Shown piece after piece: positions 1-64,000 of a stretch of 64,000 nt of DNA. The notes under the pieces are model-generated. The model was given only the letters and a program-made list of their open reading frames with translations, was not told the origin of the DNA and ran no database searches. Positions within the stretch are counted from its first letter, which is position 1; each line of letters starts with the position of its first letter. This DNA is from Flagellimonas oceani (GTDB taxonomy: Bacteria > Bacteroidota > Bacteroidia > Flavobacteriales > Flavobacteriaceae): contig NZ_CP049616.1 in NCBI RefSeq assembly GCF_011068285.1, forward strand, positions 4,236,001 through 4,300,000, read 5' to 3'. A program made the position numbers and the translations under genes.

Positions 1-220
1 TACTGGCCACCGTACCGGGAGCATTGATCTCTGCTTCCATGTGTATGTCGGAGCCTTTGTAGGCCACTTGTTCTGTGGAGTGGTCGCTTCCCTCTCCAAA
101 TTCAAAGTTGGAAATTTCCGGAGCTGCTATGGCATCGCCGCCATTGTCGTCGCTGCTACAAGAATGTAGGGCAAATGCTCCCAATGCAATAATTGCTAAA
201 GATTTAAAATTAGTTTTCAT
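1..220 (-). CDS. DUF4625-type lipoprotein, 3' part off the window
   Basis: Only the first 73 codons are present; the gene runs off the left edge. The ATG at 220 starts a lipoprotein signal peptide whose lipobox ends LHSC, and the Cys is followed by SSDD, an acidic stretch typical of Bacteroidota lipoproteins shown on the cell surface. The next residues (PEISNFEFGEGSDH, then KGSDIHMEAEI) match the start of the DUF4625 family, whose function is unknown and which often sits beside TonB-dependent receptors. It lies 39 bp downstream of the receptor gene on the same strand, so it is probably an accessory lipoprotein of that transporter. The family call rests on memory of the motif. Confidence 0.6.
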   Translation of the reverse strand, partial: MKTNFKSLAIIALGAFALHSCSSDDNGGDAIAAPEISNFEFGEGSDHSTEQVAYKGSDIHMEAEINAPGTVAS

Positions 221-259
221 GTTGTTTCTGTTTTTGGTGTTAAAATTCATTTGTATTGT

Positions 260-2629
260 TTAAAAGGGTACGGTCATCGATATGGATAAATTCCTGCCAG
301 GTTCAGGAACATCGATGAGCCTATAAAAACTGGTATGATCGTAGTATTCGGTATTGAATACGTTGTTTAGTTTGATGCGCAACTGCGCTGGTTTTCCATT
401 GCCAAAGAGTTGGATTTTTGTGTTGGCCGAGATGTTCAGTGCTTGGTATCCATCGGTAACCTCTTCGGGAGGGACAATATCATTTTGGGCGGCTGTTATC
501 CTAAGGTCGGCCGTTAGCTGCGGTGATTGCATAAATGCGATATCCTTAAATTGATAGCTGGCCGAGAACAGCCCTGAAAGCGGTGGCGAAAAGGGAATGG
601 TAAAATCCTTTTTGGGCCCGCTGGTCTGTCGGGAATACACATACTCGGCAGAGGCATCCAACCGCAGGGCCGTTGTTACGTTCACCCCGGCACGAGCCTC
701 ACCACCGAACCGGAACACCTTGCTTTGGGTATATTCATAAATTTGAAGGGTCTCGTAGTAGCTGGAGGTTGGGTTTAGATAAATAAAATTCTCAAAGAAA
801 TTCACGAATGGACTGATTCCAATGTTGAATTTTGATGTGGAATGATCGATATCGACATCCAATTGGTAGGATTGTTCTGGATCAAGATCGATATTTCCCC
901 TTTCGTACCGGTACATATGGTAGTTTACCCCGTCCGAAGCAAGCTCGTTGGCCAGTGGCATTCTAAAGCTCTTGCCAAGATTTATTTTAAATGTGGTGTT
1001 TTGATGGATATAGCTCAATCCCAAGGAACCGCTCAAGTTCCCAAATTCAAGACTTTTGTTCTGTGAGCGTTGCAAGTACACATAAGATGTCGAACCATCG
1101 GGATTATTTATAGGTGTTTGGAACCAATCAAAGTGGGACTTGGTTTCCATAAGGCCTGCATCGTACCGTAGCCCTCCTTGAAGGTGGAAATTCTCGTTTA
1201 TCTTAAAATGATCGTAAATAAAAGCGCCCGCGGAGTATCTGTTGTATGCTGGGATCAGGAAACCCCATCCTCCAATATTGTTGTTCTGTAGCTCGGTGTT
1301 TATACCAAATACGAAATCGTGTCCATTATTTGGGCTGTAAGTATCCTTTAAATTGAGGGAGTACGTGTTTTTTGTAAAAATCCGTTCCCTGCTATTGGGA
1401 GGTGTGGGCATATAACCGTGTGGCACGGGCTCCGAATTTTCGTCCCGTTGGTTGTTTTGGTAGCCCAGGTCCAGTTCCAAGGTATGTGGACCCAAATAAA
1501 AAGTAGTATTGTTGGTGACCTTAAAGTGATTAACACTGTGGTACGGAAGATCTACATCCCTGTTGGAACTGTCATAGTCAATACTAGAGGACCTAACTTC
1601 CAGTCCATGCGCATTGGCAAAAAATCCATTTTTGGCGTTTACATTACTGAAAAATGTCTCGGATTTTATGTTTTCCGTGACAAAGCCAAGGCTGAAACTG
1701 GCATTGAATTCCTCGCCCGCTGTGTTTCTGAGGTTGTTTTCGTGAAGCTCAAAAATGTAGTTCTCATAATTTATCCTGTCCGTAGGAACCTTGTAATCGG
1801 CGTAGTCCCTATAGGTTAAACGTCCTCTGTAAAACCACTTTTCCTTTCTCCCCTGCACTCCGGCAGAGACGCCAAAGAGATCGTTGTTGGTCTCTCCCAG
1901 TAGATTGACCTCTCCGCCAAAGGAATTGGGCAATGGAACTTTGGAGGGTTGAATGTCCACAACACCTGCAATGGCGTCCGAGCCATAAACAAGTGAGGCC
2001 GGACCTTTTATGATCTGTATGTTGTCTATACCGTACTGGTCTATTTCAAGGCCATGATCATTGCCCCATTGCTGAGCTTCGTGCTTGATTCCGTTCTGTA
2101 CGACGCTCACCCTGTTAAAGCCCAAACCACGTATTACAGGTTTGGATTGCCCCGACCCAATGGTGATGGTACTTACCCCTGGGATTTTTTTCAAGGTCTG
2201 CATCAAACTGTTTTCCCGATTTTTTTCCAAGAATTCCTGGTCCACGCCAACGGTTATGGTGGATAGTTCTTGTGCTTTCCGTTTTTCAGTTTTTCCGAGC
2301 AGTTCTACGCCATCTAAATTGGTGATGGATTCCTTCAGCCTGACAACAAGGTTCTCTACATCCTCTTGGACTTCCACGGTAAAATGTTCTTCGGCATAAC
2401 CTATGTGTGTAATTTCAAAGCGGTATGTCCCTTTGGGGACATTGTTTATGGTGAACGCGCCACTATCCGTAGAAATCGCATATAGATTTTTTCCGATTAT
2501 GTTTACTCCTGTTATGGGTTTCGAAGTTTTGGCATCTACTACCATACCTTTTATTGTATGTTCTGCTTGTGCGGATACTTGAATACACAGACTGGTGAAC
2601 AGCCATGTGATTAGCAATTTTTTGATCAT
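260..2629 (-). CDS. TonB-dependent outer-membrane receptor
   Basis: An outer-membrane gated channel of 789 residues powered by TonB/ExbBD. I start it at the ATG at 2629, which gives a clean signal peptide (MIKKLLITWLF to VSAQ); an upstream ATG at 2674 would add 15 polar residues. A CarboxypepD_reg-like beta-sandwich covers about residues 24-90. The plug domain follows (about 110-220, with KKIPGVSTI and GPASLVYGSDAIAG), then a long beta-barrel ending in the aromatic residue of TVPF. It lies between a His-rich small membrane protein and a DUF4625 lipoprotein. I infer metal (zinc, copper or iron) uptake from that neighbour, but no substrate-defining motif is visible and other small ligands are possible. 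Confidence 0.85.
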   Translation of the reverse strand: MIKKLLITWLFTSLCIQVSAQAEHTIKGMVVDAKTSKPITGVNIIGKNLYAISTDSGAFTINNVPKGTYRFEITHIGYAEEHFTVEVQEDVENLVVRLKESITNLDGVELLGKTEKRKAQELSTITVGVDQEFLEKNRENSLMQTLKKIPGVSTITIGSGQSKPVIRGLGFNRVSVVQNGIKHEAQQWGNDHGLEIDQYGIDNIQIIKGPASLVYGSDAIAGVVDIQPSKVPLPNSFGGEVNLLGETNNDLFGVSAGVQGRKEKWFYRGRLTYRDYADYKVPTDRINYENYIFELHENNLRNTAGEEFNASFSLGFVTENIKSETFFSNVNAKNGFFANAHGLEVRSSSIDYDSSNRDVDLPYHSVNHFKVTNNTTFYLGPHTLELDLGYQNNQRDENSEPVPHGYMPTPPNSRERIFTKNTYSLNLKDTYSPNNGHDFVFGINTELQNNNIGGWGFLIPAYNRYSAGAFIYDHFKINENFHLQGGLRYDAGLMETKSHFDWFQTPINNPDGSTSYVYLQRSQNKSLEFGNLSGSLGLSYIHQNTTFKINLGKSFRMPLANELASDGVNYHMYRYERGNIDLDPEQSYQLDVDIDHSTSKFNIGISPFVNFFENFIYLNPTSSYYETLQIYEYTQSKVFRFGGEARAGVNVTTALRLDASAEYVYSRQTSGPKKDFTIPFSPPLSGLFSASYQFKDIAFMQSPQLTADLRITAAQNDIVPPEEVTDGYQALNISANTKIQLFGNGKPAQLRIKLNNVFNTEYYDHTSFYRLIDVPEPGRNLSISMTVPF

Positions 2630-2827
2630 TTTAATACTGTGGAGTTTTCGAATAGCTTCCTGCCTGTGAAGCATAGCGGTCAGTGCCCATTTGATTTTAT
2701 GCGGAAAAGCACATGTGTTTGAGCGGTCACATGCTTACTATGATCAGTAAACATGAAAGATGCCGTAACAAGCATTGCCTATTCTTGGTGCGGTACCAAG
2801 AATGTTTTTCCAAATAAAAATGGGGAA

Positions 2828-3136
2828 TTAAATATGGGGTGGTGGCCGGGAAAAGAGAAAGCTTGTGCCAAGCGTTCCCGAAACCTGAAAATGATATACG
2901 GAAGCAATATCATTTTTTGCGACAAATTCAACGTGTTCTGAAACAGGTTCAATTACGTTGTCCAATACTATCGGTACATGTATGTCGGATGCGATATTAT
3001 GGCATACCGCACAATGGTCCAGATAATCCTCTTGATGGTCGTCGTGGGAAAGCACATGAACGCCCATAAGCTTAGTTGCCAAGAAAAGGGCAAGCAGTGC
3101 GTAGGTAATGCTATTTATAAGACGACTGTTTTTCAT
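2828..3136 (-). CDS. Small His/Cys-containing membrane-anchored protein
   Basis: A 102-residue protein starting at the ATG at 3136; a TTG one codon upstream is less likely. One hydrophobic segment covers about residues 7-24 (INSITYALLALFLATKL). It is followed by a potential metal-binding patch, HVLSHDDHQEDY and DHCAVCHN, with several His, two Cys in CxxC spacing and many acidic residues. The rest is an unremarkable exported domain. It is the first gene of a likely three-gene minus-strand operon with the TonB receptor and DUF4625 lipoprotein, about 200 bp upstream of the receptor. I recognise no named family; similar short His-rich exported proteins accompany metal-uptake receptors in Bacteroidota. 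The role as metal-binding accessory or sensor is inference. Confidence 0.55.
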   Translation of the reverse strand: MKNSRLINSITYALLALFLATKLMGVHVLSHDDHQEDYLDHCAVCHNIASDIHVPIVLDNVIEPVSEHVEFVAKNDIASVYHFQVSGTLGTSFLFSRPPPHI

Positions 3137-3449
3137 CAAGCCACAAATTTATTAAAAAACATTGTTATGCAAGGGTAATTTCTCCAATGTCCATATTTTT
3201 TAGCATTTCCTTAATAGCTGATGATAATTTTGTCAATTGTGAAAGCGTATACATAGATTCAATAAAGTTGGCAATTGAAGAGTCGTAGTTCTTTTTTGGT
3301 TTATAATTAAAGTCGGATGTTTTTTCCATCATCAAAGTACCATTTCACAACAAAACCATCTTGGCATACAACATAACTTCTTCAATCTACCCCGTTCTTG
3401 ATAAGTTTGGGTATGCCTTACTACGTAAGGAAACCTCATCATCCAAACT
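3137..3449. other. Intergenic region with divergent promoters
   Basis: This 313-bp AT-rich gap separates the minus-strand TonB operon from the plus-strand DUF11 gene, so both promoters should lie here. I see no gene, terminator or strong repeat. The only recognisable signal is a Bacteroidota -7-like box at 3402-3409, listed separately. Confidence 0.5.
3402..3409 (+). promoter_or_regulatory. Candidate Bacteroidota -7 box (TAnnTTTG)
   Basis: TAAGTTTG matches the Bacteroidota housekeeping -7 consensus TAnnTTTG and lies about 40 bp upstream of the ATG at 3450, a plausible spacing for a short leader. The matching -33 TTG element is weak. Confidence 0.35.
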
Positions 3450-6400
3450 ATGAACAAACCTCAATCCTCCCTAATTTTTAGGTGCTTTTCAGTGTTGATT
3501 TTTCTTGGTATTGCTTCACTACAAGTAGGATACGCGCAGGATTGTACAGTGGATGCCGGTCCGGACCAGACCGTATCGCAGGTCAATGCCGTTTTTATGG
3601 ATGCCAATGTGCCAGCTGCAGGAGGTTCGGGTATTTGGACACGTCTTTCGGGCCCCCCCACAGTAACCATTGATGAAGTGAACAATCCCCAAACCCAATT
3701 ATTGGATTTGGTGCCGGGGGATTACATCTTTGAATGGACCGTTTCGGGGCCCAGCTGTGATGCCGCTTCGGATTTAGTTGGAATTACCGTACAGGGCATA
3801 GACCTGGAAATGGATATTGTGGCCAGCAATACTCAACCCGATATTGGCGAAGTGGTCACTTTTACCGTAAACATGAGCAATTTTGGGGATGTGGATGCCA
3901 CCAATGTGGTCGTGGAATATTTTGTGCCTTCGGGCTATACGAATATTACCGCAATCGATAATTCAGGTTCCGTTGATGGCTCACAAAAAATAACTTGGTT
4001 TGGTTTTGATGTGCCGGTGGGAGCTAACACGGTTGCTTTGAACTTCAATGCCACCGTACTGACACCAACAGGGACCACAGGAGAATATACCCATACAGCT
4101 GAAGTTATATTTGCAGGTCAAATTGATGGGGATAGCCCGCCGAACAACGATGACGGTGACCAGAGCGAAGATGATGAGGACAATATTGATGCCGCTCCCG
4201 TTCAGGCGGATTTATCATTGGGCAAGTCCGTGGTCGGTGGCAATTTGTCCCCTTATGTAGGCTCACAGATCAGTTTTGAAATATCCGTTTCCAATAATGG
4301 ACCACACGATGCGACCAATGTACAAGTGGAAGATCAGTTACAATCTGGGTTCACCTTTGATTCTTATTCGGCAACATCGGGAACCTACGACCCCAATACA
4401 GGTATTTGGCAAGTGGGGACCGTGGGCAGTGCAGCTACGGAGACACTTACCATTGTAGTCGATATAAATGCTTCGGGGAATTATACCAATACAGCACAAA
4501 TAATCGCGTCGGATGCTTTTGATATCGATTCAACACCCAACAACAATGTTCCGGCCGAGGACGATCAAAACGAAATTATTCTGACACCTGAGCCGGTAAT
4601 TGACCTATCATTGACAAAAACCATTGATAAATCACCGCCGTTGGTGAGTGATAACGTTAGGTTTACTCTAACTGTGACGAACGACGGCCCCAGTGAAGCG
4701 ACCGCTGTACAGGTAACGGATTTATTGCCCTCAGGCTATACCTATATATCCGACGATGGTGGTGGTGCTTACGATGAAGTTACCGGAATTTGGGACGTTG
4801 GTTCGATTACAAGCAGTGACTCGGCCAGTTTAAGTATTCTTTGTAATGTAAACGCTTCGGGAGATTATGATAATGTGGCAGAAATCACGGGTCATGATCA
4901 AACAGATATAGACTCGACCCCCAACAATAATATCCCAGGCGAAGACGACCAAGATGCCGTATCGGTGGTACCGGAACCATTGGTGGATATATCTGTTGCC
5001 AAAGTGGTGGATCAGATTATCCCAGAAGTAGGAGAGGAGATACTTTTTACGGTTACGGTGCAAAATGATGGACCGAGTGATGCTACCAATATTGTGGTCA
5101 CCGATGTTTTGGCATCCGGGTATCGATTGGTGAGCTCCAATCCGTCCGTGGGCAGCTACAATGCAACAAACGGCTCTTGGGTCGTAGGAAATTTGGCCAA
5201 TGGAGCTTCCGAAACTTTGGAAATTACAGTAGAAGTATTGCCAACTGGAAATTATATCAACACAGCCGAACTGACGAATGTTGCGGAGATGGATGTAGAT
5301 TCCAGCCCCAACAACAATAACGAACTGGAAGATGATCAGGAGACCGTGGAACCCATTGTAATTCCAGTGGCCGATTTGCTGTTGCAGAAATCAGTGAATG
5401 TATTGAGTCCGTATGTAGGGCAAGATGTGATTTTTACCATCAACATTACCAATTTGGGCCCAAGTGATGCTACGGGGGTCGCTGTAATGGATGTATTGCC
5501 CGACGGATATACCTATGTTTCCCATGGAACCACGGCGGGAATCTATAACGAGGGTTCAGGCATGTGGAATTTGAACGGTACCGTGGAAGATACCAGTACA
5601 GAGACCCTCACTATTTTGGCCACGGTGAACAACTCTGGGGATTATTTCAATGTGACGGAAGTTTTTTCTTCCGATCAGTACGACCCGAATTCCATCCCCA
5701 ACAACAATAGCATTTTTGAGAACGATCAAGACAATGCCGGGACCACTCCCGTTCCTTCGGCAGATTTAAACCTGGAGGTCCGTGTGGATCGCCCAACTCC
5801 CGATGTGGGAACAGAAGTTGTTTTTACCATCACTTTGACCAATGAAGGGCCAAGTGATGCCATCGGTATTATCGTTGAAAATACCTTGCCAGACGGGTTT
5901 ACTTACATTTCCGATGATTCAGGAGGCTTGTTTAGTGCATCAAATGGAATTTGGAACGTGGGCAGTTTGGCCTTGGAATCGCAACTGGAGCTTCAAATTG
6001 TTGCCGAGGTAAATCCTTCTGGGGATTATACGGTAGGTCCTGAGGTCATAAACGCTATTTTTTTCGATATTGATTCCACGCCCGGAAACCATATGCTTTC
6101 AGAAGATGATCAGGATGAACAGACGGTCGCGCCAAGACATGTCGTCGATATTTCGGTTTCAAAAACCGTCAACGATATGAATCCCGAGGTAGGGGATGAG
6201 ATAGTTTTTACCATAGCGGTACGTAACGATGGCCCCAACAACGCATCAGGATTAATTGTTGAGGATGAGTTGGAAAGCGGTTATCAATTTGTTTCGGCAA
6301 CCACATCAGCTGGAGTTTATGATCAAATTGCCGGCACTTGGGATTTACCGGATTTGGCAAATGCGACCACAGCAACTTTGGAGGTAAGGGCAAGAGTGCT

Positions 6401-7595
6401 TTCGAGTGGAGAGTATAAGAATACGGCCGAACTTATTGCCTCGGATATTTACGACCCAGATTCTGCTCCCAACAACAATTTGGGGTCCGAGGACGATCAA
6501 TCCACCGTGATACCCGTTCCCGGAGGCCTGAGTGATTTGTCGCTTTCCAAAACTGTGGATAATGAAAACCCCAATGTAGGCGATGTGGTCCGCTTTGTGT
6601 TAAGCCTTACCAACAGTGGTCCATCCGATGCAAGAGATGTAATGGTGACAGATATGTTGCCATCCGGCTATACCTACCAATCGCACACCTCGACCGCTGG
6701 GGTGTACGATGTGGCTTCCGGAATTTGGAACGTGAACCGAACCATTCTGGATCAGGATACGGAAAGTTTGGAGATTTTGGCCGTGGTCAATGCGCCAACA
6801 GGTGAGGAAAATGAGTATGTGAACGAGGCTTTTGTTTCCTCAAGTTTATATCTCGACCCTGATAGCGACCCATCAACGGGCTTTGGGGATGATGATTTTG
6901 CTGATGGTATTTCGGATGATGACGAAGCAACCGCCTTTGTGGTGCCCCAAACCGTAGATTTGTCCATCTCAAAAAGTGTTGATGATACCATGCCCAATAT
7001 TGGGGATGAGGTTGTTTTTGAAATAACGGTGACCAATCAAGGTGTTGATGAGGCTACCCATGTGGGCATACAGGAAGAACTGCCTTTGGGCTATCAATAT
7101 ATCAGTTCGGAAACTACCGTAGGAAATTACGATTCCGAATCTTCGTTTTGGGAAATTGAGTCGCTTCCAGTTTCCCAAACCGCAATACTACGGCTTACCG
7201 TTAAGGTGGTTGATATTGATGATTATGTGAACAGGGCAAGTTTGGCCTACGTGGATCAATGGGATGTAGATGAAAGTAATAATTCCTCCGAAGCGTTCGT
7301 AGACCCAAGTTGTCTAGTGGTCTACAACGAGTTTTCTCCCAATGGAGATGGGGTCAACGATTATTTTAAGATTGATTGCCTAGGTCGTTATCCAAACAAT
7401 ACACTTCAAGTATATAACCGATGGGGGAATATTGTGTACCAGACAAAATCTTATAAAAACGATTGGGACGGCACCCCCAATGGACGTGCCATGGTTCAAC
7501 CTGAAGACCAGTTGCCCGTGGGCACCTACTACTATGTGTTGGATTTGGGCGATGGCTCGGAACCACGAACGGATTGGTTGTATTTAAACAGATAA
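3450..7595 (+). CDS. DUF11-repeat surface protein with T9SS type B sorting domain
   Basis: A very large secreted protein of 1381 residues. The signal peptide ends GYAQD (about residue 30). A PKD-like segment follows (DAGPDQTVS, about 35-115), then nine diverged DUF11 repeats of about 120 residues, each opening like DLSLTKT and containing a core such as FTVTVQNDGPSDATN. The repeats are joined by acidic linkers of the form DSTPNNN..EDDQ that look able to bind calcium. The last 90 residues (EFSPNGDGVNDYF, YNRWGNIVYQ, WDGTPNG, PVGTYYYVLDLGDG) are the gliding-motility-associated C-terminal domain that targets cargo to the type IX secretion system. Two bases separate its stop from the PorP/SprF gene, the arrangement of SprB/SprF pairs. 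It is likely an adhesin or gliding surface filament; the ligand is unknown. Confidence 0.9.
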   Translation: MNKPQSSLIFRCFSVLIFLGIASLQVGYAQDCTVDAGPDQTVSQVNAVFMDANVPAAGGSGIWTRLSGPPTVTIDEVNNPQTQLLDLVPGDYIFEWTVSGPSCDAASDLVGITVQGIDLEMDIVASNTQPDIGEVVTFTVNMSNFGDVDATNVVVEYFVPSGYTNITAIDNSGSVDGSQKITWFGFDVPVGANTVALNFNATVLTPTGTTGEYTHTAEVIFAGQIDGDSPPNNDDGDQSEDDEDNIDAAPVQADLSLGKSVVGGNLSPYVGSQISFEISVSNNGPHDATNVQVEDQLQSGFTFDSYSATSGTYDPNTGIWQVGTVGSAATETLTIVVDINASGNYTNTAQIIASDAFDIDSTPNNNVPAEDDQNEIILTPEPVIDLSLTKTIDKSPPLVSDNVRFTLTVTNDGPSEATAVQVTDLLPSGYTYISDDGGGAYDEVTGIWDVGSITSSDSASLSILCNVNASGDYDNVAEITGHDQTDIDSTPNNNIPGEDDQDAVSVVPEPLVDISVAKVVDQIIPEVGEEILFTVTVQNDGPSDATNIVVTDVLASGYRLVSSNPSVGSYNATNGSWVVGNLANGASETLEITVEVLPTGNYINTAELTNVAEMDVDSSPNNNNELEDDQETVEPIVIPVADLLLQKSVNVLSPYVGQDVIFTINITNLGPSDATGVAVMDVLPDGYTYVSHGTTAGIYNEGSGMWNLNGTVEDTSTETLTILATVNNSGDYFNVTEVFSSDQYDPNSIPNNNSIFENDQDNAGTTPVPSADLNLEVRVDRPTPDVGTEVVFTITLTNEGPSDAIGIIVENTLPDGFTYISDDSGGLFSASNGIWNVGSLALESQLELQIVAEVNPSGDYTVGPEVINAIFFDIDSTPGNHMLSEDDQDEQTVAPRHVVDISVSKTVNDMNPEVGDEIVFTIAVRNDGPNNASGLIVEDELESGYQFVSATTSAGVYDQIAGTWDLPDLANATTATLEVRARVLSSGEYKNTAELIASDIYDPDSAPNNNLGSEDDQSTVIPVPGGLSDLSLSKTVDNENPNVGDVVRFVLSLTNSGPSDARDVMVTDMLPSGYTYQSHTSTAGVYDVASGIWNVNRTILDQDTESLEILAVVNAPTGEENEYVNEAFVSSSLYLDPDSDPSTGFGDDDFADGISDDDEATAFVVPQTVDLSISKSVDDTMPNIGDEVVFEITVTNQGVDEATHVGIQEELPLGYQYISSETTVGNYDSESSFWEIESLPVSQTAILRLTVKVVDIDDYVNRASLAYVDQWDVDESNNSSEAFVDPSCLVVYNEFSPNGDGVNDYFKIDCLGRYPNNTLQVYNRWGNIVYQTKSYKNDWDGTPNGRAMVQPEDQLPVGTYYYVLDLGDGSEPRTDWLYLNR

Positions 7596-7597
7596 AA

Positions 7598-8539
7598 ATG
7601 GAGTTGGTTTCATCAAAATATAAAATAAAGGGTTGTAGGTATATATGTATGTTGTTCCTTTCCCTATGCTCCATTTTTGGTTATGCGCAGCAGGATCCAC
7701 AGTTTACGCAATACATGTACAATACTATGAGCGTTAATCCTGCCTATGCGGGCAAAAATGGCCATTTAACGGCCTTGTTGTTGCACCGTTCGCAATGGGT
7801 AGGTGTAAATGGCGCACCCAATACGCAGGTGTTGGCCGTGGATATGCCTTTGGAAAACAAACTTGGGGCTGGGGGCATTATCTCCCGTGATGCATTGGGG
7901 CCTTCATCGGAAATATCGGTGGATGGAAACGTCTCGTACACCATTCAGTTGGATAGTGCCAATAGCAAATTATCCTTTGGGATGAAGCTCGGCGGTCGCA
8001 TTTTTGATGTGGACTTCTCCAAAGGACTTACGGAAGATACGGATGTGGCCTTTCAAAATAATATCAAGAGCAAGTTCTTCCCCACTATTGGGGCCGGACT
8101 TTATTATGATACGAAAAAGGGCTACCTGGGATTTGCCATACCCAATTTCTTTTCACAAAAGCATTATGATGGTGAGGAACAGGAAATCGCTGCGGAGCGT
8201 TTGCACTACTACTTTATTGGTGGAAAAGTGGTGGATTTGACGCCGGATGTGAAGCTTAAGCCGGCCTTCTTTGTGAAGTGGGTGCCTGGCGCTCCGATAA
8301 TAGCCGATTTATCGGTGAATGCAATGCTCAGGGAGACTTTCACTTTTGGATTGGCCTACCGCTGGGACGATTCGTTTTCCACTTTGTTGGGAATGCAGAT
8401 CAACCCGAATTTTAGTGCCGGCTATGCCTACGACCTCACAACTTCCAATTTGGCGAGTTATACGGGCGGGTCGCACGAATTGTTTGTACGGTACGAATTT
8501 AAATCTTCCCAAAAACAAAAGGAGGCGCCTACATTTTAG
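7598..8539 (+). CDS. PorP/SprF family outer-membrane protein
   Basis: A 313-residue outer-membrane beta-barrel of the PorP/SprF family, which in Flavobacteriia works with T9SS to secrete or attach the cognate SprB-like adhesin. I start it at the ATG at 7598, two bases after the stop of the DUF11 gene; a TTG at 7574 would overlap that gene. After a slightly long signal peptide ending GYAQQ comes the family hallmark DPQFTQYMYNTMSVNPAYAG, then the HRSQWVG and GAPNTQVL motifs. The end of the barrel contains SHELFVRYEF. The adjacent DUF11 protein is the obvious partner, with probable translational coupling. Confidence 0.92.
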   Translation: MELVSSKYKIKGCRYICMLFLSLCSIFGYAQQDPQFTQYMYNTMSVNPAYAGKNGHLTALLLHRSQWVGVNGAPNTQVLAVDMPLENKLGAGGIISRDALGPSSEISVDGNVSYTIQLDSANSKLSFGMKLGGRIFDVDFSKGLTEDTDVAFQNNIKSKFFPTIGAGLYYDTKKGYLGFAIPNFFSQKHYDGEEQEIAAERLHYYFIGGKVVDLTPDVKLKPAFFVKWVPGAPIIADLSVNAMLRETFTFGLAYRWDDSFSTLLGMQINPNFSAGYAYDLTTSNLASYTGGSHELFVRYEFKSSQKQKEAPTF

Positions 8540-8614
8540 ACCTGAATGGGAATGGCGGAAATAGTCGTTATCTTTAACTTTGAAACAGCAAAATGCTGCT
8601 AAAATTGATAAGCT

Positions 8615-9196
8615 ATGGAAAGGAATGAGCTGTATCCTGTTTTTTTGAAGGTAAACAACCTGAATGTACTTATAGTGGGAGGTGGAAATGTTGGGTTGGA
8701 AAAACTGACTTTTTTATTAAAATCGAGCCCCAATGCACAAGTGCAGATGGTTGCTCCGGAGTTTTTATCGGACACGTTGGAGCTGGCAGAAAAGCACAAT
8801 GTGGAAATTACAAAGGATGTTTATCAAGAAAAATATTTGGAAGGCAAGCACATGGTTGTGGCCTGCACGGACAAACCCGAAGTGAACGAGCAAGTGTACC
8901 ACGATTGTAGAAAGCTCAGCAAATTGGTAAATGTAGCGGATAATCCACCGTTTTGTGATTTTTATATGGGCGGTATCGTAACGAAGGGGAACGTAAAAGT
9001 TGCCATTTCCACCAACGGACAATCCCCGACAACGGCAAAAAGATTGCGTCAATTTTTTGAGGACGTGCTTCCTGAAAACATTGATGATCTGGTCAAGAAC
9101 TTGAACGAATACCGAAAAACCTTAAAGGGCGATTTTGAGCAAAAGGTCGAGGCCTTGAACGAGTTTACCAAAGGCTTGGTGAACAAAAAAGATTGA
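8615..9196 (+). CDS. Precorrin-2 dehydrogenase / siroheme synthase N-terminal-like protein
   Basis: A 193-residue NAD(P)-dependent enzyme of the CysG-N/Met8p family, which oxidises precorrin-2 to sirohydrochlorin and may insert iron to form siroheme for sulfite and nitrite reductases. The Rossmann motif VLIVGGGNVGLEKL is at about residues 18-31. The family segments VNVADNPPFCDFYMGGIV and VKVAISTNGQSPTTAKRLR follow, then a helical C-terminal dimerisation region. It is a stand-alone domain with no uroporphyrinogen methyltransferase fused or adjacent. It faces the LytTR regulator gene tail to tail with only five bases between stops, so the two transcripts must overlap. The family is clear; whether it also chelates iron is not. 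Confidence 0.85.
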   Translation: MERNELYPVFLKVNNLNVLIVGGGNVGLEKLTFLLKSSPNAQVQMVAPEFLSDTLELAEKHNVEITKDVYQEKYLEGKHMVVACTDKPEVNEQVYHDCRKLSKLVNVADNPPFCDFYMGGIVTKGNVKVAISTNGQSPTTAKRLRQFFEDVLPENIDDLVKNLNEYRKTLKGDFEQKVEALNEFTKGLVNKKD

Positions 9197-9201
9197 GCAG
9201 G

Positions 9202-9954
9202 TTATAAACGTTTCATCGCCTCTATCAAATCATCTCTTTTTCTTGGTGAAATATTCACCTGCATCTCGTTGCTCATGATAAGGTGGCCTCCATCCGATTT
9301 GACATATTTTTTCACCTTTTTCAAATTGATAAGGAAGCTATTGTGCACCCGCATAAAGTTGTGTTCGGAAAGGAGCATTTCATATTCCTTTAAGTGCTTG
9401 CTCACTAAAAAAATACTTTCATCCTCCAACATAAAACAAGTGTAAGAACCGTCCGCTTTGCAGGCCACTATGTCATCAATGGCAATAAACTCCATTCCGG
9501 CGGTGGTGGCCAAGCATATTTTTTCTGGGCGCACTTTTCCACGGGAAATGCTTTGCATCAATGTGTCCAGCTGCTCTCTATAAACATTGGTGTCCATACG
9601 GTTTCTCGCTTTTTCCACCGCTTGCTGGAGTTCGTCCAGGTCTATGGGTTTCAATAAATAATCCAAGGAACTGAATTTAATGGCCTTGATGGCATATTTT
9701 TCAAATGCAGTGGTGAAAACAACTTCAAAGTTCGGGTCTTTTATTTGGTTTAGAACATCGAACCCTACACCGGATTGTAGCTCTATATCCAAAAACACTA
9801 TGTCCGGACTGTATATGGAAAGAACTTTTACAGCCTCATCTACCGATCCTGCCATTGCAATGACTTGTACCTCCTTGCAAAATTCCTCCAACATGGATTT
9901 AAGGGTCTCCCTGCTGTGTTTCTCGTCTTCGATTATTACTGCTTTTAAAATCAT
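9202..9954 (-). CDS. LytTR-family two-component response regulator
   Basis: A 250-residue regulator. The receiver domain (about residues 3-120) has the acidic pocket EDE at 9-11, phospho-acceptor Asp56 in VFLDIE, Thr81 in FTTAF and Lys102 in LLKPID. A LytTR DNA-binding domain follows (about 145-250; CKADGSYTCF, MRVHNSFLINLKKV, VNISPRKRDDL). LytTR proteins bind direct repeats of a 9-bp element with about 12 bp between them. No histidine kinase is adjacent, so it is an orphan regulator here. The downstream surface genes carry tandem sequences fitting a LytTR site (10614-10684, 11537-11572, 19152-19206, 21622-21676, 21980-22036), which makes it the likely controller of adhesin, PorP and OmpA expression. 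That link is inferred from sequence alone. Confidence 0.92.
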   Translation of the reverse strand: MILKAVIIEDEKHSRETLKSMLEEFCKEVQVIAMAGSVDEAVKVLSIYSPDIVFLDIELQSGVGFDVLNQIKDPNFEVVFTTAFEKYAIKAIKFSSLDYLLKPIDLDELQQAVEKARNRMDTNVYREQLDTLMQSISRGKVRPEKICLATTAGMEFIAIDDIVACKADGSYTCFMLEDESIFLVSKHLKEYEMLLSEHNFMRVHNSFLINLKKVKKYVKSDGGHLIMSNEMQVNISPRKRDDLIEAMKRL

Positions 9955-10613
9955 AGGGCTATTTTTAGGGGTTATTGGTTATGGCTATAATTAAAGTTGT
10001 TGTGTTCTAAACGATACCGGATTAAAAAAATAAAGGGTTTTTCTTTCAAACCTTATAGGAATTTGATTGTTTTATTTATATTTGGGAAATGGGGATGGTC
10101 TTTTTCGGTGCTATGCTGAAATCTGAGACTATCGCATAATTTTTTACTTCATTGAGACATAGGATTTTCGTTCAACAATACTATCCTAACCCAATATTTA
10201 TGTTGGTTAAGCCAACGTAAACAAAGGTTTTTTTAAATTCGTCAATATTTTATTTCTATTACTATGGTGAAAAGATATGTTTTTCACCATATTAAGTTAA
10301 ACATTTTTACGGGGGAAGAATAAATAGTGGAAAGAAAACCACTTAATTTGTCACTTTTCAGTGAAAAAATTGTTTAACCCTTTGGGTTGAGGGATTAAAA
10401 GAACTCACCATTTTTGTTCCTTATAGTAACTGTTGCGCAGCATAACCCCATACTTGCTTTCAGCTGAAGGAATTACTCATGGTGAGTTTTGTCAAAAACC
10501 TTATGAATTTTGGGCCGCACTGCCTTTATCGCCAGAACCAAAGACAAGAACATTTGTTCGTTGTGCAGCCCAGTATTCATATTTTTTCAGTTGTTAAATC
10601 TACAGTGTTCATA
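9955..10613. other. Long intergenic region with inverted repeats
   Basis: About 660 bp upstream of the LytTR regulator without a convincing gene. It holds a short hairpin (AACCC-TTT-GGGTT near 10376-10388). It also holds a perfect 10-bp inverted repeat, AACTCACCAT at 10402-10411 and ATGGTGAGTT at 10479-10488, and an imperfect one, GGGCCGCAC near 10511-10519 with GTGCAGCCC near 10564-10572. The arrangement could be a structured untranslated leader of the regulator or a small RNA. A short plus-strand frame from 10479 has no recognisable product. Confidence 0.4.
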
Positions 10614-10684
10614 GTTAATTGGTGTATGCCATTTGATGGATGGGTGTTTTGAGTTTATGAATGCCCCTTTTGAGTTAACGTAAG
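10614..10684 (-). promoter_or_regulatory. Tandem LytTR-type operator cluster A
   Basis: Read on the minus strand, three elements start every 21 bp: TACGTTAAC, TTCATAAAC and TCCATCAAA, with a fourth (TACACCAAT) out of phase. The best copy fits the LytTR consensus [TA][AC][CA]GTTN[AG][TG] at eight of nine positions. The cluster lies about 660 bp upstream of the LytTR regulator gene and just downstream of the terminator of the 11460 gene, so it may drive a transcript into the regulator (autoregulation) or an unannotated RNA. Confidence 0.5.
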
Positions 10685-10710
10685 TTTCAAAGACACTTCT
10701 TTTTAGTTGA

Positions 10711-10748
10711 AAATGGGACTCCTGTTTTAAAAGGAAATCCCATTTTTT
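10711..10748 (-). terminator. Intrinsic terminator of the 10795-11460 gene
   Basis: AAATGGGA and TCCCATTT form an eight-base stem with a roughly 20-nt interior that can pair further (CCT with AGG). On the minus strand it follows the stop codon at 10795 by about 50 bp and is followed by a short T run. Confidence 0.55.
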
Positions 10749-10794
10749 ACAACAGGAGAACACTAAAAAGATTCGTAAAAGGGCCATCAATTCA

Positions 10795-11460
10795 TTAAGC
10801 TGTATGATATAATTCTTGATGCTCGGGATATTTTGTGGTTTTCGGAAAGCACTTCTTTTTTAGGGGCATTTTGGCCACAAAGTGTCCTTTGAAATCTATT
10901 GAGGCAATATTGCTGAAATAACCTAGGATGTCCTCGTAATCGTTAATATTTATTCCCGCCTTTGCCAAGCTATTGTGCACAACCGATTTATTGACCTTAT
11001 TTTCCCAATTGCCATTGAGCCTTGTGTCATTGGACCTTATAATAAGGATTTTCAGTTTTTTTAAGTGCCAAGTTGGAACATAGAAATTGGTTACACCATC
11101 CTTTATGGATTTAAAGGTCACATACACTTTGCCCACATTTTTGTAGACTTTTGCCGTATATCCAATACTGTTGTTGCTCAATGGTAGTTTCAGGCACGAG
11201 TCATCTGATTCCAGATAAAAAAGTATGGGGTTTTTGTTGAGTACTTCTTCTGTAATTTGCGGAACATCTATCGTAAACGACCAATTGGGTAATTGCTCCC
11301 TTATATCAAAGGATAAGAGTTCCACTGTGTTGGGAGTATTCTTCCCACGGGATTCTTCGTGATCCTTTAGTGCGGAATTGGATTTGTTGATAAGATAGAT
11401 GGGATAACCTATGATTACCGTGGCACAGATCAATGTCCAAAAGATGGTCAAAAGATGCAT
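10795..11460 (-). CDS. Membrane-anchored hypothetical protein
   Basis: A 221-residue protein with one N-terminal hydrophobic helix (about residues 3-24, LLTIFWTLICATVIIGYPIYL) followed by a polar, mostly extracytoplasmic region with no lipobox. I recognise no domain. The C-terminus is basic (KMPLKKKC, KTTKYPEH). The start ATG at 11460 is preceded by a two-unit LytTR-type operator at 11537-11572 (about 75-110 bp upstream), so it probably belongs to the same regulon as the adhesin and OmpA genes. A hairpin terminator follows at 10711-10748. No function can be assigned; the real-gene call rests on length, the membrane anchor and the dedicated promoter and terminator signals. Confidence 0.6.
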   Translation of the reverse strand: MHLLTIFWTLICATVIIGYPIYLINKSNSALKDHEESRGKNTPNTVELLSFDIREQLPNWSFTIDVPQITEEVLNKNPILFYLESDDSCLKLPLSNNSIGYTAKVYKNVGKVYVTFKSIKDGVTNFYVPTWHLKKLKILIIRSNDTRLNGNWENKVNKSVVHNSLAKAGININDYEDILGYFSNIASIDFKGHFVAKMPLKKKCFPKTTKYPEHQELYHTA

Positions 11461-11536
11461 AACTTTATTTTTGATTAATAAATCGGGGACCGTTATCAGG
11501 TACTAAGTAACAAAGAAAAATAGTGGGTAAGACCCA

Positions 11537-11572
11537 TGAATATACGGATGGGGCTTTTCAATTGACGTATGA
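11537..11572 (-). promoter_or_regulatory. LytTR-type operator B (two units, 21-bp spacing)
   Basis: On the minus strand, TACGTCAAT is followed exactly 21 bp later by TCCGTATAT. Both resemble the LytTR half-element, and the interval is the classical 9 + 12 bp spacing. It lies upstream of the ATG at 11460. Confidence 0.55.
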
Positions 11573-11668
11573 AAAACCACCGATAAAATGATTGTTTTTT
11601 ACGTTGAAATACACCCGTTTTTTTCTTAAATGGACATTTTGAAGCATAAATTTGGTTTACTGCCTACC

Positions 11669-12043
11669 CTATGATGTCTTATTGGTCTTTTCCAATTGGC
11701 CGATTACGCCCATTACATCATAATTTGCAATTTTTCGTGTACTATAATTTCGTTTTATGTGGTTTACGTATGTATGGATTTCAAGAGTATAGTAGTTCTC
11801 AAGTTCAAAGACCGGATCTTTGGCGATCTCCAGACTACTGTTCACTTTCATTTTACCATAAGCTCTCGCATGGTAGACAATTTTATAGTTGTTATTATCA
11901 TTATCCATCCATTCAATGGTCACTTCAATAAAATCGTCCATGCGTTCCCTTAGTTTGTAATTCGCATGTTTGGGTATGTTTCCAAACTCATATTCAGACT
12001 TGATTAGGTCCAAAATCCATTTCTCCAGAAAATTATCCTTCAT
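11669..12043 (-). CDS. Hypothetical cytoplasmic protein
   Basis: A 124-residue soluble protein without signal peptide or membrane segment. It is rich in charged and aromatic residues (EKWILDLIKSEYEFGN, IEWMDNDNNNYKIVYHARAYG). I recognise no family. The ATG at 12043 and continuous coding character support a real gene. It lies between the lipoprotein hydrolase gene and the membrane-anchored protein on the same strand, with about 150 bp upstream. The Asn/Asp-rich loop could be a surface turn. No role is proposed. Confidence 0.5.
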   Translation of the reverse strand: MKDNFLEKWILDLIKSEYEFGNIPKHANYKLRERMDDFIEVTIEWMDNDNNNYKIVYHARAYGKMKVNSSLEIAKDPVFELENYYTLEIHTYVNHIKRNYSTRKIANYDVMGVIGQLEKTNKTS

Positions 12044-12192
12044 GTCATTTAAATTTTAGGTGTTCTGATTTTTGGTCTGCAATAGGCCAATGGTTCAATA
12101 AATTTTTAATGAGGTTGAAAAGGTTTTGGATTGTTTTTGTAGTCTTGGCTGGCCAAGACCTAGGTTCTGTACTTTAACCTTAGTTGTGAGTG

Positions 12193-13206
12193 TTATTTCG
12201 TAATGTGCAATAATGTTTTTAACCAATTAATGGCGTTTGTTCTCGCCAATTCACTTTGGTCTTTACCTTCTGTATCAAAGCCATGACCAACACCTTCATA
12301 AATATGGAGTTTTAGCGGAACACCTTTTTCTTCCAATAAATCTACCATGCACAATGTATTTTCAGTTAGGTATCCCTTTGAGGGAACCTGATACAAAATG
12401 GGGGCATAGGGCCGGTATATATTTTCTTCAAGTGCATTTTCATTACAAGGTCCTGGTCCCCAATAACCATATCCCGAGGATCCTCCATAGTAGAAAACCC
12501 CTCCGGCAAAACCATTTTCCGGTTTGGGTTGAGGTGGCTGAACTCCCGATGAGGCATCATATTTGTTCCCGTCAAAACTTTGTGTCCATTCCCAATCGGA
12601 GGGAGTTGAACCGGTATCATAGAGTGTTGCGGCCAGCGCACTGGCTCCATCGGAAAAACCAAGTAATGCAATGTCATTTGGTCTTACCAATGGCTTGCCA
12701 TTATCTAGTTTTAAGTTTTTGAGTACCTCTAAGGCCATGTTGGCATCTTTGGGGCGAACAAATTGAGAACTGATCCTGAAGTTGTCCGGAGCGTCTGTCC
12801 ATTTTCCAGTTCTCTCCTTGACATTCCTTCCCGAGTAACTGTCAACAAAAGCACCGACAATACAGTTATTGTCGAATATTTCCCGCCAATCACGATTTTG
12901 ACCGGACATTTTTCCGGTAGTTGGGTCATCGTTCGACCACATTCCACCAGAACCATGCATTACTACTACCGCAGGATAATTTTCATTATCACAGCCCTTA
13001 GGTATTGAAAGGTAAATAGGGATTTTGTCCTGTTGTATCTGGACATAGATAATCGTGTCCAACGTAGATTGCGCCATTATCACTTCCGGAGCATTTGTAA
13101 AGGGGGTAGATCCACCTTCATCCTCGCTGCAGGAGATAAAAAATATAGACGATACGGACAAAAATAGGCTAAGTTTAATAAATAATTTTGACATTGTTTT
13201 TTTCAT
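12193..13206 (-). CDS. Lipoprotein alpha/beta hydrolase, dienelactone-hydrolase-like
   Basis: A 337-residue lipoprotein: signal peptide with lipobox ending FISC (Cys26) followed by SEDE, an acidic run that suggests surface display. The alpha/beta-hydrolase core shows an oxyanion segment VVVMHGSGG near residues 80-88, the nucleophile elbow GFSDGAS, and the catalytic His in GVGHGFDTEG; the third catalytic acid is likely in VDLLEEKG. This is the layout of dienelactone-hydrolase-like esterases. It starts nine bases after the stop of the PorP/SprF gene and is probably the last gene of the adhesin operon, which is unusual for a hydrolase. It may process or anchor the adhesin or cut an ester-linked surface glycan; both are inference. 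Confidence 0.75.
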   Translation of the reverse strand: MKKTMSKLFIKLSLFLSVSSIFFISCSEDEGGSTPFTNAPEVIMAQSTLDTIIYVQIQQDKIPIYLSIPKGCDNENYPAVVVMHGSGGMWSNDDPTTGKMSGQNRDWREIFDNNCIVGAFVDSYSGRNVKERTGKWTDAPDNFRISSQFVRPKDANMALEVLKNLKLDNGKPLVRPNDIALLGFSDGASALAATLYDTGSTPSDWEWTQSFDGNKYDASSGVQPPQPKPENGFAGGVFYYGGSSGYGYWGPGPCNENALEENIYRPYAPILYQVPSKGYLTENTLCMVDLLEEKGVPLKLHIYEGVGHGFDTEGKDQSELARTNAINWLKTLLHITK

Positions 13207-13215
13207 AATTTCATA

Positions 13216-14160
13216 TTAATAAGTGCACGAACAGTTAGAAACTCCTTGGAACAAATCGATGCCCAAGGTCAAAACATGGGTACCTTTCGAGTAGCCCAGT
13301 ATCTCATTCATAATTATCTGATAAGAGTATCCAAAGTAGAAGTCTCCTTTTTTGAGGCCAATAACGGGAGCTATATATAGGGGAGAGCCAAATTGGTCGT
13401 TCAAAAATCTGTAGGTTATCCCCGCATAATAGTAATTCAGATAATCATACCATTTGAACTTGGTATTGATATCCGTTATGGACCTTCCGTCACTTTCAAA
13501 ATATTGGAAGAAAACTGAAGGTTCTATCTCAAAATCAGTTCTTGAGTTCTTTCTGAATTTATATCCGGAATACAGATAATAATTGCGTAGGGTATTAGGT
13601 TCAAAAATTGGGTTGAACTTTTCAAATTCCTTGTTAAGAATGTTAGCGGCGTTCACACTGAGATAAAATCCACCGCGTCTGTACAGTGTGCCCACATCAA
13701 AATTTGGATTGCTGGATGACCGGTCGTTAATAACGGCAGGGTCGTTGTTAGGGTCAAAGTTTTCAATATCTATCCTAAATTGGTTCAAATTAAAGGACAG
13801 GGCAAAGGAGAAATATTGGTCATCATATTTATTAAGGGTAAGGTGATGTGCAAAGGAAACCTTGCCTCCTCGTTGTTTTGTTTCACCATTCGAATCGTTA
13901 TATATCACCATTCCAATACCGGAACGGTTCCCCAATCGTACATCTGCCGATAACGATTGGGTATCCGGGGCATCCTTAATACCTACCCATTGGGTAACCC
14001 CGTTCATCCGTACTTTTACATAATCACCAATTCCTGCATAGGAAGGGGACATCACAAAAGGGTTGTCGGACAAGTATTGGGACAATTGCGGAATGGTCAG
14101 CTCTTGTCCTTTTACAAGGAACAGGTTTGTGAATATTAAGAAAACTACAACTCTCTTCAT
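13216..14160 (-). CDS. PorP/SprF family outer-membrane protein
   Basis: A 314-residue beta-barrel of the PorP/SprF family. The signal peptide (MKRVVVFLIF to VKGQE) precedes the hallmark region LSQYLSDNPFVMSPSYAGIG, then VTQWVGIKDAPDTQSLSADV. The end contains GTHVLTLGIDLF. The gene begins 13 bp after the stop of the adhesin's C-terminal segment and is probably co-transcribed, as sprF is with sprB. It is a second, diverged paralogue of the protein at 7598-8539, implying that each large T9SS cargo has its own partner. It should work in the outer membrane in export or attachment of the repeat adhesin. The closing sequence SNCSCTY has two Cys, unusual for the family. Confidence 0.9.
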   Translation of the reverse strand: MKRVVVFLIFTNLFLVKGQELTIPQLSQYLSDNPFVMSPSYAGIGDYVKVRMNGVTQWVGIKDAPDTQSLSADVRLGNRSGIGMVIYNDSNGETKQRGGKVSFAHHLTLNKYDDQYFSFALSFNLNQFRIDIENFDPNNDPAVINDRSSSNPNFDVGTLYRRGGFYLSVNAANILNKEFEKFNPIFEPNTLRNYYLYSGYKFRKNSRTDFEIEPSVFFQYFESDGRSITDINTKFKWYDYLNYYYAGITYRFLNDQFGSPLYIAPVIGLKKGDFYFGYSYQIIMNEILGYSKGTHVLTLGIDLFQGVSNCSCTY

Positions 14161-14173
14161 TTATCAATTGATT

Positions 14174-15259
14174 TTATCTATACAATGTGAAGTGCCCGAC
14201 GAATTCACGTCCAGACCCATCATTTAGTCTTGCGATGTACCAGTAATCCCCAGATGGCATAGGGTTGGAGTCATACTCGCCATCCCAAGCGTCCGATGTG
14301 CCCAAAATCTGGATCTCTCTTCCATACCGGTCAAAAATGTGCGTTTGGATATCAGGGAACAGTTCGGAATTTTTTGGAGACCAAAAGTCATTTTCCCCAT
14401 CACCATTTGGAGTGAAAAAATCCGGGATAGTGATTTCTACCAAGTTCATTGTGATACTCTTTATTGCCTCACAACCATAGCTGTCAACGACCCTTATGGT
14501 AAAACTGCCACTTCTCGTGATTGTGTAAGTGTTGGAGCTGGTTCCGCTATTCTCATCAAAGTAATAGGTGTAAGGGGCATTTCCGCCTGTAACATTTGCA
14601 GTGATTTGATTTATATACTCACTGCTTAGCGACAGCTCCAATGGGTCAAAGTTTTCAACTTCAAAGGGAATCTCTGCCAAGCAACCATTGTTGTGCATAA
14701 TGTAAAGACTATGACTGCCAGAACTAAGGTTTCCAAAATCTGGAGTTAATACGAAGTCATCTGGATTGTTAGAGTCCATCGCATAAAGCACATCATTACT
14801 GATTGATGGATCGAATAATGTTACCTCGATTGTATTTGATGGTAAGTTGTCCTCACACAAATACATGACATCTACTGTGCCACCAAGGTCTGGCCCGCCC
14901 GGTTTAATTTCAAAATTTGTATTGGTTTGGCAACCCGTGTTGTCAATTACATTCATTTGATAATTCCCAGGAGACAAATCCTCAATGGAGAAAGAATTGG
15001 TATTGAAAACTACGGGCTCCAAATTGTTAAGCTGAACCGTAACAGGTAAAACAGCGTCTCCAATTTCTACGGAAACAGAACCATTGTCGCTTTCCAAACA
15101 TGTTTCATCCTGAACATTGGTAGTAACGCTAAATCCAAGCTGTGTGCCTGCGTCGAATGTGAAGGGAGCGGAAACTGCGGTGCAGTTGTCCGTGTTCTCC
15201 GCGGTGATGGTGTAGTCGACCCCGTTGGTGCCGCCTGTGATGACCCCTCCCGCGCCCAC
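14174..15259 (-). CDS. C-terminal part of repeat adhesin with T9SS type B sorting domain (frame-separated)
   Basis: This reading segment continues the adhesin of 15779-18961 in the same absolute frame but is cut off from it by indels in the repeats. It opens at a GTG within the last 243-bp repeat copy, then carries about 250 residues of unique sequence. It ends with a gliding-motility C-terminal domain (IPDFFTPNGDGENDFW, HIFDRYGREI, WDGEYDSNPMPSGDYWY, FTLYR), the T9SS type B export and anchoring signal. On its own it has no signal peptide, so it is not a separate secreted protein. Either the frameshifts are real and the protein loses its sorting signal, or they are sequence errors and the true gene is one frame from 18961 to 14174 (about 1,595 residues). 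Confidence 0.7.
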   Translation of the reverse strand: MGAGGVITGGTNGVDYTITAENTDNCTAVSAPFTFDAGTQLGFSVTTNVQDETCLESDNGSVSVEIGDAVLPVTVQLNNLEPVVFNTNSFSIEDLSPGNYQMNVIDNTGCQTNTNFEIKPGGPDLGGTVDVMYLCEDNLPSNTIEVTLFDPSISNDVLYAMDSNNPDDFVLTPDFGNLSSGSHSLYIMHNNGCLAEIPFEVENFDPLELSLSSEYINQITANVTGGNAPYTYYFDENSGTSSNTYTITRSGSFTIRVVDSYGCEAIKSITMNLVEITIPDFFTPNGDGENDFWSPKNSELFPDIQTHIFDRYGREIQILGTSDAWDGEYDSNPMPSGDYWYIARLNDGSGREFVGHFTLYR

Positions 15260-17060
15260 GCTGCGGGGCTGGAGGTATAGGTCAGGTTCGCGTCATAGTT
15301 GGAGACCACGTTGGTGGCGTCCGCGGAGCAGCTCTCCGGTGTGACGGTTATGGCGGGGACTGCCGGTGATGGCAGCTGTGTGCCTGCGTCGAATGTGAAG
15401 GGAGCGGAAACTGCGGTGCAGTTGTCCGTGTTCTCCGCGGTGATGGTGTAGTCGACCCCGTTGGTGCCGCCTGTGATGACCCCTCCCGCGCCCACGCTTA
15501 GCCCTGCGGGGCTGGAGGTATAGGTCAGGTTCGCGTCATAGTTGGAGACCACGTTGGTGGCGTCCGCGGAGCAGCTCTCCGGTGTGACGGTTATGGCGGG
15601 GACTGCCGGTGATGGCAGCTGTGTGCCTGCGTCGAATGTGAAGGGAGCGGAAACTGCGGTGCAGTTGTCCGTGTTCTCCGCGGTGATGGTGTAGTCGACC
15701 CCGTTGGTGCCGCCTGTGATGACCCCTCCCGCGCCCACGCTTAGCCCTGCGGGGCTGGAGGTATAGGTCAGGTTCGCGTCATAGTTGGAGACCACGTTGG
15801 TGGCGTCCGCGGAGCAGCTCTCCGGTGTGACGGTTATGGCGGGGACTGCCGGTGATGGCAGCTGTGTGCCTGCGTCGAATGTGAAGGGAGCGGAAACTGC
15901 GGTGCAGTTGTCCGTGTTCTCCGCGGTGATGGTGTAGTCGACCCCGTTGGTGCCGCCTGTGATGACCCCTCCCGCGCCCACGCTTACCTGCGGGGCTGGA
16001 GGTATAGGTCAGGTTCGCGTCATAGTTGGAGACCACGTTGGTGGCGTCCGCGGAGCAGCTCTCCGGTGTGACGGTTATGGCGGGGACTGCCGGTGATGGC
16101 AGCTGTGTGCCTGCGTCGAATGTGAAGGAGCGGAAACTGCGGTGCAGTTGTCCGTGTTCTCCGCGGTGATGGTGTAGTCGACCCCGTTGGTGCCGCCTGT
16201 GATGACCCCTCCCGCGCCCACGCTTAGCGGGGCTGGAGGTATAGGTCAGGTTCGCGTCATAGTTGGAGACCACGTTGGTGGCGTCCGCGGAGCAGCTCTC
16301 CGGTGTGACGGTTATGGCGGGGACTGCCGGTGATGGCAGCTGTGTGCCTGCGTCGAATGTGAAGGAGCGGAAACTGCGGTGCAGTTGTCCGTGTTCTCCG
16401 CGGTGATGGTGTAGTCGACCCCGTTGGTGCCGCCTGTGATGACCCCTCCCGCGCCCACGCTTACCTGCGGGGCTGGAGGTATAGGTCAGGTTCGCGTCAT
16501 AGTTGGAGACCACGTTGGTGGCGTCCGCGGAGCAGCTCTCCGGTGTGACGGTTATGGCGGGGACTGCCGGTGATGGCAGCTGTGTGCCTGCGTCGAATGT
16601 GAAGGGAGCGGAAACTGCGGTGCAGTTGTCCGTGTTCTCCGCGGTGATGGTGTAGTCGACCCCGTTGGTGCCGCCTGTGATGACCCCTCCCGCGCCCACG
16701 CTTAGCCCTGCGGGGCTGGAGGTATAGGTCAGGTTCGCGTCATAGTTGGAGACCACGTTGGTGGCGTCCGCGGAGCAGCTCTCCGGTGTGACGGTTATGG
16801 CGGGGACTGCCGGTGATGGCAGCTGTGTGCCTGCGTCGAATGTGAAGGGAGCGGAAACTGCGGTGCAGTTGTCCGTGTTCTCCGCGGTGATGGTGTAGTC
16901 GACCCCGTTGGTGCCGCCTGTGATGACCCCTCCCGCGCCCACGCTTAGCCCTGCGGGGCTGGAGGTATAGGTCAGGTTCGCGTCATAGTTGGAGACCACG
17001 TTGGTGGCGTCCGCGGAGCAGCTCTCCGGTGTGACGGTTATGGCGGGGACTGCCGGTGAT
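15138..17060 (-). repeat. Eight tandem 243-bp GC-rich coding repeats
   Basis: Eight near-identical copies start at 15138, 15374, 15617, 15860, 16101, 16338, 16578 and 16821, encoding an 81-residue Ig-like unit (VPAITVTPESC, VSNYDANLTYTSSPAG, VITGGTNGVDYTITAEN, CTAVSAPFTFDAG) with two conserved Cys. Copy-to-copy distances are 236, 243, 243, 241, 237, 240 and 243 bp, so four copies carry deletions. Losses of 2, 5, 2 and 7 bp fall in one small hairpin-forming site (about 16460, 16222, 15983 and 15261), and 1-bp losses fall in a GGG run (about 16363 and 16127). The repeats are visibly much richer in G and C than the flanks. Confidence 0.95.
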
Positions 17061-18961
17061 GCGTTGATGTCCACCTTGAAACTTTCTTCATCAGAACAAT
17101 TGGGAGCCCCGCCTGTTTCATCATAAGCGTAAAGATCAATACTGCTTGTGATAATATCTCCTGGAAGATATTTTGTTCCACCGCCGCTAGGACCTCCAGA
17201 AGCATCATAATAGGCTTGATTTCCAGTAAGATTTGTGCCACTAATCATTGGAAGTTCGTAGGAATCACAAGCTGTTACACTATCAATAGGGTCGAGTATA
17301 GGGGCTTCCTGTTCATAACCAATGGTAAAAACTTCAAGATGGTTAAAGGTAACATTGTCAAAATAAACATTGTCAGCTCCATCTACACTAGTAGCGGAAA
17401 TACGGGTTATAGGCCCTGTTGTAAAGTCCCCATCGGTGTCCGTATCGATAAGAAGTTGTAAATCGCATGCGTTGGTCAAAATGTCAGAACCGGAAAGGTC
17501 TACACGAACACTTACATTAGTAATCTGGTTAGTGCCAGCGGATCGTACTGCTTGAACTCTCCATTCACGACCCAGTCTTTTAGTGATATTGAGGGGCAAT
17601 TCTGAATCTATTTCATTGATGGTGGCATCGTTATTTCCCCATATTAAATAGTTATGTCTATAGCTATAAAACGAAAAATCATCCACGTCAGTCCTTGACA
17701 GATCTAAATTATCAGTACTGAAATCATTGTTGGTAGAAATGGTAACAATGGCATCTGAATTGGCACTTTTTGAGATTCGCTGATCTTGGTTATAACGTAG
17801 ATCGATGGTCCCAGCATTTGCATTGTCGTGGTATTTATCCTTACCAATACCTGCTATGTCATGTTTATAGACTGGGTCCACCTGCCAGATAACAGTTCCG
17901 TCCGCGGCAATGTAGTTATAGCCATCATTTCCATTTATGCTTCCCAAAGGACCTCCAGCATTGAGGGTGATGCCATATTTAATGGCAAGGTAACTTTCGA
18001 CTTTCTCCCTTTCAAGAGTGCCAAGAGCAAGATCGGCCACCAAGACTTCAGCTATATCGCCTGTGAGATTCCTATTTGGATCGTTACTATTAAAATGTTT
18101 GCCCAAACGATAAAACTCAAAGAGTTCATTTCCTGCTAGGAGATGATTACGTATGTTAGAAAACTCCAAAATTCCATTGGCGTAGGCGGTCAACGTTTCG
18201 GAGCCAAGGGTTGCCGATCTTACCAATGTACCAATGGCCGGTTCTGCTTGAAGGTCAATAGTTCCACTTTGATAATAGGGGGGTCCTCCTGGCCCATCAT
18301 CACCTCTCCATGTCCTTCCCACAGATAGTGTATTACCGTCAGATATTCCAAATGAAAGGTTGGTCTTCCAATTCTCAACATTGAAGGAGCCGTGCTGTAT
18401 CTGTACATCCCCGCCAAAAAGCAATTTTTGTGTTTCTGCGGAGTTTCCAGCACCACGTGCCTTGAAAACTATAAAAACCGTAAGATTTTCACGGTTGACC
18501 ATTTTAAAATGTAGGGCTTGTCCATTACCACTGCCATCGAATTGGACAACGGGATTGAAATTGATGTTATCTGTACTGTTTCTGCGAAAAGTGGGTAGTC
18601 CGGGAATGGAGCCTGCTGGGGTGAGGAACAGGGGGTAAGTCACACCACTATTGGGCAAGTTATAGTCAAAACCATGGTTTGGGGGCGGGGCCAAGGGATC
18701 TAAACTATAATTGGCGGGCAATGGATGGGGGACCGCATTTTGTTGGGAATTGTATACAATATCGTACCAAATGTTCACAGGTGTTCCGTCCGCAGGTGGA
18801 GCTGGATTAGGATCGGCAAAGAGGATTCCGTCCGTTGGGGAATTTATCCCTTTCCCGGCTCTGAACCAAGTGTCCACTTCATCGGTCTGGGCAAATGTTT
18901 GCCCACTGATAAATAGAATGGATAGTACCGTTAACCACTTCACCGGTTTTTTGAATCCCAT
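15779..18961 (-). CDS. SprB-like repetitive surface adhesin, N-terminal part
   Basis: The start at 18961 gives a clean signal peptide (MGFKKPVKWLTVLSIL to TFAQ); an upstream ATG at 19066 would add 35 residues. An N-terminal region of about 530 residues resembles the LamG/DUF8202-type domain of T9SS proteins (DTWFRAGKGI, PVVQFDGSGN, FNSNDPNRNLTGDIAEVLV, VESYLAIKYGITLN). A linker (PILDPIDSVTACDSYELP) leads into 81-residue Ig-like repeats. Two copies read normally. Two are read out of frame in the middle and then restored, giving an Arg/His-rich stretch (RGRGRGHHRRHQRGRLHHHR). A 2-bp loss near 15983 then leads to a stop at 15779. As written, the product lacks the T9SS sorting domain encoded at 14174-15259; the repeat continuation in another frame spans 15067-15981. 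Upstream lies LytTR-type operator C. Confidence 0.75.
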   Translation of the reverse strand: MGFKKPVKWLTVLSILFISGQTFAQTDEVDTWFRAGKGINSPTDGILFADPNPAPPADGTPVNIWYDIVYNSQQNAVPHPLPANYSLDPLAPPPNHGFDYNLPNSGVTYPLFLTPAGSIPGLPTFRRNSTDNINFNPVVQFDGSGNGQALHFKMVNRENLTVFIVFKARGAGNSAETQKLLFGGDVQIQHGSFNVENWKTNLSFGISDGNTLSVGRTWRGDDGPGGPPYYQSGTIDLQAEPAIGTLVRSATLGSETLTAYANGILEFSNIRNHLLAGNELFEFYRLGKHFNSNDPNRNLTGDIAEVLVADLALGTLEREKVESYLAIKYGITLNAGGPLGSINGNDGYNYIAADGTVIWQVDPVYKHDIAGIGKDKYHDNANAGTIDLRYNQDQRISKSANSDAIVTISTNNDFSTDNLDLSRTDVDDFSFYSYRHNYLIWGNNDATINEIDSELPLNITKRLGREWRVQAVRSAGTNQITNVSVRVDLSGSDILTNACDLQLLIDTDTDGDFTTGPITRISATSVDGADNVYFDNVTFNHLEVFTIGYEQEAPILDPIDSVTACDSYELPMISGTNLTGNQAYYDASGGPSGGGTKYLPGDIITSSIDLYAYDETGGAPNCSDEESFKVDINASPAVPAITVTPESCSADATNVVSNYDANLTYTSSPAGLSVGAGGVITGGTNGVDYTITAENTDNCTAVSAPFTFDAGTQLPSPAVPAITVTPESCSADATNVVSNYDANLTYTSSPAGLSVGAGGVITGGTNGVDYTITAENTDNCTAVSAPFTFDAGTQLPSPAVPAITVTPESCSADATNVVSNYDANLTYTSSPAGKRGRGRGHHRRHQRGRLHHHRGEHGQLHRSFRSFTFDAGTQLPSPAVPAITVTPESCSADATNVVSNYDANLTYTSSPAKRGRGRGHHRRHQRGRLHHHRGEHGQLHRSFRSFTFDAGTQLPSPAVPAITVTPESCSADATNVVSNYDANLTYTSSPAGKRGRGRGHHRRHQRGRLHHHRGEHGQLHRSFRSLHIRRRHTAAITGSPRHNRHTGELLRGRHQRGLQL

Positions 18962-19151
18962 CAAAGCGTTTTGATTCTGAGATTTTTTATAGGGCTTGTT
19001 TTGCACTTGAAATAAATTCAATGCATAGGAAAAGAAACTAAGTAGAAGTTTAGTCATAAGGGTCAAGTTTTACTAAGATTTCTTGCTGAGGCCGATCAAG
19101 AAATAGATTTGGTATTATAAATTAAAGGAGTATTTAGATATAAAACAGTGG

Positions 19152-19206
19152 TGAATTTACCTATGACGGTTTCCAATTGACGGATGCCCCATTTGGATCA
19201 ATGAGT
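19152..19206 (-). promoter_or_regulatory. Tandem LytTR-type operator cluster C
   Basis: On the minus strand, TCCGTCAAT is followed 21 bp later by TAGGTAAAT and preceded 21 bp earlier by a weaker CTCATTGAT. It lies about 190-245 bp upstream of the adhesin ATG at 18961. The plus-strand core CAATTGACGGATG is nearly identical in clusters B and D. Confidence 0.55.
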
Positions 19207-19265
19207 GAAAAAAACATGTATTGCCAAAAATTTGATTTTTGTAGGATTTTACGTGTTTAAATAAA

Positions 19266-19294
19266 AGATCCGCCAAGAACCTCTTGGCGGATCT
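19266..19294 (-). terminator. Intrinsic terminator of the OmpA-like gene
   Basis: AGATCCGCCAAG and CTTGGCGGATCT form a 12-base stem around a five-base loop, followed on the minus strand by TTTATTT. It lies about 80 bp after the stop at 19377. Confidence 0.75.
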
Positions 19295-19376
19295 ACCATC
19301 CTGATTATTTAAGAACAACTGAGTTACACCAAACCTTTGCTCTAAGAATCAAATAGAAAATATGGGAAGGATGGTT

Positions 19377-21524
19377 TTATTTGATCAAATTGATCTCTAC
19401 TCGTCTATTTTGTTGTCTACCAAGTTTGGTTGCGTTAGAGGCAATTGGTTTGTCCTCTCCATAACCTATTGCAGATAATCTGCTGCCGGATATCCCTTCG
19501 TTGATCAAGAAATCGCGTACGGAGTTGGCCCTGGCTTCCGATAGGTTTTGGTTTGTGGTGTTTCTGCCAACACTATCTGTATGTCCTTCCACGGTAAACT
19601 TGGCATTTGGATATTCGTTCAATATTTGGATGATGTCGACCATTACGGAAACGGATTCTGGTTTAATGGTGGCCTTTCCGGTATCGAACAGAATGGTCCT
19701 GGCATAATCGTTCAACTGTTTTTGCACTTCGGCGGTCACTTCTGGACAGCCATTGTTGGCTATGGTCCCTGCTACTTGCGGACATTGGTCATCCACATCG
19801 GGAATGGTGTCTCCATCTGTATCCGGGCACCCATTGTATTCAATAGTGCCTGGAGTTTGCGGGCAACGATCGTTTCTGTCCTCGATTCCATCCGAGTCGG
19901 TATCGGGACAACCGTTAAATTCTTTCGGTCCTGCTACTTCAGGGCATTCATCATCCTTGTCCAAAATTCCATCCTCGTCGGTATCTTTCCATGGGCATCC
20001 GTTGTTTTCTTCCGGTCCGGCAACGTCTGGGCAGTCATCATCCTTATCCAAAACTCCGTCCGCATCGGTATCTTCCCATGGGCAACCTTGGTTTTCCACT
20101 GGCCCAGGAGTTTCCGGGCATCTGTCCTCTTGGTTGATGATGCCGTCGTTGTCCTTATCCTTTAATTTATTATGATAGATAGGAACTTTAAGTCCTGCGT
20201 ATAGATCTAAGGCTTTGGTATTTTCACCGACCAATGATGAAAGAATGGAGCCGGAACCTAAATAGATAGGCCCCAATCGTAATCCAGCTCCCCATTGGAA
20301 CGTACCTCCTTGAATGATGCTGAGTGGCGAATACACCGCCAACCATGTGGTCTCAAATCTCGGTGTAAGCCTGTATTGGTTTATAATCCGGCCAATGTTG
20401 GTACCATCTTTAGGGGTGAGTGACATATCCCCGTTAAAGTTCATGTACAATCGTCGCGTTACATTCCAATCTATGTTGGTGTGCAGTGCTGTTGGAAGGG
20501 TATAGCTCACTGCTGTTCTTTCGGATATAATGTCGAAGTTATCCACTAGTGCTTCTTCCAGTACGTCACCGTCAAAATTATCGGCATCTTGGGTTTTGTT
20601 CAAGTCATAAATTCTATCGATACCATCTACATTGCCTATGGTACCAATGTCCGTTACCGAAACACCTAACTTCACTTTATACTTGTTAACTCCACGGTTG
20701 ACCACGGTAGTACCGTCACTTTTCAATTTGGTAAATGCTTCGTGATCTGGCCTCCATTCATATACAAAGCCAAGGTCGGCCCCAATACCTGTACCTGCGT
20801 TTGCATCAAAGGCATCCCCGATGTGCCCCTGTTCATCTACTTCTCCTGTATTGCCATATCGTAGTTGGCCAGTTGTGGTTACTTCTTCGGTGGCGGAATT
20901 GTAATCCACCGAAATATCCGAACCGGTTATATATGCGTTTGCCAGTCCTTGAACATATTTAAGGGAGGCTCCACCCTTAAGAAAGTGTTCTTTGTCATCC
21001 AAGAGTACGCGGGCATACGTTGCCCCGATTTCTCCCCATGCGGTAAACGTTCCCGAAATGTCATCTTCAACCAGCGAAAAATCTTCGTTTTCGTCAAAAC
21101 CGCCTTCTTTTTCCAAAAGGTTCCCGTTGGCATCGTTAACGGAGAAAATACCTCTTCCGCGAGTAAAAATCGCGAGAGAATGTTTTTTGCTCATGCTCAG
21201 CATTACGGATGGACCCATTACATCCACGTTAAAGGCTAAAAAGTTATTGGTTGTCGGGAATGTTTCTGCGTTATCAAAAGCTTCACTTGCATTGCCAAAG
21301 GCATCGCCGAGGTTAAAGCCTAAGTAATCGTTTGCATACAATGCGCTTATGCCAAAAATGTTTACGTCCATTTTAAGGTTGGAGTCGGCAATGTTGGCCG
21401 GGTTGGAAATAATTCCATGCACACCGTTGTAATTGTCCTCCAAAAAACCAACGTACGATTGTGCGGATAGCACGTACGAGAACAAGAGTAGGACCAAGTT
21501 CAAAAAAGTATTCTTTGAAATCAT
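19377..21524 (-). CDS. OmpA-family protein with DUF5723-like barrel and TSP3 repeats
   Basis: A 715-residue envelope protein from the ATG at 21524, giving signal peptide [22 protein letters not shown]; upstream ATG codons would add an implausible polar leader. The N-terminal 440 residues look like a DUF5723-type outer-membrane barrel ([27 protein letters not shown]). About five thrombospondin type-3 calcium-binding repeats follow ([31 protein letters not shown]). The last 110 residues are an OmpA domain ([45 protein letters not shown]) that binds peptidoglycan. It should tether the outer membrane to the wall, and related proteins support surface-motility machinery. Two LytTR-type operator clusters (D and E) lie 100-510 bp upstream. 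Confidence 0.9.
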
Positions 21525-21621
21525 GTTTTTTAATTTTAAGACCTGCATAGTGCAAGGGTTATCAATTATTTTATTTTGAATCAATTCCAAAGAGAATACT
21601 TATTAATGGATTTTGAAGGGG

Positions 21622-21676
21622 ACAATGGATGGATGCGGGTTTTGAATTGACGGATGGGGCAGTTGAGTTTATCTAG
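21622..21676 (-). promoter_or_regulatory. Tandem LytTR-type operator cluster D
   Basis: On the minus strand, TAGATAAAC, TCCGTCAAT and TCCATCCAT occur at exact 21-bp steps; the central copy is the best. It lies about 100-150 bp upstream of the OmpA-like ATG at 21524. Confidence 0.55.
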
Positions 21677-21979
21677 GTTTTTGAAACAGCTTATTTTTTA
21701 TGAAATCCGGGGTTGAAACAGCAGATAGGGCGAAGACGATTCTTACCTGAAAATACCTTTAAAGAGGGCTAGTGCAAAAACAAAAAACCATTACGACCAA
21801 GGAACTGTAGCAGCTCCTTGGCGTAACGGAAACCTCAACTAAACTAAACACTTTTATGACCAACAGTCGTCAAAAGTGAATTGCTATATGTGCATGCGTT
21901 AAAATTGATCTTGCTTTTCAATTATTATTAACGTCTGATTGCACAACAAACATAAAATCAATAATTGAGATTTTAGGGG

Positions 21980-22036
21980 ACCAATTAACGAATGCCCCTT
22001 TTGAACCAATGAATGGCCCTTTTGAATTGAGGGATA
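21980..22036 (-). promoter_or_regulatory. Tandem LytTR-type operator cluster E
   Basis: On the minus strand, TCCCTCAAT, TTCATTGGT and TTCGTTAAT occur at exact 21-bp steps with C-A-AAAGGG-type spacers. TTCGTTAAT fits the LytTR consensus well. It lies just after the YegP-like gene's terminator and about 460-510 bp upstream of the OmpA-like ATG. Confidence 0.55.
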
Positions 22037-22048
22037 AAAATTTGGCAT

Positions 22049-22076
22049 AAAAAAACAGCCCTTTTGGGCTGTTTAA
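22049..22076 (-). terminator. Intrinsic terminator of the YegP-like gene
   Basis: AAACAGCCC and GGGCTGTTT form a nine-base stem with a TTTT loop, followed on the minus strand by a six-base T run. It lies about 25 bp after the stop at 22102. Confidence 0.85.
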
Positions 22077-22101
22077 AACGTTGTAAAATGATACTTAATT
22101 T

Positions 22102-22431
22102 TTAGGAAATTTCTTCCACTGAAGCGTCCGGCGCATTTTTTTTGACGGATGCAATGCCATTTTCCATGGCCGAATCGCTGGAATACATTTCGCTGTTTCC
22201 GATAACCTGCCCGTTGGATGCTTTTAAATTGAAGTATGGACTTCCGTCTTTCGCTGTATTTCTTTCAAAATTGTCATCGTCCTGTGAATGCTTTTTTACA
22301 GAATCGATGCCATTTTCGCAAGCAGATTTGGTGGTGTATCCTTGGCTGCTTAAAATAATTTGACCGTTTCCAGCTTTTAAATTGAACCTGAACTTTCCGG
22401 CCTTATCCGTGCTAATCTCAAATTTTCCCAT
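22102..22431 (-). CDS. YegP family protein (two DUF1508 repeats)
   Basis: A 109-residue cytoplasmic protein made of two DUF1508/YegP repeats of about 50 residues. The first has GKFRFNLKAGNGQIILSSQGYTTK and the second SPYFNLKASNGQVIGNSEMYSS, each followed by a helix with the motif CENGIDSVKK or MENGIASVKK. YegP-type proteins are small and widespread, with no settled biochemical function. The gene has its own terminator (22049-22076) and is separated from proA by another terminator, so it is monocistronic. Confidence 0.88.
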   Translation of the reverse strand: MGKFEISTDKAGKFRFNLKAGNGQIILSSQGYTTKSACENGIDSVKKHSQDDDNFERNTAKDGSPYFNLKASNGQVIGNSEMYSSDSAMENGIASVKKNAPDASVEEIS

Positions 22432-22552
22432 ATTTTATCTATTTAAGTATTAAATCTAGAGATTTTCTTAAAAAACTACCAATAAATGCCTTGAAATTTG
22501 ATGATAAAATAAATTTTGTGAGAGATGGCACCTTTTATTATGAATTATTAAT

Positions 22553-22582
22553 AAAAAAAGGAGGCCATCGGCCTCCTTTTTA
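22553..22582 (-). terminator. Intrinsic terminator of the proline operon
   Basis: AAAAGGAGGCC and GGCCTCCTTTT form a strong stem around a short ATC loop, with a T run on the minus strand, about 22 bp after the proA stop at 22604. A/T runs on both sides would let it act in both directions. Confidence 0.85.
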
Positions 22583-22603
22583 GTTTGATGCAGTATATGT
22601 AGG

Positions 22604-23803
22604 TTACACCCTGATCTGCCCATCGCCAAATACATAGTATTTGTTGGTGACCAATTGTTTTAGGCCCAGCGGACCACGGTGGTGCAATTTATCCGTACTG
22701 ATGGCCAATTCCGCGCCAACGCCCATTTGTCCACCATCTGTAAATCGGGTGGAGGCATTTTGGTACACTGCGGCACAGTCCACGTTTTCCATAAAGGTTT
22801 TGGCAACCTCATTGTTCTCCGTCATTATGGAAGCGGAGTGCCCGCCGGAATTTTTATTGATTTTCTGTACGGCTTCGTCAATATTGTTTACGGCACCGAT
22901 TACGCACTTCATGGCCAAAAACTCTTCTTGCCAAATGGATTCATCGGTAATGGTATCCTCGTTGGTCAAGGTTTTTTTGACTTTATCATCAACCGTAATG
23001 GAGACATTGTTGGCCGTGAGTACCTGCTGCAATTCCTTGAGCTTTTCCTCATAACCATCAATCTGGGTATCCACTAAAATCTTGTCCAATGCGTTGCATG
23101 CCGAGATTTTATGGGTTTTTGCATTCAAAATCACTTTTAAGCTTTTTTCCCAATCGGCTTCCTTGTGCACATAGAGGAAATTGTTCCCTCTACCGCTGAT
23201 GAGGACCGCACACTTGGCGTGTTCTTTTACAAAGGCAATAAGTCGCTCGCCACCACGGGGTACGATAAGGTCCAGATCTTGGTCCGGGTTCCTCAAGAAT
23301 TCCTGTGTTTGGGTCCTGTCCATTTCCATAAACTGGATAAAATCTTCGGACAGTCCGTTTTCTGCCAAGGCCTTGTGCCAAAACTTTACCAGTGCCTTAT
23401 TACTGTGATAGGCCTCTTTACCGCCTTTGAGCAATATTTTGTTGTTGGCCTTGAACGCCAATACGGCTGCCTCGATGGTAACATCGGGGCGGGACTCATA
23501 AATGATCATTATGGTGCCAAAAGGTGCCGTTCTGTTGATGATCTTTAAACCGTTGTCCAATTCCCTTGTAGAGATTTCTTTGTTAACGGGGTCATCTTGT
23601 ACGCGAACCTCTTGTACGGCCTGAATCATTTGATCCACTTTCTTTTGGTCCACCACCAAACGATCGTACAATGCCTGATCGTCGCGGTTGAATGCGTCCA
23701 AATCTTTTTTGTTCGCTTGGAGCAATTCATCCCGATTTTCATCGAGGATGCGCTCCATATCTTTTAATACTTTATTTTTTAAATCTGTTTTTAATAATTT
23801 CAT
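22604..23803 (-). CDS. proA: Gamma-glutamyl phosphate reductase
   Basis: A 399-residue enzyme of the aldehyde-dehydrogenase fold that reduces gamma-glutamyl phosphate with NADPH to glutamate semialdehyde, the second step of proline synthesis. Seen in the sequence: the nucleotide-binding region TAPFGTIMIIYESRPDVT, LKGGKEAYHSN, LIVPRGGERLIAFV, the catalytic Cys in HKISACNALDKILVD, and the C-terminal NASTRFTDGGQMGVGAELAISTDKLHHRGP. All are family hallmarks. It is slightly shorter than the roughly 417-residue E. coli enzyme. It is the last gene of proC-proB-proA, five bases after proB, followed by a terminator. The enzyme is cytoplasmic and works with ProB to channel the labile intermediate. Confidence 0.97.
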   Translation of the reverse strand: MKLLKTDLKNKVLKDMERILDENRDELLQANKKDLDAFNRDDQALYDRLVVDQKKVDQMIQAVQEVRVQDDPVNKEISTRELDNGLKIINRTAPFGTIMIIYESRPDVTIEAAVLAFKANNKILLKGGKEAYHSNKALVKFWHKALAENGLSEDFIQFMEMDRTQTQEFLRNPDQDLDLIVPRGGERLIAFVKEHAKCAVLISGRGNNFLYVHKEADWEKSLKVILNAKTHKISACNALDKILVDTQIDGYEEKLKELQQVLTANNVSITVDDKVKKTLTNEDTITDESIWQEEFLAMKCVIGAVNNIDEAVQKINKNSGGHSASIMTENNEVAKTFMENVDCAAVYQNASTRFTDGGQMGVGAELAISTDKLHHRGPLGLKQLVTNKYYVFGDGQIRV

Positions 23804-23808
23804 TTCTG

Positions 23809-24579
23809 TTATTTTGAAACTTCTGTTCCTACGTTCTTTCCTTCGATTATATCCAAGATTACGTTTTCGCGCTTTCCATTGACGATGTAGGAAGGGATAT
23901 CGGCTGCTGCGGCTTTTTGGGCGTAGCTCAATTTGGAGCCCATACCGCCTCGGCCTTCACCTTCTTGTTTGTTTCCTTCCTCTATGTATTTGTCCAAGTC
24001 TTCCTTTGGCTCAACTTTGTCGATTACTTTGGAATCGGCCTTTTCCGGATGCCCATCGTATAGTCCATCGATATCCGTCATTAGGATAAGTCTGTCTGCC
24101 TTCATCAACTGTGCCAGCAGGGTTGCTAGCTCATCGTTGTCCGAAAACATGGACATGGATACGGAAACGGCATCATCCTCATTGGCTATCGGAATAACCC
24201 CTTCGGAAAGGAGCCCTTCCAAACAATTGATCATGTTATCGCGGTGCACGCCAGGGTTAAAATCCCTTTTGGTAGGGAGTACCTGGGCACACTTCATTCC
24301 GTAATCATTGAATATGTTATAGTAATGCCTCATCATTCTGGGTTGCCCAATCGCGGAATATACTTGCCTACGTTGGGTCTTGTCCTTGATCTTGGCTTTT
24401 CCCAGCACCTCTTTACCGGCGATTACCGATCCGGAGGAGACCAAAATGGTCATGATGTCTCGTTCGTATAGCTCAGCAATTTGTTGTACCAAATTGTTGA
24501 GTACAGGTCTAACTATTCTATTGTCTTTATTGGTCATCACATTAGTACCTACTTTAATGACCACTAGTTCTTTGTACAT
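23809..24579 (-). CDS. proB: Glutamate 5-kinase (no PUA domain)
   Basis: A 256-residue amino-acid kinase that phosphorylates glutamate to gamma-glutamyl phosphate, the first and usually proline-inhibited step of proline synthesis. Motifs: VVIKVGTNVMTN at the N-terminus, LVSSGSVIAGKEVLG, IPIANEDDAVS, SDNDELATLLAQLMKADRLILMTDIDGLY, and GRGGMGSKLSYAQKAAAADI. The protein ends after the kinase domain. The C-terminal PUA domain of E. coli ProB (about 367 residues) is absent, as in many Bacteroidota. It lies between proC (three bases upstream) and proA (five bases downstream), so translation is tightly coupled. Confidence 0.96.
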   Translation of the reverse strand: MYKELVVIKVGTNVMTNKDNRIVRPVLNNLVQQIAELYERDIMTILVSSGSVIAGKEVLGKAKIKDKTQRRQVYSAIGQPRMMRHYYNIFNDYGMKCAQVLPTKRDFNPGVHRDNMINCLEGLLSEGVIPIANEDDAVSVSMSMFSDNDELATLLAQLMKADRLILMTDIDGLYDGHPEKADSKVIDKVEPKEDLDKYIEEGNKQEGEGRGGMGSKLSYAQKAAAADIPSYIVNGKRENVILDIIEGKNVGTEVSK

Positions 24580-24582
24580 GAT

Positions 24583-25389
24583 TTAGTATTCTTCGCCCAG
24601 TTCAACAGCTCTTCCGAACGCTGCAAAGGCGGCTTCTTTGATTAATTCGTTTACGTTGTTGTCTTCCATGGAATCCAGGGCGGCCCTGGTAGTACCTCCT
24701 TTGGAGGCCACCATCTCCATCCACGTGTCGGGGTTAAGGTTGTTCTGGTTGAACAGTTCCACGGCACCGGTAAATGTTTGGCTCACCAGTACTTTGGAAA
24801 CATTTTCTGAGAATCCCATTTGTAGCGCGGCCTCCATCATGCTCTGCATAAAGTAGAAAACATAGGCGGGACCACTTCCAGAAATTCCCGTGGATGCATC
24901 AATATATTTTTCATTTTTGACCCTAAGGGATTTTCCCGTGGTATCCAGTAATCCTTCAACCATAAAAAGTTCCAAGCGCGAAACCTCTTCTGCGGATACG
25001 TAGCTGGTAAGCCCTTTGCCTACCTGGGCGGGCAAATTGGGCATGGCCCTCACTACTTTTTTGACCCCCAAGGATTCTTGGATAAAGTTGATGGTGACCC
25101 CTGCCATAATGGATATGAACAATTGTTCGGGGTTCACCAGTTTTTTCATGCGCTGAAACAGCTCTTCGGAATGATAGGGTTTTACGGCCAAAAAGATGAT
25201 GTCCGCCTGTGGAACACAATCCTCGAGTTTGTCTATGGCATCGAAATAGGCGATCTTACCTACTTCTTCCAATTTTTCCTTTGACTTGTCCAGCACCATG
25301 ATGTTGCCTTTTTTCAGCAATTTGGATTTAGACATACCTGTGGCATAGGTAAGCCCCATGTTACCTGCGCCAATAACCAATACTTTCAT
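24583..25389 (-). CDS. proC: Pyrroline-5-carboxylate reductase
   Basis: A 268-residue NAD(P)H enzyme for the last step of proline synthesis, reducing pyrroline-5-carboxylate. The N-terminal Rossmann motif is VIGAGNMGLTYATGM; then DIIFLAVKPYH, FISIMAGVTI, VVRAMPNLPAQVGKG and the signature GISGSGPAYVFYFMQSMMEAALQMG, with SKGGTTRAALDSM near the end. It is the first of three tightly packed pro genes, with 40 bp separating it from the small basic gene upstream. Complete length and motifs leave little doubt. Confidence 0.97.
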   Translation of the reverse strand: MKVLVIGAGNMGLTYATGMSKSKLLKKGNIMVLDKSKEKLEEVGKIAYFDAIDKLEDCVPQADIIFLAVKPYHSEELFQRMKKLVNPEQLFISIMAGVTINFIQESLGVKKVVRAMPNLPAQVGKGLTSYVSAEEVSRLELFMVEGLLDTTGKSLRVKNEKYIDASTGISGSGPAYVFYFMQSMMEAALQMGFSENVSKVLVSQTFTGAVELFNQNNLNPDTWMEMVASKGGTTRAALDSMEDNNVNELIKEAAFAAFGRAVELGEEY

Positions 25390-25429
25390 TGTTTATGTTA
25401 AAAGGTTTATATAAAAAGTTCTAATGATG

Positions 25430-25621
25430 TTATGATAGCACGTTGCATTCGTTGCAATCCTTTACCTTACCGTAGTAGGTTGAGCGGTATCGGTGCAAAG
25501 TGCGCACGGGAAGCCCCATAATATACCTCCGTATATACGTAACACGGGTGGTAAGCTCCCCCATTTTAACGCTATAGCGTTTTTCATATCTGGTTTTCCT
25601 TTTAATTCTTGAAAGTCTCAT
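25430..25621 (-). CDS. Small basic hypothetical protein
   Basis: A 63-residue, strongly basic protein with about one quarter Arg/Lys, several Tyr and a CxxC pair at the end (KDCNECNVLS). No signal peptide or membrane segment is apparent. It sits between rpsU (32 bp upstream) and proC (40 bp downstream) on the same strand. The basic composition and ribosomal neighbour suggest RNA or ribosome binding, and the late CxxC could bind metal; both are inference. I do not recognise a family. Confidence 0.5.
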   Translation of the reverse strand: MRLSRIKRKTRYEKRYSVKMGELTTRVTYIRRYIMGLPVRTLHRYRSTYYGKVKDCNECNVLS

Positions 25622-25653
25622 TTTATTGTTATTGATACTTTGATTTTTTATTG

Positions 25654-25851
25654 TTATTGGTCTTCCTGTTCGTTCAGGAATTGTTCCTTGTATTGTGCTT
25701 TTTTAAGTGTTTTACGGCGTTCCACCGATTTTTTTGTGTATTCTTGACGGCTTCGTATCTGGTCCAAACGCTTTGTGTTCCTGTACTTTCTTTTATAGCG
25801 TTTTAGAGCCCTTTCAATACTTTCGCCTGGCTTAACTTCAATTTTTAACAT
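25654..25851 (-). CDS. rpsU: 30S ribosomal protein S21
   Basis: A 65-residue, highly basic protein matching bS21: KPGESIERALKRYKRKYRNT near the start and a basic helical tail KKSVERRKTLKKAQYKEQ. S21 binds the 30S platform near the anti-Shine-Dalgarno region; in Bacteroidota, S21 and S18 help sequester the 16S 3' end, consistent with the near lack of Shine-Dalgarno sequences here. It lies eight bases after the GNAT gene, so the two are probably co-transcribed. Confidence 0.93.
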   Translation of the reverse strand: MLKIEVKPGESIERALKRYKRKYRNTKRLDQIRSRQEYTKKSVERRKTLKKAQYKEQFLNEQEDQ

Positions 25852-25859
25852 ATAATGGT

Positions 25860-26303
25860 TTATCTGTTCAATCTCATTTCTAAATGGGTTGCGCTGAACC
25901 CTTTGTTCTCAAAAAATTCTTTGTTCGGATACTGGTTTTCACCTGTAATGTGAACGGCAACGTCCCCTTTGCAATATTGGAGGGTATAGTCCAATAGTTT
26001 TTGCTCTATATCGTCGTTTCTATGGTCTCTGTGTATCACAAAGAATACCAAGAAATTCTCCGGGATATAATCTCCCATCCCTGTTTTGTTCACAACTGCC
26101 AAACCCAAAATCTCATCCTTGTTCTCCATGGCGAAGACATATCCGCCAAGTCCGGGAATATCTTTGGTAGAATATTGTATGGCCTTTCTTATGGCTTTTT
26201 TTGTGGCTCTTTTACCTTCTTGATGGTCAAAGAGAAAGTTGGCATATCGGTCGGCTTCCATGGTAGAAAGCCTTGTGTAGGCATCGTAGGTTTTGATTAC
26301 CAT
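25860..26303 (-). CDS. GNAT family N-acetyltransferase
   Basis: A 147-residue acetyl-CoA-dependent acetyltransferase of the GNAT fold. The central beta-strand segment reads GYVFAMENKDEILGLAVVNKTG, followed by ENFLVFFVIHRDHRNDDIEQKLLDYTLQYC, which corresponds to the acetyl-CoA pyrophosphate-binding strand and helix. NKEFFENKGFSATHLEMRL is the typical C-terminal motif. The substrate cannot be read from sequence. It heads a minus-strand run with rpsU and the pro genes, eight bases before rpsU, which raises the possibility of ribosomal-protein acetylation; this is inference only. Confidence 0.82.
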   Translation of the reverse strand: MVIKTYDAYTRLSTMEADRYANFLFDHQEGKRATKKAIRKAIQYSTKDIPGLGGYVFAMENKDEILGLAVVNKTGMGDYIPENFLVFFVIHRDHRNDDIEQKLLDYTLQYCKGDVAVHITGENQYPNKEFFENKGFSATHLEMRLNR

Positions 26304-26679
26304 GCTTTTGTTTTGAACGATGATAGATTTGTTTTTTTTAGTTTTAAGTTAACGGTTTTAATAGGCTGAAATGGGCAATAAGGAACATCAATGTCCTCGA
26401 ACTCCCATAGTAATAGGGGCAACTTCCCGGATTAGGGGGAAGGTAATTAAAGGGTAGGCGGAATGAACTTATCTGGCTGGTTTCTGAATACCAGATAATT
26501 AAAACTTAAGATTCTACAGTTTTTTCTCTCGTGGAGCTTGACGTTCATCGGGACAAAGGTAAGAAATTCAGGCCTTAAATCCCAATAATACTGGGGTTTA
26601 TGTTTATTATAACGTTATAGGAGTCTATTCCTGTTTTAATGAAAACGTTGTAGTACGGTAGGTATTTCCAATGGCAGGA
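26304..26679. other. Intergenic region with an inverted repeat
   Basis: 376 bp between an AraC-family gene and the GNAT gene, both on the minus strand. It should hold the promoter of the GNAT-rpsU-pro run. An inverted repeat, TTATCTGG at 26469-26476 and CCAGATAA at 26491-26498, lies about 170 bp upstream of the GNAT start, and CTTCCC..GGGAAG sits near 26433-26450. No gene is visible. Confidence 0.4.
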
Positions 26680-27705
26680 CTAGCCCGGAATGGCATAGGC
26701 ACTTTGCTTGTCCTTATATTCTTTTGGGCTACAGTTGTACTTTGCCTTAAAGATCTTGGAGAAATAGCTCCTACTGATAAATCCAATACTATAAACGACC
26801 TGCGAGACATTCAGATCGGTATTTTTTATCAAATCCTCCGCTTTTTGAATTCTCACGTCCCTAATGTAATCGGTCACCGTTGTGCCGTGCATCAATTTAA
26901 AGCCTTCTTGTAGTTTTGACGGTGACAGGCCGCTTTTTTTGCATAGATAGGAGATGGAAAGCTTCCTTTCAATATAGTTGCGGATAAATTCGGAAACCTC
27001 TTGGATCATCCCTCTTTCCCTTTTGGTCAAAGTAGAGTTGCGCAGGTCGGCATTTTTCAGGTCGTCGGAATGCTGCTGTATTTCCAATGCCAGTACCATG
27101 TGTACCAAACCTTCGACCATTAGTTTTTTGGCAATTCCTTCGGCCGAAATACTTTTAAGCTGATGTATTTTGTCCGCTACCTTTAAATTGTGCGACCCAA
27201 CATACACAAAGTTATCGGCCACCCGGTCCTTAAAGAAAAGCTTTTGCAGTTTTTTGTTCAGGTTTTTACCGGTATCCTTGTGTTCCGAAGGATTTACGAT
27301 GATCAAGATCATCTTCAGGTTAACGGATTTATCAAAGTGCAATATATGATCCTGCAGGCTCCTACTGGTCAATATACCGGTTTGAAAACTCTCCAGCTCG
27401 GTTTTTTTCCCGTGCCTCCCAAAGCTATGTGCTATTTGCCCTTGCGAACAATAGGCAAAGCAAATGGGGGAATGCTCCGGTGAACTGGTGATTATCAACA
27501 CCTCTTTGTAAAATTCAATATCGAACTCCATATAGGAGATACCGCCCTTAAACGCTATTCCTTTAATGGAGCCATGTCCAAGATCGTTGTTGATGTCCAA
27601 AGTGTATTCTCTATTCGGTAAGGTATGCAGATCGCCGCCCATGTTTTTTTGGAATTGCCCAAACATATTTTTGAGCTGTACGGTATTTAATGCGTTTGTT
27701 TTCAT
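26680..27705 (-). CDS. AraC-family transcriptional regulator
   Basis: A 341-residue regulator. The N-terminal 220 residues form a sensing domain without an obvious cupin motif (KGGISYMEFDIEFYKEVLIITSS). The C-terminal 100 residues are a double helix-turn-helix of the AraC type: ISYLCKKSGLSPSKLQEGFKLMHGTT, then LNVSQVVYSIGFISRSYFSKIFKAKYNCSPKEYK. Proteins of this layout in Bacteroidota include siderophore and stress regulators. It is monocistronic, with about 160 bp before the next AraC gene. The ligand and targets are unknown. Confidence 0.88.
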   Translation of the reverse strand: MKTNALNTVQLKNMFGQFQKNMGGDLHTLPNREYTLDINNDLGHGSIKGIAFKGGISYMEFDIEFYKEVLIITSSPEHSPICFAYCSQGQIAHSFGRHGKKTELESFQTGILTSRSLQDHILHFDKSVNLKMILIIVNPSEHKDTGKNLNKKLQKLFFKDRVADNFVYVGSHNLKVADKIHQLKSISAEGIAKKLMVEGLVHMVLALEIQQHSDDLKNADLRNSTLTKRERGMIQEVSEFIRNYIERKLSISYLCKKSGLSPSKLQEGFKLMHGTTVTDYIRDVRIQKAEDLIKNTDLNVSQVVYSIGFISRSYFSKIFKAKYNCSPKEYKDKQSAYAIPG

Positions 27706-27864
27706 GGTTTTGTTGTATTAGGTATGTTTATAGGGTTAGGGCTTAATTTAAAGGTAGAAGATACCAATAGGAACCAAGGTCTACCTTACATAACTTGTGG
27801 AATATGTTGCAAAATTTTCTTCTGTTCCAGTTTGATATGTGTTTAAAATGAACTATATATGGGG

Positions 27865-28416
27865 TCATACATGGTTTTCCCTTCGCATTTTTACGATTTT
27901 TTGGAACTGGGTGGGAGTGAACCCGGTCGTCTTTTTGAACTGATTGGATAAGTGGGCAACGCTACAATAATTTAGCCGATAGGCAATTTCGGTGAGCGTG
28001 AGGTTGGTGGTTAGCATAAGTTCCTTGGCATGGTCTATTTTTCGGAGAATCACAAAGTTTTCTATCGAGGTGTGGGCAACCTCCGAAAAAAGACTGGATA
28101 AATGGGCGTAGGAATAGTTCAATTGGTCTGCCAAGTAAGAAGAAACATTCATTACGCACATAAGGTCGTTCACCAACATTTCTTCAATGGCATTTTTAAT
28201 GCGCTGTACCAAATCTGTTTTATGGCAGCTCAATACCTGCATATTATATTGGCCCAAGCTTTCAACAAGCATTTCCGTTTCCTCTGCGGTAAGGTTTCGT
28301 TCAATCTCTATTTCTTTAGAACTGTAAACCTTGTACGGAATATGCAATTTGTCCAGCTGTTGCCGCAATATTGCTTTACAAGCGCTGTGCACATCATATT
28401 TTAGACTGATATTCAT
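27865..28416 (-). CDS. Short AraC-family transcriptional regulator
   Basis: A 183-residue protein from the ATG at 28416; an ATG 13 codons upstream would add a hydrophobic leader unlikely in a DNA-binding protein. The C-terminal half is an AraC HTH domain: VSSYLADQLNYSYAHLSSLFSEVAHTSIENFVI, then LTLTEIAYRLNYCSVAHLSNQFKKTTGFTPTQFQ. The N-terminal 70 residues (KLHIPYKVYSSKEIEI) form a small, non-cupin domain common in short AraC regulators of Bacteroidota. It faces the small membrane-protein gene divergently across about 340 bp, so it might control the stress-type genes to its right. Confidence 0.85.
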   Translation of the reverse strand: MNISLKYDVHSACKAILRQQLDKLHIPYKVYSSKEIEIERNLTAEETEMLVESLGQYNMQVLSCHKTDLVQRIKNAIEEMLVNDLMCVMNVSSYLADQLNYSYAHLSSLFSEVAHTSIENFVILRKIDHAKELMLTTNLTLTEIAYRLNYCSVAHLSNQFKKTTGFTPTQFQKIVKMRRENHV

Positions 28417-28754
28417 GGCTATAATGACAAATGGGACAAAGGCAGGTAAATCCACCTTTAAATTTATTGTTTATAAAATATCAATGATGTTTGACCAATC
28501 ATTTATGGTTTGATGTTCCACAATGGTCACTCTGGCTAAGAATAGCTTAATATACTAAAAATTAATTACATAGAACGAATTTTTGGTCATTTTGATGAAG
28601 ATTTGAACTGGATCACGGGTCATTTCCAGGAGTTTGGACCAAAGTGTTTTCTTTTTGCGTCAAAAAATTCACGGAATATGTCAAACAGATAGTTGTTAAG
28701 AAATAACTTATGATAGCTATCTATCTGTAAATCAGATTTTTGAAAATTAAACCA
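28417..28754. other. Divergent promoter region with a hairpin
   Basis: 338 bp between the short AraC gene and a plus-strand small membrane-protein gene. It contains an inverted repeat, ACAGATAG at 28685-28692 and CTATCTGT at 28721-28728, with an inner GTTA..TAAC stem, ending 27 bp before the ATG at 28755. No gene is visible. Confidence 0.45.
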
Positions 28755-28946
28755 ATGAAGGGCAAAAAACAATCGGAAGAGAATACAGAACTCGTGAAGG
28801 AAAAGGACAATCCAAAGCGCAATTATATTTTTAAGAAAAACGGTGCCACCAAAACAGGCTTTACCGTTATACTCATCATTTTGATCATTGTTGCCATTGG
28901 CGTATTGCTTTCGGGGTTGGTTCTCGAGACCTCATTCAGCTTTTAG
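28755..28946 (+). CDS. Small single-pass membrane protein
   Basis: A 63-residue protein from the ATG at 28755; a TTG at 28740 would add five residues. The N-terminal 35 residues are polar and Lys/Glu-rich (KGKKQSEENTELVKEKDNPK), followed by one membrane helix (about residues 36-58, TGFTVILIILIIVAIGVLLSGLVL). A charged cytoplasmic tail with a C-terminal helix is common among small stress proteins, but I know no family for it. Its stop (TAG) overlaps a GTG that could start a second small hydrophobic protein (28946-29059). The AraC regulator divergently upstream may control it. Confidence 0.5.
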   Translation: MKGKKQSEENTELVKEKDNPKRNYIFKKNGATKTGFTVILIILIIVAIGVLLSGLVLETSFSF

Positions 28947-29059
28947 TGCGAAGTGCCATAAGCAATGTAGATCAAAAATTCCTGTCACTGGCGGCCCCGT
29001 TATCTTTAGCGTTAATGTTTTTGTTTTCTACGTTGATCTATGCCGTTGCAAAGAGTTAG
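28946..29059 (+). CDS. Possible 37-residue membrane microprotein
   Basis: A GTG at 28946 overlaps the stop of the preceding gene by one base (TAGTG), the same geometry used by the ROK kinase gene at 56611. It opens a 37-residue frame with one strongly hydrophobic segment (KFLSLAAPLSLALMFLFSTLIYAVAKS) ending at 29059. The same frame is open further upstream (RDLIQLLVRSAISNVD), so it may also be the second half of the previous gene after a frameshift. The hydrophobic helix and coupled start favour coding, but it is too short to be sure. Confidence 0.35.
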   Translation: MRSAISNVDQKFLSLAAPLSLALMFLFSTLIYAVAKS

Positions 29060-29149
29060 TTTCTGAGGGTATTTTATCGTAGCCTGTTGAAATTCAAACT
29101 ATAAACAAAGACCATTATCACAGAACTTTTTACATATGATTCCCAAGAG

Positions 29150-29569
29150 GTGATCAATTTTACCTTAAAGATCGCCCTGGCCGTACTATCCGGGTTATTG
29201 ATCGGCCTGGAGCGTGAATACAAGGGCAAGAATGCCGGCCTTAAGACCAATACACTTGTTGCGGTCGGGGCATGTGTGTACGTTCTTATATCCTTACAGT
29301 TTTATGGTGAAGAATACGCTGATATTACCAGGGTGTTGAGCCAAGTGGTAACCGGAATGGGCTTTTTGGGCGCCGGAGTGATCTTGCAAAAGGAAAAAGA
29401 GGATAAAATAAAGGGACTCACAACCGCGGCCACCTTATGGTGCAGTGGGGGAGCAGGCTGTTTGGCGGCCACGGCCATGTTTGTGGAACTCGGCATATTA
29501 ACGGTCGTGGTAGTGGTCATAAACATAGTTTTTGGTTATGTAGATGATAAAATAGAAGGCGAAAAATAA
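29150..29569 (+). CDS. MgtC/SapB family membrane protein
   Basis: A 139-residue inner-membrane protein matching the MgtC/SapB N-terminal domain: ALAVLSGLLIGLERE, KTNTLVAVGACVYVLIS, RVLSQVVTGMGFLGAGVILQ, IKGLTTAATLWCSGGAGCLAAT, about four helices. MgtC proteins help adaptation to low magnesium or acid, in part by affecting ATP synthase, and are not transporters themselves. The only conventional start is the GTG at 29150. However, the frame stays open upstream and encodes TELFTYDSQE, which looks like a natural MgtC N-terminus, so the true start may be a rare ATT (29114) or ATC (29117). About 25 bp separate it from the oxidoreductase gene, so the two are probably co-transcribed. Confidence 0.88.
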   Translation: MINFTLKIALAVLSGLLIGLEREYKGKNAGLKTNTLVAVGACVYVLISLQFYGEEYADITRVLSQVVTGMGFLGAGVILQKEKEDKIKGLTTAATLWCSGGAGCLAATAMFVELGILTVVVVVINIVFGYVDDKIEGEK

Positions 29570-29593
29570 ATTCAAAAAATAAAAAGAGAATAT

Positions 29594-30265
29594 ATGAAAG
29601 AGCATGTTGTAAAAATCAAATCCATAACATTCATTAATTACAATGTTTTGAGAATCGTTGTAGAAAGGCCCGACGATTATGATTTTGAACCCGGTCAGGC
29701 CACCGAGGTCTCCATTAATCAAGACAAATGGAAAGATGAAAAAAGGCCGTTTACCTTTACAAGTTTGCCCACGGACAGGGTGTTGGAGTTTACCATCAAG
29801 ATTTATCCCGAACACAATGGCGTGACCGAAAAACTATCCAAACTGGAAAAAGGCGACGAGCTTATCCTAAGGGAGGTGTTCGGGGCCATCAAATTTAAGG
29901 GCGACGGTATATTTTTGGCAGGAGGGGCCGGTGTTACCCCTTTCATTTCCATATTGAGGTCCCTAGAGTACGAAGATAAATTGGGCAACAACCAATTGAT
30001 ATTCGCCAATACCACCAAAAAGGATATTTTTCTTGAAGAGGAGTTTAATAATCTATTGGGAAACAGGTACACCAATATCCTTTCCGAAGAAGAAACCCAA
30101 AAATATGCCAAGGGCTATATGGACAAGGATTTTTTAAAATCCAAAATTCCACATTTTTCACAGTTCTTTTATGTATGTGGCCCGATGGAAATGATCAATA
30201 GCGTAGTGGAAGACCTTAAGGAACTCGGGGCCGACGACGACAAAATCGTTACCGAGGAATATTAA
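29594..30265 (+). CDS. FAD-binding ferredoxin-reductase-like oxidoreductase
   Basis: A 223-residue cytoplasmic protein of the ferredoxin-NADP reductase fold. The FAD domain has FEPGQATEVSI and RPFTFTS, the RxxTxTS-type FAD-binding motif. The NAD(P) domain has FLAGGAGVTPFISILR and FFYVCGPMEMINSVVEDL. No 2Fe-2S domain is fused, so it needs a separate electron partner such as a flavodoxin, ferredoxin or haem protein. It sits 24 bp after the MgtC-like gene and is followed by a large GC-rich inverted repeat (30297-30328) that separates it from the convergent PfpI gene. The substrate cannot be assigned. Confidence 0.85.
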   Translation: MKEHVVKIKSITFINYNVLRIVVERPDDYDFEPGQATEVSINQDKWKDEKRPFTFTSLPTDRVLEFTIKIYPEHNGVTEKLSKLEKGDELILREVFGAIKFKGDGIFLAGGAGVTPFISILRSLEYEDKLGNNQLIFANTTKKDIFLEEEFNNLLGNRYTNILSEEETQKYAKGYMDKDFLKSKIPHFSQFFYVCGPMEMINSVVEDLKELGADDDKIVTEEY

Positions 30266-30296
30266 TATGGTATCGCCAAAGCACTAAATTTAAAAT

Positions 30297-30328
30297 AATG
30301 GGCGGCCGCTTTTACGCGGCCGCCCATT
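30297..30328. terminator. Large perfect inverted repeat between convergent genes
   Basis: A perfect 13-base stem (AATGGGCGGCCGC and GCGGCCGCCCATT) with a six-base loop lies between the convergent oxidoreductase and PfpI genes. Its position favours a bidirectional transcription stop, although neither side has a long T run. Confidence 0.6.
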
Positions 30329-30370
30329 GTATTGGAATATGTTTACTTGTACCAAGATAACAAGTTGGGA

Positions 30371-30928
30371 TTAGGCATGTTGCCCTTCGTGCTTGCCTTC
30401 CAATACCTCTTCTACGATCTTGCTGCAAAAAGCGGGCAGGTCTCCTGGGTTTCGGCTTGTTACCAATCCACTGTCGACCACGACCTCTTTATCCTCCCAA
30501 AGTCCACCGGCATTGATGACATCTTGTTTAATGCTCTTATAAGAGGTCACTTTACGTCCATCAATAACATCGGCATCTATTAAAAGCCAGGGAGCGTGGC
30601 AAATCGCGGCAACCGGTTTGCTTCTTTCAAAAAAGCCTTTAACAAAGTTAAGTGCGAGCGTATGGGTCCGTAATGTATCCGGATTCATTACGCCGCCGGG
30701 CAGAACCAAGGCATCATAATCAAGTATGTGGGCGGAATCCACGGTTTTATCAACCTTAATGCTCTTTCCCCAATCCGTTTTGTTCCAGGATTTTATTTCA
30801 CCTTCCTTATCGGAAATAATGTCCACGGTAGCCCCTTCGGACTTTAATTTTTCCAAAGGTTCAAACAATTCCGACTGTTCAAAACCGTCCGTGGCCAAAA
30901 TGGCAATTCGTTTTTCTTTCAATTTCAT
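30371..30928 (-). CDS. DJ-1/PfpI family protein (type 1 glutamine-amidotransferase fold)
   Basis: A 185-residue cytoplasmic protein of the DJ-1/PfpI superfamily. It has IAILATDGFEQSELFEPL with the conserved Glu near the N-terminus, DYDALVLPGGVMNPD, the nucleophile elbow AAICHAPWLLIDADVI with the catalytic Cys and adjacent His, and VTSRNPGDLPAFCSKIVEEV. It resembles the general-stress branch (YraA/YhbO/PfpI). Such proteins are reported as proteases, glyoxalases or deglycases; which activity applies is debated. It is monocistronic, converging on the FAD oxidoreductase and diverging from transketolase, in a stretch of stress-type genes. Confidence 0.92.
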   Translation of the reverse strand: MKLKEKRIAILATDGFEQSELFEPLEKLKSEGATVDIISDKEGEIKSWNKTDWGKSIKVDKTVDSAHILDYDALVLPGGVMNPDTLRTHTLALNFVKGFFERSKPVAAICHAPWLLIDADVIDGRKVTSYKSIKQDVINAGGLWEDKEVVVDSGLVTSRNPGDLPAFCSKIVEEVLEGKHEGQHA

Positions 30929-31131
30929 AGTATGCGATTTTTAGGGTTAATACTTATGTTTCTACATGAAGATAAGATTCCCTGACCCCAAGGTTGACGC
31001 AATAGAAAATAACTTGAATGCTATCAAGTTTTGCCGTTGCCGTCCAAGAAACACTGTCGATATCACTTTCTTAGGTCTTCCTTGGTGGATTACTGTGTTT
31101 GAACCAATTTTTTTACCGATACCATCGATCA

Positions 31132-31158
31132 ATAGATGATAAAATAAATATCATCTAT
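31132..31158. promoter_or_regulatory. Perfect 10-bp inverted repeat upstream of tkt
   Basis: ATAGATGATA (31132-31141) and TATCATCTAT (31149-31158) form a perfect inverted repeat with a seven-base loop, ending 40 bp before the tkt ATG at 31199. It could be a dimeric repressor operator or a leader hairpin. Confidence 0.45.
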
Positions 31159-31198
31159 GTACCGACGCAGTATTTCAACTAACATAAATCTCCACAAT

Positions 31199-33196
31199 AT
31201 GAACAATGACAAGGAACAAAGAGCAATAGACACGGTAAGGATATTGTCCGCAGACGCCGTACAAAAGGCAGAATCCGGTCACCCGGGCACAGCAATGGCA
31301 CTTGCGCCCATGGGGCATGTACTTTGGACGCAGGCCATGGATTATAACCCAAATAACCCCAAATGGGCCAATCGTGACCGATTCATACTTTCTGCAGGTC
31401 ATGCCTGCATACTGCAGTACAATTTTTTGTATTTGACAGGTTATGACATCGGCATGGACGATTTAAAGGATTTTAGGCAATTGCACAGCAAAACTGCAGG
31501 GCATCCGGAAAAACACCTGTTGGATGGCGTAGAGGTCACCACAGGGCCGTTGGGCCAAGGGTTCGCCAACGGAATAGGTATGGCCATTGCCCAACAATAT
31601 ATGGCGGCACGGTTCAACAAACCCGATTTTGATCTTTTCGATCATAAGATTTATGCCATTTGTAGCGATGGCGATCTAATGGAGGGAGTCAGTGCCGAAG
31701 CGGCTTCGTTGGCCGGACATTTAAAATTGGGCAACATCATTTATCTGTACGATGACAACCACATCTCCATAGAGGGCGATACCGATATAACCTTTACGGA
31801 CGATACCGTCAAACGTTTTGAATCCTACGATTGGCACGTTCAAGAACTGGACGATGGCAACGATGTGGAAGCCCTTTCCGAAGCCGTAAAAGAAGCCAAA
31901 GAAGAAACAGGGCGGCCTTCCCTGATAAAGGTCCGTACCCATATCGCCTACGGAAGTCCCAATAAACAGGATACCGGAGAGGCACACGGCTCACCTTTGG
32001 GAGAGGAAGAAGTCAAGCTCGTGAAGAAAAATTTTGGTTTTGACCCCGAAGCCAAATTTGTTGTGGAGGACGAGGTGTTGGAACTTTATCGGAATGCGGG
32101 GAAAAAAGGTGAAAAAAAAGAACAGGAATGGAAGGAACTGTTTAAAAAGTATAAAGAAAAATACCCAGAACTTGCCAATGAGTACGAACAAATGGCCAAT
32201 GGAAAACTGCCCAAGGGCTGGGAAGCAAAATTGCCCGTTTTTGAGCCCGGCGATAAAGTGGCCACACGAAAAGCCTCTGGAAAAACATTGAATGCAATAG
32301 CCGGGGATTTGCCCAATCTATTGGGTGGCTCTGCCGACCTTGCCCCCTCCACGGCCACGGAACTCGAAGATTATGGATCGTTTTCGGCCAGTGCGCGCGA
32401 AGGGCGGAATTTCCATTTTGGGGTGCGCGAACATGCCATGGGCGCCATTTTAAACGGTATGGCATTGAGCAACTATCTCATTCCCTACGGAGCTACTTTT
32501 CTTATATTCTCCGATTATATGAGACCGCCCATACGGTTGGCCGCCATCATGAAAATACGCCCCATCATTGTTTTTACCCACGACAGTATCGGGTTGGGCG
32601 AAGATGGTACCACCCATCAACCTGTTGAACAATTGATAGGTCTCAGAGCCGTCCCCGATATTATCGTCATCCGTCCTGCCGATGCCAATGAAACCTCACA
32701 GGCATGGCGAGTGGCGTTACAACATTCCGGAGGACCGGTCGCCATTGTACTTACCCGACAAGGGCTTCCCATCATCGATCAAGAAAAGTATACTCCCGCA
32801 AAGGCATTGGAAAAAGGCGCCTACATTATTTCCGAGGCCGAAAGTGAGCCCGAACTCATTCTTATTGGAACCGGATCAGAGGTACAATTGGTTTTGGCAG
32901 CACAAGAGCAATTAAAAGAACAGAAAATTCAAGCGCGGGTGGTGAGCATGCCATCATGGGAAATTTTTGAAAACCAGAGCGAAGCCTACAAAGAAGAAGT
33001 GTTTCCTAAGAACTTACGAAAAAGATTGGCGGTTGAGGCTGCATCGCCCATGGGTTGGTGCAAATACGTTACGGATGAAGGCGATGTGATCGGTGTGGAT
33101 ACATTTGGTGAATCGGCACCCGGTGAAGAAATCATGCAAGCATATGGTTTTACGGTGGAGCACGTGGTCGAAAGGGCCAAGGCGCTGGTTTCATAA
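31199..33196 (+). CDS. tkt: Transketolase
   Basis: A 665-residue thiamine-diphosphate enzyme of the non-oxidative pentose-phosphate pathway. I prefer the ATG at 31199 over one 14 codons upstream because family members begin near RAIDTVRILSADAVQKA. Motifs: SGHPGTAMALAPMGHVLW, the ThDP-binding run CSDGDLMEGVSAEAASLAGH with LYDDN, the central FGVREHAMGAILNGMA with its catalytic Glu, and THDSIGLGEDGTTHQPVEQL. Full length, no truncation. It is followed after 29 bp by transaldolase, so one transcript supplies both sugar-rearranging enzymes and links them to NADPH supply under oxidative stress. The preceding inverted repeat (31132-31158) may regulate it. Confidence 0.97.
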   Translation: MNNDKEQRAIDTVRILSADAVQKAESGHPGTAMALAPMGHVLWTQAMDYNPNNPKWANRDRFILSAGHACILQYNFLYLTGYDIGMDDLKDFRQLHSKTAGHPEKHLLDGVEVTTGPLGQGFANGIGMAIAQQYMAARFNKPDFDLFDHKIYAICSDGDLMEGVSAEAASLAGHLKLGNIIYLYDDNHISIEGDTDITFTDDTVKRFESYDWHVQELDDGNDVEALSEAVKEAKEETGRPSLIKVRTHIAYGSPNKQDTGEAHGSPLGEEEVKLVKKNFGFDPEAKFVVEDEVLELYRNAGKKGEKKEQEWKELFKKYKEKYPELANEYEQMANGKLPKGWEAKLPVFEPGDKVATRKASGKTLNAIAGDLPNLLGGSADLAPSTATELEDYGSFSASAREGRNFHFGVREHAMGAILNGMALSNYLIPYGATFLIFSDYMRPPIRLAAIMKIRPIIVFTHDSIGLGEDGTTHQPVEQLIGLRAVPDIIVIRPADANETSQAWRVALQHSGGPVAIVLTRQGLPIIDQEKYTPAKALEKGAYIISEAESEPELILIGTGSEVQLVLAAQEQLKEQKIQARVVSMPSWEIFENQSEAYKEEVFPKNLRKRLAVEAASPMGWCKYVTDEGDVIGVDTFGESAPGEEIMQAYGFTVEHVVERAKALVS

Positions 33197-33225
33197 AAAA
33201 GAAAGTTGAACAGAAAAACAAGAAA

Positions 33226-34308
33226 ATGAACAATTTGAAAGCAATAATCAAACACGGACAAAGTATATGGCTGGACCTTTTGGACCGTAATCTAATGGAC
33301 TCCGGCAAGCTAAAAAAACTTATACAGGAGGATGGCCTGCGCGGTCTAACATCAAACCCAGCCATTTTTGAAAAAGCGATCAGCAACAGTACCGATTACG
33401 ATGAGGATATTGCCGAACTATCGAAAAAGGTCCTGGACAATGAGGATATATTTTTTGAGGTCGCCGTTTCCGATATACAACGGGCAGCGGATATTTTTAA
33501 ATCGGTTTATGACAATACCAATGGCAATGACGGTTTTGTGAGCTTGGAAGTATCCCCTCGGTTGGCCCGCGACACCGAAGGAACTATACAACAGGCCAGG
33601 GAACTTTGGCAAAAGGTGGACAGGAAGAACGTGATGATCAAGATTCCGGGCACTGCGGAGGGGCTTCCGGCCATTCGCCAGTGTATCTCCGAAGGCATCA
33701 ATGTGAACGTTACCCTACTTTTTGGTTTGGAGAGATATAGAAAGGTCACCGAAGCGTATATGGGTGGATTGGAAGATAGACTAAAGACCGGGCAAAGCAT
33801 TAACCATGTCCAATCCGTCGCCAGTTTTTTTCTGAGTCGTATTGATGTTATGGTGGATCCCATGTTGGAAGAAAAAGGTTTGGAGGGGCTAAAGGGCGAA
33901 GTGGCCATTGCATCTGCAAAAAAGGCCTACAATATTTATGAAGAGGTGTTTTCCAGTGAACGTTTCAAAGTATTGGAGACAAAGGGTGCAAAACCACAGC
34001 GTGTGCTTTGGGCCAGTACCAGTACCAAGGATCCATCATACAGCGATGTAAAATATGTGGAGGCCCTGATCGGTGACAACACCATAAATACAGTTCCCAT
34101 GGAAACTTTGGATGCCTTCCGGGACCATGGAAAAGCGAACATGAGCCTAAAGGACGATATGGAGAAAGCCGCCAAAGTTTTGGAAGAGGTTGAAAAAGCA
34201 GGAATCCACATGGAGCAAGTGGCACAAGACCTGGTTAAAGAGGGCATAGATAAATTCAATGCACCCTTTGAAAAACTGTTGCGGGGGATCGAGGAACAAA
34301 AAAAGTAA
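33226..34308 (+). CDS. tal: Transaldolase
   Basis: A 360-residue Schiff-base aldolase that moves a dihydroxyacetone unit between sugar phosphates. The N-terminal region has LTSNPAIFEKAI; the strand VSLEVSPRLARDTEGTI and the active-site Lys in NVMIKIPGTAEGLPAI are clear, followed by NVTLLFGLERYRKV and SVASFFLSRIDVMVD. At 360 residues with LWASTSTKDPSYSDVKYVEALIG, it belongs to the longer Tal type common in Actinobacteria, not the short type of about 215 residues. It forms an operon with tkt and converges on nhaA. Confidence 0.96.
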   Translation: MNNLKAIIKHGQSIWLDLLDRNLMDSGKLKKLIQEDGLRGLTSNPAIFEKAISNSTDYDEDIAELSKKVLDNEDIFFEVAVSDIQRAADIFKSVYDNTNGNDGFVSLEVSPRLARDTEGTIQQARELWQKVDRKNVMIKIPGTAEGLPAIRQCISEGINVNVTLLFGLERYRKVTEAYMGGLEDRLKTGQSINHVQSVASFFLSRIDVMVDPMLEEKGLEGLKGEVAIASAKKAYNIYEEVFSSERFKVLETKGAKPQRVLWASTSTKDPSYSDVKYVEALIGDNTINTVPMETLDAFRDHGKANMSLKDDMEKAAKVLEEVEKAGIHMEQVAQDLVKEGIDKFNAPFEKLLRGIEEQKK

Positions 34309-34352
34309 AAGCTTCCAAGTACTCTCTTAAAGAAAATAAACGTGGACAAGCA

Positions 34353-35684
34353 TCATACTTTATCGGATTTTACAAAAAACTGGAAAATTGACATGCCCAA
34401 CAGAACTGCCAAGACAAAGGCCAATAAAATGGCCAATTTGGCCTGGTAAACATATGCCGGGTTCCTAAAGGCCAGATCTGCAATAAATATGGACATGGTA
34501 AAGCCTATTCCTGCAAAAGCTGCCGCCCCGTATAATTGCGGCCACGTTACTTTTTTGGGGAGTTTGGCAATTTTTAGGGCAACGGCCAAGCGGGCAATGA
34601 GCGAAATCCCGAAAAATTTACCGAGAACCAACCCAAGGATGATTCCCAAAGGCAATGGCCGCAACACTGCCCCAATATTTTCCGCTCTTACCAAGAGCCC
34701 CGTGTTGGCAAAGGCAAAAAGTGGTAGGACGATGTAATTTACAAAGGGTTCCAATACTTTTTCAATGGTCTGTAAGGGCGGCACCGTTTTTCGTATGGCC
34801 TTTTGTATAATGCTCACAAGCTCGAGCTGTTTTTTTTGTATAAAAACCGAATCCAACGAATGGGTGTTCTCGAAAGTATCGACGAGATTCCTGATGTTTG
34901 TAGTGAACTGTTTTTCCTTCATACCTACTTTGGCAGGAATGGCAGCTGCCGTAATGACCCCGGCAATCGTAGCATGCACGCCGGAAAGAAAAAACCCTGT
35001 CCAAATGCCCAGCAAACCGATTCCCCCATAAAATAGCGGGTTTCTTATGCCGATCTTATTGGCCCCGAGCAAAACCAAAAAGGAAACGAAGGCCCATGAA
35101 AGGCTTTCAAAAACAATTTGATCCGTGTAAAAGAAGGCGATGATCAATACGGCACATAAATCATCAATGACCGCTAGGGCCGTGACAAAAATCTTTAAAC
35201 TCGAAGGTACTTTTTTATTCCCGACCAAAGTGAGCAGTACCAAAGCGAAGACAATATCGGTGGCCATGGGAATTCCCCAGCCCGGCATGGTATCCTTTCC
35301 GTAGTTGAGGCAGATATAGATTATTGCTGGAAAAACGAGTCCGCCGATCGCACATAAAATGGGCAACAATGCCTTTCGTGGTTTGGAAAGTTCGCCCGCA
35401 ATAAGCTCCCTTTTGATTTCCAGGCCTATCATAAAAAAGAAAATGGCCATAAGGCCATCGTTTACCAATTCGTGCAGGGTTATATTTAGGTCAGCATTGT
35501 TCAGTTGTATGTTCAACGGGTATTCCCAAAAATCATGGTACTCTTTGGACCATCCAGTATTGGAAAGCACCAATGCGATACCTACGGCGGCGATCATGAG
35601 CATACCGGAGGACAGCTCGCCAGAGAACAGCGACCTGACCTTTGCCTTGAAGCTTTCCCAATATGTCCTGTGTTCTATTTTCAC
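34353..35684 (-). CDS. nhaA: Na+/H+ antiporter NhaA
   Basis: A 443-residue inner-membrane antiporter that expels sodium in exchange for protons, for salt and alkaline tolerance. Hydrophobic helices run throughout. The motifs IFFFMIGLEIKRELIAGELS, MATDIVFALVLLTLVGNKKVPSSLKIFVTALAVIDDLCAVLI (quoted here in two overlapping parts: MATDIVFALVLLTL and FVTALAVIDDLCAVLI) include the two adjacent Asp residues that bind the cation. The end has GAAAFAGIGFTMSIFIADLAF. It is longer than the E. coli protein (388) because of a cytoplasmic insertion near the middle (GMKEKQFTTNIRNLVDTFEN). It is monocistronic and converges on the tkt-tal operon. Confidence 0.96.
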   Translation of the reverse strand: MKIEHRTYWESFKAKVRSLFSGELSSGMLMIAAVGIALVLSNTGWSKEYHDFWEYPLNIQLNNADLNITLHELVNDGLMAIFFFMIGLEIKRELIAGELSKPRKALLPILCAIGGLVFPAIIYICLNYGKDTMPGWGIPMATDIVFALVLLTLVGNKKVPSSLKIFVTALAVIDDLCAVLIIAFFYTDQIVFESLSWAFVSFLVLLGANKIGIRNPLFYGGIGLLGIWTGFFLSGVHATIAGVITAAAIPAKVGMKEKQFTTNIRNLVDTFENTHSLDSVFIQKKQLELVSIIQKAIRKTVPPLQTIEKVLEPFVNYIVLPLFAFANTGLLVRAENIGAVLRPLPLGIILGLVLGKFFGISLIARLAVALKIAKLPKKVTWPQLYGAAAFAGIGFTMSIFIADLAFRNPAYVYQAKLAILLAFVLAVLLGMSIFQFFVKSDKV

Positions 35685-35761
35685 CGTTTATGATGTTTTC
35701 AGCTTTTAAAATTGGATGATATGATTGCCTTTGGCCCATAGATTGAAACACTGACGGGTGA

Positions 35762-36661
35762 TTAGTTACCGATTTCTTTTATGATAAAAAAGCCATCGTT
35801 CCCTTTGGATTGATAGAGCGGAAGAAAGATATGGCCATTGTGGCCGCTTCGTATCTGTTCATTATTATGGTATGCCAACAGTTGACCTTCCTTAACGGCC
35901 GTAAAATTCTTGAAACCGGGTTCCATCTTAAAATCGTCCTGTTCTTTTAAACTGTGACGATGGACAATATCGAAGATTTTTTGCTCAGGAGCATTTTTGT
36001 CCTTAAAGTTCTCCACGCATTCCGGGTAGCGGGTAATGGATGTCAAATCCAGACCAAGGGCTTTTTTTATGGCCAGCCAGATAATCCCTTCGTGGTTTGC
36101 AACGGCTGTTTCACTTTGGTGTTGTCCGCCTTCAAAAACAAAACCGGTAATGCCCTGACTGCTCAAATAATGGTCAATGTCCCCTTTGATCAAGTCGCTG
36201 AATCCCCTTACTATGTATGTGGGGAAGTTGCCTGCCCAATCAAGGTTGTCATTCACATCCTGAACGGATATGTAGGGCAGACTGTCCGATGAGGTCGTGT
36301 GGCAATCCAAAAAATAGCGTTTGCTATAATTTGTTTTGGGATACCGGTTCAATGCACCCATAATGTTGCACATTTCTTTTTGTTCGGAGGATTTGGGGAC
36401 ATCATTTTGTAAATTCTCACGGGTCCAGATACGGTTTAGGTCCTCATCAATGTAGCGTACATTTTTCTTTAGTGCTTCACGGTTTCCGGCAATGCCCACT
36501 ACGCAACCATTTATATCTGGTTTGCACTTTTGTAATTCTTTGAATATATGTTGCAGAGCAACGACCCCGCTGGGTTCATTGCCATGTATTCCTGCCGTGA
36601 CCAACAATAAGGGCCCGCTTGCTCCAGAACCATACTCTCCTATTACTCTAGCTGTTTCCAT
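35762..36661 (-). CDS. Succinylglutamate desuccinylase/aspartoacylase-family hydrolase
   Basis: A 299-residue zinc-dependent amidohydrolase or carboxypeptidase of the AstE/AspA (M14-like) family. The start at 36661 avoids overlap with the upstream gene. Zinc ligands are His26 and Glu29 in TAGIHGNEPSG and His121 in LDCHTTSSD; the substrate-binding NREALKKNVRYIDEDLNR and catalytic Glu177 in VFEGGQH are also present. The family cuts N-acyl groups from amino acids, but the substrate here is unknown. It lies 13 bp after the ATP-grasp gene, last of a three-gene operon with a QEGLA metallopeptidase, so it probably hydrolyses an amide made by or related to the ATP-grasp product. A 19-codon upstream extension is possible but not likely. 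Confidence 0.85.
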   Translation of the reverse strand: METARVIGEYGSGASGPLLLVTAGIHGNEPSGVVALQHIFKELQKCKPDINGCVVGIAGNREALKKNVRYIDEDLNRIWTRENLQNDVPKSSEQKEMCNIMGALNRYPKTNYSKRYFLDCHTTSSDSLPYISVQDVNDNLDWAGNFPTYIVRGFSDLIKGDIDHYLSSQGITGFVFEGGQHQSETAVANHEGIIWLAIKKALGLDLTSITRYPECVENFKDKNAPEQKIFDIVHRHSLKEQDDFKMEPGFKNFTAVKEGQLLAYHNNEQIRSGHNGHIFLPLYQSKGNDGFFIIKEIGN

Positions 36662-36674
36662 TTTTTTGTATTCA

Positions 36675-37724
36675 TCATTGCATGGTGGCCAACACCTTGT
36701 TGGACAAGTGGTTGCCATGCATTTTTTTATATGTCAACTTTCGTTCAATGGCCTTTATGACCGGTTCGGTAAAGTCCGGCAGGCCTATACTATCAAACTT
36801 GCTCAGTCCACCGGGACTCAGCACATTTATTTCTATCAATTTATCTTTTACAATGTCCAGACCTACAAAGAAAAGGCCATCTGCTATTAATCGTGGCGCG
36901 GTTATGTTTACGATATGTTGCATTGCATCAGTGAGCTTGCCACTGTTGGCAGTGGCCCCCAGGGCAAAGTTGCTTCTAAATTCTCCTTCGCCGCTCACCC
37001 TTCGTATTATGGCCTGTTTTCCATCCTGCTCCAATATTTTGCCATTCATCAGCAGTACACGTACATCGCCATGTTCTACCTCTGGGAGATATTCTTGCGC
37101 TATGATGTAGCCTTCTGTGGTGAGTGTGGATAAAATTTGATTGAGGTTTTTTTGGTTTTTGTCGATTAAATAAACGTTCTGGCCACCGGAACCTTCCAAG
37201 GGTTTCAGCACCATTTTTTTATCGTTTTCTTCCCAAAAGTTGAGGATATCCTCTTTTTTTCGTGTAATGATCGAGGCGGGCTTTATGCTCTTGGGCAGCT
37301 CCTCAAAATAGAGTTTATCAATAAAGGCATTGGATAGGGCATAGGCATCGTTTAGCACCAAGACCCCCAGTTGTTGTACCATACGGCCAAAGGCAATACC
37401 GGAATGTTCCGCCCATTCCCTTCCGGCTCTTTCTTCGGTAGGATTGTTCCTAATGAACAATACGTCCAAAGCAGTGGCATCTATCCGTTTCTTATGGGCC
37501 TTTTCGCTTTTTAAGGCATCAAGATATTGTTCAGGGGACTTGAATTTCTTTCCTCTCTTTATTTCTGTAGTGTCAATGGTTATCTTGCCCTTATAGTCAA
37601 GGTTAAAATCCCCTACACTGGCCGCGCAGACCGTATGGTCCATGTCGTGGGCCTTGGCCATTAAGGCCGATGAGGTGCCATTTTTTTCCGTGGCAATCTT
37701 ATTTAGAACGAAACATATCTTCAT
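36675..37724 (-). CDS. Glutathione-synthase-like ATP-grasp ligase
   Basis: A 349-residue ATP-grasp enzyme, distantly like GshB and RimK, expected to join a carboxylate to an amine through an acyl-phosphate. The ATP-binding strands are clear: KMVLKPLEGSGGQNVYLI, IAQEYLPEVEHGDVRVLLMNG, and the metal-binding end FVGLDIVKDKLIEINVLSPGGL. The N-terminal third (ICFVLNKIATEKNGTSSALM) carries the pre-ATP-grasp domain. No gamma-glutamylcysteine synthetase is nearby, so true glutathione synthesis is unsupported. Its start overlaps the stop of the QEGLA gene by four bases, showing strict translational coupling. The likely product is a peptide-like amide of unknown nature. Confidence 0.85.
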   Translation of the reverse strand: MKICFVLNKIATEKNGTSSALMAKAHDMDHTVCAASVGDFNLDYKGKITIDTTEIKRGKKFKSPEQYLDALKSEKAHKKRIDATALDVLFIRNNPTEERAGREWAEHSGIAFGRMVQQLGVLVLNDAYALSNAFIDKLYFEELPKSIKPASIITRKKEDILNFWEENDKKMVLKPLEGSGGQNVYLIDKNQKNLNQILSTLTTEGYIIAQEYLPEVEHGDVRVLLMNGKILEQDGKQAIIRRVSGEGEFRSNFALGATANSGKLTDAMQHIVNITAPRLIADGLFFVGLDIVKDKLIEINVLSPGGLSKFDSIGLPDFTEPVIKAIERKLTYKKMHGNHLSNKVLATMQ

Positions 37725-39607
37725 TGTTTTGCAATTAAGGTTCTTGTATGGGTATTGTCGAATACCATTTTATGTAGGGGCAGGCCCTGTTTGATTTTTT
37801 CAATCTTGGACTCAAAAATGGGGTCCAACAGGTATCGGGGTTTTAATACCGGTGATTTTAATATGTTCCTATCTGTCAGTTTTTGAATGGTTTCGATATG
37901 ATGGAACCCAAATTTTCCCGAAAGCAACAATTCCATTTTGCCCCCATTCCTTAAATAATCCACCAATCTCAATAGCCCTTTTAGGTAAATGACGTCCTTT
38001 AACAATCCACCACCTTGCATGATTCTGGAGGTGATGTTAAAGCTTCGTTCCTTACTAAAACCGTATGCTTTTGTTAACTGATCAAAAATTGTCTTGAAAC
38101 CATGTCCTTGAAGTCTGTACCAACCTGCCAGCACCCTCCCCGCCAACGTTCTAAGGCGATTGGTGCTCAGTCCGCCCGCCAAGTATTCGAAAAAGACCGC
38201 TAGGCCCTCCTGCATGGTATCGTAATCCGCTAAACCAACGCTCAACTGGCTCAAGGGTTGTTGTTTTCCGTTAAAATAGGTCAGTGCGTGTACGCCTACC
38301 TCGTGTTGTATCAGTGCGTCCGCTTCTTCTTTTCTTATTTCAAAATCAGAGGGAATGTAGAGGTCGCCTTGGGACACCATCATTATGTTGAGGTCTTCCC
38401 TTATATGTATCTCGCATTTAAAGGAACTGTTCTGCTTTCTTAGAAAATCGATTTCGTTTTGGGCGAGTTCTGCAAATTCCTTGGTACTTAAACAATCATT
38501 GCCATTGATCTCCGTTGATTTTTCGGGCAGTTGTTCCAATAAGTTTTCAGCCTCTTTTTTTAATGCGCTCCCAATGCTTCTGTACAGGCGAATACTGTTG
38601 TAGAAGAAATTGGGGGAGCCCCGCTCGTTGAGCATGGTAATCTGATGATCGAGCTCTTCCCTTTTTTGGCGGAAGATGTGCGACAGGGTGGGGTCTTCTA
38701 TCTTTTCGATTTTTAGATCGTACAGATTTCGCTTCAACAAATCGGGATCTATGGGCAACAAGCGGTAATGGTAATCAAGTAAGTTTTTGAATCCACTTTC
38801 AAAAAAGGTGTTTTTAATGTCATGGATATTGGATGGCGATACCAACCATAAGAACTGATATGAATTTTCTATATCCGAGAGCTTTCGATCTATATCAAAT
38901 ACCTTTTCCTTGGGGTGGCTTTGCCCAAGTGCATTGTAACTGGAAATGCCGCAAATGGTCTGAATACGAATGAAATCGTAAATGGCCCTTTGCATGGCCT
39001 CGGTCAAAAAATCATGGAATTCCCTAAAAAAAACAGGGAACAGGTCGTTGTTGGAATCGCGGTAGATGGGCGGAACCTCGAGCCCAATGAGCAGTGCCCC
39101 GCACTGTTTGGTCCTATTTATGCTCAACAGCGGTCTACGCCCTTTGGGATGCCTGTCCTCGGTATCCTCCATTCTTGTGTCAACTTGTACATTGGGAGCT
39201 ATCTGGTTGATTTTTTGGAGTCCATTTTCCAAAACTTTGAGCGTTTTGGGCAGCAAACTTGCAGGCCCCTTTATGGTGAAGCAATTGTTGTTCTGGGTGG
39301 CGGAGAACAATTCAAAAAGCAAATACGAATTGTATTCGGCGGAAAAGTGGTCCGCCAAGGCAAAAACCAGGTTTTGGTATCCCTTGAAGTTTTTTCGTCC
39401 GATCACCAAATAGCAGGCCTCGCTCAAAACGATCTCTTTTGTTCCGGCATCTTTGTTCTTTTTTCGGTAAATGACCAAATAGGGCAGACCACTTTCTATA
39501 TGCAACATTCCACCTCCGGGAAGTTTTAAATTGAGTTCCTCGGTTTTTTGCAGATTGTCCAGAATCTTATCTATGGATTCCTTTGAAAGGTCTTTTATTT
39601 TTTTCAT
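37721..39607 (-). CDS. QEGLA-motif (DUF1704) predicted metallopeptidase
   Basis: A 628-residue protein of the DUF1704 family, often labelled 'flavohemoglobin expression-modulating QEGLA motif protein'. The active-site signature HEVGVH lies near residues 435-440 (HExxxH zinc motif), and QEGLAVFFEYLAGG near 466 supplies the third ligand Glu. The animal homologue MATCAP/KIAA0895L is a tyrosine carboxypeptidase acting on tubulin tails, so the bacterial protein is probably a zinc carboxypeptidase. The N-terminal 200 residues form a family-specific domain (PGGGMLHIESGLPYLVIYR). It is co-translated with an ATP-grasp ligase and an AspA-like hydrolase. The substrate is unknown and the historical label is not evidence of function. 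Confidence 0.85.
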   Translation of the reverse strand: MKKIKDLSKESIDKILDNLQKTEELNLKLPGGGMLHIESGLPYLVIYRKKNKDAGTKEIVLSEACYLVIGRKNFKGYQNLVFALADHFSAEYNSYLLFELFSATQNNNCFTIKGPASLLPKTLKVLENGLQKINQIAPNVQVDTRMEDTEDRHPKGRRPLLSINRTKQCGALLIGLEVPPIYRDSNNDLFPVFFREFHDFLTEAMQRAIYDFIRIQTICGISSYNALGQSHPKEKVFDIDRKLSDIENSYQFLWLVSPSNIHDIKNTFFESGFKNLLDYHYRLLPIDPDLLKRNLYDLKIEKIEDPTLSHIFRQKREELDHQITMLNERGSPNFFYNSIRLYRSIGSALKKEAENLLEQLPEKSTEINGNDCLSTKEFAELAQNEIDFLRKQNSSFKCEIHIREDLNIMMVSQGDLYIPSDFEIRKEEADALIQHEVGVHALTYFNGKQQPLSQLSVGLADYDTMQEGLAVFFEYLAGGLSTNRLRTLAGRVLAGWYRLQGHGFKTIFDQLTKAYGFSKERSFNITSRIMQGGGLLKDVIYLKGLLRLVDYLRNGGKMELLLSGKFGFHHIETIQKLTDRNILKSPVLKPRYLLDPIFESKIEKIKQGLPLHKMVFDNTHTRTLIAKQ

Positions 39608-39721
39608 GGTTCATTTTTCTTCGTCAAATCATCATCCCATTTGAAAGTAATGGTAACCATCTAGATGTGTTGACGTTATTGGTTTAAGTTTTTGCTTGAA
39701 ACATTTAATGGGACACTTTAA

Positions 39722-40093
39722 TTAATTGAATTCTTCTTTTGAATGATCTGGATTCTTTTTCCAAAGTGAGGACCATCCGCCGCCATACCTATTTTTGAAT
39801 GTTATGTTTATGGATGAGAGTACAAGCACCGCTATGCCAACAACAATATCGCTGGCAATCGCAAAGGGCAGTTCGTACCCGAGCACGAATGGGGATAGGA
39901 GCAACCAAAGGCCGAAGGGATAGTTCCATTTTCGGACATTGTCGGTAGCCTCCCAAAGGGAGATGGTGGAAAATGTTATGATGATGGGGCCAACAATATG
40001 GCCGTTGTCCGAAGCTGCCGTTGTATACCCCAAGATGGATGGGGCCACAATAAGCCATAGCCCCAAGATTATATTTATGAATTTTGCCCACAT
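39722..40093 (-). CDS. SPW-repeat membrane protein
   Basis: A 123-residue inner-membrane protein with four predicted helices and two SPW-type repeats: LGLWLIVAPSILGY and FGLWLLLSPFVLGY, each with the W..xPxxLGY core of the family. The function is unknown. The C-terminal 25 residues are soluble and charged (KNPDHSKEEFN). It is last in a three-gene run with a VKOR-family protein (about 25 bp upstream) and an epimerase. The same grouping seems familiar from other phyla, suggesting a conserved unit with a redox or envelope role. Confidence 0.85.
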   Translation of the reverse strand: MWAKFINIILGLWLIVAPSILGYTTAASDNGHIVGPIIITFSTISLWEATDNVRKWNYPFGLWLLLSPFVLGYELPFAIASDIVVGIAVLVLSSINITFKNRYGGGWSSLWKKNPDHSKEEFN

Positions 40094-40117
40094 ACCATTA
40101 ATTATTTGATATACACA

Positions 40118-40681
40118 TTACTTTACTTTTTCTACTTCGGTCCTTATCCCCCAAAATACTTTCCATGTAGAGGCACCTGATTTTTTTGCCCGTTGTATGT
40201 ATTGGAGGCTGGCCAACATTTCGTCCATAGCAGGACCGATCATGGCAATGGAGATTATAGCGGATGCCAGGCAAAGGGAGCACCAAGCTGAAAATAGAAC
40301 AGGTTGGAAAACCACCAGCATAACACTTACAAATCCCAGAGGTCCAACGGCCAACCCGAATACGATTACGATCCAAGGCATTTTGCGCCAACGGGCCGTT
40401 CCCCCGATTACGCCGGCAACAGCATCTACCAAGTAACCAAAGGCACCGAGGGCCGCATCGGGTATGGGCAACACATGCGATATTTTTGAATTTAGTATGG
40501 TAACACTGCCATCCCCGAAAAATGGCTCCCAAACGGTATCTATATAGTCCAATTGGTATAGTGAGAGGTAGGTGGCAATGCCAAAACCAATAAGGGCCAG
40601 CACAACGATAGGAATGCGCTGGGACCATGTCGCGGGATTGTAATCCCAGCCAGGCGGTATGTGTTCGGTGGTCTTTTGCAT
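40118..40681 (-). CDS. Vitamin K epoxide reductase family protein lacking loop cysteines
   Basis: A 187-residue membrane protein with about four or five helices, resembling the VKOR fold: VVLALIGFGIATYLSLYQLD, ISHVLPIPDAALGAFGYLVDAV, FGLAVGPLGFVSVMLVVFQP and the active-site AWCSLCLASAIIS. Catalytic CxxC is kept (the only two Cys in the protein). The two periplasmic-loop Cys that normally pass electrons to CxxC are absent, and the usual first position reads ILNSKISHVL. It may therefore need an outside thiol partner or have lost quinone-linked disulfide formation. It starts five bases after the epimerase stop. Confidence 0.82.
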   Translation of the reverse strand: MQKTTEHIPPGWDYNPATWSQRIPIVVLALIGFGIATYLSLYQLDYIDTVWEPFFGDGSVTILNSKISHVLPIPDAALGAFGYLVDAVAGVIGGTARWRKMPWIVIVFGLAVGPLGFVSVMLVVFQPVLFSAWCSLCLASAIISIAMIGPAMDEMLASLQYIQRAKKSGASTWKVFWGIRTEVEKVK

Positions 40682-40685
40682 ATTC

Positions 40686-41750
40686 CTAGTCTAGATTGTT
40701 TTTCTGGTACCACACCTCGGGATCGGCCTTGAGGTTTTTTATGATAGTGGGCAGGGTATCCATGACCCTATGTCGGGGCTCCCAGTCCAATAGTTGCTTG
40801 GCCCGGGAAATATCGAGTTCGTAATGGGCCCCTGCACGGTCTATCATCCAAGGTTTAATAAAAGGATCGCTCACCAGGTCGCGCGCCCACGCACCTGCCT
40901 TGGCCAATGGGGCCGGCATTTCGAAGGTCTCCCAATCCTTGCCATGAATAAGGTTGCCTATGGCATCCTGCAATTCCTGATATGTTGGCGTAGATGGTTC
41001 TCCAATGTTAATGGCCATTGCATTGGGTATGCTTTTACGTTTATCAACGGTTTTCTCTATGGCGTCGACCACATCTTGCAAATGGACAAAAACATCGCCA
41101 TGATCAACATCTCCCGAATAAAAGTGGCTTAATAGGTCCTTTTCGTAGATACGCTTTATTTGCTGGGTGATTGGAATGGAATGGCCGTGATCGGAGTAGA
41201 TTCCGGCTATTCGCAAGAAAACGGCAGGAATATCGGTATTGCTCTTTTTGATGAGGTCCTCTGTCAACACTTTGGATTCGGGATAGCCCCAATTGGCTTC
41301 GGCCGGACAGTCTTCGTTGATCTTGATGCCAGGTTCTGTAGGTTTATATATAAGGTTGGAACTGGAAAACAAAAACTGGTCCACTTCAAAATCCTGCAAC
41401 TGTTCCAAAAACTTTTCGGTGCCCTTTACATTTACCTCATGATATTTTGGGCTGTCCTTTTTGCCAAAATCATAATAGGCGGCCAAGTGGACCACAGAGG
41501 CAATCTTTTTACCATAGGCATATTGGACGCGCTTTAGGGCTGATTGAATGGTTTTTTCATCCGTCACGTCAAAATTTATGCTTTCGGCTTGGTGTGGCGG
41601 ATAGGCCGGGTGTTTGCGGTCTAAACCGACAACTTTGTATTTATCCGATAATCTCTCTATCAACAATGATCCAATAAGGCCATTGCTTCCGGTTATGATG
41701 ATTACCTCTTTTTCAGCTCCAAAATCGGGATGTTTATTGTTTTCGTCCAT
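40686..41750 (-). CDS. NAD-dependent epimerase/dehydratase (extended SDR)
   Basis: A 354-residue extended short-chain dehydrogenase from the ATG at 41750; a TTG three codons upstream is an alternative. The N-terminal cofactor motif ITGSNGLIGSLLIERL (GxxGxxG), VVHLAAYYDF, SSSNLIYKP and the catalytic YPESK (YxxxK) are all present. A substrate-binding region follows, ending in SRAKQLLDWEPRHRV, typical of nucleotide-sugar epimerases. The family acts on nucleotide sugars or similar sugar ligands; the substrate is unknown. It is the first gene of the epimerase-VKOR-SPW operon. Confidence 0.88.
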   Translation of the reverse strand: MDENNKHPDFGAEKEVIIITGSNGLIGSLLIERLSDKYKVVGLDRKHPAYPPHQAESINFDVTDEKTIQSALKRVQYAYGKKIASVVHLAAYYDFGKKDSPKYHEVNVKGTEKFLEQLQDFEVDQFLFSSSNLIYKPTEPGIKINEDCPAEANWGYPESKVLTEDLIKKSNTDIPAVFLRIAGIYSDHGHSIPITQQIKRIYEKDLLSHFYSGDVDHGDVFVHLQDVVDAIEKTVDKRKSIPNAMAINIGEPSTPTYQELQDAIGNLIHGKDWETFEMPAPLAKAGAWARDLVSDPFIKPWMIDRAGAHYELDISRAKQLLDWEPRHRVMDTLPTIIKNLKADPEVWYQKNNLD

Positions 41751-42083
41751 AAACTTCAATTTTTTTATGTTGTTTTTCGTGTCCTTTTATAATCTTCCTT
41801 GAAAATCAGAATGCATTATGAAATAAAGGTTTCAATGGCGGAAGTGTTGACACTATCACTGAAAAAATTAGTGTTATCGGTATGATTTACAGGTGAGTAG
41901 TTTCTAAACCAAGTCGAAAATGATTTGTTCCCTTTATTGTCGTTGTTCGCAAAAGAAATCTTTGGACCATTGAAATATTCTGGTCTTGGGATACCGGATT
42001 TTAGGGGTTTTGCATTTTTTTAACACTTTAGACCAAACCCCTTTTCATATACCTCGTAAGTAAGGTTGTATTAACCATTTAAA
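41751..42083. other. Divergent promoter region
   Basis: 333 bp between the divergent epimerase and ferritin-like genes, AT-rich, presumably holding both promoters. I see no gene, terminator or strong repeat. A weak -7-like TAAGGTTG lies about 24 bp upstream of the ATG at 42084. Confidence 0.4.
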
Positions 42084-42839
42084 ATGAATCGCCTTATGAG
42101 AAAAAGTATAGTCAAAGTAAAACCGGTAAAGAAGGCAACAAACCGCCGGCAGTTTTTAAAATTGGGAGGCATGGGAGTTGTTGGTGCTGGCCTTTTGGTA
42201 GCTTGTAGCAATGATGATAACGGAATGGGAATGATGCCCGGTCCCGAACCAAACCCGAACCCCGATATATTTGATCTTGGTCAAGGAGATTTGGGTGTCC
42301 TTAATTATGCATATGCCCTAGAACAGTTGGAAGCTGACTTCTACACCAAGGTGGTAAATTCCTTTTACGGCAACATTTCCGATGAGGAGATGCAAGTGTT
42401 GACCGACCTTTATTATCATGAGGTTAACCATAGGGACTTTTTTAAGACTGCGATCACCGCAGCTGTTGACGGAAATACGGATTTAGTGCTCCCAACACTC
42501 GAATTTGATTATGGAGACCTAGATTTTGGCAACAGGGAACAGGTGCTAACCACTGCGAGCGTATTGGAAGATACCGGCGTGGCCGCATACAATGGTGCAG
42601 GTAGGTTGATAAGTGATCCGGGATATCTGCTCTTGGCAGGTAAGATAGTTTCCGTGGAAGCAAGGCATGCATCCGCCGTTAGAACATTGCTAAATCCTGG
42701 TTCAGCGGATTTTGCAGGAGACGATTATGTAACAACGGACACTGGTCTGGCCGCTGCTCTAAATCCATCGGAGATTCTTTCCGCGGTTGGTGATACAGGG
42801 TTCATAACAACCCCTTTCACAGCAAACAATTTACCTTAA
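42084..42839 (+). CDS. Tat-exported ferritin-like lipoprotein
   Basis: A 251-residue exported protein. The N-terminus has a twin-arginine signal (NRRQFLKLGGMGVVGAG) ending in a lipobox (LVACS), so it is folded before export and then lipidated. The mature part matches the ferritin-like DUF of bacterial stress proteins: YALEQLEADFYTKV, YHEVNHRDFFKTAI, VLEDTGVAAYNGAGR, KIVSVEARHASAVRTLL, with Glu and His residues spaced for a di-metal site. It may bind iron or manganese in the periplasm. A paralogue starts 21 bp downstream, so the two are co-transcribed. Metal binding is inferred from motifs. Confidence 0.85.
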   Translation: MNRLMRKSIVKVKPVKKATNRRQFLKLGGMGVVGAGLLVACSNDDNGMGMMPGPEPNPNPDIFDLGQGDLGVLNYAYALEQLEADFYTKVVNSFYGNISDEEMQVLTDLYYHEVNHRDFFKTAITAAVDGNTDLVLPTLEFDYGDLDFGNREQVLTTASVLEDTGVAAYNGAGRLISDPGYLLLAGKIVSVEARHASAVRTLLNPGSADFAGDDYVTTDTGLAAALNPSEILSAVGDTGFITTPFTANNLP

Positions 42840-42860
42840 ACTTAAAAAAAGATAAACGAT

Positions 42861-43691
42861 ATGGATATTATAAAATTTTTGGACGGATTTACGAATGAAT
42901 CCCTATTGGAGGGTAAACCAACACGCCGTGATATGTTCGGCACCTTGGGTTCTCTTGGTAAAAAAGCAATGCTGAGTGCAATTCCTTTTGGATTGGCCAC
43001 AATGCCAAATAAAACTTTTGCCCAAGATTCCGGGAGCGACCCGGTAAGTGCATTACAGTTGGCCTTGACTTTGGAATATTTGGAAGATGAGTTCTATGAT
43101 CTGGCACTTCAATCTGGAGTATTGCCAAGTGGTAGACCGGAAACGGTTTACATGCAGATTTCAAAGCACGAACAGGCGCATGTTGATTTTCTTATTGCAG
43201 GATTGGAAGGAGCCGGAGTTACTCCGGTAGAAAAACCTACTTTCGATTTTACCGCTGGAGGTGCTTTTGACCCATTCAACGATAATGGCGTGGGCCAGGA
43301 AACCGCCTATGCCCAGTTGTTGGCACTCGCGCAAGCATTTGAAGATACCGGTGTAAGAGCTTACAAAGGGCAGGCCGGAAACTTATTGGGATCAGACTTT
43401 TTAACGCCCGCTTTGCAAATACATGCGGTTGAAGCCATGCACGCCTCCGAGGTGAGAAGGCTAAGAGGTCTTAAAGGATGGATCACAAATAATGAGCGTG
43501 GAGCCGGAATGCCCGAAGCTACACAAGCGGTGTACAACGGCGAAGAAAACGTAACACAGGGTGGAGTGGATGTAACCTCACTGGGAAGTGGCGATGCATT
43601 TAGTATGGAAGCTTCCACGGAGGCCTATGACGAAGCATTGTCAGGAGATGATGCAGTTGCCATTGCCAGTCTGTTTATTGTTTCTGAATAG
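42861..43691 (+). CDS. Tat-exported ferritin-like protein
   Basis: A 276-residue paralogue of the preceding protein. It has a second Arg-Arg signal-type N-terminus (TRRDMFGTLGSLGKKAMLS) ending TFAQD, without a lipobox Cys. The ferritin-like core shows LTLEYLEDEFYDLAL, MQISKHEQAHVDFLIAGLEG, QAFEDTGVRAYKGQAGNLLG and QIHAVEAMHASEVRRLRG, again with paired Glu/His. The long C-terminal tail (about 60 residues) is rich in Glu, Ala and Ser (MEASTEAYDEALSGDD). It should be a soluble or weakly anchored periplasmic partner of the lipoprotein, possibly a heteromer. It ends at 43691, followed by a terminator. Confidence 0.85.
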   Translation: MDIIKFLDGFTNESLLEGKPTRRDMFGTLGSLGKKAMLSAIPFGLATMPNKTFAQDSGSDPVSALQLALTLEYLEDEFYDLALQSGVLPSGRPETVYMQISKHEQAHVDFLIAGLEGAGVTPVEKPTFDFTAGGAFDPFNDNGVGQETAYAQLLALAQAFEDTGVRAYKGQAGNLLGSDFLTPALQIHAVEAMHASEVRRLRGLKGWITNNERGAGMPEATQAVYNGEENVTQGGVDVTSLGSGDAFSMEASTEAYDEALSGDDAVAIASLFIVSE

Positions 43692-43712
43692 CTAATTTTC
43701 ATTGATAGCGTT

Positions 43713-43747
43713 AGCCCCTGTTGCCATAGGTGATAGGGGCTTTTTTA
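43713..43747 (+). terminator. Intrinsic terminator of the ferritin-like operon
   Basis: AGCCCCT and AGGGGCT form the stem, followed by a six-base T run, 22 bp after the stop at 43691. Confidence 0.8.
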
Positions 43748-43772
43748 ATGGAAACAGCAAAGTGCAAAAACC

Positions 43773-43801
43773 AAAAAAGCTCCGAGAAATCGGAGCTTTT
43801 T
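43773..43801 (-). terminator. Hairpin terminator attached to a tRNA fragment
   Basis: AAAAAGCTCCGA and TCGGAGCTTTTT form a long stem with T runs on both strands. On the minus strand it immediately follows the tRNA 3' fragment, as the terminator of a real tRNA gene would. Confidence 0.7.
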
Positions 43802-43823
43802 GCGGTCTGGACGGGACTCGAAC
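43801..43823 (-). other. 23-nt tRNA 3' fragment (probably tRNA-Asp), putative attachment-site scar
   Basis: The minus strand reads GTTCGAGTCCCGT then CCAGACCGCA: the T-loop, the 3' half of the T-stem and the 3' strand of the acceptor stem of a tRNA. The 5' half is replaced by AT-rich DNA, so this is not a functional tRNA. The acceptor 3' strand (CCAGACC) would pair with GGTCTGG, close to flavobacterial tRNA-Asp. Such 3' fragments are left when integrases insert at tRNA genes. The intact partner is not in the window. Confidence 0.55.
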
Positions 43824-44078
43824 TTTTTGCCAAAATAGCCTATTTTTCAGGGCCTCCCAGAGGGTCATTTTTTGGAGGCACCGAATTGCTCACCTTTTAA
43901 CAAAATTTAACTTTTTTAACATAAAAAATGATGGATTTTAATGCATTAAAAGAGTCTAGTTTCAATATTTCCAAATTAGTGATTTAAATGTTCGAAAAAC
44001 GTATTTATGAAAGATGTTTTTGAATTGGATTTTTTATGCCTTATTTGAGCCTATAATTTTTCACTTGCTAATTAAATT
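43824..44078. other. AT-rich gap after the tRNA fragment
   Basis: About 255 bp with no gene, part of the roughly 390-bp non-coding stretch after 43691. AT content rises visibly compared with the ferritin-like genes. No integrase or repeat is visible. Confidence 0.4.
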
Positions 44079-44438
44079 TTAGTTCTCCAATTTTGAATTT
44101 AGAATTGCCAATTTCTTCAGTTTTTCGAAATAGTTGTCCCATAATTTGGAATCATTGGGGTTATTGGAAGGATTTGTTGCATCGTTGTATAGGAACACCT
44201 TATGTATTTCATTATTGTCATCCATTTGGGCCGAGCTTGGATCATCCGCCAAATCCATCAAAAACTTATCGGACAATTTTCCATAATCAGTATACATAAA
44301 GTCAGAATCAGGGACATTTTTGAATGAATCATATTCACCCAAAGGTTTATATTCCCTATTGAACGCAGTCCATTGACCGTTTTCATTGCGCTTAATTCCA
44401 TAGGGTAAATTGATTTTAAAAAAATTACTTAGTGCCAT
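44079..44438 (-). CDS. Hypothetical cytoplasmic protein
   Basis: A 119-residue soluble protein with the N-terminal segment FFKINLPYGIKRNENGQWTAFNREYKPLG, which recalls small accessory proteins scattered in Bacteroidota and Gammaproteobacteria (quoted here from memory; key parts LPYGIKR and AFNREYKPLG). The rest is polar and acidic. No signal or membrane segment. The gene is alone, flanked by long AT-rich gaps inside the stretch bounded by the tRNA fragment, consistent with mobile ancestry. No function can be assigned. Confidence 0.6.
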   Translation of the reverse strand: MALSNFFKINLPYGIKRNENGQWTAFNREYKPLGEYDSFKNVPDSDFMYTDYGKLSDKFLMDLADDPSSAQMDDNNEIHKVFLYNDATNPSNNPNDSKLWDNYFEKLKKLAILNSKLEN

Positions 44439-44731
44439 ATCTTATAAGTGAATTTTTATAAATGTAAAAAAATACCCTCAAATAATGTTGCTAAATACGT
44501 TCAATCCTATTATGTAAATTAAACCTGGGTTTTTCTGAACCCAAAATCATTTGAAGTGGATTTAGTAGGAAGTGAAGAGGATTTCATGTTAAAGTACTAC
44601 ACTTGTAAAAACTTGTTTTTGCATTTTGTTTTTAATCAGCTTTTATTGGAATCGTTTATTTGAACTTTACCAGCTGGGATAAATGCATTATCTCGAATGA
44701 TATTGCATTTAGGTGATGTTATACGTTTGTT

Positions 44732-46174
44732 TTAATTACTTGTTCGCATTCTCAAGGTAATGACACCTATATTATAAGCATAAATTGATGCAGGAAGAAA
44801 GGTGAATTTTAAATTATCCACAACCTTCTGACCCAATTGATCAATTGAAGTTATTACTGCGGAATCAAATTTATTTTCCCTACAAAAACTCATCAGACTT
44901 TTTAGTTCTTGAGGCTTATCAAAATATCTATTGCTCCATTTGATTTCTACTCCCCAGACAGGTTTATAATTTCTGTCATCCACTAACACAAGGTCAACCT
45001 CTCCTTCTTTTCGACCATCTTTCCACCTAGCATAAGTAAGGTCCAATTTTTCACGGTGCATCCATTGGGAAAGAACAGCCGTTTCGATCATATTCCCCAT
45101 TTCACTGTCAGTTTCAGTTATTGGAGAAAATAAGGCCGTACGAAGGGATGGATTCGTTAGGTAAACTTTGAAACTCGTTATTCTTTTTAACCTTTTTGCG
45201 TTGATACCAACTTTGTTCAGAACTTTAATCAAGAAAGCAGCCTCTAAATATTCTAGATATTTTTTCAAAGTATCCTTTTGAATACCGCTTTCCTTGGACA
45301 TGGTCTCATAGGAAAATTCATTTCCAGTGTTATAAGCTATATAGGTAAAGAACCTATTTAATTCTTGCACGTCCTTAATTCCATACAAGCTAGGAAGGTC
45401 TCTTAATAGCACCTTGTCCACAATGTCATTCTTTACATATCGCCCCATATCACTTTGTATTTTTTCTGATAGGACTACTTCTGGATAACCGCCAAAATTT
45501 AGATAGTGAACAAACTCCTTGTTCAATTCCTTTGTATCATGGGCCAAGCAATAGGGTACACCTTTTTCACCGTATTGGATTTCTCCATCATAAATAAGGT
45601 GTTCCAGGTTTTTCAAATGAATGTACTCTTGAAATGTTAATGGAGGTAAAAGGAAATCCGTAAATCTACCGGCACCGCTCTCTGTACTATGCCATCTCAA
45701 AGCAGCAGCAGCGGATCCTGAAACTATAAACTTTGTTTCAGGGTAAGAGTCAACTAGTACTTTTAAATGTCTTTCCCAATCCTTTAGGTATTGAATTTCG
45801 TCAAAAAACACAAAACACCCATCTAGGTTTTTAAGAGTTAGGGACTCCTTACAAAGAGTTAGAATATCTTCTAGGCCCAGATTCACGTAAATTGGGTTAT
45901 CAATTCCAATAAAGAACAGCTTTTGAGGGTTGACTCCATCTTTTATCAGATCATCAATACAATGAAAGAGCATTACAGTTTTACCCACCCTTCGTGGTCC
46001 CATTAGCACTAAAGCTCTCTTGATACTTCTTTCAAGGACAAAAGGATAAAAAAGATTAAAATAGAGTCTTTTGGACATTGAACTAAATGCCTTTGGTATT
46101 TCTTTCGTCACCCACCACGGATTTTCATAACGCAGGCGCTCTATGATTTTATCTGTCGGAATAATGTTTGCCAT
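44732..46174 (-). CDS. AAA ATPase with DUF4143 domain
   Basis: A 480-residue cytoplasmic ATPase. Walker A is GPRRVGKTVM near residues 58-67 and Walker B FVFFDEIQYLKDW near 118-130; sensor-like IVSGSAAAALR follows. The C-terminal part (about 210-440) is DUF4143, with LNFGGYPEVVL, VLLRDLPSLYGIKDVQEL, LKKYLEYLEAAFLIKVLNK, and a nuclease-like WKDGRKEGEVDLVLVD. This AAA_14/DUF4143 group is common on genomic islands with patchy distribution and unproved function (possible DNA-binding or defence roles). It is alone, with over 1 kb of debris on its 5' side. Confidence 0.88.
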   Translation of the reverse strand: MANIIPTDKIIERLRYENPWWVTKEIPKAFSSMSKRLYFNLFYPFVLERSIKRALVLMGPRRVGKTVMLFHCIDDLIKDGVNPQKLFFIGIDNPIYVNLGLEDILTLCKESLTLKNLDGCFVFFDEIQYLKDWERHLKVLVDSYPETKFIVSGSAAAALRWHSTESGAGRFTDFLLPPLTFQEYIHLKNLEHLIYDGEIQYGEKGVPYCLAHDTKELNKEFVHYLNFGGYPEVVLSEKIQSDMGRYVKNDIVDKVLLRDLPSLYGIKDVQELNRFFTYIAYNTGNEFSYETMSKESGIQKDTLKKYLEYLEAAFLIKVLNKVGINAKRLKRITSFKVYLTNPSLRTALFSPITETDSEMGNMIETAVLSQWMHREKLDLTYARWKDGRKEGEVDLVLVDDRNYKPVWGVEIKWSNRYFDKPQELKSLMSFCRENKFDSAVITSIDQLGQKVVDNLKFTFLPASIYAYNIGVITLRMRTSN

Positions 46175-46795
46175 TAATGTTTTAATATCTTAATTGTGCA
46201 AATATAATATAAATAAGAAGATTACAATCAACCTATATGTACATTTCATACTAGATTAGAATAAAATTGGTGTAAGAAAAGGTTTAGATTTATCAATGAA
46301 GTACAACCGGCTCATATAACCGTGTAGGCTTTCCCGAAACGGTCGAGATTAATGATAGTTTTATGAATTTAGCGATGTCCTAAAAAGAGGTAAGGCTACA
46401 CCACCATCAAAGTAGATGAAAAAGAATTTTATAACTAGGGCAATTTTCTACTTCAATGTGGTCTTTGAATCTTATCAAGACTCATTGCAGAGCCTTTTCA
46501 AATACCTTCCAAAGTGATTGGATTTCATAGGAGCATACTTTCCTTGATCATTAGTATTTATTTTCTGCTCCATCAAGATTCCTGCCTTCTATTTAATGGG
46601 GTCCATGAAGCGACGGACTATCCCTTGATGAAAAAAGGCATGTGTATATCATCTTGTTGTTGTCTTTGACACCTCCTTGTTGTCATGATTCCTGCTGACG
46701 GTCAACACTGAAAGTGCATTGTTCCCATGGAAAAAATATGCAGGGAACACTTGGTTGACTATTCCTTTTAGAATGTCGTAAATCGATTTACCGGG
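46175..46795. other. Non-coding stretch with gene debris
   Basis: About 620 bp without an intact gene. Stop codons are frequent in all frames. On the minus strand near 46620-46690 a fragment reads IHMPFFIKG, reminiscent of a sulfatase core, but it is broken by stops. I regard the stretch as decayed coding DNA. Confidence 0.35.
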
Positions 46796-47026
46796 GTGAA
46801 ATGTGCATGGGCGCAACTAAGTTCGTGGGAGCTGTTGATGATGGTCGGTACCGGTTCCAAATATCTTTTACAATCTATTCAGGCTGAATTCCAAGGTGGT
46901 TTTGTCAATTTCTTAAACGGGTATAGGGCCGAAGCGGGCAAACGACCGATACTGGATGTGAGTCGCTCAACGGAAGTTCCTTGTTCGACGCAGGTGCCCA
47001 CTACTGAATCGGCAAAGAGACCATAG
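46796..47026 (+). pseudogene. Decayed AraC-type helix-turn-helix fragment
   Basis: A 76-codon frame whose middle (KYLLQSIQAEFQGGFVNFLNGYRAEAGKR) looks like the first helix-turn-helix and linker of AraC-type domains in Bacteroidota regulators (compare the common pattern YLSQ-x-INEEFG-x-NFxxFVNxYRVEEAKR). The second HTH that should follow is absent or frame-shifted, and an in-frame stop closes it at 47026. It therefore looks like the remnant of a hybrid two-component or AraC regulator, possibly once the controller of the glycan locus to its right. The resemblance is weak. Confidence 0.3.
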
Positions 47027-47341
47027 CTTTTTTACATTAAAGTCAAAAAAATAATCAGGTTTAAAGATTTTTTTATAATTTGTTAACGTTTTTTGGAAAT
47101 AATATTATTGGTTTTTAACACATGCTATTGTGAAATGCCCTTTCCTGTTTATTGAAAGATTGTTTCAATAAGAGGATTGACTCTTCTTCATAAGGCACAT
47201 TTTTCGTTTATGATTTAAGCCGGTCGAGAATATCGATGTAAAGGTCTTAGGTTATGAAACAAAGCGTTCCGTGCAAACAGTAAGAATTCGATTGCACCGA
47301 AACCTTACCGGAACAGGAGCGCTTAAAAGAAAGGCGAAAAA
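47027..47341. other. Promoter region of the glycan-use locus
   Basis: About 315 AT-rich bp before the ECF sigma gene. No gene. A promoter for the sigma/anti-sigma genes should lie here; TTTTTTGG then TATTATTG near 47090-47115 is a one-mismatch fit to the Bacteroidota -33/-7 pattern. Confidence 0.35.
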
Positions 47342-47896
47342 ATGGATCGACATAGCTTTACCAAAGAATCTTATCTATTGGAGCATTTAAAAAGAGGCTC
47401 CACGGCTGCCTATGAGCATCTATTTACACTATACCATAAAGAACTCTGTAATTATCTGTCGGCAATTACCGGAAACCCAAAGGTTGCCGAAGATATTGCC
47501 CAACAAACCTTTATCAAGATATGGGACAATCGCGAGAAGTTACAGGTCGAGGATAACAAACTTAAGCGATACCTATTTAAAGTGGCCTATAACCTTTTCA
47601 TCGATGTACAACGAAAGAGAAAAAAGGAATTTAAGCTGCTCGAGAAATTAAAACAGGAGGCTTATCTCGATCTCACCGATGTGGATACCTCCCTTTTCGA
47701 AGAAAGGCTCAGGAAAGTTGAAAAGGAAATCGACAACCTCCCCGAACAGTGCAAGAAAGTGTTCATCCTAAGTAAGCGAGAGGGTCTTAAGTACCGAGAA
47801 ATCTCCGAACAACTTCAAATTTCCATAAAGACCGTGGAAGTACATATGGCCAAAGCCATGAAGCGGCTTAGGGCCCAGCTCACCAGTTTACTCTAA
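47342..47896 (+). CDS. RNA polymerase ECF sigma factor (Bacteroidota FecI-like)
   Basis: A 184-residue sigma-70-family factor. Region 2 (about residues 25-90) contains YEHLFTLYHKELCNYLSAI and AEDIAQQTFIKIWDNRE; region 4 (about 125-180) contains LPEQCKKVFILSKREGLKYREISEQLQIS and TVEVHMAKAMKRLR. It has no sigma region 3, as in ECF factors. It precedes a FecR anti-sigma gene, a SusC-like receptor with an N-terminal STN signalling domain, and SusD. In such loci, glycan binding to SusC is passed through FecR to release this sigma, which turns on the locus. Confidence 0.93.
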   Translation: MDRHSFTKESYLLEHLKRGSTAAYEHLFTLYHKELCNYLSAITGNPKVAEDIAQQTFIKIWDNREKLQVEDNKLKRYLFKVAYNLFIDVQRKRKKEFKLLEKLKQEAYLDLTDVDTSLFEERLRKVEKEIDNLPEQCKKVFILSKREGLKYREISEQLQISIKTVEVHMAKAMKRLRAQLTSLL

Positions 47897-48050
47897 TTTT
47901 CACCATTCCATTATTGCTTTATCGTGGTTGGATTTCCACAATAAGTGGGTTATATATGTACTTTCTCCATTTAAAATGTTAAAATTTTAGATTTCTATAA
48001 GGGTTTTTTGAAAAAGTTACGTCTCTTAATAAAGTGACAAAATACATCAA

Positions 48051-49229
48051 ATGACCAAACTTGATATTAGAAGAATCATCACTAGGTATATCAACCAAGA
48101 GGCTTCCCAGGAAGAATTGGCCATTTTATATGAATGGGTAAAGAAAGGAAACAACAAAGAAGTCTTTAAAAAGTTGGTACAAGCCGACTATCTGGTCAAT
48201 TACGAGGCTAGGCCATGGGATACCGAGGTGGCCTTTGAGCAGTTCCTGCATACCATTAAGAGCAAGGAAAATGGAAAGGTGAAAGGACTTTACAGCCGTC
48301 CTTACCTCTGGAAATATGCTGCAATTGCGGTTATTTTCTTGGGGTCCTCATTATACTTTCTTCTAAATCAGCAACTATTTGAAAAGGTTCCTCTGAATGT
48401 AGGTCCCGACCAGATTACCTTGGAACTGGACAATGGAGAGGTACTGGTCTTGAAACCATCATCAAACAATACCGTAAAAAGCAAAAATGGAACTACGGAG
48501 GTCTCAGTGATTAACGGGGTGTTGACACAAAGGGACAACGGAAAAACCAGTGGGCCTACACGCAAAAACACTTTAAGTGTGCCCATAGGGGAGCGTCTAT
48601 CGGTAACACTGGACGATGGTTCCGTTGTAATGCTCAATGCGGGCTCGACCATGACATACCCATCAAGTTTTGAAGGTGCTGACCGGAGAGAGGTGCTTGT
48701 AACAGGAGAGGCCTATTTTCAGGTGGCCAAGAACCCAAATAAGCCATTTATTGTGCGGACCTCCAAAATGTATACCCAGGTCTATGGTACCATTTTCAAC
48801 GTTTCGGCTTACCCAGAAGATAACATCAATGAAGTGGTATTGGTTGAAGGTTCAGTTGGGGTAGGCACTGACCTTAGGGAGTCCTTAGAGGGCCCCCAAA
48901 TGCTAAAACCTTCCCAAAAAGCCTCCAGTATCCCAGGGGAAGGGAACGAATTTCTTATCGAAGATGTTGATGTTTCCCCCTATATCTCATGGACCAAGGG
49001 AATCCTTGTTTTTGAGAATGAGCCAATGGGAAAAATCATCAAAAGATTGGAACGACAGTATGGTATCCAGATAGACAACAGATTTGAACAACTTGAGGAG
49101 AGACGCTTCACCGGTATGTTCGATGAAGAAAGTATTGATCGTGTCCTTAGAACCATACAGGCGCATACCCACTTTAGTTACGATGTAAAAAATGAAATGA
49201 TAATAATAAACGAACCTCATAAACAATAG
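48051..49229 (+). CDS. FecR-family anti-sigma factor
   Basis: A 392-residue inner-membrane protein. The cytoplasmic N-terminus (RRIITRYINQEASQEELAILYEWV) would hold the sigma factor. One membrane helix lies near residues 87-105 (KYAAIAVIFLGSSLYFLL). The periplasmic FecR domain includes LSVPIGERLSVTLDDGSVVMLNAGSTMTYP (quoted as two joined motifs SVPIGERLSVTLDDGS and VMLNAGSTMTYP), GEAYFQVAKNPNKPF and YGTIFNVSAYPED. The C-terminal DUF4974 domain (ISWTKGILVFENEPMGKIIK, GMFDEESIDRVLRTI) contacts the STN domain of the SusC-like receptor. It begins 154 bp after the sigma gene and is followed 20 bp later by the receptor. Confidence 0.93.
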   Translation: MTKLDIRRIITRYINQEASQEELAILYEWVKKGNNKEVFKKLVQADYLVNYEARPWDTEVAFEQFLHTIKSKENGKVKGLYSRPYLWKYAAIAVIFLGSSLYFLLNQQLFEKVPLNVGPDQITLELDNGEVLVLKPSSNNTVKSKNGTTEVSVINGVLTQRDNGKTSGPTRKNTLSVPIGERLSVTLDDGSVVMLNAGSTMTYPSSFEGADRREVLVTGEAYFQVAKNPNKPFIVRTSKMYTQVYGTIFNVSAYPEDNINEVVLVEGSVGVGTDLRESLEGPQMLKPSQKASSIPGEGNEFLIEDVDVSPYISWTKGILVFENEPMGKIIKRLERQYGIQIDNRFEQLEERRFTGMFDEESIDRVLRTIQAHTHFSYDVKNEMIIINEPHKQ

Positions 49230-49291
49230 TGCCTATGAAGTAAAAACCAATGACCAAAAAACAATTACTAACTAACTACACTAATTCAATT

Positions 49292-52200
49292 ATGAAAAAA
49301 ACCATAACAATAGGTGCATCGTTGCCGAAATTGGGCAAAAAAATGCTGTACAGCTTGTTCCTGATCTTTATTTTCGGTCAGGTAAATGCAGCTTCCTGTG
49401 CACAGTACGACAAAGTGGACAAAAGCTTCTTCGATACCAAACTGAGTGAAGTTTTTGAGACGGTTACCAAGACTACGGGCTACAAGTTTTTTTATGAGGC
49501 CTCGGAGGTGGATCTGGACCGAAAAGTGACCGTTCTTGGTAAAAACCTCTGTGTAGAGGACTTTTTTAAGGAAGTATTTAAGGATACAGACCTTACATTT
49601 AAGATTATTGCCCGGCAGATCGTCATAAAAAAAAGCGAACCATCCGTGCCAAATCTTGTTCCACAACGAAAGATAGAAACGGAAAACCCACAAGCCACTT
49701 TGAAGGGGCTTGTATTGGATGAGTCTGGAATTCCGCTTGCAGGTGCCAGTATTATCGCAAAGGGAACCACTGTGGGCGTTACCACCGATTTTGACGGTAA
49801 TTTTGAAATTACCTTGCCTTCAGGAGTAACGGTGATTCAAGTCTCCTATATTGGATATAAGTCCAAAGAGGTCAATGTAGCGGGACTTTCCACGGTCACC
49901 GTGAATATGGAACAGGACGCTGCCTCCTTGGAAGAAGTTGTCGTTGTCGGATACGGTACTTTGGCAAAAAAGAAAGTTACCGGGTCAGTGGTTTCTGTTA
50001 GCTCCGAGACGATTACTGAGGTCCCTGCCCTCACACCAGAAGCAGCACTGATCGGTCAAGTGACCGGTGTTCAAGTACAAGAGGTATCAGGAGAGCCCGG
50101 TGCCGCTCCCAATATCAGGGTAAGGGGCTCAGGTTCCATTTCAGCGGGAAACGACCCACTGTTTGTTGTGGACGGGATTCCTATTTCACGGAACCTTACC
50201 TCCTCCAGCCAATTGGGTGGGGTGTCAAACAGGCGATCGGCCTTTCAGCCACCAACGATTAATCCACTGGCTACGCTAAACCCTAACGATATTGAGTCCA
50301 TTCAGGTCTTGAAGGATGCCAGTGCCGCTGCTATCTATGGCTCTAGGGGTGGCAATGGGGTATTATTGATTACCACCAAAAAAGGTTCTAATGGAGATGA
50401 AGGGGTGTTTTCCTTTGATTCATTCTTAAGCCTCCAATCTGTGGCCAATAAGCTTGATCTGATGAACGCACCGGAGTTGATCGACTTTACAAGGGATGCT
50501 AGAAACAACGCCTATCTTCAGTCGGTGGACGGAGCGTCCATAGATGACCCCATTGGTCCTGGAGACAGAGGTAACACCAATTACGAAATGCCTGAATCCT
50601 TTATCAACTGGGATGGCACGGATACAGATTGGCAAGATTTACTTTTTAAAACAGGTATTGTACAGAGTTATAATTTCTCCTATGCCTCACCGATACGGAA
50701 CAAGACCAGTTTTTATCTTTCCTCAGGATATTTTTCACAAACAGGAATTATTGATAAGGCAAAGTTTGAGCGTTATACAGTTTTGCTTAATCTCAATTCC
50801 CAATTGACGGAAAAATTGAACTTGGATGTGCGTTTGGCCCCAACAGTGACCGAAAATCAAAGGGTACCGGCTTCTGCACCTTATTTTGCAACCCCTCCGG
50901 GAATCGTTTATTCCGGTATCGTACACTCGCCAACCGTAAGCCCTTACAATCCAGATGGTACGATCAATCAATTGAACAATCAATCGTATTTGGGCGGTGG
51001 TACCACAACGGCTAGTAACCCTTTGGCTATCATAGAGGCTGTGGATGACCAGATATTCCAATTCCAGACTAGGGGAACCCTTGGATTGACCTATGACATC
51101 CTGCCGGAATTGAGTTTTAAAACCTTTGGAGGTGTTTATATCAATCTCTTCAACCAAGATTTTTATAGGGCAAGCTCCCTATTGTTCCGAAATTCAGCGG
51201 ATGGTAACCCTTACGGTCAAGCGTCCTCTTCCACAGAGACCAATTGGCTCTGGGAAAATACATTGAATTTTAAAAAGGAGTACGGCGATCACTACGTGGA
51301 TGCGGTACTCGGTTATACCGCGCAAAAGGATAACCTGACCTTAAAACAGGTACTTGCCAATAATTACCCGGATGATTTGGTCCCGACCATAAGTGGAGGT
51401 CAGGTATTTGGCGGAACCTCTATCCAGGAACAATGGTCTTTATTGTCTGCCCTTTTTAGGGTGAATTACAGTTACAAGGACAAATACTTGTTCACTGGAA
51501 CGATTCGTTCAGATAAGTCCTCACGATTTGGTAAAAATAATCAGACCGGCTACTTCCCATCCTTTTCTGTAGGTTGGCGATTGAACGAGGAGACATTTTT
51601 AAAGGATTCAGAATCCATATCTGAGTTAAAGCTCCGCCTAAGCTGGGGCCAGACCGGAAACTTTGAGATTCCCAACTACGGTGCCGTAGGGCTTCTTGCG
51701 CCTCAAAACTATAATCTCGGGGGCAACCAGATCAATGGACTGGTTCAAAGTACGATACCCAATCCTAACTTAACTTGGGAAAAATCCGAGCAAATCAATG
51801 CAGGTATCGAATTGGGCTTGTTCAATAACAGGGTCTTCGTTTTGGCGGACTATTATGATACGCGCACAAAGGATTTATTGTTGAATGTGGCCATTTCTTC
51901 CGTATCTGGATTTGAGACCAACTTGAGAAATCTGGGAGAAGTAAAAAACTCGGGTTTTGAAATCGCCCTGAGCACCAAGAATTTTGTTGGCGACTTCACT
52001 TGGAATACGGATGTCAATTTTGCAACCAATAAAAATGAAGTGCTGTCATTGAATGTAGACAATGAGCCCATATTTTCTTCTGGAAGTGCAGGCGTAAGGC
52101 ACGTCACCCAGGTAGGGGATCCTATCGGCAGTTATTATGGATATGTGGTAGATGGTATCTATCAGTCGCAAGAGGAAATCGCCAATGCACCGGTCGATAC

Positions 52201-52813
52201 CCAAGCTCCCGATCCAGCACCGGGTGACTTTAGGTTCAAGGATATCAACGGGGATGGACAGATCACCCCGGACGACAGGACCGTTACCGGTAGTTATTTC
52301 CCTGATTTTATTTGGGGTATCAACAATCGACTGACTTTCAAAAATATTGATTTTAGCTTTTTGATTCAAGGAACGGAGGGCAATGAAATATTGAACCTGA
52401 CCTCCCGGCACATGAAGAACGGAGAGGCCAATTTCAATTCCTACGCAGTTTTCAACGAACGATGGAGATCCCCTTCCGACCCGGGGAACGGGTCCATTCC
52501 CAGGGCGGATAGATTGTCCGGGAACCATGGGAACAATAACAGGCCCTCTTCTTTTCAAGTTGAGGATGGGTCTTACGTACGTTTGCGTAACGTGACCCTG
52601 GGTTATACGCTGCCAACGGATAATTTTTTTGGAAGTAAGATCCAGAGACTTAGGTTCTATGTTACCGCCACCAACCTCTTTACCATAACCGATTATCTTG
52701 GCTATAACCCAGAGGTGAGCAGTATTACAACGAACAGTTTGACACCTGGGGAGGACTATGGGGCATTCCCATTGACCAAATCCTTTACCATGGGCGTAAA
52801 CCTTAAGTTCTAA
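49292..52813 (+). CDS. SusC/RagA TonB-linked outer-membrane receptor with STN domain
   Basis: A 1,173-residue glycan importer. I prefer the ATG at 49292, giving a signal peptide (KKMLYSLFLIFIFGQVNA) after a basic lead; an ATG at 49250 adds 14 residues. An STN signalling domain (about residues 40-115, LSEVFETVTKTTGYKFFYEA) talks to FecR. The CarboxypepD_reg domain (LKGLVLDESGIPLAGASI, GYKSKEVNVAG) precedes the SusC box EEVVVVGYGTLAKKKVTG and the plug (VQEVSGEPGAAPNIRVRGSGS, GRDLLFVVDGIPI-type PLFVVDGIPI). The barrel ends FTMGVNLKF. It imports oligosaccharides captured by SusD, 19 bp downstream. Confidence 0.95.
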   Translation: MKKTITIGASLPKLGKKMLYSLFLIFIFGQVNAASCAQYDKVDKSFFDTKLSEVFETVTKTTGYKFFYEASEVDLDRKVTVLGKNLCVEDFFKEVFKDTDLTFKIIARQIVIKKSEPSVPNLVPQRKIETENPQATLKGLVLDESGIPLAGASIIAKGTTVGVTTDFDGNFEITLPSGVTVIQVSYIGYKSKEVNVAGLSTVTVNMEQDAASLEEVVVVGYGTLAKKKVTGSVVSVSSETITEVPALTPEAALIGQVTGVQVQEVSGEPGAAPNIRVRGSGSISAGNDPLFVVDGIPISRNLTSSSQLGGVSNRRSAFQPPTINPLATLNPNDIESIQVLKDASAAAIYGSRGGNGVLLITTKKGSNGDEGVFSFDSFLSLQSVANKLDLMNAPELIDFTRDARNNAYLQSVDGASIDDPIGPGDRGNTNYEMPESFINWDGTDTDWQDLLFKTGIVQSYNFSYASPIRNKTSFYLSSGYFSQTGIIDKAKFERYTVLLNLNSQLTEKLNLDVRLAPTVTENQRVPASAPYFATPPGIVYSGIVHSPTVSPYNPDGTINQLNNQSYLGGGTTTASNPLAIIEAVDDQIFQFQTRGTLGLTYDILPELSFKTFGGVYINLFNQDFYRASSLLFRNSADGNPYGQASSSTETNWLWENTLNFKKEYGDHYVDAVLGYTAQKDNLTLKQVLANNYPDDLVPTISGGQVFGGTSIQEQWSLLSALFRVNYSYKDKYLFTGTIRSDKSSRFGKNNQTGYFPSFSVGWRLNEETFLKDSESISELKLRLSWGQTGNFEIPNYGAVGLLAPQNYNLGGNQINGLVQSTIPNPNLTWEKSEQINAGIELGLFNNRVFVLADYYDTRTKDLLLNVAISSVSGFETNLRNLGEVKNSGFEIALSTKNFVGDFTWNTDVNFATNKNEVLSLNVDNEPIFSSGSAGVRHVTQVGDPIGSYYGYVVDGIYQSQEEIANAPVDTQAPDPAPGDFRFKDINGDGQITPDDRTVTGSYFPDFIWGINNRLTFKNIDFSFLIQGTEGNEILNLTSRHMKNGEANFNSYAVFNERWRSPSDPGNGSIPRADRLSGNHGNNNRPSSFQVEDGSYVRLRNVTLGYTLPTDNFFGSKIQRLRFYVTATNLFTITDYLGYNPEVSSITTNSLTPGEDYGAFPLTKSFTMGVNLKF

Positions 52814-52831
52814 CCTAAAAACCTCAGAAAG

Positions 52832-54211
52832 ATGAAACGAATTTTATATATAATGCTATGTACGGCTTTATTGACCGGGTGTAGTGAAGAATTTACTGAT
52901 CTTGCCCCAATTTCCAACAGAAATGAGGCAGACTTTTACAATGCCCCGGAAGACTTTGAGGTGGCCATTAATGCCAGCTATGCAGGTCTACAGAGTACGG
53001 GTATCTACGGACGGGGTTATTGGACGATGTTCGAGATGCGCAGCGACAATACCGACCAAGGCCCAGATGCCACTGGTTTGGCGAGGCAGTATACTGAAAT
53101 CAATTCCTTTACGGAGGATGCGCTCAACGAACAGATTACCGCAGCTTGGAGCGAGTCATATCGGGTAATTGCCAACTGCAATGTCATTTTAGATCGTATA
53201 CCTCCCATCGAATTGGATGCGGAACTCAAAAATAGGATTACAGGGGAAGCCTTGTTCATTCGATCGTTGGTCTATTATCACATGGCCATCGGTTTTGGAA
53301 ATATTCCGCTGCAACTGACCCCTTTTGTTAGCGGTGATGAATTGGTGCAGGTCGATGAGACCACCATATTGCAACAATTGGTAACAGATTTGACCGAGGC
53401 CGAGGCGAACCTTCCCGTTTCCTACTCAGGGAACCAGGTGGGAAAAGCGACCAAAGGCGCTGCCGCGACCTTACTGGCCAAAGTACTGCTGACCTTGGGC
53501 AACAATTCGGAAGCGGAAACCGTCTTAAGACGCATTATTGGGAACTATGGCTACGAACTGTTGCCCAATTATGCCGATTTATGGGGCGTTGCCAATGAAA
53601 ATAATGCCGAGTCGATATTTGAAGTGCAATATATCAGTGGTGGAATTGGCCAAGGAAGCGTTTTCACCAATGATTTTTCACCAAGTACCGATTTGCAGAC
53701 CGGAGCTGGGTTTGGACGTAACCGTCCTACCATTTCCATGCAAGAGGCCTATGAGGACGGGGACTTGAGATATGAGGTATCCATGGGTGCCACCTATATC
53801 AACGCGGAAGGAGAGGTGGTCGAAGCCAGGCATGTCCGAAAATACCAATCCGATTTGGCCATTGAAAACGACTCCGATATCAATTTTGTGGTCTTTCGAT
53901 ATGCTGATGTGCTCCTCATGCTGGCAGAAGCCTTGGGGGAAAGCTCGGAGAGTTACGACCTAATCAACGAGGTAAGGAACAGAGCAGGGCTTCCGGATAT
54001 CGATGCTTCGACACCAGGGACTTTTCAAGACAAGTTGCTACAGGAAAGAAGGGTAGAGCTCGCTTTTGAAAATCACCGATGGCCCGACCTCAAACGCTTT
54101 GGTGCCGTAAATAAGGTCCTAGAGGCAGAGGACTTCATAACGGATACCCGTGAGTACTTCTTTATCCCGCAAAGGGAAATTGACATCAATCCAAACTTTG
54201 TACAGAACTAA
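52832..54211 (+). CDS. RagB/SusD family glycan-binding lipoprotein
   Basis: A 459-residue outer-membrane lipoprotein. The signal peptide ends with the lipobox LLTGC (Cys17) followed by SEEF. The mature protein has the SusD TPR-like fold: YNAPEDFEVAINASYAGLQ, RVIANCNVILDRIP, GEALFIRSLVYYHMAIGFGNIPL and the C-terminal RPTISMQEAYEDGDLR, RKYQSDLAIENDSDINFVVFRYADVLLMLAEAL, ERRVELAFENHRWPDLKRFG (motifs quoted separately). SusD lids the SusC channel and binds the glycan. It lies 19 bp after susC. The bound glycan cannot be read from sequence. Confidence 0.95.
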   Translation: MKRILYIMLCTALLTGCSEEFTDLAPISNRNEADFYNAPEDFEVAINASYAGLQSTGIYGRGYWTMFEMRSDNTDQGPDATGLARQYTEINSFTEDALNEQITAAWSESYRVIANCNVILDRIPPIELDAELKNRITGEALFIRSLVYYHMAIGFGNIPLQLTPFVSGDELVQVDETTILQQLVTDLTEAEANLPVSYSGNQVGKATKGAAATLLAKVLLTLGNNSEAETVLRRIIGNYGYELLPNYADLWGVANENNAESIFEVQYISGGIGQGSVFTNDFSPSTDLQTGAGFGRNRPTISMQEAYEDGDLRYEVSMGATYINAEGEVVEARHVRKYQSDLAIENDSDINFVVFRYADVLLMLAEALGESSESYDLINEVRNRAGLPDIDASTPGTFQDKLLQERRVELAFENHRWPDLKRFGAVNKVLEAEDFITDTREYFFIPQREIDINPNFVQN

Positions 54212-54413
54212 ATAAGCAAAGACATTAAAAACAAGTGCATGTTTTCATTCATTAGGTTAGTTTGATTGATCCCAAACCGTGAATTTCCTACTTATTGCTT
54301 TAGGTGAATCACCGAATTGATCGTTTTAAAACATGTCACCGTGATAGTTGTCCCTTGTGGGACGACCAGACCTTGAACTGAAAAATTTTAATGAACCATT
54401 TATCCAAAACAAC

Positions 54414-55301
54414 ATGAAAAAAATAGTACTGGCCATTTGTCTATGCTTTGCATTTTCAACCATTCAGGCCCAACAAAAAAAAGTATTGAACATTTTAGCC
54501 ATTGGAGCACATCCGGATGATTGCGACTCCAAATTTGGGGGCACGGCGGCCTTGTTTGCAAAAATGGGCCATAATGTGAAGTTTTTGTCCTTGACCAATG
54601 GTGATGCAGGTCATTATGCGATGGGCGGCGGTGTCTTGGCCAAAAAACGAAGGCAAGAGGCCAAGGACGCTGCAAAAGCATTGGGGATATCCGAGTATGA
54701 GGTATTGGACAATCACGATGGTGAATTGTTCCCGACCCTTAATGTGAGATTGGAGGTAATTCGCAGGATTAGGGACTGGGATGCCGATATTGTTTTAGGA
54801 CTACGGCCAAACGATTACCACCCAGATCATAGAAATGCCGGTTCGGTAGTACAGGATGCAGCGTACATGAACATTGTACCCAATGTCGCACCCGATACCC
54901 CTCCCCTCAAAAAGAACCCAGTGTTTTTGTATATGAGCGATCACTTTAAAAAGCCCTATCCCTTCCAAAAAGATATTGCGGTCATTGTTGATGATGTCAT
55001 CGATACCAAAGTCAAAGGATTGGCTGCCCACGATTCACAAATGTTCGAATGGCTGCCATGGACAAGGGGAGTAGACGTCTCTACCATACCCACAGAGGAA
55101 AAGGCAAGATTGGCTTGGTTAAAGGAGGCTTGGATGAACAGGGCACCTGATGCCAGTACTTTGGAGGCCTTAAAAAAATGGTACCCAGGTGTCGATGTTT
55201 CCCAAGTGAAACAAGTGGAGTTCTTTGAAATCTGCGAGTATGGAAAACAGCCGTCGGATGAAGAAATAAAAATGTTGTTTCCCATGTTGGGAACCAAATA
55301 A
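54414..55301 (+). CDS. Exported PIG-L/LmbE-family deacetylase
   Basis: A 295-residue zinc-dependent N-deacetylase of the PIG-L/LmbE family. The ATG at 54414 gives a signal peptide (KKIVLAICLCFAFSTIQAQ); upstream starts would add an unlikely leader. Zinc motif: AIGAHPDDCDSKFGGTAALF (AHPDD); the later HPDHRNAGSVVQDA supplies another His, and GAHPDD Asp acts as base. Bacillithiol, mycothiol and GPI-synthesis enzymes of this family remove acetyl groups from GlcNAc conjugates. Placement after SusCD and before a sugar permease and kinase suggests that it de-N-acetylates an amino-sugar released from the glycan. It is exported, so it acts in the periplasm. Confidence 0.88.
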   Translation: MKKIVLAICLCFAFSTIQAQQKKVLNILAIGAHPDDCDSKFGGTAALFAKMGHNVKFLSLTNGDAGHYAMGGGVLAKKRRQEAKDAAKALGISEYEVLDNHDGELFPTLNVRLEVIRRIRDWDADIVLGLRPNDYHPDHRNAGSVVQDAAYMNIVPNVAPDTPPLKKNPVFLYMSDHFKKPYPFQKDIAVIVDDVIDTKVKGLAAHDSQMFEWLPWTRGVDVSTIPTEEKARLAWLKEAWMNRAPDASTLEALKKWYPGVDVSQVKQVEFFEICEYGKQPSDEEIKMLFPMLGTK

Positions 55302-55354
55302 TGGTAAAGAACACCCCAGGTAGCATCCAAAAATAAATAACCAACCCACCACCC

Positions 55355-56611
55355 ATGGATATTAGCAAGCCCAAGACCAAAAGATACGTCCATATTATCG
55401 CATTGGTGATGATCGTTTTCTTTGTGATCTCATTTATCACCAATATTCTCAACTCCATCATAGTGGATGTCAAGGATAGTTTTGATCTAAGCCTGACCTT
55501 AACAGGCCTATTACCGTTCACTTTCTTTATAGCCTATGGCATCATGTCCATACCGGCGGGCTTTTTATCCGAAAGATATGGTGAGCGATCATTGCTTTCC
55601 ATTTCATTTTTGGTCATGGGCCTTGCTTCCCTGGGGTTTGCCATTTTTCCCCAATATGCGGTCTTTAGCGTTACGTTATTTGTGTTGGGCTGTTGTATGG
55701 CTGTTTTACAGGTCATCATCAATCCAATGCTACGGGTCGCCGGTGGCGAGGAGCACTTTGCGTTCAACTCGGTGTTGGCGCAATTGGTCTTCGGTGCCGC
55801 TTCCTTCCTTAGTCCCTATTTGTACAAGTATCTGGTAAGCAAGGACAATACCGATGATACCATAGCCGAAATGCTACGGGGATGGGTGCCAAAAGAGTTG
55901 CCTTGGGTTTCCTTGTACATCGTATTTGCGGCCATTTCATTCCTATTGTTTGTTTATGTCTTTTTGACCAAGTATCCCAGATTTGAAAAGACCGAGGAAG
56001 AAAGGGCAGGGGATAAGGGCTCTTATTGGGACCTGTTGAAGAACAAATGGACGCTATTGTATTTTCTGGGCATCTTTTGCTATGTGGGAACGGAACAAGG
56101 GGTCGGAAACTGGATTTCCCAATTCCTGAACCAATACCATGGCCTTGACCCACAGACCATAGGAGCCGATACCGTTTCCTATTTCTGGGCCATGTTGACC
56201 GTAGGTTGTTTACTGGGCCTTTTGCTTCTCAGGTTTATGGATAGCAGAAAACTGCTCATTCTTACAACGGCCATTACCATGCTGTGTTTGATTTTGGCCC
56301 TTACCGGAACGGCACAACTGGCGTTGATCGGTTTTCCTGCAGTGGGATTTTTTATATCCGTTATGTATTCCATCATATTTTCTCTGGCACTTAACTCGGT
56401 CAAGGAACATCATGGTTCTTTATCCGGTATACTTTGTACGGGCATTGCAGGCGGTGCCGTAATCCCATTTATAGTAGGGGGTTTGGGCGAATTGATGTCT
56501 TTGAAATCAGGAATGTTCTTTTTACTGGTTCCCTTGGCCTTTATCCTGACCATAGGATTTTGGGCCAAACCTTTGGTGAACAATAAGACGATACGTTTAA
56601 AAAAGGATTAG
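55355..56611 (+). CDS. Sugar MFS permease (FucP/NagP-like)
   Basis: A 418-residue inner-membrane carrier with about 12 hydrophobic helices and a long central loop (about residues 205-225, KTEEERAGDKGSYWDLL). Motifs: IPAGFLSERYGERSLLSISF (MFS loop-2 signature), VLGCCMAVLQVIINPMLRVAGGEEHF, YVGTEQGVGNWISQFLNQY and ILCTGIAGGAVIPFIVG. The cluster pattern matches FucP/NagP-type proton-linked sugar symporters. It lies between the PIG-L deacetylase and ROK kinase and shares a one-base overlap with the latter, so uptake and phosphorylation are linked. Likely substrates are a deacetylated amino sugar, glucosamine or a related hexose. Confidence 0.92.
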   Translation: MDISKPKTKRYVHIIALVMIVFFVISFITNILNSIIVDVKDSFDLSLTLTGLLPFTFFIAYGIMSIPAGFLSERYGERSLLSISFLVMGLASLGFAIFPQYAVFSVTLFVLGCCMAVLQVIINPMLRVAGGEEHFAFNSVLAQLVFGAASFLSPYLYKYLVSKDNTDDTIAEMLRGWVPKELPWVSLYIVFAAISFLLFVYVFLTKYPRFEKTEEERAGDKGSYWDLLKNKWTLLYFLGIFCYVGTEQGVGNWISQFLNQYHGLDPQTIGADTVSYFWAMLTVGCLLGLLLLRFMDSRKLLILTTAITMLCLILALTGTAQLALIGFPAVGFFISVMYSIIFSLALNSVKEHHGSLSGILCTGIAGGAVIPFIVGGLGELMSLKSGMFFLLVPLAFILTIGFWAKPLVNNKTIRLKKD

Positions 56612-57456
56612 TGGAAAAGGAAAACAGGACTGTTGTCGGGGTCGATATAGGAGGTACCAAAATTAAATCGGGAAGGGTTATGGGCACGAAAGTGGAACAG
56701 ACCGGATATTCCATGGTGGTGAAAACGGATCCACTGGAAAACTCCCTATCCAAATTATACGATACCATTGAAGAAGTAATGACGGAGTCCGTGACCGCCA
56801 TCGGTGTTGGGGTGCCAGCAGTGGTAGACAAAGATTCCGGAGTTGTTTTTGATGTGCAGAACATTCCGTCCTGGAAAATGGTGCCCTTAAAACAACTCTT
56901 GGAGGATCGGTTCAACGTACCCGCTTTTTTGAACAACGACGCCAACTGTTTCGCTTTAGGGGAAAAGCATTTCGGAAAAGCAAGGAATTATGCAAACTGT
57001 GTTGCCCTTTCCTTGGGAACAGGGCTTGGTATGGGAATCATAATAGAGAATAAATTATATAGCGGAGTTTTATGCGGTGCCGGAGAAGTTGGAATGCTAT
57101 CCTACAAAGATGGTATTCTGGAAGAATATACGGGCAGTTTCTTTTTTGAAAAGGTCTATGGTACATCAGCAAAAACGCTTTACGGGAGAGCATTGAAAAA
57201 TGATGCGCAAGCTCTTGCTGCCTTTGTGGAATATGGTGTGCATTTAGGGGAGGCGATAAAGAACATACTGTATTTGTTTGCCCCCGAAGCCATCATTTTA
57301 GGAGGCTCCATTAGTAGGGCACATCCATTTTTTACATCTGCAATGGATGAGGCACTCAAAACATTCGCATACCAAAAGCAATTAGAAAATTTTAAAATAG
57401 AAATCTCGGATTTGGTGGACACTCCCATCTTGGGGGCTGCCGCACTTTGTCTTTAA
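56611..57456 (+). CDS. ROK-family sugar kinase without the zinc motif
   Basis: A 281-residue cytoplasmic sugar kinase of the ROK family, started at a GTG that overlaps the permease stop by one base (TAGTG). Phosphate motif GVDIGGTKIKSGRV at the N-terminus; sugar-binding and base segment FLNNDANCFALGEKHFG (catalytic Asp in NNDAN); second phosphate motif SLGTGLGMGIIIENKLYSG, and GAGEVGMLSYKDG. The Cys-rich zinc signature (CxCGxxGCxE) that most ROK kinases carry after GHxxL is absent; here the region reads MLSYKDGILEEYTGS. It would phosphorylate the imported hexose or amino-sugar (glucose, GlcN or GlcNAc are candidates). Confidence 0.9.
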   Translation: MEKENRTVVGVDIGGTKIKSGRVMGTKVEQTGYSMVVKTDPLENSLSKLYDTIEEVMTESVTAIGVGVPAVVDKDSGVVFDVQNIPSWKMVPLKQLLEDRFNVPAFLNNDANCFALGEKHFGKARNYANCVALSLGTGLGMGIIIENKLYSGVLCGAGEVGMLSYKDGILEEYTGSFFFEKVYGTSAKTLYGRALKNDAQALAAFVEYGVHLGEAIKNILYLFAPEAIILGGSISRAHPFFTSAMDEALKTFAYQKQLENFKIEISDLVDTPILGAAALCL

Positions 57457-57474
57457 AAATTAACCTTACTGAAC

Positions 57475-60117
57475 ATGAGAATATTACTATCAGTAATTCT
57501 GGTAAGCTTGTTACTTCAATCCTGTACCCAACCAAAGGCGACAGGAAACCAGCTAGCCATTACCGTTGAAAACAACATAAAAGGGGCGCCCATTACCTTA
57601 GGGATACCTTTTCCGAAAGGAGCATTAAATTCAGTGGACCATATTCGTTTACTGACATCCGATGGTATGGAAATCCCTTGCCAGACCACAGAGGTAAGTA
57701 CCTGGGACCCTATCGATGATAGCATTAAATGGGTATGGGTATTTTTTTTCTCCGAAGAAACAACGGATTATGTATTGGAGTATGGCAAAGGAGTGGTCCC
57801 AATGGGGCCTAAGGAAAAAATCATATCGGCCAACAATATGCGGCCAGGTGGTGGGATCGAAGTAAATACCGGGGAGATATCCTTCACTATCGATAAAAAG
57901 GGTGACGGGTTTTTGGACAAGGTATTTTTGGATTCCAACAACGATGGTAAGTATTCGGAAAAAGAGTTGATCGCATCTTCCCCTGGAAGTCATAGGGGAT
58001 CCTTCTTCGATTTGCTCGATGATGCCGGAGTTGATACATCCAAAGCATTTATCCATGAAGTATTCCGGGAGAAAGGATCAGGCCCCATGCATTCCATTTT
58101 TAGAATAGAGGGGACATATACCTATAGTAGGGAAGATAACAACATTTCCCCTTTTACCATTTGGTTGCATACCTACGCAGGAAAAAGCTACATCAAGGTA
58201 TTGCATACCATGACCTATACGGGGATTCCCGATAAACACAAAATTCAGGAAGGGGAGCACGCCAATATTGCGACCCAAAATAAAAAAATCATTTCGGAGA
58301 ACACAGCGGACGATCCGGGTTGGATGCAGCCCAACGATCAAATAGCTGGGATTGGCCTCCAACTTAAATACCATCTTGACGATAATTCATTGGTTTCCAT
58401 GCCATTGCAACAGGGTTCATGGAAGAAGGATAAAGCACCAACCGCCTTGCAAGAAGTTAGTCTTGATGATTCCTCCGTTCAATTACTACAAAAGGGACCG
58501 GCTAAAAAAAATCCACCGACCTTGAGGGATGTCTATCTCAACCAATTGGACGAAAACAGTGATGGGAACATCAACAATGACAAGGAATTCCAAGCAACCG
58601 TTACCCTTGGAGAAGACGATGTGGCCACGTCACAAAGGGCCAAAGGTTGGTTGAACGTGACCGATGGAAAAAGGGGGATCGGCGTAGGAATCCGAAACTT
58701 TATGAAAGAATATCCCAAAGGGATAAAGGTAGACCCGGTCAACCATATACTTTTGGGAAGCATTTGGCCGGAGGAGAACGGACCGATGAGTTTTGAAAGG
58801 CACCACACTGCAATGGACGGCGGCATGTTGTCCAATTTTGCCCAAGGGATAACCAAAACGACCGAATTCATTTATTATTTCCACGACAGCAAGAGCGATG
58901 TTGCCGAAACTATGGATTATGTTGTGGAAAGTCCTGTTGCGCATGCTGCACCGGAATGGTACACCAATTCCAAAGTGTACGGTAACATGGCACCGGCCTC
59001 ATCCGAGCATACCGAGTTCGAAAATGCACTTCAATATCGATATCAATGGTGGGCCTACAACCAAAAGAACCAACCCTGGTACGGCATGTTCAACTATGGT
59101 GATGGAAAGACCTATTATTATAACGGACATTGGGTACAGTGGACCAACAATGAGCCCACCGTTGATTTTATGCTCTGGACCAATTTTATGCGTACGGGAG
59201 ATCCACAATATTTTGAGATGGCCCAGGCCATGAGCAGACATACCATGGATGTGGACAATGTGCACTGGCCCAAAAAACGAACGTATTATGGCCAGATCAA
59301 CGATGCCATAGACTTTTGGAATTTCGAGGACGAGCCGGAATCCACACCCTACCTGGGAATTGGAAGGAGACATGCCGCAGAACATTGGTATTCCTTATTG
59401 AGCGCACACGTTTGGATCCAGGGTTGGATTGCGGACTACTATCTAACAGGCGACCATAGGGCTTTGGAAGTAGCTAAAATGACCGGTGATACCTATATCA
59501 ACCGCATATGGGGAGAGCATGATCTACGGGGTAGAAGATTGTATTTGTCCGTACTCAATATGGTGGAGTTATACGATGCGACCAAATTGCAGAAATATAA
59601 GGATGAACTGGACGATAGGGTACGATTGATGCTTGAATTCCAAGAGCGTCAGGGAGGAAACCTGGTGTTGGATAGATATGGTTATTCGCAGCCCTATGTG
59701 ACACAGGGACTTTATAAGTATCAACAGATCACTGGGGATGAAGAAGTACGAAAAGCCTTGTTGAAGCACGCGAGATGGGTTCGCGATGTGCCACCGTTGA
59801 ACCACGAGATGGAATCTTATTTAGCAACCATATCTCCATTGTTGTTAGGATTTGAGTTTAGTGGCGAACAGAGCTATCTGGACGAAGCCTTGGCAAGGGC
59901 AGAAATGCTCAAGGTAGGTGAGTTGCCAAAATCACCGGATGAATATAAAACATCAGAAGAATATAGCAAGGACCTTTTGGGAATATCCAATCTGCCCATG
60001 AGCAAGGGGCGCTTCACGAATTGGCAGACCAATCAAGGACTCCGGGTATTTGGTTGGACACATGGCTACAATATTCCATACCTGCTCTATTGGATGGATG
60101 AGGCCAATATCAAGTAA
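57475..60117 (+). CDS. PcRGLX/YetA-like lipoprotein (candidate polysaccharide lyase)
   Basis: An 880-residue lipoprotein: lipobox LLLQSC (Cys17), then TQPKA. The N-terminal domain (LAITVENNIKGAPITLGIPFP, DDSIKWVWVFFF) resembles the RIFT-barrel start of PcRGLX/YetA proteins, the group of the fungal exo-rhamnogalacturonan lyase (PL26). An alpha/alpha-toroid follows (WYTNSKVYGNMAP, TYYYNGHWVQWTNNEPTVD, QAMSRHTMDVDNVHW, HAAEHWYSLLSAHVW). Two EF-hand-like calcium loops are visible, DSNNDGKYSEKE (about residue 152) and DENSDGNINNDKE (about 358). It is the only candidate glycan-cleaving enzyme of the locus. Lyase activity on acidic pectin-like chains is a family inference. A strong terminator follows. 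Confidence 0.75.
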   Translation: MRILLSVILVSLLLQSCTQPKATGNQLAITVENNIKGAPITLGIPFPKGALNSVDHIRLLTSDGMEIPCQTTEVSTWDPIDDSIKWVWVFFFSEETTDYVLEYGKGVVPMGPKEKIISANNMRPGGGIEVNTGEISFTIDKKGDGFLDKVFLDSNNDGKYSEKELIASSPGSHRGSFFDLLDDAGVDTSKAFIHEVFREKGSGPMHSIFRIEGTYTYSREDNNISPFTIWLHTYAGKSYIKVLHTMTYTGIPDKHKIQEGEHANIATQNKKIISENTADDPGWMQPNDQIAGIGLQLKYHLDDNSLVSMPLQQGSWKKDKAPTALQEVSLDDSSVQLLQKGPAKKNPPTLRDVYLNQLDENSDGNINNDKEFQATVTLGEDDVATSQRAKGWLNVTDGKRGIGVGIRNFMKEYPKGIKVDPVNHILLGSIWPEENGPMSFERHHTAMDGGMLSNFAQGITKTTEFIYYFHDSKSDVAETMDYVVESPVAHAAPEWYTNSKVYGNMAPASSEHTEFENALQYRYQWWAYNQKNQPWYGMFNYGDGKTYYYNGHWVQWTNNEPTVDFMLWTNFMRTGDPQYFEMAQAMSRHTMDVDNVHWPKKRTYYGQINDAIDFWNFEDEPESTPYLGIGRRHAAEHWYSLLSAHVWIQGWIADYYLTGDHRALEVAKMTGDTYINRIWGEHDLRGRRLYLSVLNMVELYDATKLQKYKDELDDRVRLMLEFQERQGGNLVLDRYGYSQPYVTQGLYKYQQITGDEEVRKALLKHARWVRDVPPLNHEMESYLATISPLLLGFEFSGEQSYLDEALARAEMLKVGELPKSPDEYKTSEEYSKDLLGISNLPMSKGRFTNWQTNQGLRVFGWTHGYNIPYLLYWMDEANIK

Positions 60118-60133
60118 AACGTGTAATCTTCGG

Positions 60134-60172
60134 AAAAGGGATGGCCAAACCTTCGGGAGCCATCCCTTTTTT
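60134..60172 (+). terminator. Intrinsic terminator of the PcRGLX-like gene
   Basis: AAAAGGGATGGC and GCCATCCCTTTT form a 12-base stem with a roughly 13-nt loop, then a T run. It lies 17 bp after the stop at 60117 and separates the main locus from the DASS gene, which therefore depends on readthrough or its own promoter. Confidence 0.85.
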
Positions 60173-60195
60173 ATGCCAAATTAGAAAGACTGGAT

Positions 60196-61632
60196 ATGAG
60201 CTATAAAAGACTGGGCTTGGTGTTGGGACCGTTGCTCTTCGTTTTGGTAAGTTGCTGTTTTGAGCCCCAAGGCCTTTCCCATGAGGGACGTGACGTGCTG
60301 GCGGCGACCCTTTGGATCGCTGTTTGGTGGGTGTTTGAGGTTATCCCGATTGCGGTTACCGCTTTGTTGCCCATCGTTCTGTTTCCACTCATGGATACCC
60401 TTCCATTGGGGGATACCACCGCAAGCTATGGCCATAAGTATGTGTTCCTGTACATGGGAGGTTTTATATTGGCCATGGCCATCGAAAAATGGAACCTCCA
60501 CAAAAGAATAGCGTTGCATATCATAAGGGTCATTGGCACCAATATGTACCGTATTGTACTGGGCTTTATGGTAGCAACCGCTTTTTTGTCCATGTGGATA
60601 TCCAATACCGCGACCACGGTAATGGTATTGCCGATGGCCATTTCCATTGTCAAGCAATTAAAGGACAATCCAAATACTCCAGTGGATGAGAATACGGTGT
60701 TCAGTAAACTGTTGATGCTGGCCATCGCTTATGCCGCTTCCATCGGTGGTATTGCCACTTTGATAGGAACGCCCCCAAACCTGGTATTCGCCGGATTTGT
60801 CCAAAAGGCTTATGGCTGGGATGTGGGGTTTTGGGATTGGATGAAGTTTGGTCTACCCTTATCATCCATCCTATTGGTATTGGGATGGCTTTATTTGACC
60901 CGCGTCGCCTTTCCTTTAAGAAATGCTGTTTTTCCTGGGGGAAAAAGGGAGATCGAGCGATTGTTGAACGAACTGGGCCCTCTGCAAATGGAAGAAAAAA
61001 GAGTGCTCTTGGTTTTTGTGCTCACTGCGCTGTGCTGGATTTTCAGGTCTTTTTTGCTGCAAAGGTTCATTCCCCATATGGACGATACGATTATAGCCAT
61101 AACCTCGGCGGTGCTATTATTTCTGGTACCGGCAAACCAAACAGGGCGTCCGTTGATCAATTGGAAGGAAGCGGTTCGCATACCATGGGGCATCATTTTA
61201 CTGTTCGGAGGGGGCATGGCCATCGCCAAAGGATTTCAAGATACCGGTCTGGCCTCTTTTCTGGGTGCACAGATGACGTTCTTTGAGGGTCTTCCACTGC
61301 TTTTGCTTTTACTTTTGATCATTGCCTCTGTCAACTTTTTGACCGAGGTCACATCAAACTTGGCCACCACAGCCATGTTGCTCCCTGTTTTGGCACCCTT
61401 GGCCCTTACTTTGAAAATAGACCCGCTGATGTTGTTGGTGGCCTGTACCACGGCAGCGTCGTGTGCGTTTATGTTGCCGGTGGCAACACCTCCCAACGCC
61501 GTTGTTTTTGGTTCGGGCTATTTGCGTATTCCCGATATGGTACGTGCCGGACTTTTTATGAACTTACTATCCATAGTTCTTATTTCGCTTTTCATTTATT
61601 GGGTGATGCCCTTATTGATGGGGCCGTTTTGA
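60196..61632 (+). CDS. DASS (SLC13) family sodium:anion symporter
   Basis: A 478-residue inner-membrane carrier with 11-12 hydrophobic helices. The two sodium-binding signatures of the divalent-anion:sodium symporter family are present: FLSMWISNTATTVMVLPMA near residues 133-151 and NFLTEVTSNLATTAMLLPV in the second half, together with GTPPNLVFAGFV and PVATPPNAVVFGSGYL. DASS proteins take up dicarboxylates, citrate or sulfate. It lies 78 bp after the PcRGLX-like gene, past a terminator, and may import acids such as released uronate or tricarboxylates; the ligand is unknown. Confidence 0.9.
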   Translation: MSYKRLGLVLGPLLFVLVSCCFEPQGLSHEGRDVLAATLWIAVWWVFEVIPIAVTALLPIVLFPLMDTLPLGDTTASYGHKYVFLYMGGFILAMAIEKWNLHKRIALHIIRVIGTNMYRIVLGFMVATAFLSMWISNTATTVMVLPMAISIVKQLKDNPNTPVDENTVFSKLLMLAIAYAASIGGIATLIGTPPNLVFAGFVQKAYGWDVGFWDWMKFGLPLSSILLVLGWLYLTRVAFPLRNAVFPGGKREIERLLNELGPLQMEEKRVLLVFVLTALCWIFRSFLLQRFIPHMDDTIIAITSAVLLFLVPANQTGRPLINWKEAVRIPWGIILLFGGGMAIAKGFQDTGLASFLGAQMTFFEGLPLLLLLLLIIASVNFLTEVTSNLATTAMLLPVLAPLALTLKIDPLMLLVACTTAASCAFMLPVATPPNAVVFGSGYLRIPDMVRAGLFMNLLSIVLISLFIYWVMPLLMGPF

Positions 61633-61715
61633 TATCGACTGGAGAAGTCTTGGCATAGCGTAAAGACCTGACTACATGAACCGGGCATTGTTATTTCGTT
61701 TCATGGACCGGTCCA

Positions 61716-62651
61716 TTACTGCTTCATCCAAATCGGACATGTGTCGGCGCTATGGTCTGCTCCCAATATATCCTTATAGAGCTCTGGTCTTCGGGCATTT
61801 TTATAGCGCCAACCACCGGATAGCTGTATTTTGTCCTTTGTAATTTTTGATAGGGTTATTTCGTCATCAAAAGATCGTATCTCGGACAAGACCTCGCCAT
61901 AGGGGTCCAAGATCATGGAGTTCCCATTTTTAAGATGCTCACCGTCATATCCAATTGGATTCGAGAAGGCATAATAAACACCATTGTCATAGGCCCTGGC
62001 AGGTAGCCACCGCATCAACCAGCGCCTTCCCTTGGGTCCATCAAACTCCAAACGCAGCGAAACGGGATCATTTATGCGATTGTCCCAGTATTTATGGTCT
62101 ACATAGCCCCGGTGTGGCATGGAGGATGGTGTGCAGCCAGTGACATGTGGGGCAAATATGATCTCTGCTCCCAAAAGACTTGTAGCGCGTACATTTTCAA
62201 TGACATTGTTATCATAACAAATCAGGATACCACATTTCCAACCCAATAGGTCGAATACACAATATTGGTTGCCTGCGGACAAATGTGCATTGATGAACGG
62301 ATGGATTTTACGGTATTTGGCCACCACCCCTTCGGCCGTAACGCAGATGTAGGTATTGTACAACTTTCCTTCTGCCTTTTCCACCAGACCGGCAAGGATG
62401 GGGATGCCCAGTTCAGCTGAAATGGATGTCAGATCCTTAGTACTTTCACCGCTTGGGATTGCTTCTGCCAAACTGTTCAAATCCTCTCGGTCCAGGTCCT
62501 TGGTGAAGGTGTATCCGGTCACGCACATTTCATGAAAACTGATTACATCTGCTCCTTTGGCACAGGCCTTTTTGGCAAGTTTGCGGATGACGGAAAGATT
62601 ATAGGCCTTATCGCCGTCCTTGGGCTCAAATTGTGCTACTGCTATGGTCAT
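61716..62651 (-). CDS. Nitrilase-family carbon-nitrogen hydrolase
   Basis: A 311-residue cytoplasmic hydrolase of the nitrilase superfamily. The catalytic triad is visible: Glu in VISFHEMCVTGYTF, Lys in AKYRKIHPFINAH, and Cys in CGILICYDNNVIENVR. Family segments MTIAVAQFEPKDGDKA at the start and NSMILDPYGEVLSEI near the end support this. The superfamily cleaves nitriles, amides or N-carbamoyl compounds; the substrate is not readable. A His/aromatic segment PHRGYVDHKYWDN is typical of aliphatic or carbamoyl branches. It converges on the DASS gene and is monocistronic. Confidence 0.9.
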   Translation of the reverse strand: MTIAVAQFEPKDGDKAYNLSVIRKLAKKACAKGADVISFHEMCVTGYTFTKDLDREDLNSLAEAIPSGESTKDLTSISAELGIPILAGLVEKAEGKLYNTYICVTAEGVVAKYRKIHPFINAHLSAGNQYCVFDLLGWKCGILICYDNNVIENVRATSLLGAEIIFAPHVTGCTPSSMPHRGYVDHKYWDNRINDPVSLRLEFDGPKGRRWLMRWLPARAYDNGVYYAFSNPIGYDGEHLKNGNSMILDPYGEVLSEIRSFDDEITLSKITKDKIQLSGGWRYKNARRPELYKDILGADHSADTCPIWMKQ

Positions 62652-63199
62652 GCTATATAAAGGTCGATTTATGTCAATATTTAATTTATGTATACTGCTT
62701 TATAGGGTTGTTTTAATCGAGGTTTTAAAATAAGGTTATTTATCCGAACGGCATTGGAACAGGGACACAAATGTGGTGCTATGGCATACCTTTTTTACGC
62801 TTCATGGTTGATTTGAAAGGATCAACTCAAATAGGGCATTGATCGAAGCGTGGGTTTTCTTTCATAAAGATGGATGCCTCTGAAAGGCGATGTCCCAATT
62901 GGAGTCGTTATGGACAATCCATTTGCTTATATGGATATTTTGGCCAAGGTGAAGGTGATAATTGAAATCAGGTTTTGAATGAGCACCATATGGGAATCAT
63001 TATTGAAAAGTAGCGTAAATGTAATGGAGCTATTTTTCAATACGTGCGGTAACACCCCCAAATGGGGCAGTCATTATCGATCGTTAGCACAGCATTATTT
63101 TGAAATGTGATTAGCCCCGCTTCAGCTATATGTGGCTAAACACTTGGTAGTATGCATTGGATTCACTACATTAAAGATTAGTTTCAGACAACCTCAATT
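62652..63199. other. Intergenic region, nothing recognised
   Basis: 548 bp between the divergent nitrilase and YedK-like genes. Stops occur in all frames, and I see no RNA gene, strong hairpin or repeat. It should contain two promoters. A short remnant-like frame near 62920 (LAKVKVIIEI) is too degenerate to name. Confidence 0.4.
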
Positions 63200-63961
63200 A
63201 TGTGCTACGATGTCAATGCCCAGCTTGAAACCCAGCTCAAAAGGGCCATGCGGGATGCGGATGAACATGCCATCCGTGAAATCCGTGAAAAAATGGCCAG
63301 GGAGACCGATCTGCCCCTGTTCCATGTGACTGGTTTCCAACATCCGAAAATGATTATTTATACCAATGGAAACCCTAATGCACCTGTGGTGTCCCAATGG
63401 GGCTTGGTTCCTTTTTGGGCCAAGGATAAAAAAGATATCTGGAACAAGACGCTCAATGCAAGAGGGGAGGCCATTTTTGAGAAGAATTCCTTCAAAACTT
63501 CCGCAAAGAACAAACGGTGTCTTATTTATATCGATGGGTTCTATGAACACCATCACCATGGGAAGGAGACCGTTCCCTACTATATTTCCCGAAAGGACCT
63601 GCAGCCCATTGCTCTGGCGGGTCTTTGGAATGAGTGGACCGACCCCGAAACCGGGGAAATCCGAAACACCTTTTCCATTGTGACTACTGAAGGTAATCCC
63701 ATGATGGCCGAGATCCATAACAATCCCAAGATGGCGGGACCTCGTATGCCGGTGATCTTGCCCGATGGATTGGAAGACGAATGGTTGAAACCGTATCGGG
63801 ACGAGCTGGACCAAAAGCAATTGGAAGAACTGTTGCGACCGTACCCTGAATCGGAACTGGCGGCCCATACCGTTGGGAAACTGCGGGGCAAGGATGCCGT
63901 GGGCAATGTGCCCGAAGCCATGGTCCCAGTGGTTTATGATGATGTTAAAACAACCTATTGA
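63200..63961 (+). CDS. SOS-associated peptidase YedK/HMCES family protein
   Basis: A 253-residue protein of the SRAP family, which protects abasic sites in single-stranded DNA by forming a thiazolidine crosslink through Cys2. The protein begins Met-Cys (MCYDVNAQLET), so Cys2 is free after Met removal. The family motifs WGLVPFWAKD, LNARGEAIFEK with active-site Asn and Glu, CLIYIDGFYEH, and TTEGNPMMAEIHNNPKMAGPRMPVIL, with the conserved His, are all present; the PKMAG insertion before RMP is slightly unusual. The stop at 63959-63961 overlaps the ATG of a following gene (TGATG), so it is the first gene of a coupled pair. Confidence 0.95.
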   Translation: MCYDVNAQLETQLKRAMRDADEHAIREIREKMARETDLPLFHVTGFQHPKMIIYTNGNPNAPVVSQWGLVPFWAKDKKDIWNKTLNARGEAIFEKNSFKTSAKNKRCLIYIDGFYEHHHHGKETVPYYISRKDLQPIALAGLWNEWTDPETGEIRNTFSIVTTEGNPMMAEIHNNPKMAGPRMPVILPDGLEDEWLKPYRDELDQKQLEELLRPYPESELAAHTVGKLRGKDAVGNVPEAMVPVVYDDVKTTY

Positions 63962-64000
63962 TGCGGATATACGACTATTTGGCACTGTCCAAAGAGGAAC
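63961..64000 (+). CDS. Start of an overlapping gene, truncated by the window edge
   Basis: An ATG at 63961 overlaps the YedK-like stop by one base and opens a frame (MRIYDYLALSKEE) that continues past the window. The product cannot be named from 13 residues. The overlap suggests co-translation with the DNA-repair gene. Confidence 0.5.
   Translation, partial: MRIYDYLALSKEE

Follow-up and report, generated by a model that had tools for sequence, protein, structure and literature searches.

LytTR-type activators such as AgrA and those of the LytTR Regulatory Systems are described as binding a pair of 9-bp direct repeats that are generally separated by 12 bp, lie just upstream of the promoter and in the case of AgrA are centred near −60 (PMC4227749, PMC6193735). 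Direct repeats have likewise been predicted for the AraC-type hybrid regulators (HTCS) of Bacteroides, where tandem sites are on average 21 bp apart and on the same DNA face, for instance as sites of 16 bp separated by 5 bp or of 12 bp separated by 9 bp, and where, in Bacteroides thetaiotaomicron, the targets are polysaccharide loci that include the regulator gene (PMC3878776). Here we describe tandem repeats in a window of 64,000 nucleotides from the genome of Flagellimonas oceani. These share the 21-bp direct repeat with the Bacteroides sites and share with the LytTR activators both the 9 + 12 bp layout, as the earlier note had recognised, and the position, about −56 by our own count, upstream of the core promoter (PMC6193735, PMC4227749). 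The likeness has limits on both sides. The half-sites in the tables of PMC6193735 are mostly ACCxxTTAx-like, whereas here a 13-bp unit is combined with a conserved spacer; and the targets are dispersed surface lipoproteins and RNA-like elements, in contrast to the polysaccharide loci described in PMC3878776. A 21-bp direct repeat in the Bacteroidota should not, then, be read as LytTR by default.

The five clusters of repeats that had been reported on the minus strand were all found in place and in non-coding DNA (Table 1). A search pattern derived from them, consisting of two 13-mers (SARTYRAYGDATG) set 8 N apart and allowing up to three mismatches, yielded nine pair matches at 21-bp steps in the window, all within the five clusters, compared with a mean of 0.01 in shuffled windows (none of 100 shuffles reached nine). 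Because lone 13-mers are not enriched (77 in the window, 81.7 expected), the signal lies in the 21-bp pairing. The conserved unit proves larger than the bare 9-bp core first proposed: it spans 13 bp and is accompanied by an AAA patch and by a G/C-rich patch in the spacer. While the clusters do lie upstream of surface genes, the idea that they stand directly before envelope genes had to be modified, as clusters A and E precede conserved, structured RNA-like elements of about 165-180 nt. One such element lies within the 676 bp that separate cluster A from the LytTR gene, and cluster E does not directly precede ompA.

Table 1. Site clusters, promoter boxes, genes and RNA candidates. Positions are those of the window, except for the last two rows, which carry C1 coordinates.
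Feature	Position	Strand	Remarks
LytTR response regulator gene	9202..9954	-	orphan at this locus; unlikely as the regulon's regulator
RNA-1 candidate	10395..10572	-	two hairpins within about 178 nt; closes with a weak T run; z -3.8
-7 box TAGATTTA of cluster A	10595..10602	-	at +28 from cluster A
Cluster A	10630..10684	-	three 13-bp units at 21-bp steps; pattern matches
221-aa gene	10795..11460	-	no Pfam match; lies 78 bp downstream of cluster B
Cluster B	11538..11571	-	two units; TTACTTAG at +28
Hydrolase-like gene	12193-13206		in run headed by 1095-aa gene
PorP/SprF gene	13216-14160		in run headed by 1095-aa gene
CHU_C gene	14174-15259		in run headed by 1095-aa gene
1095-aa gene	15779..19066	-	no Pfam match; signal-peptide-like start; heads gene run behind cluster C
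Cluster C	19153..19207	-	two units and a weak third; TTAATTTA at +28 (19118-19125)
DUF5723-OmpA outer membrane protein gene	19377..21524	-	likely ATG 21524, from translation
Cluster D	21623..21677	-	ompA-proximal; TCTCTTTG at +28 (21588-21595)
RNA-2 candidate	21780..21944	-	about 165 nt; ends in hairpin 21787-21832 and T run; z -5.0
-7 box TATGTTTG of cluster E	21947..21954	-	at +28 from cluster E
Cluster E	21982..22036	-	three units, before RNA-2
L054	C1:1575953-1577662		569-aa protein, C-terminal HTH_18
L068	behind site at C1:3279749		215-aa HTH_18 protein

The enrichment of the 21-bp-spaced motif that the earlier note had named as a check was then examined as a pattern scan of the whole genome, and was borne out. 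This revealed 69 matches at up to three mismatches, grouped in 51 clusters, against four for the reversed pattern, and 47 matches (seven of them in the window) against none for the control at up to two mismatches. The remainder of the genome, from which the pattern was not drawn, serves as an independent test and holds 60 matches beyond the window's nine. A relaxed matrix combined with the box, run over 511 kb of the same genome that consist mostly of stretches chosen because they bear sites, gave 49 matches, one of them new, against three in the reversed sequence. With genes called by our own ORF rule, the gene pointed at is transcribed away from the site in 49 of the 51 clusters, at a hand-counted gap of up to 100 bp in 40 of these 49; two of the 51 fall inside ORFs. 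By crude rules for lipoproteins and secretion, and with paralogs among the targets, 22 of 45 targets are lipoprotein-like, as are 6 of 64 genes in the background set (p 4e-6), and 29 of 45 targets are lipoprotein-like or secreted compared with 21 of 64 background genes (p 0.001). An operator family that forms a regulon upstream of surface genes, with first genes transcribed away from the sites, is thereby upheld. Of the surface/motility regulon originally suggested, it is the surface part that stands, as Pfam names no motility family among the 48 first genes after the sites; a PorP/SprF-family gene further down the run behind cluster C leaves room for a motility part. Among the papers listed in our literature searches, none described the motif or such a surface regulon.

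The sites also keep a fixed position relative to the promoter. A Bacteroidota −7 box lies at one offset, with TT at +32 in 44 of 49 promoters (T at +32 in 46, T at +33 in 46 and A at +29 in 34), whereas TT at other offsets averages 5.9 of 49 and peaks at 17. When near-duplicates were removed, 43 distinct promoters were left among the 49, 38 of which have TT at +32 and only 21 of which have TA at +28. The last 13-bp unit before the gene ends 27 bp ahead of the −7 box, which places its end at about −40 if the box spans −12 to −5, and a fixed offset of this kind is as in activator-dependent promoters. The TTG of a −33 element was absent at the spacings tested (0 to 2 of 49); because this element is generally weak in F. 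johnsoniae (PMC6847099), its lack is no strong sign of an activator.

Sites before dozens of genes and two RNA-like elements point to a gene-control circuit. We propose that the clusters are tandem sites of a transcription activator, which would occupy two or three units, 21 bp or two helical turns apart, along a single face of the helix immediately before the core promoter, where it would assist the sigma-A RNA polymerase. The promoters concerned, some 50 in number, would be those of surface lipoproteins and outer membrane proteins, of two AraC-type regulators and of no fewer than two small RNAs (RNA-1 and RNA-2), perhaps joined by a third, weaker small-RNA candidate at C1:2104220, and the system would belong to the genus Flagellimonas, differing strongly in size between species. 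Taken as a whole, tandem activator sites before about 50 sigma-A promoters are in our judgement a very probable explanation. The sites, their geometry, the direction of the genes, the conservation and the co-occurrence of the distal site with RNA-2 are computed results; a protein that binds the sites and activates is what these sequences suggest. For this marine genus the analysis yields a list of targets, a rule for promoters and two candidate RNAs, which makes the proposed surface regulon directly testable.

At up to two mismatches, the pattern is present in 68 of 71 Flagellimonas/Muricauda genomes, with no match at this level in three members of the genus. Tested close to this species' consensus in one genome from each of 148 other genera, it did not rise beyond chance, with eight genera showing one or two chance-like matches and four showing control matches. 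The architecture recurs within the genus: for the best site per genome (n=29), TT stands at +32 in 25 and TA at +28 in 12, and a tblastn search of the 3-kb loci around these sites found a homolog of an own-genome target in 22 of 29, adjoining the site in about 19 by reading. Relaxed scans of 400 kb each in two genomes gave small excesses over the reversed control. In the sister-genus genome G050 there were nine matches against one reversed at score 14 (18 against two at score 12, five against none at 16), and in G187 six against two at score 14 (three against none at 16). None of these matches read as a full site, and G050 may carry drifted sites. G187 is not wholly without sites, since a drifted site with TATGTTTG lies just upstream of a broken remnant of the window-type LytTR gene (L200).

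We compared the ompA locus across genomes, using 25 of the 26 full-length loci of Flagellimonas type, a set without L262 that includes otherwise named MAGs, and 14 of 15 loci of other genera (L285 left out). A proximal site of the cluster D type is present in 24 of the 25. The distal site and the RNA-2 core are both present in 23 of the 25 and both missing in two. None of these features turned up in the 14 loci of other genera, nor in any of 780 shuffles. The T run of RNA-2 is missing in three of 24 aligned sequences (L259, L261 and L264). For RNA-1, a counterpart of cluster A was found before the same RNA-like element in five of 20 other genomes examined. We infer from these sequences that RNA-1 and RNA-2 are probably made as small RNAs. 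A simple terminator scan lists neither hairpin, and Rfam at gathering cut-offs gave no match in the window, with only weak matches below the cut-offs for RNA-1 and RNA-2. Pairing with the start regions of targets gave no signal (p 0.41 for RNA-2 and 0.97 for RNA-1), and pairing with the ompA start region was no better than in shuffles. The third RNA, at C1:2104220, is a weaker candidate: its model match (E 1.1e-4) barely improves on antisense matches of the same hairpin (1.7e-4), and two of 200 shuffles fold as well. By description, the candidates resemble the small RNAs of Flavobacterium psychrophilum, Rfp18 among them, which are likewise structured and conserved and come from the same bacterial family (PMC9723704); the words LytTR and direct repeat are absent from the main text of that paper.

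As to the family of the putative activator, LytTR and AraC-type proteins appear about equally likely. A LytTR protein is a possible regulator, and one other than the window's is a serious contender, though we stop short of calling it probable. The genome holds 13 LytTR genes, among them L040, a two-component pair at C1:4104733-4106445, and L041 (C1:1836662), an orphan LytTR protein whose receiver matches poorly, and the 9 + 12 bp layout upstream of the core promoter suits this family. Orthologs of L040 (at least 59% identity) are present in 54 of the 71 genomes, and matches are more numerous in these than in the other 17 (p 1.2e-4, a statistic that ignores common descent). L041 has diverged more quickly than most LytTR groups, with 73-95% identity in seven of nine genus genomes compared and 52-64% in 23 other genera; no ortholog was seen in G156 and G186, both partly covered. 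Coverage was also partial for G157, G168, G023, G045 and G101, such that a missing ortholog in any of these seven is weak evidence. However, genomes without L040 keep the architecture, with TT at +32 in six of six best sites (G164, G168, G169, G170, G172 and G174); they have drifted ompA sites and, in the closed genome G186, 14 matches, which weakens L040 as the sole regulator. Moreover, a survey of 707 kb covering LytTR and related loci turned up sites at pair score 20 in only three places: the window cluster, which precedes the LytTR gene by 676 bp; a site just upstream of the broken window-type remnant in G187; and a further site, in L239, that points away from L040. No intact LytTR gene examined in these loci has a promoter-proximal site; LytTR autoregulation was thus not seen for intact genes there. 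The conserved spacer, too, is unlike a bare 9-bp core. The sequence TCCGTCAAT fits the LytTR consensus at all but one informative position, but by our estimate the chance of finding so good a fit at some placement within a 21-bp unit is about 0.3, and the fit is non-significant once placements are counted.

The orphan LytTR gene of the window itself, to which the sites had been linked, is unlikely to be the regulator, and we reject it. G167, with 40 matches, is without an ortholog (best relative 41%), and in G188, with 36, only the LytTR part is left, joined to apparent ompA barrel sequence. Presence of the gene does not track the number of sites (mean 13.2 against 12.0 matches, p 0.50), where 21 of 71 genomes were counted as being without an intact copy, including some partial matches, one contig end and a few incomplete assemblies. 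A search for literature on Muricauda and LytTR found none.

The regulator could instead be an AraC-type (HTH_18) protein, perhaps one within the regulon, L054 or L068, a reading that we hold tentatively. The sites have the 21-bp step and a unit within the 12-16 bp of AraC-type/HTCS operators, here 13 bp with the AAA patch before it. Each of these two HTH_18 genes is preceded by a promoter site 51-58 bp upstream, which is kept for an L068 homolog in G179. Homologs of L054 at 37% identity or above, where named to genus, are from Flagellimonas, Muricauda or Allomuricauda, after which identity falls to 30%; yet homologs at 43-48% also occur in two genomes without matches, G187 and G157. Among the 120 of 179 matches listed for L068, named homologs at high coverage belong to the same genus, whereas L068-like DNA-binding domains of about 60% identity are found outside it, in Spongiimicrobium at 55% coverage. 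Pfam assigns none of the 48 first genes behind the sites to SusC/SusD families, the usual HTCS setting (later operon genes were scanned in the window), polysaccharide utilisation loci were not found as targets, and being a target is not the same as being the regulator. More speculatively, and with low confidence, an activator specific to Flagellimonas, perhaps AraC-type and controlling its own gene, might drive a surface lipoprotein coat together with new small RNAs, including two with a similar 3' hairpin, with operators and RNAs drifting quickly between species around a fixed promoter geometry.

We favour activator sites of one of these two families over the unlikely case that the units are operators of a repressor, or sites of another family such as OmpR-like proteins. 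Tandem binding at 21 bp is not confined to two families; a site upstream of the core promoter, held at one rigid phase and stopping short of the −7 box, nevertheless suits an activator. Finally, a dispersed, REP-like repeat element with no regulatory role, which some 50 copies and near-identical sites before paralogous lipoprotein genes might bring to mind, is made very improbable by the directional placement, the fixed distance to the −7 box, the 43 distinct promoter sequences among 49 and the joint absence of the distal site and RNA-2.

Paired 13-mers at 21-bp steps gave 9 matches in the window against 0.01 expected, confined to the five clusters that an earlier note had reported and found where it had placed them, and single 13-mers occurred at background level. 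The enrichment extends to the genome at large, a single 4.61-Mb contig (C1) on which the window occupies C1:4236001-4300000, with 69 pattern matches versus 4 for a reversed control; as the window supplied the pattern, the 60 matches outside it provide an independent test. The 69 matches group into 51 clusters, each with two or three units, in which the 13-bp core is preceded by an AAA patch. Judged from sequence, we take this to be a real genus-wide tandem-operator regulon with rigid promoter geometry, covering surface lipoproteins and, probably, small RNAs. The operator family and regulon proposed earlier are upheld, but the link to this segment's LytTR gene is not.

With genes called by our own ORF-based rule, two of the 51 clusters fall within ORFs. 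Each of the remaining 49 reads TCCGTCAAT toward one side, and the nearest gene there is transcribed in the direction leading away from it, with a gap within 100 bp in 40. When these 49 sequences were aligned on the end of the gene-proximal unit, a TAnnTTTG-like -7 box was seen to begin at +28 (T at +28 in 32/49, A at +29 in 34/49, and T at +32 and at +33 in 46/49 each). The latter two were present together in 44/49, whereas counts at other offsets averaged 5.9 and peaked at 17; once near-duplicates had been removed the figure was 38/43, with TA at +28 in 21/43. This box is the flavobacterial sigma-A consensus at -12 to -5 (PMC9723704, PMC6847099), so positioned that the unit nearest the gene would span roughly -52 to -40. 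Across 511 kb of this genome, most of it chosen because it holds sites, a relaxed matrix combined with the box gave 49 hits versus 3 on the reversed sequence.

When the genes that come first after a site (48 in all) were scanned with Pfam, many had no match; the others included BspA-like DUF285 proteins with cadherin or TIG domains, Big_2/TIG proteins and collagen-like proteins, many of them with lipoprotein-like starts, together with outer membrane barrels, an alpha-2-macroglobulin-like protein, SH3 and LRR proteins, a ComM-like ATPase and two HTH_18 regulators. Of the 45 targets that lie no more than 250 bp from their site, a crude lipobox rule picked out 22, versus 6 of 64 genes in four control stretches; when further secretion signals were counted too, the figures were 29/45 versus 21/64. 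The ComM-like Mg_chelatase ATPase gene (L056:2438-3973, C1 near 1766056) has a site 83 bp upstream.

Two sites lie upstream of ompA. Among 25 Flagellimonas-type loci, the proximal one is unchanged in position and retains a TCTCTTTG-like box in 24, while the distal one (cluster E, 21980-22036) and the conserved RNA-like sequence behind it, the RNA-2 candidate, are jointly present in 23 and jointly absent in two. In 14 ompA loci of other genera, no proximal site, distal site or RNA-like sequence was found. The RNA-2 candidate folds better than 200/200 shuffles (z -5.0) and has a hairpin at its 3' end, with a T run in 21/24 aligned sequences and both-sided changes at 5 of 40 predicted pairs; a search of Rfam gave nothing above cut-off, and the hairpin is absent from the list of a simple terminator scan. 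Cluster A (10614-10684) sits before a further candidate, RNA-1 (folding z -3.8). The region preceding the LytTR ortholog was examined in 20 other genomes, 5 of which have both a site and the RNA-1 core there. The core was also found in locus L264 at 7385. A target search for both candidates found none. A covariance model match after the site at C1:2104220 (E 1.1e-4, mainly the 3' hairpin) is weak as evidence of a third element, since antisense hairpin matches reach 1.7e-4.

Candidate RNA-like elements and remnants of the window-type LytTR gene
Feature	Location	Strand	Description
RNA-1 candidate	window 10395-10572	minus	conserved RNA-like, core GCAAGTATGGGGTTATGCTGC; also L448, L455, L456, L458, L465
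RNA-2 candidate	window 21780-21944	minus	conserved, structured, core TTTAGTTTAGTTGAGGTTTCC; 23/25 loci among L249-L274
Third RNA-like element (weak)	L063:3519-3612, C1 near 2104220	minus	after a site; 3' hairpin resembles that of RNA-2
LytTR remnant L189	G188:C1:822900-824700		in frame with barrel-like sequence
LytTR remnant L200	G187:C1:1441900-1443700		just behind drifted site

In a survey of 149 genera of the family, one genome each, the regulon was seen in this genome only, with 47 matches when as many as 2 mismatches were allowed; among the remaining 148, 8 had one or two chance-like matches. Within the genus, which by named relatives is Flagellimonas/Muricauda/Allomuricauda, matches occur in 68 of the 71 genomes (range 0 to 47 per genome); of 29 best sites, one per genome, 25 have TT at +32 and 12 have TA at +28. 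Relaxed scans of 400 kb each of G187, a genus member with no strict match, and of the sister-genus genome G050 gave a small excess over control, none of it reading as a full site; G187 holds one drifted site (L200).

The regulator is about as likely to be an AraC-type protein as a LytTR one. For the AraC-type hybrid regulators of Bacteroides, a comparative study predicted binding to direct repeats spaced on average at 21-bp steps (PMC3878776), equal to the step seen here. At L054 and L068, two HTH_18 (AraC-type) genes that belong to the regulon, the upstream site is 58 and 51 bp away, respectively. Where a close L054 homolog carries a genus name, that name is Flagellimonas or a synonym, and so it is for the genus-named, high-coverage homologs of L068 among the matches listed, although the L068 DNA-binding domain also has relatives outside the genus. 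The AAA patch and 13-bp core may be compared with the two-box half-site of AraC; this comparison, the repeat precedent, and the L054 and L068 sites and homolog range together put the AraC-type reading level with LytTR.

For a LytTR regulator, the genome offers 13 genes. L040, which has a His_kinase neighbour, is associated with site number (p 1.2e-4, uncorrected for descent), but genomes without it retain the site architecture; L041 combines a LytTR domain with a receiver match that stays under the Pfam cut-off. In the LytTR loci scanned, a promoter-proximal site was absent from every intact gene and present at the broken remnant in G187. The segment's own LytTR gene (9202..9954, minus), to which the earlier note had linked the sites, fails as the regulator: G167 has no ortholog despite 40 matches, G188 (36 matches) keeps the LytTR part alone, joined to apparent ompA barrel sequence, and presence of the gene shows no relation to site number (13.2 versus 12.0, p 0.50). 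By our own sorting it is intact in 50/71 genomes, and its upstream neighbour in several relatives is LytS-type kinase-like, as judged by eye rather than by family search. The L189 and L200 remnants both point to deletions in the interval that separates ompA from the LytTR gene. LytTR genes number 24-27 in G156, G157 and G187, the genus members without strict matches, and 8-14 in four site-rich relatives; G186 and G168 are rich in them (24 and 21) yet have 14 and 8 matches.
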